64,000 nucleotides of DNA, from assembly GCA_019096065.1 (NCBI GenBank), contig JAGUCH010000002.1:14582501-14646500 (forward strand), given 5' to 3'. A model generated the notes under the pieces. It saw only the letters and a list, made by a program, of their open reading frames with translations, had not been told where the DNA came from and made no database searches. Made by a program: the position numbers and the translations under genes. Source of the stretch: Paracyclopina nana. Its lineage: Eukaryota > Arthropoda > Copepoda > Cyclopoida > Cyclopettidae. Shown here one piece after another: positions 1-64,000 of this stretch. How positions within the stretch are numbered: the stretch's first letter is position 1; every line of letters starts with the position of its first letter.

Positions 1-244
1 CACATGAGCATCAATTGTTGCAAAAATAGCAAACAACGCGTAAATCATGGATGGCAAAGCCTGCAAAACTCCATTACATGCTAGCACCTCAGCCACAACT
101 TTTTGCACACTACTCCATACTGAAACAGACGTTAGCACACGCATTTTTTTGGTAGTGATAAGGTTGACGTTGCACACCTTGGCCACATTCACAGAGGATC
201 ATCACATACAAAATAGTGATTGCATAAGTCGAAGAGCAGGGAAA
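1..244. other. Left edge, noncoding
   Basis: This stretch lies downstream of the tryptophanyl-tRNA synthetase stop codon and is probably its 3' UTR or intergenic DNA. I see no convincing coding sequence and no canonical poly(A) signal for the minus strand. Confidence 0.4.
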
Positions 245-1871
245 CTACAGGGGTACACCCAACTTGAGCAGGAATGCCTCCTTAATTTCTTTGCTGACAG
301 GAAGTGCCTCCTCCTCCTCTATTGAAGAAACATGATTGAGCCAACGGCTGACATGGACAAACGAGGCTGCGTCCTTGACTCGACTAGACAAAATGACATC
401 CAACTCTGTGAACTGGAAGCCATGCGCGTAGCTGTGCTCAAGAAAATGGGCGTCCAATTTCTGCAGAAGAGCTGCTGTGTCAAGATTCGACTGCGGTGCT
501 TTCCCTTTCGGACGAACAGCAGAGTCAAAGTTCAGAGGCCGCGGCCTCATAAACTCCATCACCAATGCGTCAGAAATGGACTTCCTTTTGGCCTGATGCT
601 GCTCGACGATCGGCGTGAGCACATCGATCAGCATCTTTTTCAATTCCCCGGTCAAAAGGTGACCCTTGGAGTAGTCCTGCAAGGCAATTTCTCGTTTATC
701 ACGAGCAGGCCCATCACCGACGTCGCCAGATAAAAAGGGCTGCTTACCTCTCGAATCTGAGCCAACTTTTGGTCATCCTCGAGGAAAAAGGTGAGGTACT
801 GGTACGAGATGTCGACATCACAATTGCCTCCTTTCTCTTTATGCTCTTCAATGGTGGTGCCGCCTCCGGAGAAAGCATATTTGTTGATCTTGTTCTTGAT
901 CTGCTTCGGCGTGTCCGTCAAGAAGATGGACGAATTTGCGTCACTCGCAGACATCTTCGTCTGAGCGCCTTGCAAGGCGGGGAAAAAGGTGGAGTGGAGC
1001 AGGGCTGGCTTCTTGTACTTCAACGTGGGCGCAACGTCTCTAGTCATTCGGAAGTACGGGTCTTGGTCTATAGCGCAGGGAATGAGGCAAGTGACGTCCT
1101 TCTTGCCGCCAAAAATGAACGGGAACGTGGATGAAAATGAGGGCGCAGCTTGGATAGCGGGGAACATGATTTTTCCAATATTGGTGCTGTCATTGAATCC
1201 AAAAATGCCCTTCACCTGATTAAAGGTGACATGCTTCATTATGTCGATCATGTTTTCGTAGAAGGCGCCACCGATATGCTGGAAGTCGGAGAAAATGAAG
1301 GTTTTCTTCACGTCGAATCCCAGGGCGATGATGTCTTTGGCATTCTCCATTGCCAGCTTCTTGGCCTCCTCCTTTTTCATATCCTTCCAGAGAAACTTCT
1401 CGTCGTCGGTCAGCTGGATGACAAGGGGCACGTCAAAGGTTTCCTGCAGCCATTTGGTGAAAATGAAAGGGACAAGGTGGCCCATGTGCATCGCAGTCGA
1501 CGAAGGCCCTCGCCCAGTGTAGAGGAAGAAAGGCTTGCCTTTTTCGACATCATCCAACACCTTGTGCATATCTCGATGCGAGAAAAAGATGCCGCGGCGC
1601 AGAAAGTGGTGCACAGGCTTGCCAGTGACCTTTTCTATTCTTTGTAAGAGCACTTCATCAATTTTGCTACTTCCAAATCGACCTGAGAGCCCGAGAACAA
1701 CAATAATAATTCATATGGCGATTTAACGAGAAAGGAATGATTCTTACGTATGAGTTTGTCGTAATCAATGCCTGCATCGGATTTACTCGCAACAGTCCAG
1801 GGATCGACGAAATCGTCTTCCTCCGCGACAGTCAAATCACTGAGCTTTTCAGACACCTTTTCATCAGCCAT
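245..1871 (-). CDS. WARS1: Cytosolic tryptophanyl-tRNA synthetase with C-terminal GST-C-like extension
   Basis: Class I aminoacyl-tRNA synthetase that charges tRNA-Trp in the cytosol. The CDS is the complement of 245..676, 748..1682 and 1748..1871 (496 aa). Visible landmarks are the HIGH-type motif MHMGH at residues 106-110, preceded by GRGPSS, and the KMSAS loop at residues 284-288; identity to animal enzymes is high throughout. The start MADEKVSE was chosen because an in-frame upstream start adds only unrelated residues. The N-terminus is short and lacks the WHEP domain of the human enzyme. The usual protein should end near residue 404 (PRPLNFD), but the same exon stays open for 92 more residues. 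That tail contains patterns such as [14 protein letters not shown] and RWLNHV that resemble the GST-C-like domain of eEF1B and multisynthetase proteins. The catalytic assignment is certain; the tail identity is my inference. It is divergent from HP1. Confidence 0.96.
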
Positions 1872-3017
<1,146 letters not shown>

Positions 3018-3095
3018 GATTCACTCAGCTGAAACTCACTGAATTTTGCATTTACAACGGCCACTTTCAATGTTGTTAAGCGATCACCACATAAT

Positions 3096-3101
3096 AATAA
3101 A
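3096..3101 (+). terminator. Poly(A) signal of HP1
   Basis: AATAAA 79 bp past the HP1 stop codon and 62 bp before the FAM50 start codon. The 3' end of HP1 transcripts therefore practically abuts the next gene. Confidence 0.6.
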
Positions 3102-3162
3102 CAAAAATACGCAGTATTAAACTACCAAACTTTGAGTTGATGGAGAATTTGCATTTCAGGCA

Positions 3163-4234
3163 ATGGCTCAATACAAGGGACCTGCGAGCGAGAGCCAGCG
3201 GGTGATGCAGCTCCAAAAGAAGCGGGAGAGGCACATGGAGGAGATGGAGATCAAGAAGCGGAAATTGGCTGACGAGTTGAAGGTGGGCAAGATGGAGTCC
3301 AAGTTCTCTGCCCACTACGATGCGGTGGAGAACGACCTCAAGTCCGCCACGGTCGGCCTCTTGACCATGGAGGAGATGAAAACGAGGCAAGAGAATGCAG
3401 TGAAGGAGCGGGAGATGCAACTAGCCAGGAAAAACAGGGAGGAATTAAAGCTGCTCAAGAAGGAGGAGAAAGCGAAAGAGCGTGCAAAAAAGCTGCAGTC
3501 TCAGAAAATCAAAGCTCTTTCGTTTAATCCCTACGACGACGATGAGGATTTGGGCAGTGCTCAATGCAGTTCTTCTAACATAGAAGAGCCCATAAAGAAG
3601 AAGAGGCTGGGCAAAAATCCTGATGTGGACACGAGCTTCTTGCCGGATGTGGACCGTGACGAAGAGGAGAACAAATTGAGGGAGCAATTGCGCCAAGAAT
3701 GGGAGGAGAGGCAAGCCAAGCTGAAGGCTGAGGAGATTGAAATAACCTTCTCCTATTGGGACGGATCCGGGCATAGGCGTAGCATGACCATGAAAAAGGG
3801 CAACAGCATTTATCAATTCCTGCAGAAAGCTCTCGAGGACTTACGGCCCGATTTCCTCGAGTTGAGGTCAGTCACCGCTGATCAGCTCATGTATGTGAAA
3901 GAGGACCTCATTTTGCCGCAGACCAACACTTTCTACGACTTTATCGTGACCAAAGCTCGTGGGAAAAGTGGGCCTCTTTTTAGGTAAGTTCTCCCTATAC
4001 ATTGCTGATTATCAGTTAATACGGTTTTCTTTATATAGCTTTGATGTGCGAGACGACATCAGGCTGGTGAACGATGCCACCATAGAAAAGGAGGAATCCC
4101 ATGCTGGCAAAGTAGTGCTGAGGAGCTGGTACGAACGGAACAAGCACATTTTCCCCGCATCTCGGTGGGAGCCATACGACCCAACAAAGACTTATGAAAA
4201 GTACACTTATCACGACAAAAAGGCTCCCACTTAA
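3163..4234 (+). CDS. FAM50: FAM50/XAP5 family nuclear protein
   Basis: Conserved nuclear protein linked to pre-mRNA splicing and chromatin in other eukaryotes. The CDS joins 3163..3983 and 4039..4234 (338 aa, almost the length of human FAM50A). It starts MAQYKG, like vertebrate orthologues. It has a charged coiled-coil N-terminal half with the conserved FSAHYDAVE, a variable acidic linker, and then the XAP5 domain. Conserved blocks there include [27 protein letters not shown] and [17 protein letters not shown], and after the 55-bp intron [12 protein letters not shown] and [14 protein letters not shown] splice-acceptor-like sequence ends 3 bp before the ATG, which hints at a 5' UTR intron. It is tail to tail with ATF6, 191 bp apart. 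Confidence 0.96.
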
Positions 4235-4425
4235 CAGGAGTTCCCTTAATATTATATATAATTCGGTAAACTGTCATAGGAAAACAATATACGGTGTGAA
4301 AATTGTAAAGTATAGCAGACTTTGTGCAAAATTACTCATCTTACATAGAGAGGGAGTTGTTACAAGAAGTTGAAGAAAAAATGCTAGTAATCTCTTTGTT
4401 CAAGCTCAAATAGGTCTCGCGCAGA

Positions 4426-7347
4426 CTAGGGGCTTTGTGCTTTTGCAGCTCCACGTTGATATCGTTTCGACAACTTCTTTTGGTGATGGGGCATTTGGGA
4501 TGCAGGCAGTCTGGGGAAATCATGATCTTGAATGTAAGTGGGCTTCAAGTATCGGCTTTCGTCTGCTTTCAAGTACAGAGGAGATTTGAACTTTTGCCGG
4601 TAGTTTGTCGATGATGGCGAAGCAGAAGCATTGTCGTAGTGGTGATGCACTCCATTGTCATCGTGAGACTCGTTCCTCTGCAGAGATGCATTGTTGGAAT
4701 GTGGCTTCACGCTTCCGCTCATGTGAGCAGGAATCGAGTCCATGTTGATATGCAGCAGACGAGTGTTGATGACCTCGCAATCAATTTGCATCATTGCTAC
4801 ATGATGCTCAGGCGGCCTCATGGAATCTGTGAAATAATGCAATTAGCATTGGGCAGATAGCAGTTTTAAAAGGCTCATCTCACCATTTAAAGGCACTGAC
4901 ACAGTGGGCAACAAGAGTGACATCCTGGGCCGAGTCGACTGGTTTTTAGCCGAGGCTGGCAGCAAGAGATGATCACCGGAAAACGACACCACGTAAAAGG
5001 TATCCTCTCGCCTATGAATGGCCTCGAAGAAAGACTCGTACGTGAACCTTGGAGTTTCCTCATTGTACAGGGTGATTCCAGTCCTATAAAAGCAAAGTTG
5101 CACATTATACAGCAACTGACTTGGTCCTAAAATATCATATGTCAATTTAGAAAGAATGCTTACTTGAACTCTGGATCGGTAATAAGCATCTGATACATAT
5201 TTCCAGAGATCCCATGGGCAACTGGCTTGCCATAAGTACCAAGAGAAGTTTCATAGGGCTTTGCACCATTTCTTGGCTTGACAGGCGACGTGGGAGCGTT
5301 TTCGGTCACATTAGCATTTGGCTCCGGCTGAAACCAACCTCTCAGCTGAGAGTCAAGCCTAATGGACTCGCTCTGATTGAAGTACATGGAGCACTTGGGA
5401 ATAGTGTCGTCGTCGTCATGGGAGCTGACATTAGCTTTCTCGCCGGCATCTTCGGGAGCCCAAAGCAAAGATCTGCCCCCCGAATGAATATTGCTGACAG
5501 CCGCTGCTTGCCAGCCTCGCAAATCAGGATTGTCATGGAGAACCTTTTGATTTTGCTGTTGGCTGTTGTACACGGACGTGAGAGTTCCCATGTTGAGAGA
5601 GACGACGCAAAGCAAGGCAAGCAAGGCAGTTGCCTTTTTAGCATTGGGGTTGGCGAGGACAACCTTGAAATTACTGTGCCACTGGCTCTTTTCAGCCTCC
5701 AAATCTCGGACTCGTTGCTTCAGCACTTCGTTATCACGTTTCAGTTGCTGATTTTCTTTTGCGAGGCAATTCAGCTGGTCTTCCAAATTGGTCAGATATT
5801 CTTTCTTCTTTTTTCGGCTCAGGCAAGCTGATTCTCTATTTTTGATCATTCGTTGCTGCCTTTTAAGGGCTTTGATCTGAAAATGATTATTTCACAGCGT
5901 ACATTTAAAACTAAAAAAAAAAAACATCTTACATCTTCATGAGGTCTGGTAACTGTCTGAACTGTTGGGGTTGCTCCCAATGTTAGAGGGCATGGCTCAG
6001 ACTTGATGACAAGTGGGCCAGAGGAGGCTGTAGAATTTAGCACGGTTGACGTGACTCCATTGAGTGCGCTCGTTGTAGATAATTTCAGCACTCCACCTTG
6101 AGTCAATTGGGCCAATTGTTGGGATGTCAGGATGATGGGCGCCTTGGGCGGTGCTGGCTCTGAAAATGTCTCTCATGATCATCTAATCGTTGAAAGATGG
6201 GCTTGAAAGCTTGAAAACTTACTTGGTTTTTGAATTTTCGGAATTGGCAGCTTCACATTGGACAAGTCAGCTACACTGACTATCGAAGCACTGCTAAAAG
6301 GAGACGTTACTGACGAAGAGGGGGGCGAAACTGGAGGCGTCGTGACATCAGCTTGAAAATGGGAATTTAACACTCCATCTTTAGAGTCCAGTACAGAAGA
6401 GGCTGATGAATCAGAGTTGCTTGGAGATGGGGGGAAACCAGCGAAGTTGATGTTGAAGTTGTCAACCAGGGATGTTGTTTGACCCAGGTCAACATTGACA
6501 AAGTCTTGTTGGTCATTCAGAAGAGAAGCTGCAGATGTGTCGTACGAAATATCGTCCATGAGACTATCGTAGATGCTATCAGAGTTGACCGAGGGGTCAT
6601 CCAGCATGGGAACATCTTCAAGAAAGTCATGGAGGCCGATCTCTCCAGAGAGCTGCTGGAGGATGTCTTCACCCTCGGGCAGCATTTCGTCTTCACTTGA
6701 GTTGAATCCACTCGAGTTGAATCCACTTGATACTCCTATCAAGAGAGAGAGAGAGTTTTCGTCAGAAAAATGCTGGAATATCCAGGTGAGTTACAAAGCA
6801 ACTTTCATGCGGAGCCTGTTGCATAATTTAACACGATAGCTATCTTCATATCGAAAATGGCGCACAAGTTGGAAGAAAACACAAAATAATTCATTGAAAT
6901 GACATTGCTACTAACTTACGCAATTTCGCACGTTTTGTTATGAATAAAAAATTGTGAATTTTTAGCGAAAATACTTATTTTTTACAGATTGATGCAATCA
7001 CTTAGAATTTTTGATTACTAATGAATTAGGATTTTAACAGGCTTTTAAATGCACTAAAAAGCTTGTAATTTGCCTTCCTCAGCATTTCGCCTTTTTAAAG
7101 CCCAATTTAGACATTTGGTGCCAAGTGTCCGATAACATAAATTGTAGATCATGAAAGGCGAACATTTGCTAGTAATAGGACAATTCATCGCAAATCTATG
7201 TATGTTGCCTAAAATTTGGTTGCAAGTACAATAGGGATTGTGCAAAAATGAAAAATAGCCAGACATACACTATTACATAACTGACAACTCACCACTGCCG
7301 GCATCCAAATCGTTCGCTGGGTTTAGCAGGAGTTCGATCTGCCGCAT
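4426..7347 (-). CDS. ATF6: ATF6, ER-membrane bZIP transcription factor of the unfolded protein response
   Basis: Type II ER membrane sensor cleaved in the Golgi under ER stress to release a bZIP activator. The CDS is the complement of 4426..4826, 4884..5083, 5164..5876, 5933..6159, 6223..6735 and 7293..7347 (702 aa); all phases agree. The N-terminus is acidic and Ser-rich. The basic region around residue 275 reads [19 protein letters not shown], followed by a leucine zipper. A membrane segment lies at about 346-366 with an Asn in its second half, the residue class used by site-2 protease. A luminal RSLL at about 400-403 fits the RxxL site-1 protease pattern. The luminal part keeps the ATF6 block [17 protein letters not shown] and MMQIDCEV. 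The short first exon is predicted from ATG, phase and donor only. Confidence 0.93.
6736..7292 (-). other. First intron of ATF6
   Basis: A 557-bp AT-rich intron, long for this window. I see no embedded gene or clear repeat. Confidence 0.6.
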
Positions 7348-12005
<4,658 letters not shown>

Positions 12006-13402
12006 TTATTCCTATTTATTTTTTAAGTATTTGGTGTTCCACTTCAATATTTCTTTGCTTTTTACGTTTTCTCTTGCACTGCAGTGATATATGAAATTTT
12101 GGTGATTTTCAATAAACCGTAGGAAAATATGCTAATTGTATTCACATCTTTGAAGGATTCTGGCTTTTTTACCAAAAAAAACCACGATTTTTAAGTGCAA
12201 CGAAAAAAGAGAATAGAACACAGATTTCCTCTAGAAATTTTCGCTTTAAGAGCAACTATTAAAATGAATTGTTAAATTGCAAAAAAAGTAAGGTATCAAA
12301 CACTAAATTATCCTCTATAATTTTTTGAACATTCATAGAGCCCTCGTAAGCGAAATATTTTGAAAATTTGCTTGGGAAGAAAATAGCCTGTTGCTTAGTT
12401 TTGATCAAATGTATATTTTTTGTTGTGTCGAGTTGGAGCCATTCATACTAGAAAATCAAATAGGCTTAATGAAATATTTTTTTGAAAAAATAATTGATAC
12501 GCTTTTGTTAGAGCTAGAGTTGCACATTGCTTATGGCTTGAAAAGGTGCCATTTTGATTATGTCATATTAGTCACGCTTTAGGTACAAGAGCTCCAGAAG
12601 CCCTATTTTTTATCTTGTACTAAGCGCAGCTAGCTCAAATTGTTGGGCTAGATGGCGCTGAGAATCTGGTGACTTAATGCATTTGGCTTATTGGTAACAT
12701 GTCAATGACAAACATCAAAGTTAGGCCATACATAATAAAGTTTTGACTTGTCCATCAATTGTGCAAATATAACTTGGCTATTTTTCCTATAGAGTGTGTC
12801 CTAAAAATGCAAGCAATTATTTTTGCTTCTCTTTGTCAATTTTTGTAAATTAGGCCCACTTGAAATATTTTTTGGCTCGTTTGCTAATGTTGCATGCCCG
12901 GATCTAAATACACACAAGATATTCACTGCATAATGTTGTTCATGTTCTTTTTTCAAAGTAAAATAATTGTTGCGCTATGAATAATACCAATGTCCTTTTT
13001 TTATTTATAATTTTTGATAGAACTTATGCTACTATTTCCTATTATCTTTCATGCGTGGAAAGTTGCTAGATAATTATGGTGAAAATATGTGCACTTCAGT
13101 TGCTCTCAGGCAGTTGCATTTGTTCAGTCATACAAGAAGACTTAACTTCAAAATAGTGGATAGTTTCTGAGCAGTTTTTGATGAGTAGAACTCAGTTCTG
13201 TCGTTTATTATATTGTGTTTTGCTATTTTTTATTTGGTAAATTTACAGAGAAACCATAAACACCTCAAATTATTGTTCCAATCGGTGCTATGGTTTGAGC
13301 AGTACTTTAGTTTGGTGTTTATTTGTCAAAAAAGTTCAGCTGTTGTTTTGCGCAAGATTCTCTCATCAAAATCTACTGCTCTGGATATTTCAAGAAATAG
13401 AA
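12006..13402. other. AT-rich intergenic region
   Basis: Holds the COPA 3' UTR and the upstream region of the first PAN/kelch gene. No coding sequence recognised. Segments near 12690-12780 and 13090-13160 recur near 24300-24390 and 24680-24725, upstream of the second PAN/kelch gene, so the gene duplication included flanking DNA. Confidence 0.6.
12111..12116 (+). terminator. Poly(A) signal of COPA
   Basis: AATAAA 106 bp downstream of the COPA stop codon; the only canonical hexamer close to the gene end. Confidence 0.6.
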
Positions 13403-15180
13403 ATGATAACATCTCTAGTTTCCTCCTTCCTTCTGTTGATAAGCACTTCAACGCTTGCAATCATAACCACTCACACCTCCTTTTTTAATGGAACCTATGA
13501 CAAGTCAACCATGATGTTCACAGTATTGCCGGAAATTGACCAGCCCATGTAGGCAAATCAAATTAAAAAATATACAAGTTTAAATCCTTTGCCAATACTG
13601 AGTAGGAGCTTTATGACATGTTCATTTGCTTGCCTGAGATCTTCAAAGTGTACTGGCTTCAAGTTTCAAGGACCTAAATGTAATTTGACCAATAACATAC
13701 CTGCCAAAGCAATTGAGAGTTCAGAAAATAAGATTGATTTATGGCTGTCATCTAAAGCTACTCCTGGTAAGTGAGCTTCAGTTATAGGTATGATGCAAAG
13801 AAAATCAACTTTTTTCTCAACCTATTTAGTTCCCCATATTTTGCTGATAGATGCAACTGGAAATGGAGAAATATATGATTTCAGTACATCAGAGTCTTTA
13901 AGCTTACCTGCCAAATTCAAGATGACTTGGCCCAAGCCAAGTAAGGGTGGCCCATTTATTCTCAGCGCTAATGGGTCACTGAGAGCATGGCCAATCTTCA
14001 CTGGTAGCAATAAATCTGTGGCATGGAATATTGGAGAGTCTGCCATTACACAAACAAACTCCGATGTATCACAAATTATGTTGGGATACTCTGCTGGATG
14101 GGCTTCAATTGATGAAATCATGTTCATTATTGGAGTAGGATGTAAGAATTTTAGATGCTGACACATGCAAAGGTCTAATTCATACATTAAAAATGCTCAT
14201 ATCTCCCGCCATATTTCTCATACATACTTTTTTTAACATCGCCCCCTAGCGCCGCAACTCGGCTTTTAATTTAAGCTAACTCCATGCACAGAGCTGTACA
14301 GAAAAGAGTATAACAAACCGAGCAGATCATCAGAGAAGTGTATTTACTATTTAGAGAGATGGGCAATCAGTCAGCTGCTACAAAAAGGTTCGAAAAATGC
14401 TTGCTTCATTGGAGCAAATTCATGACGGGTCAGAAACAGGCGAATTCTTGTGTTTAACAAATTGGGCTTGGGGTTGATTCGTTTGTTTGTCTTTCTAAAG
14501 CGTACTGCTAAGAGCAACAAAATGTGGGGCTATTTATTTTGATTCGATCAATTATCTCTAGGTCTGGATTGGTCTGAATGTTATATGATTTATGATCTGT
14601 AACACTATATTTTTCAGCTGACAGAAAGGAGAGCTGGGGATATGTTGACAGCAAATGGAAAAAACTCAAATCATTTAGCAAAGAAATCATGTATACATGT
14701 GCAGCCTTTATTCCTGGGGATACCAACTCTGTATATTTCATGGGTGGTTGTAATGATGCTAGCTTGTATAAATATTCTTTTGAGCACAATTCATATTCTG
14801 TTCCTCATGTGGATGACTCAGAAGTAATTAATTATTTGTCGTGCACTGGATATATGGATGCCGAGGGATATCAATATTTTGTTAGAGTAGGAGGATCATA
14901 TCAATCAGTGGGTAAAACCAATGAAGTGCAATTATTTTGCTCTAACTGCAATTCTCCTGGATGGACCTCATTGCCCAATTATCCTGTTACTATCATGAGC
15001 TCATCATCCATTGTAAACGATGGAATTCTGTACACATTTGGAGGAATAACAGATGGGAATGGAGAAGTTTTAAAAGCCTACCAACTGGATTTGAGGTCAT
15101 CACTGCAATGGACTCAATTTAGTGACTTAACAAGTGCAGTGAGGAGGGCCAATGTTTATGTTATACCTTACGGATTATAG
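13403..15180 (+). CDS. Secreted PAN/apple-like and kelch-like protein, copy A
   Basis: Protein of unknown function. The predicted CDS joins 13403..13548, 13603..13766, 13830..14141 and 14618..15180 (394 aa); the second exon could start 3 bp later. Exon 1 encodes a signal peptide (MITSLVSSFLLL, then ISTSTLA). Exon 2 encodes a small Cys module with spacing C-x3-C-x5-C-x8-C, like a PAN/apple domain, which usually binds proteins or carbohydrates outside cells. Exon 3 is a unique Trp/Ser-rich region (GPFILSANGSLRAWPIF). Exon 4 has kelch-like blocks (VYFMGGCNDASLYKY, ILYTFGGITDGNGEV). The same four-exon structure recurs in copy B at 25145, which supports the model. The exon 1 donor GTAGGC is weak. 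I do not recognise the family. Confidence 0.75.
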
Positions 15181-15236
15181 TCATAATGACTCATTTGAAA
15201 TAGTTGCTATGGTTTAAATGTATCTTAATTTCAGAA

Positions 15237-15242
15237 AATAAA
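15237..15242 (+). terminator. Poly(A) signal of PAN/kelch copy A
   Basis: AATAAA 57 bp after the stop codon at 15180. Confidence 0.6.
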
Positions 15243-15377
15243 AAAGAACCAACTGAATTTAGCTTGGCTGCCTGCAGCCCAAAACAATTTTTAATATAGA
15301 AACAATTTTCATGATTACCACTTTCTTATATCCTAATTAAGGATGAGGTTTAGTAACCCAAAAATGCATGGTCAGTC

Positions 15378-15760
15378 ATACTTGGATCGACTAGGACATA
15401 CTGTCCTTGGATAGACTGCAACGGATCGCCCTTGGATACACAGACAGAACTCCTAGTCCCAGGATCGACAAGAAAGATCGTCTTTGGTTCTACTGTGAAG
15501 ACAAACAGTCTTTGGATCAATGAAACGGTTAGTCCTTGGATAGACTACTATGACTAAGCAGGACTTGGGTTGACTAGAATGAACTATGCTTGGATAGACA
15601 GACATAACTGACTGCATCAAAAAAGATCAAACCAGGATCGACTGCAAGAACGTTCTGTACAATGTTTGAATTCAACAACAAACTGTCCCTGGAATGACTA
15701 AAACAGACTGTCCTTGGATATCCTACCAGAACAGACTGTCCTTAGCTAATGAATTTTACA
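15378..15760 (+). repeat. Degenerate minisatellite, forward arm
   Basis: Loose tandem copies, roughly 30-40 bp apart, of a motif like TGTCCTTGGATAGACT (variants TTTGGATCAA, CCAGGATCGAC). The reverse complement recurs at 16671-16800 and 17765-17915, so the array forms one arm of a large, imperfect inverted repeat. Confidence 0.65.
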
Positions 15761-16670
15761 TCAAATAAAGCAAGACACTTATTTCTTAGGCAAAGCCATA
15801 AGCCATTGGTGAAGATAATTTGCATAGACAGATGCTCCCCTTGCATTCAAATCTAGGCCATCAGAGAAGTAGCCACTAGCTAGGCATGTCCATTTTTAAT
15901 GAACTTTTTCTCGATTGGAGTACAGAGAGAGTAAGTTTTAGCAAGCTCCAGCATTAGATTGCAAGCTTTTTCAAAAAGCTCTTTTGTTTCATTCTCCTTT
16001 TGAGGGCAAGGCAATAAACCAACTAATATCATTTGCTTCCTGCATTAAGGAAATGAAAAATGTATGTATCTTCATGGAGATTTGAGATGTCACTTATGCG
16101 GGCTCAATTCACATTAGTCATATCAATAACATTGATGTAGGGCGATCCCAGCGGCCTTTATGGGCAACTTTTGGGATTTTCAGCTGACACTACTCGCGAA
16201 AAAAAGCTGAGTTACCGCGTTTTTGCAACTCGAGAAGTAGTTCGAAATAAAGACCCAAGCAAATAAGTGAAATCAATTATTTTAAAGGATTACTCCATGA
16301 CGACAAAATAGAATGGTTGTAAATCTATATTAAACACAAAACACTTGATATCAAGTTTTTAATAGTCCTGATGCCACTCATAGGTAAAAAAAGTAACCAA
16401 TAATAATAATCATTCGCCCTAAAAAAATTGGCTCGACTCATCAAAACAAAACATGATTTTGAACTCAACTCCCAAGTATTTCTTCAAAAAAGTCGGTAGA
16501 TGGTTTGTCTTTGTTATGATACTGCTGTCTATAGGTGCATTGGAATTGACACCAAACTTTTTAAAAAAGCTGGAGAAAGTGCTCAGCTGCTGAGTTTTAT
16601 CTCTTATTGCAACAGTGTCGCCAAATTTGAAACTGCCAGAGTTATCAACTGATTTTAACACGTCCATGCA

Positions 16671-16800
16671 AGTACTGTCCGTCTTTTGCCTATCCATGGA
16701 CGATATGTTATTTGATCCAAGGACTGTATGTTCTCATAGTCCATCCAAGGATGATTTATCTTGTCGATTCAAGTACAGTTTGTTTGTCATGTGTAACCAA
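16671..16800 (-). repeat. Degenerate minisatellite, inverted arm part 1
   Basis: Inverted copies of the 15378-15760 motif, for example GATCCAAGGACTG and CCATCCAAGGATG. The array seems interrupted by the element at about 16888-17760 and continues at 17765. Confidence 0.6.
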
Positions 16801-16887
16801 ATACATGTCAGTGGGCGCCATCATTTTGTCCGCAAATTTGCGATATTAGATGTACGTTAATCGAAATGATTTGCCTAGTTGTTTTTA

Positions 16888-17760
16888 GTCCGACTCATTT
16901 TTGGTGACAGGTACTGTAGTATCCCCGACCAAATCTATCTAGTTGTACTATCTCCGAAAATCTAGTTGTAATTTCTTCGAAAATGTATGCCTAGTTGGAT
17001 TCACTCTGAAAACGTTCGTATATACTAAACACCGCACACAAACTCTACGCAACGCAACGCACACTACTAAATACCGCACACAGCCAAAAATGGAAATGCA
17101 TTTGAAATTATTTGTCGGGCAATTATTCTAATACACTCATAATTAAATAATACAATAAAATATTTTCACTTAGTGCATGACACTGCTAGTTTTAAATCAT
17201 TAGTTATGGCGTAAAAACTAATAGCCTTAGCGGAATTGTGTTGCGGTATTTTAGCACAGAGCTCTGCAGAGTGGCGCTTCAGTCGCTCATCGGGGCAGTC
17301 CGAAAAAAGTCTCTAAAACTCGGTTTACAATTATCTAAAAATGCCAAACTCCCTTTGATGCGCCGAAATAACATCAAGTTTGCCTGATAAGTCCATTAAA
17401 ACCCACTGAAACCCTGCGCAATCTCGCGTAGGAATTATCCCTACTCAAAGTTGTTGTTCCACTAAGGCTATTTTAATAAAAATGGAACTGGGCTATTGCA
17501 GTTTTTTGTGGCAAAATGAGAATTCACATATAACTTCGGAGATAAAACATCTAGAATGGTTCGGACATTTTACTACTGAACAAATCATTTCGAAGGTAGT
17601 ACAACTAGGCAAAATATTTCGGAGACAGTACAACTAGGCGAGTTCGGACATTTTACAACTGTGCATAATTGGTCGGACATTGTGCTACTCAACTTTTCGG
17701 AGATAAAACAACACAACTTTACGGTGTTTTTACTACTAGATTTTCGGACAAAAAATGTTT
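16888..17760. mobile_element. Putative non-autonomous DNA element with subterminal inverted repeats
   Basis: The left part carries copies of CTAGTTGTACTATCTCCGAA and variants. The right part carries the same motif inverted, for example TTCGGAGACAGTACAACTAG near 17620, and several GTCGGACATT-like repeats. There is no coding capacity. Boundaries are approximate and no target duplication was identified. It splits the inverted minisatellite arm, which suggests a later insertion. Confidence 0.5.
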
Positions 17761-17764
17761 CCCC

Positions 17765-17915
17765 ATGTCAGTCCTGGTCTATCCAAGGATGATTTGCTCG
17801 TCGATCTGGCTGTCTGTCCCAAGTTGTAGTTGATCCAGGGCTGATACATTTTGTCGATGCATGGCCAGTTTGTTATAGTCTATCCACGGAAGACCCACTG
17901 TCGATCCAAGGGTAG
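17765..17915 (-). repeat. Degenerate minisatellite, inverted arm part 2
   Basis: Continues the inverted copies seen at 16671-16800, with motifs such as GTCTATCCAAGGATG and GTCTATCCACGG, the reverse complement of the GGATAGAC core in the forward arm. Confidence 0.6.
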
Positions 17916-18968
17916 GAGTCCAAATGCATCATAAGACACACAAATAATTTTTCCATCTTTAACCTAAACTTGCATCGAATTTTTTATGGTATTTGGCCAT
18001 TTTTATAAGAGGAAAGGGGGATCCTTACCTGGTTCTACAAGAATATACAAAATGCTACAAAACACATTGTACATGGTACTTCTTCCAAAGTACATCATAC
18101 TTAGTGCTACTGGTTCATAAAATGGATCGTACCTGGTCAAGAAAACTTAGGGGACTGTGACTTAGTAAAATTTTCAAGGAAGACTTTTCAGGAAAGACAA
18201 AAGACTAATGCAAAAATGTTTCCAAAAAACCCAACATATTTAGACCTTAACAGCTCCTGACTGTAAGCCACAAGCAATCCTGATACAAGGTTTCGGATTC
18301 GAAAATCAGCTTTTTGGCCCAAACCCCTTGCAATAGTGTGAAAAGTTGGAAAATTAAGTTTCATGACCACTGGACCACTCTAGGGTGGTCAAGTGGTGCG
18401 GTAAGCAAAATGCTGTTTAGATTAAGGCAAAAATGAATGGGGGCCTAGCTGGAGGTGTGGGTATGGCCAGAAATCAACTATACCCTAATTATCTAGGCCC
18501 TGGGGGGGTCTCTAGGTGTCAGGGAAAAAAAGTTGAAAAACGTAAACAAACTAGTTGAAAAATGGCCAAAATTCACTTTTTCCGACCCTACTTTGAGGGC
18601 ATTTTCCTCCCATGTCAGTGGATGGATTTTTGATTTTTCAACTCTGGATGAAAGTCAAAGATTGGAACTGTCATTACAAAAAAGAAAATTCATTATATGT
18701 CTGCAGATGGAGCTCCTGGAGCGATTCAAAAATACACATTTTTTACAAAAATGACTTTACAGTAAAACATATAAAACTGACAAGCGGAAGTGAAGTCAAA
18801 TACAAACATTTTTTTATCATCACAAACATGTCAGTGCACACCCAGAGTGCACATCCCAAACAAAAAAATTCAGGATATATAGGCCCTGCCCCTGGCCAGG
18901 AGCCTGGGCGGTCCCATTTATTCTCTGCTGTAACAGCTACATAGGCCAACAGGGAGCCCTTGGCTCCC

Positions 18969-21514
18969 ATGTCAGTGGATGAAAGTGTCCTTTTTTGGCC
19001 TCCTGAGGTCTGTGCTGACCTTGAGGCTTGGTCCAAGCAAAAAAATTCAGGGTACATTGGCCCTGGCCAGGAGCCAGGGCGGTACTGGTTATGCTCTGCT
19101 GCAGCAGCTACATAGGCCAACAGGGAGCCCCTGGCTCCCATGTCAGTGGATGAAAGTGCCCTTTTTCAGCCTCCTGAGGTCTGTGCTGACCTGGAGGCTT
19201 GGTCCAAGCAAAAAAATTCAGGGTACATTGGCCCTGGCCTGGAGTCAGGGCGGTACCGGTTATGCTCTACTGCAGCAGCTTCATTGGCCAACAGGTAGCC
19301 CCTGGCTCCCATGTCAGTGGATGAAAGTGTCCTTTTTTGGCCTCCTGAGGTCTGTGCTGGCCTGGAGGCTTGGTCCAAATAAAAAAATTCAGGGTACATT
19401 GGCCCTGGCCTGGAGCCTGGGCGGTACCGGTTATACTCTGCTGCAGCAGCTACATAGGCCAACAGGGAGCCCCTGGCTCCCATGTCAGTGGATGAAAGTG
19501 CCCTTTTTCAGCCTCCTGAGGTCTGTGCTGGCCTGGAGGCTTGGTCCAAATAAAAAAATTCAGGGTACATTGGCCCTGGCCTGGAGCCTGGGCGGTACCG
19601 GTTATACACTCTGCTGCAGCAGCTACATAGGCCAACAGGGAGCCCCTGGCTCCCATGTCAGTGGATGAAAGTGCCCTTTTTCAGCCTCCTGAGGTCTGTG
19701 CTGACCTGGAGGCTTGGTCCAAGCAAAAAAATTCAGGGTACATTGGCCCTGGCCAGGAGCCAGGGCGGTACCGGTTATACTCTGCTGCAGCAGCTACATA
19801 GGCCAACAGGTAGCCCCTGGCTCCCATGTCAGTGGATGAAAGTGTCCTTTTTCAGCCTCCTGAGGTCTGTGCTGGCCTGGAGGCTTGGTCCAAATAAAAA
19901 AATTCAGGGTACATTGGCCCTGGCCTGGAGCCTGGGCGGTACCGGTTATACTCTGCTGCAGCAGCTACATAGGCCAACAGGGAGCCCCTGGCTCCCATGT
20001 CAGTGGATGAAAGTGCCCTTTTTCAGCCTCCTGAGGTCTGTGCTGACCTGGAGGCTTGGTCCAAGCAAAAAAATTCAGGGTACATTGGCCCTGGCCAGGA
20101 GCCAGGGCGGTACCGGTTATACTCTGCTGCAGCAGCTACATAGGCCAACAGGTAGCCCCTGGCTCCCATGTCAGTGGATGAAAGTGTCCTTTTTCAGCCT
20201 CCTGAGGTCTGTGCTGGCCTGGAGGCTTGGTCCAAATAAAAAAATTCAGGGTACATTGGCCCTGGCCTGGAGCCTGGGCGGTACCGGTTATACTCTGCTG
20301 CAGCAGCTACATAGGCCAACAGGGAGCCCCTGGCTCCCATGTCAGTGGATGAAAGTGCCCTTTTTCAGCCTCCTGAGGTCTGTGCTGACCTGGAGGCTTG
20401 GTCCAAGCAAAAAAATTCAGGGTACATTGGCCCTGGCCAGGAGCCAGGGCGGTACCGGTTATGCTCTACTGCAGCAGCTTCATTGGCCAACAGGTAGCCC
20501 CTGGCTCCCATGTCAGTGGATGAAAGTGTCCTTTTTTGGCCTCCTGAGGTCTGTGCTGGCCTGGAGGCTTGGTCCAAATAAAAAAATTCAGGGTACATTG
20601 GCCCTGGCCTGGAGCCTGGGCGGTACCGGTTATACTCTGCTGCAGCAGCTACATAGGCCAACAGGGAGCCCCTGGCTCCCATGTCAGTGGATGAAAGTGC
20701 CCTTTTTCAGCCTCCTGAGGTCTGTGCTGACCTGGAGGCTTGGTCCAAGCAAAAAAATTCAGGGTACATTGGCCCTGGCCAGGAGCCAGGGCGGTACCGG
20801 TTATACTCTGCTGCAGCAGCTACATAGGCCAACAGGGAGCCCCTGGCTCCCATGTCAGTGGATGAAAGTGCCCTTTTTCAGCCTCCTGAGGTCTGTGCTG
20901 ACCTGGAGGCTTGGTCCAAGCAAAAAAATTCAGGGTACATTGGCCCTGGCCAGGAGCCAGGGCGGTACCGGTTATACTCTGCTGCAGCAGCTACATAGGC
21001 CAACAGGTAGCCCCTGGCTCCCATGTCAGTGGATGATAGTGTCCTTTTTCAGCCTCCTGAGGTCTGTGCTGGCCTGGAGGCTTGGTCCAAATAAAAAAAT
21101 TCAGGGTACATTGGCCCTGGCCTGGAGCCTGGGCGGTACCGGTTATACTCTGCTGCAGCAGCTACATAGGCCAACAGGGAGCCCCTGGCTCCCATGTCAG
21201 TGGATGAAAGTGCCCTTTTTCAGCCTCCTGAGGTCTGTGCTGACCTGGAGGCTTGGTCCAAGCAAAAAAATTCAGGGTACATTGGCCCTGGCCAGGAGCC
21301 AGGGCGGTACCGGTTATACTCTGCTGCAGCAGCTACATAGGCCAACAGGTAGCCCCTGGCTCCCATGTCAGTGGATGATAGTGTCCTTTTTCAGCCTCCT
21401 GAGGTCTGTGCTGACCTGGAGGCTTGGTCCAAGCAAAAAAATTCAGGGTACATTGGCCCTGGCCAGGAGCCAGGGCGGTACCGGTTATGCTCTGCTGCAG
21501 CAGCTACATAGGCC
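18969..21514 (+). repeat. Left satellite array, about 15 units of 171 bp
   Basis: Tandem units beginning ATGTCAGTGGATGAAAGTG recur at 18969, 19140, 19311, 19482 and so on, 171 bp apart apart from a 2-bp insertion in one unit. Two unit types (one with GGTCCAAGCAAAAAAATTC, the other with GGTCCAAATAAAAAAATTC) mostly alternate, giving a 342-bp higher-order period. Confidence 0.92.
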
Positions 21515-21528
21515 AACAGGGAGCCCCT

Positions 21529-23050
21529 GGCCTATGTAGCTGCTGCAGCAGAGTGTATAACCGGTACCGCCCAGGCTCCAGGCCAGGGCCAATGTACCCT
21601 GAATTTTTTTATTTGGACCAAGCCTCCAGGCCAGCACAGACCTCAGGAGGCTGAAAAAGGACACTTTCATCCACTGACATGGGAGCCAGGGGCTACCTGT
21701 TGGCCAATGAAGCTGCTGCAGTAGAGTATAACCGGTACCGCCCTGGCTCCTGGCCAGGGCCAATGTACCCTGAATTTTTTTGCTTGGACCAAGCCTCCAG
21801 GTCAGCACAGACCTCAGGAGGCTGAAAAAGGACACTTTCATCCACTGACATGGGAGCCAGGGGCTACCTGTTGGCCTATGTAGCTGCTGCAGCAGAGTAT
21901 AACCGGTACCGCCCTGGCTCCTGGCCAGGGCCAATGTACCCTGAATTTTTTCTCTTGGACCAAGCCTCCAGGTCAGCACAGACCTCAGGAGGCTGAAAAA
22001 GGGCACTTTCATCCACTGACATGGGAGCCAGGGGCTCCCTGTTGGCCTATGTAGCTGCTGCAGCAGAGTATAACCAGTACCGCCCAGGCTCCAGGCCAGG
22101 GCCAATGTACCCTGAATTTTTTTATTTGGACCAAGCCTCCAGGCCAGCACAGACCTCAGGAGGCTGAAAAAGGACACTTTCATCCACTGACATGGGAGCC
22201 AGGGGCTACCTGTTGGCCTATGTAGCTGCTGCAGCAGAGTATAACCGGTACCGCCCTGGCTCCTGGCCAGGGCCAATGTACCCTGAATTTTTTTGCTTGG
22301 ACCAAGCCTCCAGGTCAGCACAGACCTCAGGAGGCTGAAAAAGGGCACTTTCATCCACTGACATGGGAGCCAGGGGCTCCCTGTTGGCCTATGTAGCTGC
22401 TGCAGCAGAGTGTATAACCGGTACCGCCCAGGCTCCAGGCCAGGGCCAATGTACCCTGAATTTTTTTATTTGGACCAAGCCTCCAGGCCAGCACAGACCT
22501 CAGGAGGCTGAAAAAGGGCACTTTCATCCACTGACATGGGAGCCAGGGGCTCCCTGTTGGCCTATGTAGCTGCTGCAGCAGAGTATAACCGGTACCGCCC
22601 AGGCTCCAGGCCAGGGCCAATGTACCCTGAATTTTTTTATTTGGACCAAGCCTCCAGGCCAGCACAGACCTCAGGAGGCCAAAAAAGGACACTTTCATCC
22701 ACTGACATGGGAGCCAGGGGCTACCTGTTGGCCAATGAAGCTGCTGCAGTAGAGCATAACCGGTACCGCCCTGACTCCAGGCCAGGGCCAATGTACCCTG
22801 AATTTTTTTGCTTGGACCAAGCCTCCAGGTCAGCACAGACCTCAGGAGGCTGAAAAAGGGCACTTTCATCCACTGACATGGGAGCCAGGGGCTCCCTGTT
22901 GGCCTATGTAGCTGCTGCAGCAGAGCATAACCAGTACCGCCCTGGCTCCTGGCCAGGGCCAATGTACCCTGAATTTTTTTGCTTGGACCAAGCCTCAAGG
23001 TCAGCACAGACCTCAGGAGGCCAAAAAAGGACACTTTCATCCACTGACAT
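21529..23050 (-). repeat. Right satellite array, about 9 inverted units of 171 bp
   Basis: Same 171-bp units in the opposite orientation. The outermost four units translate identically to the outermost four of the left arm, including the frame-shifting 2-bp insertion. The right arm is shorter by 1026 bp overall, which equals six units. Confidence 0.92.
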
Positions 23051-23770
23051 GGGAGCCAAGGGCTCCCTGTTGGCCTATGTAGCTGTTACAGCAGAGAATA
23101 AATGGGACCGCCCAGGCTCCTGGCCAGGGGCAGGGCCTATATATCCTGAATTTTTTGTTTGGGAGAAGCCTCTGGGTGTGCACTGACATGTTTGTGATGA
23201 TAAAAAAATGTTTGTATTTGACTTCACTTCCGCTTGTCAGTTTTATATGTTTTACTGTAAAGTCATTTTTGTAAAAAATGTGTATTTTTGAATCGCTCCA
23301 GGAGCTCCATCTGCAGACATATAATGAATTTTCTTTTTTGTAATGACAGTTCCAATCTTTGACTTTCATCCAGAGTTGAAAAATCAAAAATCCATCCACT
23401 GACATGGGAGGAAAATGCCCTCAAAGTAGGGTCGGAAAAAGTGAATTTTGGCCATTTTTCAACTAGTTTGTTTACGTTTTTCAACTTTTTTTCCCTGACA
23501 CCTAGAGACCCCCCCAGGGCCTAGATAATTAGGGTATAGTTGATTTCTGGCCATACCCACACCTCCAGCTAGGCCCCCATTCATTTTTGCCTTAATCTAA
23601 ACAGCATTTTGCTTACCGCACCACTTGACCACCCTAGAGTGGTCCAGTGGTCATGAAACTTAATTTTCCAACTTTTCACACTATTGCAAGGGGTTTGGGC
23701 CAAAAAGCTGATTTTCGAATCCGAAACCTTGTATCAGGATTGCTTGTGGCTTACAGTCAGGAGCTGTTAA

Positions 23771-25144
23771 AACAACGCCAGTAAATTATAAAACAGGCTG
23801 ATGCTGGAGCTCCTTTGGCTCATTAGGAGGGTCTAGGCAATAGGCATCACATTACTCCAGTAGAAAAATGTGAATATGATGACCAGCTCTGGCCAAGCTT
23901 GCTACTAAGCAATGTTGCCCTTGCCAATAGCACCGGGACAAACAAAATGAGGCTGTGGTGTCCTGGGTCACAAGGGGAGACTCCATTGACAGCATTGCTT
24001 AGTAGCTTGAGCGTGCAAAAAAGGCATTTAATAAAAGACTCTATTCAGGAATGGACCTATTGGTTTATTCATCTGATGCAAATTGTGTCCTTCTCTAGAA
24101 GTATTTGAAGCACTTTATGTGAAAATGTGATTTTTTAAAGCTAAGGCACATTTGAACGCTTAGATTTTTAATGATATTTCAGCCCCAAATTAGCAACAAG
24201 CTTAAATGAAGTTGTATTAACTTCTTCATACAAAAATTATTGAAAGAGGTTATAGACATTTTCATGCAGCAAGTGTTTTCCTTGATATTGTAACGCAAAC
24301 GCCAATTTGTGGCAGGTCAATGGTTAATGTCAAAGTTAGGTCATGCAATATCAAGTTTTGACTCATCCATCAATTTTGCAAATAAAAGTTTGCAATTATT
24401 ACTAAAGATTGTGCTTTGAAAATGTAATTTACTTTGATTTTTGTTTCTATCAGCATTTTCTTATTATAAGGCTCATTTGAAAATAGTATTACATATACAG
24501 GATTTTTACATATGTTTCATGTTCAGATCTAAATTTCTTTTTTTTTTATGTTCAACAGTTTTTGAATTCTTCAGCTAAATATCCTTTACTTTATTGAAGC
24601 TTTTTTGAAAGGAGCTTTTGCGATATTTCCTATAATCTTTCATGTATAGAAAGTTTCTCGATAATTATGGGCAATAAGTGTGCACTTCAGTTGCTCATAT
24701 GAAGTTGCATTTGTTCAGTCATACCAGGGGGTCTCGTGAGTTCTTGACGCAAGTTTTATATACTAGTCTGTAAATCTGTTTGTGGCGCTAGTATAGTACT
24801 TATTACAAAGCGCATGAGCTCAAGTGACATGTCAGTCATGGATACAAGCAGGCTAATCTCACGCTTTTTCAACAGAGCTCCTAGATAAGTTCTGGTTTTT
24901 TTAAAAAAAAGTATGCGATTTAGGCACTTCTTGCTAATTTAGAGTGGGATTTTTTGGAAATTTTTGGAAGTGAAATCCACAGATTTCTATTCAGATTTTG
25001 TCTTGAAGCCCACCACAGCTTGGTCAGACTGTGTGCTATATAGAAAAACAGCGACAAGAACTTACCTTATTAGTATAGATAATCTTGAGTCATATGTACA
25101 AGAAGACAAAACTTTAAAATAGTGGATTTTTCAAGAAAGTAGAA
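23771..25144. other. Intergenic region upstream of copy B
   Basis: No gene recognised. It contains duplicates of the flank of copy A (near 24300-24390 and 24680-24725). About 365 bp at roughly 24724-25088 interrupts the similarity to the copy A upstream sequence, between GTCATAC-like ends, so it may be an insertion. Confidence 0.55.
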
Positions 25145-28100
25145 ATGATAACATCTCTGGTTTTCTCCATCTTAATCTTAATAACCACTTCAACGCTTGT
25201 AGTTACAATAACTCAAAGCTCCTTCATTAAAGGAACTTATGACAATTCAACCATGTTGTTCACAGTATTGCCGGAAATTGACCAGCCCATGTAGGCCTAT
25301 CCAATTAAAAAATATATACAATATAAATCCTTTGCCAATACTGAGTAGGAGCTTTATGACATGTTCATTTGCTTGCCTGAGATCTTCAAAGTGCACTGGC
25401 TTCAAATTTCAAGGACCTAAATGTAATTTGACCAATAACATACCTGTCAAAGCAATTGAGAGTTCAGAAAATAAGATTAATTTATGGCTGTCATCTAAAG
25501 TTACTCCTGGTAAGTAGCTTCAATTCTAAGCATGATTCCAAGAAAATCAAGTTTTTTCTCAACCCATTTAGTTCCCCATATTTTGCTGATAGATGCCGGC
25601 AGCACTGGAAATGGAGAAATATATGATTTCAGTACATCAGAGTCTTTAAGCTTACATGCCAAATTCAAGATGACTTGGCCCAAGCCAAGTAAGGGTGGCC
25701 CATTTATTCTCAGCGCTAATGGGTCACTGAGAGCATGGCCAATCTTCACTGGTAGCAATAAATCTGTGGAATGGAATATTGGAGAATCTGCCATGACCCA
25801 AACAAACTCTGATTTATCAGAAATCATGATAACAATCTCAGCTGGATGGGCTTCAATTGATGAAATCATGTTCATTATTGGAGTAGGATGTAAGTAGTTT
25901 ATTTGAAAAGGTCTGATTCATTCATATAAAAGTGCACTGCTTCTTACACGCACCCCACCAGAACTTTGCCTGAAAATTTGGTTGAAAATCAAGGATAATT
26001 CGTGAACTATTGATATTCTTGATTATTTTATGAATCGGTATCAAATCGGTGACGTTTTTTCGAGTTGAGAAAGTGATTAGCACTCGAATGATTATTTAAA
26101 TCAACCAATGATTATTTGATAATTCTTTCCTAATCAATTGTTAACAATTCTTTCTCAACCTCCAAACCAGAATATTCAGGAACTTTTCAGGAATTGAATT
26201 CAGTTAATATTCAAGGACTTGATTTCAGTTATTATTCAAGGACCTGTCAAAAATTAATTTTTGGGGGAGCTTTCTAGCTTTTTGATTAAGCTTTCTCTAT
26301 CTTTAGACTATGATGGATTTTGAAAGAAAGAGAAAGAAAGAAAGTTAGAAAAGCTAGAAAGAAAGTTTACCCATGGTGGATTTGAACCCATGAACCTCAG
26401 ATTTGGAATCCAGCGCCTTGCCTCTAGACCACAGAGGACCCACTACAATTTGCAATATTTTTAGCAACAATATTGTGCCAAAAATGCTATAGATGGAGCT
26501 AGCTTAAATTCTTAGAGTACTTTGAATTTTTTGTAAGTCCATAAGTATGAATATAACCAAAAAACATGAAAATTAAGTGATCGCTCGACAAAAATACTAG
26601 CAAGATTATTCCTCGATATTCTCATGATTCAATTATTCTTAAATTTGACCTGACAGTGTGAGTCTCAATTAATTGCTGTATTGGTGAACTTGTTTGAATC
26701 AGTTGATAATTGAGAAACATAAATTGCTGACTTGCAAGCAAAAAAAGGTTGATGATTTCTTCATTACATTCGAGAAAAAAACATAAATGTTCCTATAGTG
26801 ACCAATTCACTGATGAAACATTTATGATTGATCAATAATTAATTGTTAATGAAAATTAATTGAAAATATATCGCTTGAATATTTAGTGATCAGTGTGACG
26901 TAAAAATCACACAATTATTTCACATGAAGTTGATACACAAAACTTTCTTGATGATTCGAGAGAAAATCAAGCACTAAATAGTCATGTTTACTGAGAAAAC
27001 AAAAATGAAATGATTGATAATGAAAGAATCATCTAAGAATGTTTATCAAGCTTTTCGTTAAAGATTCTTTGCCAAGAATTCGAGTAATAATCATCAATGA
27101 TTATTTCCTTGAGTCAAATTAACCGACTAATCGAGACAAAATCGTAGAACGATTCTTTACTGAATACGTAGTCTGGAGGAATCGCGTAACATTCGTTCTC
27201 GAATCGGGAACCAAAGTTCTGGTGGGGCATATCTCCCTTAATTAAAAGCAAATTTTTCTTACATACTTTTGGTCTACTACATGGAAGAAGAACAAATGTC
27301 CTGCTATCAAGGGTACTAGAAAACATTTGATATTTGTCAAGTTCCTAGAAAATGCTTAGAAAAGAACTGCAACATGAAAAGCTGTGTTGGTTTGGTAAAC
27401 TGAATTATAATTCGAGGAAATGTGGAGGACCACATCAATCAGTGTGTAGAACCAGGGAAATACTACTGATTTCCCTCAAATTGTCAAGAATTCTTGTCAC
27501 TGGGGCGTAAGTCAGTTCTAGACGGAAATTTTGGAATTTTATATCTCAACCTATCATTAGTTCCTTCGTCAGTTGTGCGAGGGCGCTAATGCAGCATACT
27601 TTGTTAGAAAAGCGGGAAATTCAAAATATTGTCACATAGAACAATGGCCCATAGCAAATTGTCCCATGGTAAATGTCTCATAGTATATTGTCAAATAGCT
27701 TATTGTCACATAGCAAATTGTCGCATAATAAATTGTCTCATAGCACAATGGCCCATATCATATTGTCACATAGCATATTGTCAAGTAGTATATCGTCTCA
27801 TAGAACAATGGCCCATAGCAAATTATCCCATGGTAAATATAATGATATACCCTGCTGGATTGGCCTATGCTCAATGTCACATTGCACAATGGCCCATAGC
27901 ATATTTTCACATAGCTTTTTATCACTTAGGATTTTGTCTCATAGCATATTGTCTCATAGCATATTGTCTCAAAGCATATTGTCTCATAGCATATTGTCTC
28001 AAAGCATATTGTCTCATAGCAAATTGTCTCTTAGGATTTTGTCTCATAGTGTGACAATTTGAAATCGAACAATCTGCTAGATGACTTAATGCTATGAGAC

Positions 28101-29134
28101 AATATCCTATGAGACAATATGCTATGAGCCAATTTGCCATGTGACAAATTGCTATGAGACAATAAGCTATGTGACAACATGCTATGAGCCAATGTGCTAT
28201 GAGACAATTTGCTATGGGACAATGTGCTATGAGACCCTCATGTCTTAATAATTTATCCCCCTAAAAAAGTACCTCCACTCATCAAAGCAAAGTATGATTT
28301 AGAACTTAACTCCCAAGTGTTTCTTCAAAAAAAATCGGTAGATGGTTTGCCTTTGTTATGATACTGTTGTCTATACAGCTCTCTACTTTTTTCGTCAGAT
28401 GCCCCTCCATAGCATAGTCAGCCAAAGTCCAGAAGCTGTGATAGTGGGTCACCTTATATTCTAGATCATTGTAAAATCATAAAATCCGAAGTCAACCATG
28501 TTTTTTTGCGTTATTGCAAATGCTGCCTTTACCCTCTTTTTTGCTAATTTGCTATACACTCCATGTTTCAGCTGATAATAAGGAGAGCTGGGGATATGTT
28601 GACAGCAAATGGAAAAAACTCAAATCATTTAGCAAAGAACTCCTCTATACATGTGCTACCTTCATTCCTGGGGATACCGACTCTGTCTACTTCATGGGTG
28701 GTTGTAATGATGCAAGCTTGTATAAATATTCTTTCGAACACAATTCATATTCTGCTCCTCATGTGGATGAGTCCAAAATATTTTCTTTTTTGTCATGTAC
28801 TGGATATATGGATGCTGGGGGATATCAATATTTTGTCAAAGTAGGAGGAACACATCAGTCAGTGGGCAAAACCAGTGGAGTGCAATTATTTTGCACTAAC
28901 TGCAATTCTCCTGGATGGACCTCATTGCCCAATTATCCTCTTCCAATCATAAGCTCATCATCCATTGTAAAAGATGGAATTCTGTACACATTTGGAGGAA
29001 TTACAGATGGAAGTAATGGAGAAGTTTTAAAAGCTTACAAATTGGATTTGAGATCATCCCTGCAATGGACTCAATTCAGTGACTTAAAAAGCGTAGTGAA
29101 GAGGAGTAATGTTTATGTTGTGCCATATGGATAA
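25145..29134 (+). CDS. Secreted PAN/apple-like and kelch-like protein, copy B
   Basis: Paralogue of the gene at 13403 with the same exon plan. The CDS joins 25145..25290, 25346..25509, 25572..25889 and 28572..29134 (396 aa). It has a signal peptide (MITSLVFSILIL), a PAN/apple-like Cys module in exon 2, a unique middle domain in exon 3 with two extra residues relative to copy A, and kelch-like blocks in exon 4 (VYFMGGCNDASLYKY, ILYTFGGITDGSNGEV). Exon lengths 1, 2 and 4 equal those of copy A. Intron 3 has grown to 2.7 kb through insertions. All four exons are intact, so both copies appear functional. The role is unknown; secreted proteins of this build often face pathogens or matrix, but nothing here proves it. 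Confidence 0.75.
25953..27227. mobile_element. 1.28-kb TIR element in intron 3 of copy B
   Basis: Terminal inverted repeats CCCCACCAGAACTTTG at 25953-25968 and its reverse complement at 27212-27227. The interior is AT-rich without a transposase. The matching intron of copy A (14142-14617) lacks it, and similarity between the introns resumes with CATATCTCCC right after the element, so it inserted after the duplication. A tRNA-like segment lies within it. Confidence 0.7.
26370..26443 (-). pseudogene. tRNA-like sequence (possible SINE head or tRNA pseudogene)
   Basis: On the minus strand a B-box-like GGTTCAAATCC and an A-box-like TGGTCTAGAGG are spaced as in a tRNA. The anticodon position would read CCA (Trp). 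The acceptor and anticodon stems pair poorly, so I do not call a working tRNA. It could be a tRNA-derived SINE or pseudogene. Confidence 0.4.
27632..28236. repeat. Inverted 15-bp minisatellite in intron 3 of copy B
   Basis: From 27632 to about 28052 units like TCTCATAGCATATTG recur every 15 bp with variants. From about 28088 to 28236 the same unit runs inverted (CTATGAGACAATATG). The multiple-of-three unit creates long spurious open frames of SHSIL-like pentapeptides in both orientations. It could extrude as a hairpin. Confidence 0.8.
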
Positions 29135-29196
29135 AAAGGAACATTTTAATCCTTTGAAAATAATTGTACTGCACTCTATTTCCCTTAATCACTGCG

Positions 29197-29202
29197 AATA
29201 AA
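29197..29202 (+). terminator. Poly(A) signal of PAN/kelch copy B
   Basis: AATAAA 63 bp after the stop codon, at nearly the same distance as in copy A. Confidence 0.6.
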
Positions 29203-29447
29203 AGGTAGTGTAAGTGTTGCAAGACTGACCTACAACTATCCTGTATTGATTTTGGAATCAGGCCATTTTTCTGTGAGGAAAGGTTTGATAGATTTTCCAA
29301 TTCTAGTGTACGTTGTTGGTCACAAATTCCATCCATAATTATATGTTTAGGGACATCATTAATTTCCAAGCCGAGTTTTTGAATGTTTTTCGCATTTATC
29401 TCAGGGTAGAGCCAGACGTACTTTTCACATTACATTGAAGAATTCCC

Positions 29448-30601
29448 TCACTTTTTGACGCAAGTGAAGGAAACGCATTTGTAAGTGTACTGCAACATAG
29501 ATCGAGGATTTTGGCAGTATGTTGCCTCACAGTTTTGCTTCTCATTGTGGAACTGAAAGCCAGTTTGCTCTATGACAGAGCGGACAATGTCATAGCTGGG
29601 CTCAATTGAGCTTTCTCGGGGTATGTCAGCAAAATGGTAGAGAAGTGGACCGAAGTTGATCCACATGCCGCCAGTCTTAAGGACTTTGTGGATGAGCTCA
29701 ATGAACTCAACAATGTTGTGGGCGCAGTCAATAAAAAAGCAAGTCACGACACAGTCTTGAGAGCCAAAGGTGCTTTCATCGGAGTAGACCTCCAGGAAGT
29801 CTCCAGCCACCATTGAGAAATTGGCATTGGCAGGCATTTCAGAAGTGTCGATGTCGGGAAAAGAGACAGCTCTGGACTGATCTTCATTACTGAGGTTATT
29901 GGTGAACTGATGAATCCACGGGTAGATGGTGCAACTGTTCTTCTGTTTGCACTTGTTTAGCACATAGTTGGAAGCAATAAGCATGTAAAGGCTGAATTCG
30001 TTGGCTTGGCATTCGAATCCGAGGGCAGCGATTTCAAAGGCAAGTCTGGCCAAGCCAGCACCAGGTACAAGGATTTTGATGTTGCCCCTCTGAGCACTAT
30101 TTAAGTTCCCATACAGTCGTTCAATTTCCTCAAGGATGGGGCCATAGCATTGGTCTCGCTCAGCCTTTCCCTCCTCACTCCAATCACGGACGAACTGTTT
30201 CAAAGTTCCCTGAACCTTTTCTATGTCCAACTGAGCAGTTTTAGCGTTGTCCTCTTTCCCTTCGCACGAATCATGTGTTTGGTTCTCAAACATCTTTTCA
30301 ACGCCCTCTTTGAGAAAGATTGTTTTTAAAGTTACAAAATAATGAAATAGGTTCTGAGAAGGATCTCACCAATGAATTGTTTCACAACAGAATAGTTGAC
30401 ATCGACGCACCGCTCAATTTCTTTCAAGTTATCATCATAACCGTTTTGTATAAGCAATTTCCTATGCTTTGGAAGAATCCTTTTAAGATACTCTCTGGTG
30501 CGAGTCAGCCTATCCTTGGAATCACGGCTGTAATTTTTGTAGGCCTGCACAACTTTTTTGAAGTGAGCTTTTTCCTCCTGCTCCTCCTTCGTCATCGACA
30601 T
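29448..30601 (-). CDS. CARNMT1: Carnosine N-methyltransferase (UPF0586 family)
   Basis: SAM-dependent enzyme that methylates carnosine-type histidine dipeptides in animals and protein histidines in some species. The CDS is the complement of 29448..30307 and 30370..30601 (363 aa, against 409 in human). Exon 1 encodes a charged helical region (HFKKVVQAYKNY). Exon 2 has SAM motif I at ILVPGAGLARLAFEIAALG, followed by the family motif NEFSLYMLIASNYVLN. Further on it has TCFFIDCAHNIVEFIE and GGMWINFGPLLYHF, which are diagnostic of this family. The 62-bp intron joins in phase 1. It is divergent from RAD9, about 550 bp apart. Confidence 0.93.
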
Positions 30602-31154
30602 TTTCAGCCTAGGCGATTTCGCGAATGATGTTTTTCCCGGGATTTGTTTTTGTTTACATTTCTTACTGGACTTGAATTCAAGAGTTACCAGACACCCTAA
30701 TCTCAATTGGACCATTTTATTTTTCTATTTTGCGAAAGCTAACACCAAATTTGCAAGTCCCCACGGAGAACAGTTGGAGGCAAATGTCATGCAACAAAAT
30801 GAATGCTTCATAAACGTGCAAAAAACTGGGAAATTTTGACTTTATATATTGGGTAATTATTTTTCAAGACTTGTAAAACTTTTACAAATAGCTGTGAAGT
30901 CAAGATTATAAGGCATTTAAGCGAATTTAAAATAAGATGCGCATAAGTGAAGCAAATTCTTTATTTGCTCTCGCTCAAATGGTTATAATAATAAAATAAA
31001 TTGACACTAGTTTTGAGGATACAGAGTAGCTGAGCTAATAGAAAGTCGTGGCGCTTTTTGTGACTCTCTTGTAACTCTGTTCTTATATGTGGCGCAATTT
31101 TATAAAAAATCGCGAAACTGTCGTAGCTCCGAGCTCGTAAGTCGCAAGGTAAAC
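30602..31154. promoter_or_regulatory. Divergent intergenic region between CARNMT1 and RAD9
   Basis: AT-rich, about 550 bp between two start codons on opposite strands. Promoters of both genes are expected here, but I see no confident core element. Confidence 0.45.
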
Positions 31155-32336
31155 ATGAAGTGCACTATTCCGGGGAGGCGAGTTAAGCTCCTTGCTAAGG
31201 CCATCCATGCCCTTGCCAAGATAGGTCATGACCTCTACATTGACCCACAACCTGATGGGCTTGCTTTCCGCGCGGTCAATTCATCCAGATCGGCATTCGT
31301 CTCGTTTCTGTTCAAATTAGACTTTTTCGATGTGTACGTCGAGAAAACAGACGACGACTTGAAGAAAATCAATGACTCCAACCCGGAAATGAGTTCACAG
31401 AACCCCTCAAAGTGCCGACTACCCATGCGCTCTGTGCTGATGGTTTTTCGGTCCATTTCAGTCCTGGAGAAGACTGTCGAATCTTGCGACATTCACGTGT
31501 GGCCCAATGAAGAGAAAGTGAAAATTGTGCTGAGCTGCAAGTACTCCGTGCAAAAGGTGTACCGCATCCCGTTCATCGAGTGCGAAGCTTTAAAAGCGGA
31601 ATATGATCCCACACCGGGTGCCAATGCGTTTACCTGCCAGTCAAAAGTGCTAACTGAGGCTGCTCTGAATTTTCTAAAGAACCAGGAAGAGGTCACAATG
31701 ATAGCCACCCCTCAAAGTTTTATCATGAAAAACTACCTCGAGCCTGGGGAGCAAAATCACGGTGCCGTCCACACCGAGTTGACGATGCTTCCCTGCGAGT
31801 TCGAAGCCTTCAATGTGGAAACGAGCACAAACATCACCTACTGTCTCAAAGAGTTGCGCTCTTTCATAGCTTTCGCCGATGCATTCAACTTCCAACTGAC
31901 AGCTACTTACGGAGAAGACGGCAGTCCCATTGTCTTCTCCCTAAATAACGAGGAAATTCTTGAAGCGGCCCTAGTCATGGCCACCCTGGCTACCACTCCT
32001 GAACATCTGAGGCAAAATGCCAACGCTAGCTTGAATCAGACGACAAATTCCACATTTCGTGACACAGAGGATCTTGTTAATCCGCCGAGGCCAAGTTTAA
32101 TTCCCAGGGAGCCGAGAGTGTCAACTATGAACTTGAACGCCTCCACTCCTCACTTTTCTGAAGAAGGCTTTGATGAGCCCATCCTGGAGGCCACCACTCA
32201 TGTCACTTCGGAAACTCCCCCTTCCAAGAAGGCAAGATACCTTTTCAAGCGATGCTTCGAAGCCACTTTCAACCCCTCGACAGTGCCTGGCTTTGACAGA
32301 GTGCTCGCGCCGGACTCCGACGAAGAAGACAGCTGA
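31155..32336 (+). CDS. RAD9A: RAD9, checkpoint clamp (9-1-1) subunit
   Basis: Subunit of the RAD9-RAD1-HUS1 ring that is loaded at damaged DNA and activates ATR signalling. The single-exon CDS encodes 393 aa, near human RAD9A (391). The first about 275 residues form the PCNA-like domain. It starts MKCTIPGRRVKLLAKAIHAL and contains FRAVNSSRSAFVSFLF and YCLKELRSFIAFADAF. The tail is Ser/Thr-rich and ends in acidic DSDEEDS, where family members are phosphorylated to recruit TopBP1. The start was chosen at the conserved MKCTIPG although an in-frame ATG lies at 31089. Its stop codon lies 12 bp from the stop codon of SSX2IP on the other strand. Confidence 0.95.
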   Translation: MKCTIPGRRVKLLAKAIHALAKIGHDLYIDPQPDGLAFRAVNSSRSAFVSFLFKLDFFDVYVEKTDDDLKKINDSNPEMSSQNPSKCRLPMRSVLMVFRSISVLEKTVESCDIHVWPNEEKVKIVLSCKYSVQKVYRIPFIECEALKAEYDPTPGANAFTCQSKVLTEAALNFLKNQEEVTMIATPQSFIMKNYLEPGEQNHGAVHTELTMLPCEFEAFNVETSTNITYCLKELRSFIAFADAFNFQLTATYGEDGSPIVFSLNNEEILEAALVMATLATTPEHLRQNANASLNQTTNSTFRDTEDLVNPPRPSLIPREPRVSTMNLNASTPHFSEEGFDEPILEATTHVTSETPPSKKARYLFKRCFEATFNPSTVPGFDRVLAPDSDEEDS

Positions 32337-32341
32337 GAGAG

Positions 32342-32347
32342 TTTATT
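32342..32347 (-). terminator. Poly(A) signal of SSX2IP
   Basis: AATAAA on the minus strand begins 1 nt after the SSX2IP stop codon (TAA at 32351..32349). If used, cleavage would fall inside the last codons of RAD9 on the opposite strand. Confidence 0.5.
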
Positions 32348-32348
32348 A

Positions 32349-34202
32349 TTACGTTTTCTTGGACAAGGCCTTTCTTATGTTAACCAGATATTCATCCATT
32401 TCCGAATCCAAAATGTCATGATCAGCCTCGGACTCTTTCCTTTTCAAATCACGTTTCTCCAAGTATTTACCAAGGTTTTTCAATTGCTTAGCTAGTTCAT
32501 TGGACGATTCGCTTTCAGAATCTCTTGCTGTTGGTGGCGATTGAGGCCTAGATGTGGACGCTGAAGACGGCGTCACCAACGACCTTCTCTTGCCCACTAG
32601 CTTTCTGTAGGTGGACACAGGTCCAGAGCTTTCATCGGCTGAGCTGTTATTGGCGCTGCTATTCGAATTTACAGGCCTTCGTAGGCTCAGTTTTGACCCA
32701 ATCATGCGGGGCAATGACCTGGAGTCGCCGGCAGAGTTTCTACGAAAATGGGCGTTTCTGATGAAAATTTGGCTACTTAGTGACGCGCAAAGCATAATAA
32801 CGCCTGGCTTCGCGTTGTTGTGTTTTTGTAAACAAATCGAAACGGGAATTAACAGGACTGAGGATCTCGAAGGTAGGACAACTTTTACGCTTTACCTTGT
32901 GGGTGATACGGATGTGGGCGATAAAGATCCGCATCTGGAGCCGGTTTTCGATCGACCAATGTTTGGCACGTGCGTTCGAGTAGCTTGCATGCCCCGATAA
33001 GGCGACAAATGGGAAGATCGAGGCCTGGGTTTTTCGCCTGAATTCGCCCCATCAGTAGAAAGCTGACGTAATTTCACGGTCTCGGCTTTACCAGTGGGAG
33101 GTAGCGTGCATTGGGCCCGGCTCACCCATCCTGGAGGAGCAATGTGCTTCACATCAGACAAGGGCACGAACGTTTCCAAGTTGAAATGGCTCTCAAGAGC
33201 CTCGGCAGTGACATGGCCTTCGCTCACAGGAGCCTGGTCATTGGTGGCAACTTTGTCGAGCAAAGATTTCCACTCTATTTGAAAGGCTTCGCAGGTTGAA
33301 GGCAGTTTGGCAATGTCCGCATTCAAGTCTTGGCCCACTGCGTTGGCAAGGTCGTGCAGCATTTGAGCCATTTGTTGTTGTAGCAAGTCACACTCATTTG
33401 CAAGCAAGTCCTGCTGACTCTGATTGCCAACGATGACTTTTTGCAGCAAGTCATCTCCTCTCCTTTGGTCCTCAGTGTCGCTTTTCCATCGTCCTCTAGG
33501 CTTGCCACTTGGTTTATCCACCATGTCACCAATCACTTCAATAGAAGCATGTTGTCTCCCATGTTGGCCATAACTTTTGGTCTCTGTCAAGACTCTCAGA
33601 AATCTTTCTTTGAGCTTAGCCAGTTCTTGGTCCTTTTTACGAGCCTCATGATTGTAGCGAGTCTCTCGGTGCATGAGCATGGAAGAGAACTTTTTCACCT
33701 CGTCTTTGGCCATCCTCAGCTCATTTTGTAATTGCTGGTTCATCAGAACTGCCTGGCGCTCCTTTGACTCTGAGTCATTGGCCTGGCGTTCCTTGTACTC
33801 GATGAGATCTCGGAGTTTCTGCACATTCGTGTTCATGTGTTCGATGTCGGAAGCGAACCTGCGAAGCTGAGGAAAAGGGATTTTGCGTCAGGAGAGAGAG
33901 GTCTTTGACATAGAGCTGGTTATTACCTGGTGTTCCAGGTCATCGATTTTTTTCAGTTTTTCTTTGTGGCTCTGGATTAGGGACCAGTTGACGTTGACCA
34001 AGGAGACAACATCAAGCTGTCCTCGTCCTCCCTGATCATTATTGCAAATTGAGGGCAGTGCGTTGAGCTCCAGCTCCTGGTTGAGGAAGATGACAGCGCT
34101 TTGCCAGTTGTCGTGAGTGCAGAATGGCTCCAAATCCTCGTCCCCATTTCGGTGGTAGACATCCCTGCTGCACCCAGCAAAGTTTCTCTCAACGTTACTC
34201 AT
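32349..34202 (-). CDS. SSX2IP: SSX2IP/ADIP homologue, centrosomal coiled-coil protein
   Basis: Afadin- and alpha-actinin-binding protein family, which acts at centriolar satellites and cell junctions in vertebrates and in microtubule anchoring in other species. The CDS is the complement of 32349..32757, 32896..33866 and 33927..34202 (551 aa); exon 3 could instead begin at 32739, also in frame. The N-terminal block FCTHDNWQSAVIFLNQEL matches the family. A long coiled coil follows, with the family block YNHEARKKDQELAKLKERF. The C-terminus is Ser/Arg-rich and low in complexity, typical of disorder. Recognition rests mainly on the N-terminal and coiled-coil blocks. Its start codon lies 147 bp downstream of the COLGALT stop codon on the same strand. 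Confidence 0.82.
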
Positions 34203-34226
34203 TTCGACTGTGGTATATGCAGATTA

Positions 34227-34232
34227 TTTATT
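34227..34232 (-). terminator. Poly(A) signal of COLGALT
   Basis: Minus-strand AATAAA 117 bp after the COLGALT stop codon and only 25 bp before the SSX2IP start codon, so the two transcription units meet or overlap. Confidence 0.55.
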
Positions 34233-34349
34233 TTTTCTCCAAAAATATGGCACACACATATTTGCTATCACAGCTTGTCCTTTACATGCATGAGTATTGT
34301 GTCAAATGGGGTTAGATATTAGTTAAGCTCATAATGGGGAAGAAATTAG

Positions 34350-36038
34350 TTAAAGCTCGTCGTGTTTTTCTATGATGGTTGGTGTATTCTCTGTATCGCT
34401 GATGTATCCTTCTTCGCCAGTGTAATGGGTAGGAAACAGTAGGAGAGGATGCACACTGAATGCCTTCAAGTTCCTGTTGACGTAGTGGCTTTTCCACGTG
34501 GCATTGGGATGCCTGTCATACATGATGGGCAAGTACTCATCCACAGGCACCATTTTTTTGAGGGGCTCCTCATCAATGAGCTTTTGAGCTCCTCGGTGAG
34601 TGAGCATGTATCCCAGTGTCCAGTAGGTGTAATTGACGTGCACCAGCCATTTGGAGCCCTCCACCCAATCCTCTTCGACGTTGTGCAAGATTTTCCTGCC
34701 CAGAAAGATGAGGTCCCAGTCTATGCTGAGGTCTCGAATTTCATTCCGGACAGACTGCAACTTTTGCTTGAAGAATGGCTCGAATCGGACGTCATCTTCA
34801 AACACGACCACTTCCTTGTACGAACGTTGGACGACATCATTCCATATGTTGTAGTGGCTCATGAAGCATCCAATTTCGCCAAAAGTCAGCGGCCGTCCAT
34901 GGTATGGCTCGGTGAAGTCTTCCATCATGGCGATGCCATTTTCGTTGAGGTACGTTTCGTTGATGTCCGTCTTGCCATCGACAGCTTTCATCCGGACATA
35001 CTTGATGCGAAGCTCTTCGAAAATGGCCTCCATGTTGGCTTTTCGGTCTGGCCTTCGGTCCAAGTTGACCAGGTACACCTGGTCAGCTCCCAAAGAGTCG
35101 AAATCATCTTCCGGATTCACTTGATCTTTGAGTGGCAGCCTGAATCCGTAGGCAAACATTTCGGTCTTCAGGTTGGACAGGTTGCTCAAGTCCTCGGAAA
35201 TGGTCTGTTGGTCATCCAGTGGTAGCATAATGTAGCCATAAATTTGCTCGTTGCAGACGTGCATGTCAATGTCATTGAAGGCTGCGCTGAGTGCAAAGGT
35301 GATGATGTCATCCTCGGGCCCTTCGTACTCTTCCACAAGTTCGGGATTGAAAGTCAGCCTGGCTGCCTCCCTTTTATTCAGATTTATGAGCACTGAGGAG
35401 TGCACCATGGGCACTGCGAAGCAGCCTTTCCTTTTCCTATTCAAAATGGGCTTGTACTCCTCGGTTCTCTTGTAGTAGTAGTCATTGGTCATTCCTGCCC
35501 AAAAGTTGGCGTACAGGCCAACCGAAGTGAGTAAGGGCGCAACCACAGTCAAATGGGATTTCTGCACCAAATCAGCCAACGTTCGAGGGTTGACAGTGAA
35601 CACATCCGCATCCAGGTACCAAATCCAGTCTGCCCAAATGTGTCTGGCCCTGCTCAACGCCTCTTCTTTCAGCTTGATCATGTGTCGAAATCGAGTGGCT
35701 GACCACTCTAATGGGCCCTTCAACTGATCTCCCATCCTCAAGGGGCCTTTGTGGCCTTGGACCACCACATCGATGGAATGGTAGTCAGCCTGTTTTGTGG
35801 AAAGCCATTCGAGCAGAATATCCTCAGAGTCATCCTCGTTGTGGTCACTTCTGACAAATAGGGCAATCCTGGATTTTGGGTAGTCCAGATTTTCAAGCAG
35901 TTTCAAGGTGTGCCTGAGTAGGTGAGCCTTGTTCCGGACAAAAAGTGCGATTAGCACACTGGGCTGAAGATCCTCATTTTCCCCCTTGGCCGAGGTTGCA
36001 GCCGAGAAGAGCATCGCCACCAGCAGGAGTATCCTCAT
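34350..36038 (-). CDS. COLGALT: Procollagen galactosyltransferase (GT25 family), ER resident
   Basis: ER enzyme that adds galactose to hydroxylysine in collagens. The single-exon CDS encodes 562 aa. A signal peptide (about residues 1-17) precedes an N-terminal glycosyltransferase domain with the metal-binding motif WYLDADVFTVNP around residue 140. A linker leads to the C-terminal GT25 domain, with VYLVNLDRRPDR near 320 and VVFEDDVRFEPFF near 420. The protein ends KHDEL, an ER retrieval signal of the HDEL/KDEL class, which fits a luminal enzyme. Length and domain order match vertebrate COLGALT1/2 (about 620 aa). The absence of introns contrasts with most neighbours. Confidence 0.95.
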   Translation of the reverse strand: MRILLLVAMLFSAATSAKGENEDLQPSVLIALFVRNKAHLLRHTLKLLENLDYPKSRIALFVRSDHNEDDSEDILLEWLSTKQADYHSIDVVVQGHKGPLRMGDQLKGPLEWSATRFRHMIKLKEEALSRARHIWADWIWYLDADVFTVNPRTLADLVQKSHLTVVAPLLTSVGLYANFWAGMTNDYYYKRTEEYKPILNRKRKGCFAVPMVHSSVLINLNKREAARLTFNPELVEEYEGPEDDIITFALSAAFNDIDMHVCNEQIYGYIMLPLDDQQTISEDLSNLSNLKTEMFAYGFRLPLKDQVNPEDDFDSLGADQVYLVNLDRRPDRKANMEAIFEELRIKYVRMKAVDGKTDINETYLNENGIAMMEDFTEPYHGRPLTFGEIGCFMSHYNIWNDVVQRSYKEVVVFEDDVRFEPFFKQKLQSVRNEIRDLSIDWDLIFLGRKILHNVEEDWVEGSKWLVHVNYTYWTLGYMLTHRGAQKLIDEEPLKKMVPVDEYLPIMYDRHPNATWKSHYVNRNLKAFSVHPLLLFPTHYTGEEGYISDTENTPTIIEKHDEL

Positions 36039-36904
36039 TTTTTTGGTGTGTTAGTGATTATCATGGCTAAATTATCAACAAGCATAACACACAGTGTAGA
36101 CAAGCACAAATCCACTTACTTATTGATGCTGCTGCTGCTCCACATTTATGGGGTCACACATTGGCCACATCTGGCTGTTGATGTTGACTATATGCTGCGA
36201 GAGCTGCGTCTGCTGTTGCTGCTCTGTGTTCAGAGCGAATCTTGGCAGCAGGACAATCCTATGCTGCAACGCAGCTGGAGTTGCCGACAATGTTGTTTTT
36301 GTGCTATATCGGAGAGAAACGATCTTTCCAGTGTGTTCTTAGTTTGTCGCCACGGTTTGGTGCTTCTTAAAAGAAGCTAAAAAAGAATACTACATCTTGC
36401 CTTTTCAGGCCTTGATTATGCAACTTAAAGAGCATGGCCACTCAAAAGCAGTTGAAAAAATACTCCTATTTTTAGAGGTGCTAATGTATCCATTACTCTA
36501 TTAAAATGCATATCATTCGCATTAAGCCAGCTCTTTTATGTCTTTGTCCATTTTCTTAAAATTAGGCCCATTTCTGCTATATTATTTTCAATTATTTCTT
36601 TCCCAATCTAAAAAACGAACAGTTTTTAAAGCGTTCAATTGCAGTGGTTTAAATGCCAAAATGGTCTTGGAAAAGCAACCATTGCTCTCATATATACCGA
36701 ATCAAAACTTTTTTTTATTAAATTGAACACGATTCTCAACATTTAAACAAATTTTCAAAGCACCGAGCTGTCCTCAACCTATTTATCAAAATAGGATAAC
36801 ATTGCATATTGTACCATCTAAACGCAAAAGAGTATTGCGCTTATTGAGTTAGGCCCTGTCACACTGACAGGAGCCTGTTGTTTCACTATATAATTTGGGG
36901 TATA

Positions 36905-37666
36905 CTGGTAAAAGGCACTTTTTGAGAAAGGCACCATACAATATTAGCACTTTAATAAAAAGAACTATATAATATTGGCACCCCTAGTATAAGCCACCCA
37001 TCTCATTTATTTTATCGTTTTGGATTAAAAAAATCTGTGTTTTCTGATACACTTGGCTGAAATGACATTAGATTGGTCAACATATGAAAGATCTAGATTA
37101 AATTGGCTAGATAGAAACAATACTTGATTTGCTGAGAGGCCTTATGCTTTGAAAGTGTAGATTCAAAAACCTTGGTTGGGTAGTGTAGGGTTGCTATATC
37201 AGTGAAAAAAATACTTTATGGCACCAGCACATTTTCCACTTTTTGTGATTTTCTTGTCATAGACAAAGTTATGATCAGGAATGTTAACATCGGACATTTT
37301 GCCAAATGAAACTATTATAGCAAACTGACGCTCATGAAACAGAAAATGCCCCTTTTTTGCGCTAAAAATCATGTGATGTTGGTGACATTGAGCGCATGCA
37401 TGCAAATCTTGCAAACTTTGTGAACACCTCAGCAAGCTATTTGCCTCCCAAAAATACCATGTCACCACCTTGCAGAATTTTGAGTCCCTGATAAAGCTCA
37501 TTTGTCTTGCTTGCTATTAGTTGTGGCAGTGCCTTTTATGAATGGTGCCTTTTATTGCAGTGCCATTTATTGCAGTGCCATTTATTGCAATGCCATTGTA
37601 CAATAGTGCCAATTGTTGCAATGCCAATTTATGTAGGTGCCTTTCACAAAAAGTGCCTTTTACCAG
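36905..37666. mobile_element. Foldback element, 762 bp, 31-bp TIRs
   Basis: The left end begins CTGGTAAAAGGCACTTTTTG at 36905 and extends 31 bp. The right end (37636-37666) is its reverse complement with one mismatch. Inside lie short degenerate repeats built on a GTGCC / GGCAC core in both orientations, for example TTTATTGCAGTGCCATTTAT near 37550-37590. No transposase. Confidence 0.65.
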
Positions 37667-37763
37667 CAGAGCCATAATTTGTACATGTTGCTGAACTTAT
37701 CGATGGCCTAGTCAAAATTCCAATAATTGCATCTAGTTCCTGCCATAATATTTTCAGTGTTTT

Positions 37764-37769
37764 TTTATT
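37764..37769 (-). terminator. Poly(A) signal of the GPR158-like gene
   Basis: Minus-strand AATAAA about 78 bp past the stop codon at 37847. Confidence 0.5.
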
Positions 37770-37846
37770 TTGCCCTCGCGGGTTGGTGGATTATAAAAAT
37801 AGTACAGCGTTCAAGCTAGAAGGGAAGTTTTAATGCCTTTGGAGAT

Positions 37847-40700
37847 CTAGTTGTTTCTTCTGAGTGCAGGGACACCGACGAAAAGTAGGAGAAAGGCCCC
37901 TATCGTTGTGGCAAGGCTGACTGAATTTTGTGTGGCCGAGGCGAGTCTGCATTTGAGCATGTCGTAGCGAGTCTCTCGGTTGTTGATCATGTTGATGAAC
38001 TCGGCCTCAACGAGTTGGCCATCGTAGTAGATGATCGGGTCCTCGAAAGGGTACTCGTAGCCTTGCCTGCATTCGCACTTGTAGCCTCCAGTCTCGAATC
38101 CTCTGCCCAAAATGGGTACGCACTAAAACGCATTTTATTATATATGCAAAACAGTATATGCTATTAAAGGATCTTACGTAAGAGGTCTTGTCGTCACATT
38201 TGTGGGTGTCTTTGAATGCGTTGGGCACCCAGTACTTGTCTGGACATTGGTCAATGTCCAGCATCCGAATGTCCATCGAAACTGCCACTGCTCCCCTATT
38301 GATTTCAAAAGCATATTTAGAACAGTTATTCGATAGCTGTACAGCCTTTTTCATGGCTTTCTGAGCACTTAAAAAAATCAAGAGTTTGTGCAATGAATTC
38401 GAGATTCACGTGAAAGTTTGAATGGTTGAAAAAGCCAAAAAAAGGAAAAATCCCCATTTTACTTATTTTCAGGGCTTTCCAAATAAAAAGCGTCCCCATT
38501 GGAAAAAGTTAATTACGTTAGGTTTAATTATTGAAACTAAGGAGGTTAGATATCAAAGTACGCACAGAGATATCTAAAGAACACTTTAAAAGAATAGCGC
38601 TTACTTGAACTCGATGCGGTTGCGAAGGCTGTCCCAGCCGAAGAATGGAGCGGCATAGGTGATTTTCCACATTTTGACGAGGCCGTCACAGTCGTAGTAT
38701 GGAGCTGTCCAGAGGCCCTGCTTGATGTTGGCCGCCCTGTAGTACTCGGGGAAGTGCTCGTAGCGCCTCAAGTAGATGTCGTCACCTCGCTCCTCGGAGC
38801 GGAAGTACATCTTGAGCCAGTACTTCTCCAGGGTGTCGTAGTAGTTGGACCATCTGGATTTGAGGTCCTTGTACCACTCCTGGTTCGTGTAGATCTCGTC
38901 AGTCTTGTTCAAGCGGGCCAGATCCTCCACTTGGAACCTCCGCGTGTTCAGCTCGGTCTTGTAGGCATACGGGGCGAACCAGGTGCGATTGGGGAACTTG
39001 TTCTGCTCCCAGTAGATCCCAGCTGACCAGATCCTCGTGTCGCCCATGACCAAGGCGAGTGCCTCGCCAATCATTTGGTCCTCAGTCAGCGGCTTGTCCA
39101 CGACTCGCGTGCCAGGGAAGACCTCCTTGGGATCGACGACCTGCAGGAATCCGCTGATGAAGTTGGCCGTTCGCACGGCCATCAGCGCCTCGTTTTCGAA
39201 CTGCACGTCCGCTCCCCAAGACACGTCTCCCTTCAAGTTGAGCTCCTCGTACGTGCGACTCTTGCAGTTGCTCTCGGTGACGCTCCACAAGAACTTGAGC
39301 ATCTCGTCGGCGTTCCTCCGATTGCCCGTCCTCTGGATGGCATCGATGCCCGGAGTGGCATCCTCGGAGTAGTTCATGTAGTTCGGGTACTGCTCCAGGT
39401 ACTGTTCGCGCAGCCACGGAGGAGCCTGCTCCCACTGCTGGGGAAGGCGCTGGATGAACCCGATCTTCTTGCAGTTGAAGTCGGAGTAGTGCTGCTTCGG
39501 CGTGGCCCTCTCAATGATCTCGCCGAGGTACGGCCTCCGCACATTATTCGGCCTTCGGTGGCTAGGCCGACACCTGCACTGGTAGCCCCCTCTCCGGAAT
39601 CCGTAGCCCTCGAGCGGCTCGCACTCCGTCGTCTCTTTCTTGCACTTGGCCGTGTCCGCGAACCTGTTGGGGCCGTCGTTGCCCTTGCCCCTCGGGCACT
39701 GGTTGATGTCGATCCGCTCAAAGTCCATCTCGGTGACGGCCACCGCGGTGTAGACTGGGTACTCGATGTGCCTGAATCTCGTGTGGCGCGGATAGATGTC
39801 GACGATGGGCACGACGGCGGCCACCTTCCACGTGTTCGACCTGCCGCAGTCGAAGTAGGGCCTGGTGAATTTGACGGGCCCGGGGTTCTCATCCGCGCCC
39901 CTCGGCCCGTGGAAGGAGAAGGTGGCGTTGGTGTTGTTGAAGTAGCGGATGCGCACGTCGTACACGGTCTTCGTGTCGTGCAGCTGGAGTATGTGCGCGT
40001 TGTCCGGAAGCCAGGCCTTGTACCAGTCGTTGATCCTGTAGAAGTTGGACGTGTAGTTGAGCCCCTCGTTGCCCGTGGGGATTGCGCCCAGGTCGCGCGT
40101 CTCGAACATGTTGAGCGTGGAGATCCGCTCCAGATGGATGGGGTCGTTGTAGTCGTCCGCCCTGTAAGTCCGGGGCGCGAACAGGGGCATGGTCAAGTTG
40201 AAGAAGCCCCTGTAGGAGGGCGTGTAGGACATGTTGGGCGAGAAGTAGACTGCCGAGGCGTTGATCTTGGGGTTGGCCGAGACGTCGGCGATGGTGGAGA
40301 GGAAGTAGTACATCATGCCCGGATCGTAGGTGTCGTTGATGGCCGGCCGGTTGAACCGCGACTGGAGGATGTAGGAGAAGAAGAAGGCCCTGTTGAGGGC
40401 CATGTTGTGCAGGTGCAGCAGGGCGGTCCGGTTGGGGAACACCGGGTTGATGTTGATCTCCTTGATGTCCGGCAGGTGCGAGACGGTGTCCTCGCTCATC
40501 TTGAGGTCGGTCACGTGCATGATGGCGCAGTTGTCCTCGTCCACCGCCATGTATTTGGTGAAGGTCTCGTCGAAAGCATCTCGGCCCTCCCACACTTTGT
40601 CGAAGGCCTCGTCCAATTGTCCGGAGGCGAACGAGTAGACGAGCGTGAAGATGGCACCCACTAGCAGGTGCCAATATCTTCCACTGTGCATCGCCATCAT
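37847..40700 (-). CDS. GPR158/179-like tandem Cache plus EGF-like ectodomain protein without 7TM
   Basis: Membrane-anchored or secreted protein of unknown role. The CDS is the complement of 37847..38122, 38178..38295 and 38605..40700 (829 aa); phases agree. An N-terminal hydrophobic signal follows MMAMHSGRYWHLL. Two similar halves follow, each a long Cache-like region with many N-glycosylation sequons and then an EGF-like Cys module. Module 1 has IDINQCPRG near residue 332 and RRGGYQCRC. Module 2 has LDIDQCPDKYW and TGGYKCECRQGYE. This Cys module (DINQCP ... CVP ... G-Y-x-C-x-C) is what I know from the GPR158/GPR179 ectodomains. No seven-helix domain follows: one hydrophobic stretch (SLATTIGAFLLLFVGVPAL) ends the protein, followed by RRNN. 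That suggests a single-pass or GPI-anchored form. The start could also be 40736. Confidence 0.78.
38296..38604 (-). other. Intron of the GPR158-like gene
   Basis: 309-bp AT-rich intron with GT-AG ends. Nothing else seen in it. Confidence 0.6.
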
Positions 40701-40936
40701 AATATGTTTCTCTATAGCATATTTTTCACTACGCACGGGTGTTGTCCTTTGAATGTTATATGGGCTTCTTCTTTTACCTGTCTGAGCTCTCGCGCCCAGT
40801 GCACTCTGTATACCTGCTTTTTGAAGCTCCTATGTACTATTGCCTGAATGGCCCATAGAAGTACACAACAGGTAGACAAATCCCAACGCTGAACGCGGCT
40901 ACCTCCCCCTAGCGAGCAATTCTGGATCATTTTTAC

Positions 40937-40942
40937 TTTATT
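40937..40942 (-). terminator. Poly(A) signal of TMEM216
   Basis: Minus-strand AATAAA 24 bp past the TMEM216 stop codon. Confidence 0.55.
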
Positions 40943-40965
40943 GGCATTGATCAGGTGGAAACGGA

Positions 40966-41486
40966 TTAGAATGTTCCTCCGTAGAAGGATATGAGGCAAA
41001 TGAGTGAGAACACCAGTTGAAGGCCTTGAATGGTCAGTTGGACTCCGCAAAGGATGAGTTCAAGCCGGATGATGTATGCCTTGAATCAATTTTAGTTAAT
41101 TTTCGCAACTGGGGCTCTTTTAGTGAAAGTATGGCATACCTGCCAAATGAGGAAGTAGAGGACTCCCAGGATTCCTGGGATGAACAGGGTCACTGAGAAT
41201 CCCATGCCTGCCACATTTTCAGTCAAGTTGGCCTTCCAACCCGCGAAAATGCGAATGCTCTCCAAAAGTGCGAGAAAAGTGAGCAGGACGATTTCAGCAG
41301 CGAACGTTCCATTTGGGAAGGGAAGCACTATGAGATATGACTATAATAACTGTGTTTTTTCGTTTTTTGATTAAAAGATTCACCTATGTATTTGTAGATG
41401 AGTAGGAGAAGCTCCAAAAGAGCGAAAACGCCAAAGTAGTACGAGCCAAGATGAAGCAGTACTTGAAACGTTAGAGAACTCTTCAT
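40966..41486 (-). CDS. TMEM216: TMEM216-like ciliary transition-zone membrane protein
   Basis: Small four-helix membrane protein of the ciliary transition zone (MKS module) in animals. The CDS is the complement of 40966..41079, 41140..41327 and 41384..41486 (134 aa, against 145 in human). All three exons were assembled from splice signals and keep one frame. Family features: LLELLLLIYKYIVLPFP, matching the vertebrate LLELFIFLYKGVLLPYP region; a second helix followed by AGWKANLTEN; a third helix ending YFLIWQ; and a last exon starting AYIIRLELILCGVQ. The last exon is short and can be missed by ORF scanning. The related TMEM80 is the alternative. It is the upstream same-strand neighbour of the GPR158-like gene. 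Confidence 0.85.
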
Positions 41487-41810
41487 CTTTGTTTTCCAAA
41501 GCTTTGAAATGAAAGCACCAATCTACCTGTCTTTTTTGCTTTCTCTACTCGCATAGTTCATTGGTACGCAAACTGACCATATTCACTACTCACATGATTC
41601 AGGTCAATTAACAAACGTTATAAATTGTTCGAGCGGAGCGACGATTTGGAAAAAGTTTCTCGGTCTCACACTTTTGCACTAGATATTTTTGCCCCTATCA
41701 GTTTTTCCCACAAGGATACCTGACCCTGGTACTTTTGCCCCTGAAGATAAAAGATGAGGAATTTTTAGTTAAGAAAATGCGCTCATTATCAAAATTAATT
41801 ATTCTCTTAC

Positions 41811-42281
41811 AAGAATACAAAAGATTTTGCATCACTTAAAGAGCGGACGTTCAATTTTGTGGGTCGAAAAAAGCCAGCCCGTGCTCAGCGATTTTCTGCG
41901 CTAATAGCTGTTTAAAGTGTAGTTGAGTGATAATAACTTATAAGTTCCGCCGAGATGCTGCTGCTTCAGGAAAGGTTTGACTAACTGAGCCAAGCAATTT
42001 TCTTTTGCAGAACTTAAGCAAAAATGCGACTAAAATGGTGAAAATGAAAGCTTGTGTTAGGAATTGCCCAACTATGATGATTTTTAATTATATGCTCCTA
42101 TTTCATTAAAGAAATTAAGTCATTGTTTAATTGAAAACATGCAATTTTTTTGGCCCAAATAAGTTGGCTCGTTTCATCAAAATCATAATTCTGACCCACT
42201 CTAATAAAGTTTCAGTCTACGCGCTAAGATCGCAAAATAGCTTGTCCACTCTTTAAGTGATGCAAAATCTTTTAAGAATAC
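41811..42281. mobile_element. MITE-like inverted-repeat element, about 470 bp
   Basis: Left end 41811-41848, core TTTGCATCACTTAAAGAG. The right end at 42244-42280 carries the reverse complement CTCTTTAAGTGATGCAAAAT with few mismatches. No coding capacity. Exact boundaries and target duplication unresolved. Confidence 0.6.
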
Positions 42282-42575
42282 TAATAGGCAGTGTTAAGGT
42301 GTTTTAAAAGCACTATTTTATTGTTGAAAAATAGGAAAACTATAAATGTATGTTTAAATACCATACCTACATTGATCAATATGAGTTATCAACTGATGCA
42401 TGCCAATTTTGGGAAAAGCTGCCCCAACATTTATGGGAAAAAACCTCTTAGCCAAACGTCCTAGGCAAAAATTGGCAAGGTCAAACGGCAATGGTCAAAA
42501 GTGACGCAGCCATTAAGTTCGTCTCAAATGCTCCTCAGTGCACCTAAAAACACCTATGCAGAATTCTCGAGTGTG

Positions 42576-42583
42576 TATAAAAG
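42576..42583 (+). promoter_or_regulatory. TATA box of the decarboxylase gene
   Basis: TATAAAAG preceded by GTG and followed by a GC-richer stretch (GCTCCGC), 228 bp upstream of the start codon at 42811. Transcription would begin near 42606. This is the clearest core promoter in the window, in keeping with a regulated rather than housekeeping gene. Confidence 0.6.
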
Positions 42584-42810
42584 GCTCCGCTCAAATTATC
42601 CAAGTCGTCGAAACATTCGGACACCTAAGTAGCATTCAATCTATATTCAGCCCTTAGCAAAGCTAGCTAGCTCTCTGCAATCAATCAGCGAAAAAGTTGC
42701 TTATTTAAAACGTAACATATTTTTCGAGCAACATCTTCGTAAGTAGGATGAAAATTACGTAACACATGAGCACATGGCAGCTTCAGCTGTGATTTGTTGT
42801 CAAACGTCTA

Positions 42811-45687
42811 ATGGCCACTTTTCGATTTCTGTCCAGATTTGCCTTGCCAAGATCGTCTGCCGTCCGTGAAGGAGGTTGTCTTAGCAGAGTCCTCGTTAAG
42901 CATCTCAGCAGCCATCAACCAATGAGCAACATGGAGGAGCAACAGGCAAATATTGACATGCTCAAGAAAGTCTTTGATTTGGTTGTCAGTGAGGGACTCA
43001 TGTCGGGCAACTTTGACAGGAGCAAAAAGGTGGTAGAATTTGTCCATCCTCAAGACTTGGCCAAGTGTCTGGGTGGCCTTGACATCACTCCAGAAGGTCT
43101 GGATGACGTGCAGGGTTTGCTTGAGGCAGTTGTCAAGTACAGCGTTAAAACGTGCCACCCTCATTTCTTCAACCAACTCTATCACGGATCGGAGCCATCC
43201 AGCTTGGCAGGACAAGTACATACATATTATTATGGAGCTTTGAGCATGCTTTATAGTTTTTTATTTTTAGTGGCTCAGCGATGCACTCAACACCAACAAT
43301 CACACGTTCGAAGTGGCCCCAGTTTTCATCGTGGTGGAAAGAGCTTTGATTGAGTACACAATAAAAAAAATTGGATGGGATCGGGGTGATGGCATCACTG
43401 CACCTGGGGGCAGCTTGGCCAACATGTACGGCCTGATGCTGGCAAGGCATGAAAAAATGCCTTCTGTCAAAGAAGAAGGCCTCGTGGCCATCGGGGCTCC
43501 CTTCGTCGTGTACACTTCTGAGGACAGCCACTATTCAGTACTCAAAGCTGCCAATTGGATGGGCATTGGCACCAATAATGTGGTCAAAGTCAAATCCGAT
43601 CATTATGGCAGGATGATTCCGGAGGAGCTCTCCAGGGCTATACAACAATCAGTGGATGATGGAAAAGTCCCCATGGCTGTCATGGCAACTGCTGGCACCA
43701 CAGTTCTTGGAGCTTTTGACGATTTCGCCCAAATTGGGGACATTTGCAAGAATTTCAACGTTTGGCTGCACGTGGATGCTTGTTGGGGTGGAAGCGTCTT
43801 GGTGAGCTCCAAGTTGAAGCACTTGATGGCTGGCATCGAAAAGGCTGACTCTGTAGCCTGGAATTTCCACAAGTGCCTAGGTATGAATATTTTCAGATCT
43901 TATTTTCATGACAATCACATCTCAGTGTGATGGTAACCACCCTAACCACTTTCATTTTTTGATACCTCACCAACCCTGCTTCGAGGCTACATAAATGGTT
44001 TATTTCTGGCGCCCATCACTACATAAGATTTTAGAGAACAGCTAATGCCTAAACTCTAAAGACGCTTGCGTCTTTAATAAACTCTTATGTTATTTGGAAA
44101 AATATTAATTCAATGACCACCTCTAAAATTGAAGGCTCTAGGGAAGCAAGCTACTTGTAGGCATAAATTCACTTTTTGCAATGTGTAAAGTATGCTACAA
44201 ATTGTTGCAAAAAGCGTAATAGAGTGAATTTAAGTATAAATGAAGGTAAAAATTATCATATATCTCATGAACAAAGGTTTCTAGAGCATTGTTATTGAAA
44301 TCACTTTTTCTGCATTTTCAAATTTTAGGGTGTGTCAATTCTGTACGTTTTCCCGGAAAAATAACTGGTTTTTCAAATCTTTATGTAGTGATGCATACAT
44401 TGGCTTGAAGAAGGTCCTAACCCAAACTCTTTACAACACCCAAAAAATGTATATTTTCTGAAAGCTTATGTTCTTTGGGTTCATTTGGTAGTAATTTAAA
44501 ATCCTGGCCTATAGCTTCCCATAACATATAATTTTCAAAAACGTCTAGCACCTACAGTTTACAATTTTTGTGATTATTAATTGCAATGACCACCTCTGAA
44601 AAAAGAAAATCATACTTTATTATTTTATTGAGCAAGTCTGTAAAATGTTCTCAAATTGAGATATTTGCTGCCAAACTTATTATACAAATTTAATCAAGTT
44701 GGCAGTTATCAACTTTTAGCATAGCGATATCTCCGTTTCTGTCCATCCTAGCGATTTTATTTTAAAGTATCTTAAGTTTTATTTTTGAATTTTAGTGGGG
44801 GTCATTGTTGCCAAATATCCCCAAAAAATGAGGCGTTTTTTCGCTAAACGTTTTTAGAATTATAGAATTCTTGGGTGTTGTAAGTAGTTCGGGTTAGGTC
44901 CCTTGCCAAGTCAATGTGGAAGGCCCGGGAAATTGATTTAGCCATTTGCACACCTGAAGAGCCAAACGAAAGGCCTATATCAGAAAATGTACACAATTTT
45001 GGGTGGTCGAATTCCTTTAAGTCAGGTTTGCGACCACCAAGCTGTGACATGGTTTTTTTTACAGGAGCTCCGCTGCAATCAAACATTTTCGTCACAAATC
45101 GCCAAGGTTTGCTAGCATCGTGCAATGCAGCCTCAGCGAGCTACCTGTTCCAACCGGACAAATTCTATGATATTTCTTATGACACTGGCGACAAATCGGT
45201 GCAATGTGGACGAAAAGTGGATGCGTTCCAGGTCTGGTTCATGTTCAAGGCCAGGGGTGAAAGCTACTTTGCTGCTGCTGTCGAAAATGCATTTGCTCAG
45301 GTAAATTGTCTTGTGATCGCCATGCATGATTAGGTTCATCACCACTTTTGTTAGTCGGACTTTCTGGCCGATCTGATTCGTAAAAGGGAAGGATTTGAGC
45401 TTGTGGTCGATCCGCATTCGTGTACGAATGTCTGCTTCAACTACATTCCACCATCCTTGAGAGGTCGTGTGAGAGATGAGCAATTTTACAAAGATCTGTC
45501 TTCGGTTCCGCCGAAGATCAAAGAGCGGTTGGTGAAAAAGGGCTCACTCCTCATTGGATATCAAGCCATGCAGCACAAGAAGCTTGTCAACTTTTTTCGC
45601 ATGGTTGTCCATGCTTTTCCTCAGCCCACAAATGAGGATATGTTGCATGTTCTCGATGAAATTGAACTCTGTGGTACAGACTTGTAA
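42811..45687 (+). CDS. PLP-dependent acidic amino acid decarboxylase (black / CSAD / GADL1 type)
   Basis: Group II decarboxylase; arthropod members (black, aspartate 1-decarboxylase) make beta-alanine for cuticle tanning and dopamine conjugation, and vertebrate relatives act on cysteine sulfinate. The CDS joins 42811..43215, 43271..43880, 45065..45300 and 45355..45687 (527 aa); phases agree. Seen: HPHFFNQLYHG; GGSLANMYGLMLARHE; VMATAGTTVLGAFDDF; HVDACWGGS with the PLP-ring Asp; and ADSVAWNFHKCLGAPLQ with the Schiff-base Lys. The usual NPHK is NFHK here. The C-terminal half has YDTGDKSVQCGRKVDAF. Residues 1-37 are Arg/Ser-rich without early acids, like a mitochondrial presequence. A second start at 42922 (MSNMEEQQ) would give a cytosolic form. 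Substrate cannot be settled by eye. Confidence 0.9.
43881..45064 (+). other. Large intron of the decarboxylase gene
   Basis: 1184-bp AT-rich intron. It includes a perfect short hairpin AAAGACGCTTGCGTCTTTA near 44058. Inverted pieces such as CATCACTACATAAG (near 44019) and TTATGTAGTGATG (near 44381) suggest another small inverted-repeat element. Confidence 0.5.
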
Positions 45688-46009
45688 TTTTATCGGCTAG
45701 TTTGGACAATGTCTTATTATTAGTTCTATTAATAATGTGATGCATTCGTAAGAATATTCGGTTTTACATGAATTGTTTTATTCTCTAAACATTCACCGCT
45801 ACAAAATGAATTAAAATCAACTTTTTCCTTAACGTGGTTTCTCGCACTGTGTCCACTTATTCTTTGAATGGCAATTCAGGAGTAGGCAAGTATTATTTTT
45901 TTAAAGCAACAATCCATAAATCAGGATCAATTGCATTTCAGCCATTCCATGATGCTCTGTGGCACATAATTGTAATAAATTAATTCAGGAAATTGGCAAC
46001 ATTTTCTCA
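45688..46009. other. Convergent 3' region between decarboxylase and PRRC1
   Basis: 322 bp between two stop codons on opposite strands; contains the PRRC1 poly(A) signal. Nothing else seen. Confidence 0.5.
45777..45782 (-). terminator. Poly(A) signal of PRRC1
   Basis: Minus-strand AATAAA about 230 bp past the PRRC1 stop codon. Confidence 0.5.
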
Positions 46010-46923
46010 TTACACTGTGTCCACCTTGGCTTTGATGGCAATTTTGTAAGAATAGGCCAAGCTCAAGGCAGCAGTTGACAAGAGGACTCCTCTGGACACT
46101 CCTGAGGCTGGCTCATGCCATTTCGAGGGGTGCACATGTAGCCTGTCTGCCATCACACTTCCAATTGTGGATGAGAAGCCAGACCAGGACAAAGAGTAGT
46201 CTTCCCCTGTGGCTTCTTTAAGCTTCTGGATGGCAGCATAAGGTACATTTGTGGGCTGAGTGTAGGTGCAAATTTTGATGTTCTTAGACTTGTCCACGAG
46301 CATGATACATCCAATGTCAACCCACTCTTCATCCCCAGCTTCCAGCAGAAAATTCTCAACTGCAACCAGAACTGCCCCATCTTCATGGGCATCTGGATTT
46401 TGGTCTCTAACAATTTCAATTCTTTCTGAAGCTCCTTGTTTGGCAGCAGCAAACCCAACAGGTTGGGCAGCCACATTTTTGGGCTGAGCTCTCACTCCAT
46501 AAACTGTGGCCTGTCCAAAAATGCTATGAAAGGCTTCTTTGACAGCTGTCACTTTGTCGTGGTTGTCACTAGCCACAATCACTCTTAGGCTGCCACCAGA
46601 ATGAATGTAATCTGAAATGTCCCCAAATTGGTGACATTTACCACCATTAAATATCTTTTTGGATTACCTTTCATCTGGGGGTCAAGGGTGGTGATGACTG
46701 TTTCAACGGAGCTTTTGGTCTTTTCTGCCACCTTGGACAACAAGCCTCCCCCTGTGCCCCTAACCCACCCAAAAATGCCCTCAGACCCGAATTCGGTTTT
46801 TTCTTCATTACTTGTCTTCTCTGCTGACTCCTCAGGATGATTGGTAGTCGGATTGCTGCTGCTGACAAACTCAAATTCTGATGACTCTCGTGATGCAGTG
46901 GGTGGAACGGAGGCTGCCATCAT
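46010..46923 (-). CDS. PRRC1: PRRC1 homologue
   Basis: Protein linked to the early secretory pathway and to PKA regulation in vertebrates, with a C-terminal domain related to non-canonical NTP phosphatase folds. The CDS is the complement of 46010..46611 and 46668..46923 (285 aa). It lacks most of the Pro-rich N-terminal region of vertebrate PRRC1 (about 445 aa). Conserved blocks are LLSKVAEKTKSSVETVITTLDP, continuing into SGGSLRVIVASDN, AAQPVGFAAAKQGASERI, ENFLLEAGDEEWVDIGCIML and YSLSWSGFSSTIG. Two adjacent ATGs occur at 46923 and 46920, and either may be used. It is convergent with the decarboxylase gene. Confidence 0.92.
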
Positions 46924-47261
46924 GGTTGGGCTACTAGAATCGATTTACCAATGACACGTACTCACTTTCCCTTTGTTTTCAAAACTTTTAGCTGCGATCC
47001 AGAGGCTGTCAAGCTATTTTATATTGCAGTCAGCTGTGAGCATGTATATAGACGTTTTGCTGTTCGTGCATGTATGTAACGGCATGGGTAGGCTTAAACT
47101 GCAACTCTGCTGTAATCATGCTTACTTTTAAAGTACCATTAAATCATTTTTATTCCGCATATTTTATGGTATCAACGGAAAATAATATTTTAAAAAATTC
47201 CGCCAATATCTATTTTATTTTCACCAAAAATCTGACTTTAGTACACTTAATGTATGTATAA
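46924..47261 (-). other. Intergenic region upstream of PRRC1
   Basis: 338 bp with the PRRC1 promoter side and the 3' region of the sushi-kelch gene; AT-rich and without a recognised gene. Confidence 0.45.
47214..47219 (-). terminator. Poly(A) signal of the sushi-kelch gene
   Basis: Minus-strand AATAAA 43 bp past the stop codon at 47262. Confidence 0.55.
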
Positions 47262-48826
47262 TTATTCCGGCTTTAAACAATGTGAAGTTGGTATATAAGC
47301 AAATTGATAAGAGTCTCCTTCTAGAGTATCTTGCAGCATTGTCCACTTGTTTGACTGTGTGTCATATTCCTCCACAGTGTCCATGTTGATCCCTCCAAAA
47401 GCATATATTTTACTTCCCAATTGGACAAGACCATGTCCATATCGGGGTGAATTCATGCTAGCCAAGATCTCCCATGAGTTGGTGGTGAAGGAGTAAAATT
47501 CTGTGGTTGTCAAGGCATCACCAGGCATTCCACCAGATACAAAAATGCCCTTTTGCCCATTGGGCAGAGTTGCATAAATGCACGCATGATTGCTTCTGTC
47601 CAAGTACATTTGATCCAAAAGCTGCCATTTGTCTCCTTGCAGGATATAAGTCAACCCTGTATATGTGCCTGAGGTTGACCCTCCTATCAAGTACAAATGG
47701 TCCTCTATGACAAGCGCACAATGGCCTTGTATTTCTCTTTTGCTTGGCATCAGTAAACCTTCTGACCAAGACTGACTGTCGGCATCATACACTTCGGATT
47801 TGATGGTCACACTTTGGTTGCCACCTTGACCACCGAAAATCATGAGATTATTGTAGTAGATCACTGCAGCAGCTCCTTGTCTTTGAGTCACCATTTTAGC
47901 AGGGAAATCTGCCCATTTGTCTAGCTCTGGATTATAAGTGACACAAGTGTCCAAGGGCTCCTTTTCCTCATTTAGGCCACCACAAACCACAACTTTGGAG
48001 TCAACCAGTGTTGCTGCAGCTTTGCTTCTTGGCCCTCCTCTCATGGATGCCAATCCTCTGAAGCAGTCAGCTTCACTAGTTGCTGATTCGGGTGCGAAAA
48101 AAGAGGTTTGAGCCCCTGTAGATCCTCCTTGAATCCCTCCCATGATGAGTACTCCTGGTCCAGCAGTGTGAGTGGATTTGTGGCAGTTATATGAATCGTT
48201 TCCAAAACTCCAAGATCCATCTGTCATGCATTCAAACCTGTCTTTGCCATTGCTTGAGAAGCCATCTGCACATTCCAAGGTGCACTCAATTCCCTCCTCT
48301 ATAAAGGTGTCATCGCAAGAGATCTCACCATTCGTTGGATTGTCGAGCTTTTTGCAGTGAAATCCAGCCTCACAAGCAATTTCCTTGACAGGTAATGACC
48401 ATTTCCTCTGAGAGCAGCTTGTCATGACCATTGGCTTTTCGTCACATACAAAAATGCACCTTGAAAATTGAATGACTTTTAGATCACAGTCAACATATGA
48501 ACAAAATCGTACTTTGTATCATCGTTTGCCCTACTAGAGATGCTCAAAGTTGGGAAACACTCGAAGCTGCCTCCACGTGCACTTCCGAGAGGCTCACATT
48601 CGCACCCTGATTTGCTCAATTCTCTGTCCCATCGTCCGTTCTGGCAATTATGCTCAAATGTATTGTAGTCGCAAGATGAGATGCAAAATGCTCCATCTGG
48701 ATAAGATCCATTCTCAGATGGGGGAAAACATGTCAGAGACATTCCTTCAACTAGGTCTGTTTGAGCAGGACATTGTCCTACAATAGCTGGTATTAGAGTT
48801 AGAATTATTAGACCTGCAGCTTTCAT
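47262..48826 (-). CDS. Secreted sushi (CCP) and kelch propeller protein
   Basis: Extracellular protein of unknown role. The CDS is the complement of 47262..48459 and 48513..48826 (503 aa); in-frame upstream ATGs at 48838 and 48859 are possible, and I chose MKAAGLIILTLIPAIVG as the cleanest signal peptide. Residues about 18-75 form a first Cys-rich, CCP-like module. A second one runs from CKKLDNPTNGEISC to SWSFGNDSYNC. The remainder is about six kelch repeats with the double-Gly pattern: LIMGGIQGG, VVVCGGLNEE, LMIFGGQGG, LYLIGGSTSG, IFVSGGMPGD and IYAFGGINMD. Together these should make one six-bladed propeller. It shares the kelch theme with the PAN/kelch pair at 13.4 and 25.1 kb but is not close to them. 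I know no named orthologue. Confidence 0.82.
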
Positions 48827-48890
48827 GGCGATGAACATTCGACTGCTGAACCCAAACATATGCCGATATCAAGAAGTGACCATAATTAAT

Positions 48891-48898
48891 TCACGTGA
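48891..48898. promoter_or_regulatory. Palindromic E-box TCACGTGA upstream of the sushi-kelch gene
   Basis: Perfect TCACGTGA 65 bp upstream of the start codon (48826, minus strand). This is the MiT/TFE-type (CLEAR or M-box) form of the bHLH site. A similar ACACGTGA occurs at 48960-48967 within a duplicated segment. Binding is inferred, not shown. Confidence 0.4.
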
Positions 48899-49010
48899 TA
48901 TGATCAAATACAATTTGCATTATTTGCACAAGATCAATATACAGCGTAAGAACTTTTTTACACGTGACTTGATCAAACATACAATTTGCATTCTTCGCGC
49001 AAGATCAATT
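48891..49010. repeat. Direct duplication of about 50 bp containing CACGTG
   Basis: Copy 1 at 48891-48938 and copy 2 at 48960-49010 share CACGTGA, TGATCAAA, ACAATTTGCATT and CAAGATCAAT in order. Copy 2 overlaps the stop codon of the YIPF gene (49005-49007). Copy 1 lies in the promoter region of the sushi-kelch gene. Confidence 0.75.
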
Positions 49011-50146
49011 GAACTTGGCATTTTCATCCAATGCTTTTTTCACAGAGGTCTTTGTTGTCAAGTCGACCTTGTCCAAATGCTGATTGCTCTCATGTAGCGC
49101 ATCATCAACTTTGACAACAGCTTCTTTGGTCACTTCCCTCTTGCCTTCATGGCTCTTCTCTAATGACTCTTGGGCTTTGACAGCTTGAGTGACATTCATA
49201 ATGGGGTCACTTCCTCCACTGGGAACGACCACAGCAGCAGCAGCATTGCTTTGGTTTGGCACATGGAAAAAGCAGAGCATAAATCCAGATGCCAACAGTA
49301 GGTGCAAAGCCAGCACGACAGCAATCAAGGCGTATCCTTTAGATTTTTCATGGGTGTGCTCGGTGATGGTTGGCCACAAGGATAGGGCCAAAACTCCACC
49401 GGAGAGGCCAAAGCTCACAAATACAAATGCCCACTGGACAATCGACACTTGAATGAGCCATAGCAGCGAGGCTGGCACGAAAGGGGCCAGACTGTAGCCA
49501 AAGAGACATGCCAGCTCGATGAAGGATGGCTTGACAGGAGCATCCTTTGGAGAGCTCGACCATAGGGCGGCAAACAGGCCTGACGGCATGAGAGTCGCGT
49601 AGAGAAATACGATTGTGGCCGACCATGTGACCTTGTGGAAATCATAGTGCCAATGCTTGGTTTGAAGGCTTGCGTCAGAGCTCTGAAATTGATGTTGGAA
49701 ATAGGACGCCACATTGCCAGCAATTGCCACTGAAAAGACTAGAGTCACGCATATCCAAAATGGGCCTGAAATATTTCACAACATTAGCATGATTCCCTTT
49801 CAACCAAAACATACGTATATTTACCGTAAAAATCTGGCTTCGCTTTCATCTTATTTTTTGCAAAGGATTGAGTGAAGTTAGGTCGAGGAAAGGAGGACCA
49901 GGCTAGCCTGGAAATGATGTCGTCAGTGTCCACGTCAAAAAGCTGGGCATAAAACGCAAATGAAAACACTCCTCCGCTCTTCCTGGCTTCTGAATTTTCA
50001 CCACCAAGAAGATGGTCCGTGTCATTGTCCATGTCGATAAAAGCACCGCCCTCATTTTGGTCGAAACCCGGATCCGACGCCATGACTTCGTCCTCTCCGT
50101 GATCGACTAAAGCAAGCAGGGCCGAATCACCCGCCGTGGCTGTCAT
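49005..50146 (-). CDS. YIPF1/2: YIPF1/YIPF2-type Yip1-domain Golgi membrane protein
   Basis: Five-helix Golgi and endosome membrane protein that works with Rab GTPases in vesicle traffic. The CDS is the complement of 49005..49765 and 49825..50146 (360 aa). The cytosolic N-terminus is acidic and ends in the family block FDVDTDDIISRL. Exon 2 opens with PFWICVTLVFSVAIAGN, the first helix. It continues with ELACLFGYSLAPFVPASLLW, QWAFVFVSFGLSGGVLAL and WPTITEHTHEK, all as in YIPF1/2. The hydrophilic C-terminal tail of about 70 residues (Lys/Glu-rich) is longer than in vertebrates. An earlier in-frame ATG at 50194 would add 16 unrelated residues. Confidence 0.92.
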
Positions 50147-51089
50147 TCTGGAAACAGCTTTGAGATTGCCGACGTGACAACTGCAGTATTTCACAGATTT
50201 TCTCTCTGCTACTTTTTGTTGTCAAAGTGACTGAGGTGAGCTGAATCGGACAACTTTTTTTGAGGTAACTAATGAACCTTGAGCGTATAGGAAAGGGGAA
50301 CCGATATTTTCGGACGTCAGCTCAGCTGTAGTGACGTCAGGACGACGCGCGAGCGTAGTTGACCCGTGCCTTATTGATGTTACAAGACATGTACTTTAAT
50401 ATCAGGCCAAAAGTAGCCAAATTCTTCAAACAATACTGCCACTTTTATTGAGTAAATCAATTCCGGAAGCACTTTTAAATGGTGCTTTGGCTTACCCGAA
50501 AGCCAGCCTTAAAGCCAGCCTTAAATTTCACTAAAAATTGGAATTTCAGACTATGTAAGGCTCAAAATATGGTCAAATCATAATAAAGTGTATCCATATA
50601 ATGCCTCAAAACAAGTGGAGCATGCTAAAATCCTACCTTAACAAATATAATCATGAGAAAAATTAGCTTAATACTGGCGTACGTCCCAACTTAGGCAGCA
50701 GAAAGACGTCCAAAAACTTACAAAATTAGTCACTAGGCTAGATATGGGGTCTGTTTACTGTTTCCTATTTATCACGATCACAGTTGCTTTTTTAAAAGAG
50801 ATGTGATGTAGATTTGTAGAAAATGAAATAGCCTCCTTCAACAATCGTTAATGCTATCGCAAAAGACGCAAATATTTTCGTAATTTCTACTTGCCTGGAA
50901 AAATGCGATCATGCTTTACCAGCAGCTTAGCATTTAAAGTAGTCATTTTACTTCACGTGAAATCGCCACATACAAACAAAACTGTACTGACACTCTGTAG
51001 TAGGATCTGACACTTAAAGGCTGCTGTTCGGAAGCAGACTCAGGATTTACGTAACTCATTGCCAAGTTAAATAAGCAGAAATTACGAAG
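50147..51089. promoter_or_regulatory. Divergent intergenic region between YIPF and ACADVL
   Basis: 943 bp between start codons on opposite strands, mostly AT-rich. A CRE palindrome lies near the YIPF side. No gene recognised. Confidence 0.5.
50332..50339. promoter_or_regulatory. CRE palindrome TGACGTCA
   Basis: Full TGACGTCA 186 bp upstream of the YIPF start codon, with a half-like GGACGTCAG 20 bp away. This is the consensus for CREB/ATF bZIP factors. A single site can occur by chance. Confidence 0.4.
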
Positions 51090-53304
51090 ATGCAAAGTGC
51101 TGGCCGACATCTTGTGCGAAAAACGCTTTCGAGCGAAATATGGCTGAATGGAGCCAACAAGCCAGCCTTTGCGGTCCGTTCGCTGGGAACTGCGACCCCC
51201 GAAAAGGCTACCACGGAACCAACAAAAAGAGAGAAATCCCTCAACAAAAAAGTGACCCACTCCAAGTCCTTTGTTCAGAACATGTTCAGAGGCATGGTCG
51301 TGGCTGATCAAGCCTTCCCCTATCCTAACGCCCTTGACGAGGAACAAGCCGAGAATCTTGCTATGCTCGTTGAGCCCACTGAGAAGTTCATGACCGAGGT
51401 CAATGATGCTGCAGCCAATGACACCAATGAGAAAGTGGCACCTGAAACTGTCCAAGTATGATCATCTATTAGCGGGTTTTTTGTTGCATAGCTTAAGATA
51501 CTTTTCAGGGCTTGAGGGAGCTTGGTGCCTTTGGCTTGCAAGTGCCAACTGATCTTGGAGGAGTTGGTCTTACCAACACTCAATACGCCAGGCTGACAGA
51601 GATTGTCGGTGGGAATGATCTTGGAGTTGGTATCTTTATTGGCGCCCACCAGTCCATTGGTTTCAAAGGTATCCTCTTGGCTGGCACTGATGAGCAAAAG
51701 AAGAAATATCTGCCCAGGCTGGCCTCTGGCGAAGATTTTGCTGCCTTTGCGTTGACTGAGCCATCCTCTGGCTCTGATGCTGGCAGCATCAAGACAAGGG
51801 CAGTACCGTCTGCTGATGGCAAAACTTGGACCTTGAACGGGGCCAAGATTTGGATTTCCAATGGAGGCATCGCTGAGGTGTTCACAGTGTTTGCCAAAAC
51901 GCCTGTCACTGACCCTGGCACTGGGACGACCACCGACAAAGTCACTGCATTCATTGTTGAACGTAAATTCGGTGGTGTCACTCATGGAGCCCCCGAGAAG
52001 AAAATGGGCATCAAATGCTCGAATACAGCTGAGGTCTACTTTGACAATGTGCCTGTCCCAGCTGAAAACATTTTGGGCGGTCTCGGAGAGGGTTTCAAGG
52101 TTGCCATGCAAATCTTAAACAATGGCAGGTTCGGAATGGCTGCAGCTCTCTCTGGTACCATGAGGGCTGGCATCAAGCAGGCTGTTGCCCACGCGACTCA
52201 AAGAACTCAGTTTGGCTCAAGGATCGACTCGTATGGAACAATTCAGGAGAAGATTGCTCGCATGACAATGGCTCACTACGCCACCGAGTCCATGGCCTAC
52301 ATGGTTTCTGGCATTATGGACAAGGGCTACTCTGTAAGTCTTGGTGTCAATTATGAATGTCATCATGAATTTGATGACCAATTTGTTTTACTATGAATAG
52401 GATTATCAATTGGAAGCAGCAATCTCAAAAGTTTTTGCCTCAGAGGCTGCATGGTTTGTGACCGACGAAGCTATCCAAATCCTCGGCGGTGAGTCAAACA
52501 ATATTTATAAAAGTACATGAGTTTGAATCTTTTGTCCAGGCATGGGATACATGAAGGCCTCTGGTATTGAAAAGGTGATGCGCGATTTGCGCATTTTCCG
52601 CATATTCGAGGGCACAAACGACATCTTGAGGCTGTTCGTGGCTCTGACTGGCATTCAGTATGCTGGAGGTCATCTAAGGGAATTGCAGAATGCAGTGAAG
52701 GATCCCATTTCCAATTTCGGTGTCGTTATTGGCGAAGTTGCCAAGAGGGGCAAATCAACTTTAGGTCTTGGCAGCCACAACTCATTGGCGGACAAGGTGC
52801 ATCCCAATCTGGTTGATGTTGCTTCCCAGGTGTGCAAGAATACGGAAATGTTTGGCACTGCAGTCGAGAAGTTGCTCATTAAGCATGGTAAGGCTTTAAA
52901 TTTCTCATAGCTCACAATTGGCTTTAAGAGTCCCATTCATTTCAGGCAAGCACATCATCAACGAGCAGTTTTTACTGAACCGTTTGGCAGGTGCTGCAAT
53001 TGATATCTATGCCACCTCTTGTATGCTCTCTAGGTGTAGCCAGAGTTTGAATCAAGGCCTCTCTTCCGCCATGCACGAGGAACTCATCACCAAAGTGAGC
53101 AATTATAGTATTTTTCAGCTTCCAGCAATTAATTTTGAGTATTATTTTCAGGCTTGGTGCAATGAGGCCAATATGAGGATCATGGATAATTTGGGGGCGC
53201 TCAAGAACCCCACCACCTTGGAAACGTTCAAACTGATGAGCCAGATTTCAAAGAATGTCTGCGAAAACAATGCACCCGTTCAAGGAAACCCCTTGGGCAT
53301 CTAA
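51090..53304 (+). CDS. ACADVL: Very long-chain acyl-CoA dehydrogenase, mitochondrial
   Basis: Mitochondrial FAD enzyme for the first step of long-chain fatty acid beta-oxidation. The CDS joins 51090..51455, 51509..52333, 52401..52488, 52540..52887, 52946..53094 and 53152..53304 (642 aa, against 655 in human); phases agree. Residues 1 to about 35 are basic and Ser-rich, a mitochondrial presequence. The acyl-CoA dehydrogenase signatures [14 protein letters not shown] and [17 protein letters not shown] are present. The catalytic Glu lies in [15 protein letters not shown]. The extra C-terminal domain that distinguishes VLCAD and ACAD9 is present ([19 protein letters not shown] onward), supporting membrane-bound VLCAD. 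ACAD9 is the alternative, but the overall match favours VLCAD. Confidence 0.95.
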
Positions 53305-54092
53305 AAACCATGTAATAAGCCATCTAATATTTTTGACTTTTGAGGTCTCCCTATATCAATAAAGGCAATTTGAATATTCGCGCCTTTTCATCTTGACTCG
53401 CCTTGAAACTTTCAAGTCTGGGATCGAATTTTGATCAGCTGTTCAAGCTGTGTGGTGTACCACCCAGAGCGATCTCTTGATCTCTAATTTCTTCACCGAA
53501 GCTTCAAAAACAGAGCCTTGATGCCCAAAGAATCGTCAAGTCACTCTAATTCCACAAAATTCCCTCATTCGAGGCTTCTAAAGGCGTACGCTTTAGGTTT
53601 GTGCGCCTTATAAATCTCGCTTCGCTTCATGCCCCATTCCATCATGATTGGCAGCGTTCCCATCCTTTGCCTCAGAATTGGCAAAATAAATGCTTGGCTG
53701 TAAAAAAGTTGGCGCTTCCATTGAATAATCCGGGAAAAACGTAAACAAACAAAAACAGCTCTGTGCTTGGCTGTGTTTGGCGGAAAGGAGGACAGACTTG
53801 CAGCACTGCATCAGCAGCAGTGGACTTGTAGAAAAAATAATTGTTAACCAAGAGAATAGCAACAACACAAACATTGACCGCAAGCATTAGAAATGGTCGC
53901 CTGTGTGGAGGCAAAAATGTGACCAAAGCCGAGGCTGCCACGCGCCTTCCAACCTAGATTATTTCGCTGGTTCAGCCTGGAGGAATCTCGGCCAAAGCAT
54001 GGTAAGAGCATGTTGCTTAACCGAAAGGACGACGAAGGCTGACTCGTTTCCCGTTCAGCAGGTGTGAGCTCGCGGCCGCCGCTTTTCTCAAA
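53305..54092. other. Intergenic region between ACADVL and SUPT20H
   Basis: Contains the ACADVL poly(A) signal and the SUPT20H promoter. A minus-strand open frame near 53672-53941 with one hydrophobic stretch has no recognisable homology and is left out. Confidence 0.45.
53358..53363 (+). terminator. Poly(A) signal of ACADVL
   Basis: AATAAA 54 bp past the stop codon. Confidence 0.65.
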
Positions 54093-57000
54093 ATGTCTTC
54101 GTCCGACGAAGACGCGAGCGATGACGGCCGTAGTAAACGACCATTCCTGACGAACCTGCTGACAGCGGCAGACAGATTGCTTGAGATCGCAGAGCATGGC
54201 TCCACAGCCTCAAATGGCTTCCTCGATCCCGGAGGAGGAGGAGGGAGTGGCGAAGTGCCGCAAATCAAAATTCGCACTTTGGAGGAGCGGCTGCTCGAGC
54301 TGCACATCGAGGAGTCGACCAAAGCCTTGGCGGCCTCGGTCATGACAAATGGATCCTCGTCGTTTCCTGCCGCCTCGACCAGCAACCACCACTTAAACCC
54401 CTGCTCAAATCTGGTTAGCCTGCTCTGCCGCAAGGATCGGTGCAATCGTCTGCTTGTCACCCTCCTGCCCAGCAACGAAGGCTACTCCGTCCACGTGTTG
54501 GCGGGATCCGATGTGGAACTGTTCAGACTGCCATACGAGGATGACGACTTCCTCGCCTACATCGACAACGAAGAGCTGCCAGCTCCCATCCTCGACCTCC
54601 TCGACAGAGCCTGGCCCGAGCTATTTTACTGCGGCTGTGTAATCGCTGAAATTCGCGACTTGCGACGGACAACTAACGTCGACGAGGCCAATGGCAGCTA
54701 TATCACCAGCCACGTCCTCCTTCGACCCACGACTCAAAGCATAATCTGTGATGGCTCCATCATCTGTGAGAAATCAGGGTGGACTTCCAGGGAGGAGAGG
54801 GCTGCGGTCGAAAGCCAGCTCTGTCTGGCAACTCAAGGACCGCTATGTCTGGATCCCAACCCGGTTATCTCCATCATGGCAAGAAAGTCCTGCGTGAGGC
54901 GGCAAAAGTTTGCTACACCAGCCATGAGGAGGCACGCTCGGACGTTTTCGCAGGTGGGCACCAACCGCAAAAGAAAGCTGGAGGAGATAGCCGCTCCGCC
55001 CGAGCTGAAGCTGCATGACTTTGTGCGGGCGCAAAACCGCAGCTGCAATCCGCAAGATATGCTGCAACAGCACCAATCCATGATGAGGGCCAACCTCAGG
55101 GCCATAGTTCAAAGTACTCAGCCAGCGCTGCCCACAGGCTCAATGACTGCTCCCCTCACGGAGCCGGTTGTCACTGATGTAGAGCGGCACGCGAGGGCCA
55201 TACAGAAGCGTGCTGAAGTGACCGACATGACACCTCATGTCGTAGAGGAGTACATCCTTGAGACTGCGGAGCGTGGCGTGAATCGGATTTATCACACAAA
55301 GCTGACCATATTCCAGCGGCTAGCCAATGATGAGTACCTCGGAGAGCTGTATGTGGAGAGAGACTTTAACGAGAAGGACAAGAAGGGCTCGACGTGCAGA
55401 TTTGTGCTTGGAACCAGGCCCCATGCGCTTCGCTACATCAACCAGTTTACAGAGATATTCACTGAGGAGGGCCGGAAACCGGTCAAGATCACACATCTGG
55501 TTCCTAACCAAAAGCCTAGGATCACTTTCACGCCTGGCATGCGTGAGAAGATGAATGAGCGAGCGGCTGCTGTGGCGGCTGCCAACGCTGCCAGGGCCTC
55601 AGCCACTCCCGGTCAATTGCCCGTTGCTGTCACCTCCACAGTGATCACGAATGGAACTAAAATGGTTGCGACCGTCACGGTCGCAGGGCCTTCAATTCTG
55701 CAACAGACGCTTACCAGCAACTCTCAACCTCAGCAGCTTTCACAATTGCAGCAAGTTCAACAACAACAACAACAACAGACTGTCATCAGAACTGCCACGG
55801 TTCTGCCGCACCAACCTCCACTGAGTAGTCCTGTGGTGAATCTGCAGCTACCCCAGACTCCTCATCCGCAGCAGCAGCAGCAAATGGTCATTCCCGATCC
55901 GTTGCAGCAGCCTATGGAGGACCCAAGTGGCAATGGAGGATCTGGGGAACAGGAAATGGCCATATCTGCTATTATGCAATCACTGATGAAGGACTCTGCT
56001 CAGTTTGAGGTTGAGAGCAAGCAGCACATCGTACAGCAACAGCATCAAATCATTGCCTCGTCAGGGCCCCAGTTGCCCACTTGTCCTGTGCCTCAAGCCT
56101 CTCTTGCCAATGTTGCTCTAGCAAATGCAACTAGCCCCATAAAGCTGCCCAACCCCCCTCAATCCCCCTCAGGCTCTACCCTTTTGGTAAAGCGTGCCTC
56201 GCTCAAGAACCTCCTGACTGCGCAAGTGGCTCAGTCCAATTCGGGCAGTGACAATTGCAGCCCCATCAAGTCGCCGCAACATGTCAAAGTTACCATGTCC
56301 CATTTGGCAGCTCAGTTGACCCGACCGATGAGCGTCGTGTCTAGCAGCGGTTCCAACCTGCCTAGTTATACTCAGGCCTTGGCCGAGCAAGCCCAGGTGA
56401 AGGCTGCTCAGTCGTCTCCGAGATCCAGGCTGCTCGTCACAGCCCAACAGCCTCATCAGCAGCAGCCCACGCTCATGAGATCCTTGAGTGAGGGCAAAGG
56501 GGATACGCCCAACCTTCAGGCGCTTCTTGCCAATTCTGACTCCAACGTCATACCCATTGAGCTTGGTCAGAACAGCAGTGGGAGCTCCGGAGGATCCCTA
56601 TTGGAAAGGCTGGTTAGTGGCCATCCAATAGGACCGATGGGGAGCAATGCATCCCCATCAAGTGGGACATCTTCGTCAGCCTCTCCAGTCTCAGCTTCCA
56701 GGGCAATGTCGAATGCTGACTCCTCGAACGAAATCACATTGGCTGCTCTGCTGTCCAAGCCTCCCGTTCAAAATATGAGCCCCTTGGCAGTGGCTGCTTC
56801 GCCCTCGTCCAGCTCGCAAATGGGCTCTCCAACAAAGGCCTCTCCACTGATTCAGCAACTTCAACAGCCCATTCAGCCTCCTCGGACGCCCCTCCAGATG
56901 CCTCCACAATCGCCTCGTCAAAGCTCCCCACGGTTGACCTCACCGAGGCCTCAAGGCGTTCCCGCCTCGCCCCAACCACCTCAGAGGACATCTACTCTGC

Positions 57001-57980
57001 AGCAGCAACTGATGCAACCACCAAAGAGCCAGTCACTCATGTCAGCAGTTCCCTTACCAGTCCAGGAGATCAATCATATGCACAATGGATTGGCCAGCCA
57101 CAACGGTGGCGGGGGTGGGGGCAACATGGTGAGCCTGCAGAATTTACTGCAGAGCGGGATCCCTGTGCAGGTGAGCAGTCAGCACCTGCAGACCCAGACC
57201 TCCAACTCCATCCCGGTTCAGTTGAACATACCCGGTCTGTCCGCACCGGTCACACTGTCTTTGAACGTGCAGGACCAGCACCAGCAATCGCAGCATATGC
57301 AGCAGAAAATGATCCCCACTAGCACTGTGGTGACGATGGCTGCAGCCACAACAAGTGGCGGTGGAACAGTGCTCATTCCTCAAGGCTCGAACATAATTCA
57401 ACTTCCGCAACAACCAACAGCCTCGGTTCTTAGCCAAGGCGGCCAAATCACGACAATGAGGACATCGACTGGGCAAACGGTGCAGCTCCATGCGGCCAAT
57501 GCCAACAATCTGATCAAGGGTACACAGGTGGTGCAAGTCAGGGGCCAGCATGGCGGCCCTCCCTTGTACGTCCAGATGCCGGTGACGTCAACCTCAGGCG
57601 GCCAGTCGATCCAAATTGTCAGATCTGTGGACCAAGCGATGGGAGGCATGCGACAGCATTTCACAGGCGGAGGTCAAGGCCACCAGGGGCCGCAGCAGTT
57701 GATCCTGAACTCGGTGAAGACGTCTGGCCAATCGCTGATCACGCTCTCTCAGCAGCCTCAGCAAGTTGTTCTGCAAGCCAACAATACTGCAATACTATCA
57801 GCTCAACCTCAGCTGCAGCAGCAGCAGCCTCAGCAGCAGCAACAGCCCCAGCAAGTCGGCCAAGGTCAGCAGGGTGGTCAGGCCCCGCGGCAGGTGGCCA
57901 TTCAGCTTCAGGAGCAAAGTCAGCTCAAGGTGATGAACAATCAGAGAATGAGGCAGCAGCGAAAGCAGTCGCTTAAGTGA
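54093..57980 (+). CDS. SUPT20H: SPT20 homologue, SAGA complex subunit
   Basis: Structural subunit of the SAGA histone acetyltransferase coactivator, also known as p38IP. One uninterrupted exon of 1295 codons. The SPT20 domain (about residues 20-300) carries the family blocks NEGYSVHVLAGSD, FRLPYEDDDFLAYIDNEELP, YCGCVIAEIRDLRRTTN and LATQGPLCLDPNP. A later conserved stretch YHTKLTIFQRLANDEYLGEL also occurs in vertebrate orthologues. From about residue 490 on it is low-complexity, rich in Gln, Pro, Ser and Ala, with polyQ runs, which is typical of this subunit but longer than in human (about 780 aa). The start MSSSDEDASDD has an AAA context. Intronless structure stands out against the other long genes; a retrocopy is possible but the reading frame is fully intact. 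Confidence 0.92.
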   Translation: MSSSDEDASDDGRSKRPFLTNLLTAADRLLEIAEHGSTASNGFLDPGGGGGSGEVPQIKIRTLEERLLELHIEESTKALAASVMTNGSSSFPAASTSNHHLNPCSNLVSLLCRKDRCNRLLVTLLPSNEGYSVHVLAGSDVELFRLPYEDDDFLAYIDNEELPAPILDLLDRAWPELFYCGCVIAEIRDLRRTTNVDEANGSYITSHVLLRPTTQSIICDGSIICEKSGWTSREERAAVESQLCLATQGPLCLDPNPVISIMARKSCVRRQKFATPAMRRHARTFSQVGTNRKRKLEEIAAPPELKLHDFVRAQNRSCNPQDMLQQHQSMMRANLRAIVQSTQPALPTGSMTAPLTEPVVTDVERHARAIQKRAEVTDMTPHVVEEYILETAERGVNRIYHTKLTIFQRLANDEYLGELYVERDFNEKDKKGSTCRFVLGTRPHALRYINQFTEIFTEEGRKPVKITHLVPNQKPRITFTPGMREKMNERAAAVAAANAARASATPGQLPVAVTSTVITNGTKMVATVTVAGPSILQQTLTSNSQPQQLSQLQQVQQQQQQQTVIRTATVLPHQPPLSSPVVNLQLPQTPHPQQQQQMVIPDPLQQPMEDPSGNGGSGEQEMAISAIMQSLMKDSAQFEVESKQHIVQQQHQIIASSGPQLPTCPVPQASLANVALANATSPIKLPNPPQSPSGSTLLVKRASLKNLLTAQVAQSNSGSDNCSPIKSPQHVKVTMSHLAAQLTRPMSVVSSSGSNLPSYTQALAEQAQVKAAQSSPRSRLLVTAQQPHQQQPTLMRSLSEGKGDTPNLQALLANSDSNVIPIELGQNSSGSSGGSLLERLVSGHPIGPMGSNASPSSGTSSSASPVSASRAMSNADSSNEITLAALLSKPPVQNMSPLAVAASPSSSSQMGSPTKASPLIQQLQQPIQPPRTPLQMPPQSPRQSSPRLTSPRPQGVPASPQPPQRTSTLQQQLMQPPKSQSLMSAVPLPVQEINHMHNGLASHNGGGGGGNMVSLQNLLQSGIPVQVSSQHLQTQTSNSIPVQLNIPGLSAPVTLSLNVQDQHQQSQHMQQKMIPTSTVVTMAAATTSGGGTVLIPQGSNIIQLPQQPTASVLSQGGQITTMRTSTGQTVQLHAANANNLIKGTQVVQVRGQHGGPPLYVQMPVTSTSGGQSIQIVRSVDQAMGGMRQHFTGGGQGHQGPQQLILNSVKTSGQSLITLSQQPQQVVLQANNTAILSAQPQLQQQQPQQQQQPQQVGQGQQGGQAPRQVAIQLQEQSQLKVMNNQRMRQQRKQSLK

Positions 57981-58439
57981 ATTGAAAATCATGTCCTCTG
58001 ATCACAACTGATCACTGTTGTTCTCTTGAAGAAGAACCAAGTACCTAATGTCGATTAAGTACCCCCCTTTATCGATAGGAACATCATAATCACCATAATT
58101 ATTATCATTATTGAATGTCGCTCCCATAACTTATTATTATCCCTACTTTTGAGTTCCCTTTGTTGTTTTGGGCGCAAACCACTTAATATACACCTTAGTT
58201 ATATGCTATTGTTAAGCCGTGAGCTCAAAAAACTAAATTTCAGCGAGAAGAGCAGCAGCCTCTGCGAGGCCACTCAGCATTCATCCCGAAAATCAAGACT
58301 TACTGATCAATTCCAAGGTGAAGAACAATTAACATGTCGAAGACACCAACAACTTTGGTCCTCCTACAACAATTAATGATGATGATGATTTTATCGCATA
58401 TATAATAACTAGTATAATAGCAATTATAGACACTTCAAT

Positions 58440-58700
58440 GCGCATGTTATTGTTAATTTTGACAAATTGATGCTTCCAAGTACATGCCGATTGAGGCTGT
58501 TGTAATTGGAGCTTCTGCAGTACTTCTAGGATTCTCTTGAGTCCGCGGGTGAGCACGGAGCATCCTCTGAGGTTGATGACAGTTACAACCATAACCATTT
58601 TAAAGCTGTTGGTTTTGGTGTGGGACACCATGGAGTCCTGCTCGCCAATTACAACAGGACGCAATGTACAGTGAACTGATAGTGATTCATGATCATTTCG
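58440..58700 (-). pseudogene. Decayed copy 1 of the FN3-gene membrane exon
   Basis: Minus-strand reading gives VSHTKTNSFKMVMVVTVINL, which parallels VSHTNTNNFELAVVLTVMIL in the intact exon at 59062-59545. The similarity continues into flanking DNA, for example GAATTGATGCTT-like sequence next to 59090. It lacks the upstream part of the exon. Confidence 0.65.
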
Positions 58701-58774
58701 GAAAAGTATGAAAAGTTCACAGTTCTCAGTATCCGGATCTTTACCATGATATTACTTTTTACTTTGACTTTACT

Positions 58775-58960
58775 TTGGCCTGGCTTACGATGATGACAAA
58801 GATGCTCTTAAGCTTGAGCCCGTGGATGGATCATCCCATGAGGACCACAGCCAAGTGTAAGTGATTACCTTTGGTATGTGACACCACGGAGCCCTGTACG
58901 ATTTCTGATACCATGTACAAAGTGGACTGAACTGATGTGGAAAGAGCCAGTTTCATCAAA
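58775..58960 (-). pseudogene. Decayed copy 2 of the FN3-gene membrane exon
   Basis: Nucleotide similarity to 59130-59330 (GGCCTGGCTTACG, GATGCTCTTAAGCTTGAGCC, TATGTGACACCACGGAG), but frame and stops are disrupted. Confidence 0.55.
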
Positions 58961-59061
58961 TTGTGATGATCACTTTTAAGCTAAGCATGAATACTATTGC
59001 GCTCATATTTATCTATAATAATTTGTGTATTGTTATGGACTCTTCAATGCCCTCATTGGCA

Positions 59062-62000
59062 TTATCTTTCCACAGCTGATGAATTGATGCTTTCTAGCAC
59101 ATGGTGATCAGAGCTCTCGTAGTTGGGATTGCTGCAGTACTTCTTGGCCTGGCTTGCGTTGATGCCAAGGATGCTCTTGAGCCCGAGGCCGACCATGGAG
59201 CATCCGATGAGGATCATGACAGTGAGTACCACAGCCAGTTCGAAGTTGTTGGTGTTGGTGTGAGACACCGCAGAGTCCTGCTCGTTTTCTTCGACTGGAC
59301 ACAATGTTGAGTGTATGGATGTGTAGTGCTCTCCGGGTTGGATGGGATCACCTTGCTCGTTTGTTGGGGTCAAAGCAATTGTGTAGAGCCTGCAAGCCTT
59401 CAAGGGTCGAACCTCGAGATAGCCTCTATGTCTCGTTTTCAGACGTGACAGCCAAGACAATTGTCTCATTTGATTGCTGCACGACTCCGTATGGTTGTCT
59501 TCCTTTCTGCCCTCGTTAGAGTCGCACACAGTCACCCTCCAATTCCTAATAATGGCATCTGCAGCGCATTTGGACCCCTACAACGTGGATAAGTGCAATA
59601 TCAGTACAGTACTTAATTTATGGCACTTTTCCAACTATAAAGTCATAAAATACAAATATTTGTCAGCTTGCAGATTTTTGAACTCTTTCTTTGAATGTAA
59701 TTTAACTTGAATTTTACTTTCTGCATAAAACTGATTACATACACAGAATCATATCCTATGTGAGTGGTAACTCATTTTTTATATTTTTTTGCATAGCTGT
59801 GTATTCATTCTCTTATACCTTTTTAATTAGATCAACATTGTGTCTAGAGCTCCATGGGGAAGCTTGCATTTGTGGTTGCTAGCAACATAAAAGATACATG
59901 ACTTGGAAGGTGAAAAACTTTAGCCTCGTGTGAGCGTTTATTTTTTCATTTGTGAAGTCTGAGTGCAAAAATTCCTTGAGCACCCAATGGAATGGAAATT
60001 GCTTTGCATCTCCTACATGATTTATTTGAAAGCAGGCAAAAAGGAAGCCTTTAAACTTTGAAAAATACCAAAACCAAAGACCCCCACTTGAGTTCTCGAG
60101 CAGAAAGCTCAAGCTTTCATTTATGTCAGTCATATTAAAAAAATTACATTGATTGAACGTTTTGAGTTGATTTTCAATTTACTTTTGTAGCTTAAAGTTT
60201 TTCTCTCACTTGTCAGATGGTCTTCAAACACGACAGGAAAAGTGACGAGTTTTATTCTGAGGCTGCTCTTCAACTTTCCTGGCAACAACCTTTTAGCCTA
60301 ACTTTTCCAAGCTGTTAGTTCTTTGCCAAAAAGGGGCCTCTTTCTCAACGGCCCTCCAAAAGTGTACTTTGTAAGGTGAAGTATCAAAAGGTTACATATA
60401 ACTAATGACCTATCTTACGAAAAAGTTAATTGGCAAAAAAGCGGAAAGACCGATTTCCTGCTTTTTTCCTCATAATCAGTGCTGAAAATTATCAGCATCA
60501 AGGCTTTTTTTGGCCACAGTAGATAGATTACAATTACTGTTCTATTTTCCTTCTTTTAATTTCGCTAATGGCTTCCAAATTTTCTTTCTTTGATTAATGG
60601 TGGCAGCTCAGGTTTTTTTTTACCGTGCGTTAACTTGAATCAGTCTCCCAATATCCAAAAGAAAAATTTTCGCGTACTTTCTTCATTTAAAGTGCGTTAA
60701 ATTACCATGGAACAAACCAGAGCATTAATTTAAAAAAACAAACCGTGCATGCTTTAAATAAAGGTGAATTGCGTCAACAGCATATTTCATTAAAACAGGT
60801 AAATAAATAAAGTTTTTCATTAAGAAAAAATAAAAAGCAGAATCCCGGTTTGATACAAAAAAATGAGAAAAGTAAAAATCAGGGCCATGAGTTGGTTTAA
60901 CGTGCACAATTGTTTTTCTCCTAGCTCTTTTACCTTATAAAACAAACCCGAGAGCGTTTCTACAAGGACGAACGGAGCGTGTGAGGGCATTAAACACGCG
61001 CACGCGGTAATCCTTACTTGATCTATGACAAGCCTCAATGAGTCGTGTCCAGCAAGGGCCTCAATTTTGGGCTGCGGAATCGTCCTCGTCTCGTAAGTCC
61101 AAAGCGTCTCTCCCGCCTTGACCACTTGCAGAATCGAGGATGGCGGAGCCCTCAGGCGGAACTGATACTCTTGACAAGGCTGCAAATTGAGGACATCATA
61201 TCGGCCGATGTCGGCCTCCGTTTGCCGAAGCGAGTCTCGCTTGCAGCCTTCGAGGCCGCCGGCCGATTTCACGTGCACGGGGCAAGTCTCCATTTGCCAG
61301 GAATTTTGCACGATCTGGTGATTGCATCCGGGAGGCCAAAAGAACTCGGCCCTGTTAGCGAAAATGTTGACCATTGTGTGTCTGCCTGAAGGCCACGCCA
61401 GTTTCGGCCTCGAATACAGGAGGAGATTGTTTGCACAGCTCTCGTTATCATTATTTGCAGCAGTGTGGAGCGGCACCACTCCGAGTGCGATGCTGTAGAT
61501 TTTGCAATCATCTTCTACCACGATGGAGTGCTCAGTGGTGTCCTTGCCCAGAACTGGGGTATGGTGGACTTGGTCGTCGGAGCTCGAATCGGCCTCCGAG
61601 GCCGATGGCAAGGAGGAGTACTCGATGAAGTACGAGGAGAAAAGCTCGCTGGCCTTCAGCCCTTTGAGAAGCTGGTCAATGTGGTGCCAAGACACGCTAT
61701 AAAACCAAACTTTGCTCAACTCTTAATTATCATGTTGTGGAGTCTGATCCGAAAAAAGGCCGGGCTTTTTTTTCTTGTGACATTTGCATGCATTTTTAAT
61801 AGGGAATCGATTGACATTCTGCATTATCGGAAATCATGCCCATTTCTGGAAAAGTCCGACATTTATGCCCTGTTCATCTACAACGGCTATTTCAGCCGTA
61901 ACTTTAGCAGTCTTACAAAAAATTTTTCGTTATTTTATAGCGACAAAAATTGTCTTTAGTCAGCGTAAGACAAGTCGTTAGCGTACGAATCGGACAAGCG

Positions 62001-63788
62001 CGTTGGTCAAGTTAAGCGTATGCTGGCTAGGGATGACTAATCAATTTTGATTTGCCTTTGTTGAAGGGCCATCTTCCTACCTTCCTTTGGTTTAGTGGGT
62101 CCTAACGTCAGGATGAGTCTTACCAGAGCCTTATATTATAAGTCTCTGAGTCTTACAGTAAAGAGACTGAATTAATGCCCTGTTCATGTACTCGCGATCC
62201 TTCTAGGATTGACTAAACTAATGCATTGGAAAGAATTCACCGAAATGATAGACCTGGTAGAATGTTTTAGTCGGCCCTAGCAGGCCGGCTTTACTTGCAG
62301 CAAGCCTCATCCTTACGTTAGGACACACTAAACCAAAGGAAGGTTGGAAGTTTGCCCTTGAACAAAGGCAAATCCAAATTGATTTAGTCAACCCTAGCCA
62401 TTATGTGCTTAACCAAGATGATCTATAATATAAGGTGACATACTAGCTGAGCTTCACTTCTATGAGCTGTCGGACTATACTGTGGTACCCCGTCTGACGA
62501 AAAAAAATTGAACACTGTGAATTTTATCAATATTAACAATTTCATTTTTTGCCAGAGTTTCACAGAAAACGCCAAAATAGAGAGCTTTTGAGAAGTAAAA
62601 AAAAACTAGCAACACTAACTTCAAAACAAAACAGTTTCAGCAAAAATTAGCCACATTGGATTTAAAGGAGTAGATGAGAAAAGTAGCAAAGATGCTGATA
62701 GTAGCCCTTCCTGTTTTTAAAGCCTGGGCTGGAAAATTCAATGTTATTGAAGTTAAAGTTGATTATATTATAAATTGATAATCATATCAGAGCTAAAAAT
62801 GCATTTAAAAATGAAAAATTCTTAGGGAATAATATTAGAAATCATTAGCTCCAGCATCTGCATTACTTTCTACTTTTGTTCCCTCATTTAGTGATAGCAG
62901 CGCCGCCGCAGTTATGACGAACAGATTTCGTGATTTTATGTCTTTTTGTTCCGTCAAGAATAGCCTTGCGAGATGGGGCTGTGCTTAACTTGATCAATGC
63001 TCTTGCATTGATCAAAAGCTAACGACTGATCTTACGCTCACAGCGGCTCACTTAAGACAATTTTTGTCGCTATAGAATAACGAAAAATTTTCGTAAGACT
63101 GCTAAAGTTAAGACTGAATTTGTCGTTGTAGATGAACAGGGCATAATACCTTAACATACTTGATCTACTTTGTCAATTTGACGTCAGTCTTGATTTTTCA
63201 AACTTAAAAATCTTTCTACGCATCAAACTCAATTTGGCATTCGAATTCCTGTTTTCTTAATTTTTTATTCAAATTGGCTGTTGGCTCTAAATTAAGTAAC
63301 TTTGTAGCCCTGTTCACTTGCATTTATTATCAGCAAAATAACGCGCGATATCATGCTGATATTTGCTAATATCCGGTATATGTAAAATCATTTTTCAGAT
63401 TTAGATTTCATAATAAATATTAAATATTTTCAGTATTTCTCTCCGATATTTTGCCAAAATACGTATCAGACATAATAAGCAGGTGAACAGGCCCTTAACC
63501 TTTATGCTAGATATTTTATAGATAATATTCTAGATATTTTATGTTTTTTTCGGATCAGACTCTGATAGAACTGAGGGGACAAATTCACCTTAATCTAACT
63601 TGCGAAGATGTGAAGGTGTTGAGGTCGTTTCCCACGGAGATGGCCAAAACTTCGGGGGAATTGCTTTCGAGAATTCTCTCAAGTTTCGAGTGCGGTAGGC
63701 ATTTCGAGTTTTCGAGGCCTAAAGCGAATGAAGGAGACAGATGAAGAAGGAACAGCAGGCAGAAGCTACTACAAGGGACAAGTGCCAT
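59062..63788 (-). CDS. FN3-type single-pass membrane protein (incomplete model)
   Basis: Unrecognised receptor-like protein. Supported exons on the minus strand are 63589..63788, 61018..61696 and 59062..59545. Exon 1 encodes a signal peptide (MALVPCSSFCLLFLLHLSPS). Its phase fits exon 2 to give SSQVRLSVSWHHID, the start of a fibronectin type III-like domain that continues YFIEYSS. A second FN3-like unit includes LNLQPCQEYQFRLRAP. Exon 3 supplies another FN3-like end (ACRLYTIALTP), then a membrane helix (FELAVVLTVMILIGCSMVGL) and a short tail. Exon 2 ends in phase 0 but exon 3 begins in phase 2, so at least one exon between 59546 and 61017 is missing from this model, or one boundary differs. 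Two decayed copies of exon 3 lie just downstream. Confidence 0.6.
59546..61017 (-). other. Intron region of the FN3 gene, possibly holding an unfound exon
   Basis: About 1.5 kb of AT-rich DNA. A missing exon is expected from the phase mismatch, but I could not pick one confidently. A minus-strand open stretch at 59879-60133 is the only sizeable candidate. Confidence 0.4.
61863..63146. mobile_element. 1.28-kb foldback element with about 120-bp TIRs in FN3-gene intron 1
   Basis: The left arm (61863-61982) starts TTATGCCCTGTTCATCTACA and ends near AAGTCGTTAGC. The right arm (63018-63146) is its reverse complement with scattered mismatches, ending GTAGATGAACAGGGCATAA. No transposase inside. A smaller element is nested at 62024-62400. 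Confidence 0.75.
62024..62400. mobile_element. Nested 377-bp MITE with about 90-bp TIRs
   Basis: The left end begins TGGCTAGGGATGACTAATCA. The right end is the inverse, closing TTAGTCAACCCTAGCCA. Arms match over about 90 bp (for example TTCCTTTGGTTTAGTG against CACTAAACCAAAGGAA). It lies wholly within the larger element, so it inserted later. Confidence 0.75.
63307..63494. mobile_element. Short 188-bp inverted-repeat element
   Basis: Ends GCCCTGTTCACTTGC and GCAGGTGAACAGGCCC. The end motif CCCTGTTCA is shared with the 1.28-kb element at 61863, which suggests related families. No coding capacity. Confidence 0.55.
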
Positions 63789-64000
63789 GTTTGCTTTCAC
63801 TCTCACGACTAGTGAGCGATCTGGTTGCTAAACTCGCTTTTCGCCCGCCTCTCAAAGCTTTCGGTTTGAGCCATAGAGCATTTTTACCCGCTCCAATTCC
63901 GGGCGTGGATGAAATGTGCAAATTCAATGCTAATCTATTGTAAAAACCTTTTGACTGAGCTCTTTTTTCCCCTTTTTGTAGCGCTTTTGAGCTTACCTAG
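63789..64000. other. Right edge, upstream of the FN3 gene
   Basis: Expected to contain the promoter of the minus-strand FN3 gene. No recognised gene. Confidence 0.4.

What the first reader, a model, noticed from the sequence alone, without database searches (positions are those of the whole stretch)
18247..23770. Giant satellite palindrome
Two arms of 3.3 and 2.2 kb, made of unique outer sequence plus 171-bp tandem units, face each other around a 14-nt spacer. If transcribed it would give a very long hairpin RNA, a natural source of small RNAs. As DNA it could extrude a cruciform. Sequence differences between arms (for example near 18831-18880 against 23150-23190) argue against a simple assembly artefact.
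Basis: partly seen in the sequence, partly recalled or inferred. Interest (0 to 1): 0.75.

Follow-up and report, generated by a model that had tools for sequence, protein, structure and literature searches.

The report
Satellite-armed TTAA transposon with viral glycoprotein
The giant palindrome is a recently mobile, gene-less DNA transposon with arms built of satellite repeats, and its gene-bearing relatives in the same animal genome carry a transposase-like gene next to a gene for a virus-type membrane-fusion protein.

Summary
The palindrome is real: window 18251-23766, arms of about 3.26 and 2.24 kb, exactly between two TTAA. It is one of 25 elements in this 92-Mb genome with both exact ends; all 25 are bordered by TTAA on both sides, and one insertion has element-free paralogous sites with a single TTAA. 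So it is a non-autonomous terminal-inverted-repeat DNA transposon; each arm is a ~640-bp outer domain plus 171-bp tandem units. Of 21 short copies read in full, 13 keep a ~180-bp core, the 3' end of a gene in a 13.4-kb copy with the same ends. That copy and a diverged second lineage (~12.9 kb, 180-bp satellite arms) carry the same divergent gene pair: a transposase-like gene, and a gene matching Pfam Monjiviricetes_fusion, the chuvirus-type fusion glycoprotein. Between lineages both differ mostly at third codon positions. I read these as satellite-armed, 'enveloped' cut-and-paste-type transposons that shed palindromic derivatives.

The parts
18247..18250 (.). TTAA, left target-site copy
   Evidence: TTAA on both sides in 25 of 25 elements
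18251..18889 (+). left outer domain of the terminal inverted repeat, starts CAGCTCCTGACTGTAAGCC
   Evidence: 48 long matches in the genome
18890..21514 (+). left array of 171-bp units (about 15)
   Evidence: TRF 18890-21531
21515..21528 (.). spacer at the centre (12 nt if the outermost A-T pair is counted as arm)
   Evidence: no core in this copy
21529..23129 (-). right array of 171-bp units (about 9), inverted
   Evidence: TRF 21528-23129
23130..23766 (-). right outer domain, inverted
   Evidence: 99% to the left one
23767..23770 (.). TTAA, right target-site copy

Best explanation
The palindrome is a non-autonomous member of a family of TTAA-targeting terminal-inverted-repeat DNA transposons whose arms consist of an outer domain and an inner array of 171-bp satellite units. 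Shown: precise ends, TTAA on both sides, an empty site for one copy, many similar copies, and in 13 of 21 short copies a core that is the tail of a gene in a long copy with the same ends. Inferred: an internal deletion removed the genes and left both satellite arms and the gene tail; this derivative spread in trans by the transposase-like protein of long copies; coreless palindromes such as this one lost the core. Long copies carry two divergently oriented, apparently intron-containing genes: a transposase-like gene and a chuvirus-type fusion glycoprotein gene. Both are conserved between two lineages about half diverged in protein, so the glycoprotein most likely serves the element, for example in spread between cells or individuals (inferred, untested). 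Unequal arms and variable unit numbers fit unequal exchange in the arrays (inferred).
For: 25 facing pairs of exact ends, control pattern 0; TTAA at both borders in 25 of 25; 40 full-length matches to the joined flanks of copy L050, two fetched and read with one TTAA; arms close to each other and to other copies; core identity 96% over 184 bp and one shared junction in 13 of 21; PF24664 in 2 of 4 plus-strand pieces of A and 3 of 4 of B, one of each over the cut-off; same order, orientation, satellite arms and CAGC ends in lineage B; third codon positions differ most in all six pieces compared.
Against: The minus-strand gene has no Pfam, PDB, phage or viral-contig match; its DDE reading is by eye and the third acidic site is not identified. 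Empty sites could be shown for one of 25 insertions only (one search scored 40 of 740 candidates). The long A copy is 4-5% diverged from the short copies, so it is not their direct parent. One B border reads ATAA. Eight of 21 short copies lack the core. Copy B2 has stops and many indels. No expression or mobility data.
Confidence: 0.82

Rival explanations
1. An ordinary satellite array in which a local inverted duplication made a palindrome; any importance lies in its hairpin RNA or cruciform.
For: Inverted 171-bp arrays around a short spacer.
Against: Same outer ends and TTAA borders at 25 places with different flanks; empty sites.
Confidence: 0.03
2. The transposon is real, but the glycoprotein gene is a passenger: a viral fossil or retroelement Env that fell into one element and was carried along without use.
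For: Chuvirus-type glycoprotein genes are abundant in this genome: 68 of 68 scored matches over the Pfam cut-off, six of them with an internal stop, so capture is easy; such fossils are common in arthropods (PMC10084718, passages).
Against: Same place and orientation in two lineages only about 45% identical in this protein; open exon pieces in A and B1; second codon positions conserved; divergence similar to that of the transposase-like protein.
Confidence: 0.12
3. The palindromes are moved by another TTAA transposase of the genome (piggyBac or Kolobok type) and the link to L059 is only by shared ends.
For: TTAA is also the target of piggyBac and Kolobok (PMC9587614, PMC10175614, passages).
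Against: Ends do not fit either rule (CCYT; RR..YY); the long copy has the same 23-bp ends and contains the core of 13 of 21 short copies. One search found no piggyBac-type domain, but its controls were also empty, so it says nothing.
Confidence: 0.05

Closest known systems
Tetris, a foldback transposon of Drosophila virilis (PMC4079207; passages)
   Same: Long inverted arms with an outer domain and internal tandem repeats (about 220 bp) in variable number; gene-less copies
   Different: Tetris makes 8-10 bp target duplications and its transposase was not found; here TTAA, other ends, and gene-bearing relatives in the same genome
piggyBac and Kolobok DNA transposons (PMC10175614, PMC9587614; passages)
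   Same: TTAA target duplication
   Different: Ends CAGC..GCTG instead of CCYT or RR..YY; no Pfam match of the transposase-like pieces
Teratorn (PMC10175614, PMC6431247; passages)
   Same: TTAA DNA transposon joined with viral genes, an envelope glycoprotein among them
   Different: Teratorn is a 41-182 kb piggyBac-herpesvirus fusion; here about 13 kb, two recognised genes, an RNA-virus-type glycoprotein
Chuvirus-type glycoproteins in LTR retroelements and as fossils (PMC10084718, PMC12282059; passages)
   Same: Same glycoprotein family captured by a mobile element; the first paper also mentions one unclassified complete element in Bemisia tabaci, the second finds DNA-transposase domains near some fossils
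   Different: Here the carrier is a TTAA inverted-repeat transposon with satellite arms, in two lineages; no reverse transcriptase matched in the pieces scanned
Mavericks/Polintons with a fusogen (nematodes; recalled, not read)
   Same: DNA transposon carrying a membrane-fusion protein
   Different: Polintons have polymerase, integrase and capsid genes; none matched in the pieces searched here

Membership tests
terminal-inverted-repeat DNA transposon (class II) | inverted ends and a fixed-length target duplication | tested here: met
   25 of 25 with TTAA both sides; single TTAA in two empty sites of one insertion
terminal-inverted-repeat DNA transposon (class II) | a DDE-type transposase in autonomous copies | tested here: inconclusive
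   conserved DWAMK and SDNAG motifs by eye; no Pfam or PDB match
piggyBac | ends begin CCYT | tested here: not met
   CAGC ends; rule from PMC10175614
piggyBac | DDE_Tnp_1_7 domain | tested here: not met
   no match in the seven minus-strand pieces of A and B scanned; genome search uninformative
Kolobok | ends 5'-RR and YY-3' | tested here: not met
   5'-CA and TG-3'; rule from PMC9587614
Sola3 (TTAA by recall) | Sola-type transposase | not tested
   no reference sequence available in the tools
foldback elements (Tetris-like) | long inverted arms with internal tandem repeats | tested here: met
foldback elements (Tetris-like) | 8-10 bp target duplication as in Tetris | tested here: not met
   4-bp TTAA; Tetris value
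chuvirus-type (Monjiviricetes) fusion glycoprotein | match to PF24664 over its cut-off | tested here: met
   47.1 bits (A) and 56.8 bits (B) for the last exon pieces, cut-off 27; other matching pieces 26, 21.1 and 24.5 bits are below it
Maverick/Polinton | protein-primed polymerase, integrase and capsid genes | tested here: not met
   none among the 15 ORF pieces scanned; not every ORF was scanned
LTR retroelement with Env | reverse transcriptase and integrase | tested here: not met
   none among the 15 pieces scanned; inverted, not direct, terminal repeats

The most novel reading that the evidence does not exclude
A lineage of small, capsid-less 'enveloped' cut-and-paste transposons: a TTAA-specific transposase-like gene kept together with an RNA-virus-type fusion glycoprotein, inside arms built of fast-changing satellite DNA, spreading between cells or hosts as Env-bearing LTR elements do, and shedding palindromic satellite derivatives.
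Probability: 0.35. Interest if true: 0.92.

Novelty: new variant of a known kind. Interest (0 to 1): 0.76.

Why it matters
It turns a striking palindrome into a mobile element and shows how dispersed satellite repeats can be made and carried by a transposon. If the glycoprotein works for the element, a two-gene DNA transposon has taken the step that turned LTR retrotransposons into retroviruses, which would offer a testable route for the long-debated horizontal transfer of DNA transposons.

Tried and rejected
Shared satellite motif: the best local match between the 171-bp (A) and 180-bp (B) units is reached by 25 of 300 dinucleotide shuffles, so I make no claim.

Chimeric element: L049 seemed to have arms 5% apart; a gapped pairwise alignment of its right arm with L043 gives 99.6% identity plus 26 gap columns, so indels rather than exchange between subfamilies.

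Empty site inside the window: a gene that looks kelch-like is duplicated on both sides of the insertion, but no paralogous stretch spans the insertion point.

Superfamily of the transposase-like gene: no match over a cut-off in Pfam, none in the PDB but a weak one to Sin3a at E 0.1, none in phage records, none confirmed among 243 pattern matches in viral contigs. No fold was attempted: structure prediction lists the sources that it takes, and loci from the fetch from genomes are not among them.

piggyBac in the genome: empty, but its 14 controls were empty too; not used as evidence.

Published precedents: ten literature searches listed no TTAA transposon with a chuvirus-type glycoprotein; only the best rows of each were listed, and the library lacks most subscription papers and all bioRxiv preprints. 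Papers were seen as search listings with starts of abstracts, six of them also as passages; none was read whole.
Full report
What is there. The window lies at G000:C2:14582501-14646500 of an unnamed 92-Mb genome in 10 contigs. Its ORFs look animal-like by eye, and (TTAGG)n runs lie within 13 and 19 kb of the two ends of contig C1 (only the first places were listed), which by recall points to an arthropod. The palindrome runs from 18251 to 23766: a left arm of 3264 bp, a 14-nt spacer at 21515-21528 (12 nt if its outermost A-T pair is counted as arm) and a right arm of 2238 bp. The right arm matches the outer part of the left arm over 2245 bp at 98.7%; the left array has about six more units. 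Each arm has an outer domain of about 640 bp and an array of 171-bp units. The bases just outside are TTAA on both sides.

It is a transposon. A search with the outer arm gave 48 matches of about 710 bp or more (40 of 123 candidates scored, so a lower bound). The 23-mer TTAACAGCTCCTGACTGTAAGCC occurs 53 times exactly and 72 times with up to three mismatches; the reversed control pattern never. The 53 form 25 facing pairs and three single ends. The borders of all 25 pairs were read, 21 and four: TTAA on both sides in 25 of 25, with different flanks. The joined flanks of the 25 sites were searched in the genome. All 41 listed matches fall in the unit of locus L050 and 40 span its whole 124 bp, so that insertion sits in a dispersed repeat with many element-free copies. 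Two were fetched; both read straight through with a single TTAA. Only 40 of 740 candidates were scored, so nothing can be said of the other 24 sites.

Age and variation. The 21 copies read in full are 2434-5516 bp long. Forty-one of 42 outer arms differ from the majority sequence by at most 1.41%; the exception, the right arm of L049, owes its 5% to indels. The two arms of one element differ by 0-1.1% in 20 of 21. Arms hold unequal numbers of units. Thirteen of the 21 have a core between the arms, nine in one orientation and four in the other, with the same junction; eight, the window copy among them, have none. Of the other three short copies only the ends were read.

The gene-bearing relative (A). 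One of the 25 pairs is 13.4 kb apart (C2:9462619-9476008). Its two arms are identical over the 778 bp compared and 4-5% diverged from the short copies. Its interior, L059, ends on the right in the sequence that makes the core of the short copies, 96% identical over 184 bp: the last codons of a gene and its 3' sequence. So the short copies are internal-deletion products of an element of this kind, though not of this very copy.

Two genes. Nine ORF pieces of L059 were scanned. Of four plus-strand pieces two match PF24664, Monjiviricetes_fusion: 26 bits (E 2.9e-6, just under the cut-off of 27) and 47.1 bits (E 1.2e-12). The pieces are separated by short intervals with intron-like borders, and a signal-like hydrophobic stretch lies upstream (by eye). 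The five minus-strand pieces have no Pfam match over a cut-off (best E 0.22). The conserved ones contain DWAMK and SDNAG, which look to me like the first two acidic sites of a DDE transposase; the third is not identified. I call the gene transposase-like.

A second lineage (B). The minus-strand exon finds two other places, C1:7.40 Mb (B1) and C2:16.93 Mb (B2). The glycoprotein exon finds the same two and two weaker ones, C1:15497740 (39 residues) and C2:12433737 (21% identity), the latter one of the abundant glycoprotein loci below. B1 has arms of about 1585 bp, 99.7% identical, each with an outer domain and four to five units of 180 bp whose sequence is not significantly like the A unit, ends CAGCCAGTATTG, and the same two genes in the same order and orientation. 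The transposase-like exon is 52% and the last glycoprotein exon 44% identical to A. Six B pieces were scanned: the two minus-strand ones have nothing over a cut-off; three of four plus-strand ones match PF24664 (21.1, 24.5 and 56.8 bits; only the last over the cut-off). B2 is 97.3% identical to B1 over 9.57 kb with 64 mismatches but 132 gap openings, perhaps sequencing error; its ORFs are broken. Both B2 outer arms and one unpaired arm at C2:73513 match B1 at 100% over 691 bp; fragments at C1:6.35 Mb match at 87-92%. Borders: B1 ATAA left and TTAA right, B2 TTAA on both sides, the unpaired arm TTAA: four of five TTAA. In all six pieces compared between A and B, third codon positions differ most (0.54-0.63); second positions differ least (0.15-0.29) in five, and in one glycoprotein piece the first position (0.26) is below the second (0.32); one transposase-like piece includes a stop and probably intron. 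This fits purifying selection on both genes since the lineages split.

How it most likely works (inferred). The transposase-like protein recognises the CAGC..GCTG ends and inserts the element at TTAA. Internal deletion leaves a satellite palindrome that keeps both ends and is moved in trans. Units change number by unequal exchange. Why arrays recur in two lineages with unlike units is open; extra transposase-binding sites, as the Tetris authors suggest after Galileo (PMC4079207, passages), are one option. The glycoprotein may let the element travel between cells or hosts; nothing here tests that. A hairpin RNA from read-through is plausible and untested.

Against what is known. Long inverted arms with tandem units are known from Tetris, which makes 8-10 bp duplications and whose transposase was not found. 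TTAA is used by piggyBac and Kolobok, but their end rules, CCYT and RR..YY, are not met. Chuvirus-type glycoproteins are known in LTR retroelements and as fossils, one in an unclassified complete element of Bemisia tabaci and some near DNA-transposase domains in horseshoe crabs. This genome has many: 68 of 68 scored (381 candidates) exceed the cut-off, six with an internal stop, none in 14 control genomes; the one neighbourhood that I read, C3:75000-78164, encodes reverse transcriptase, RNase H and integrase domains upstream. DNA transposons with viral envelope genes are known as Teratorn and, by recall, nematode Mavericks. A ~13-kb TTAA element with these two genes was not seen in ten literature searches (listed in Tried and rejected). 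I file it as a new variant of a known kind.

Limits.

Noticed in passing
window 12715-15175 and 24330-29132: Stretches at 81-91% identity, with a gene that looks kelch-like in both, lie on the two sides of the palindrome; an apparent local duplication in altered order.
   Followed up: partly
window 27626-28235: Arrays of a 15-bp unit in both orientations, themselves an imperfect inverted repeat.
   Followed up: no
G000 genome-wide, e.g. C3:78164-79900 with upstream stretch L075: 68 chuvirus-type glycoprotein matches over the Pfam cut-off; the one neighbourhood read has reverse transcriptase, RNase H and integrase domains upstream.
   Followed up: partly
L063 (C2:16930800-16940300): Copy B2 differs from B1 by 64 mismatches but 132 gap openings, which looks like base-level sequencing error.
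   Followed up: no
G000:C3:6710662-6711117: A 456-bp stretch between two facing ends of family A (one exact, one with one mismatch): a possible miniature derivative.
   Followed up: no
G000:C7:1772515-1773681: Facing ends with one mismatch around a unit match at 77%: a possible older relative.
   Followed up: no
L060:4814-5407: A further tandem repeat of 169 bp (about 3.5 copies) between the two genes of B1.
   Followed up: no
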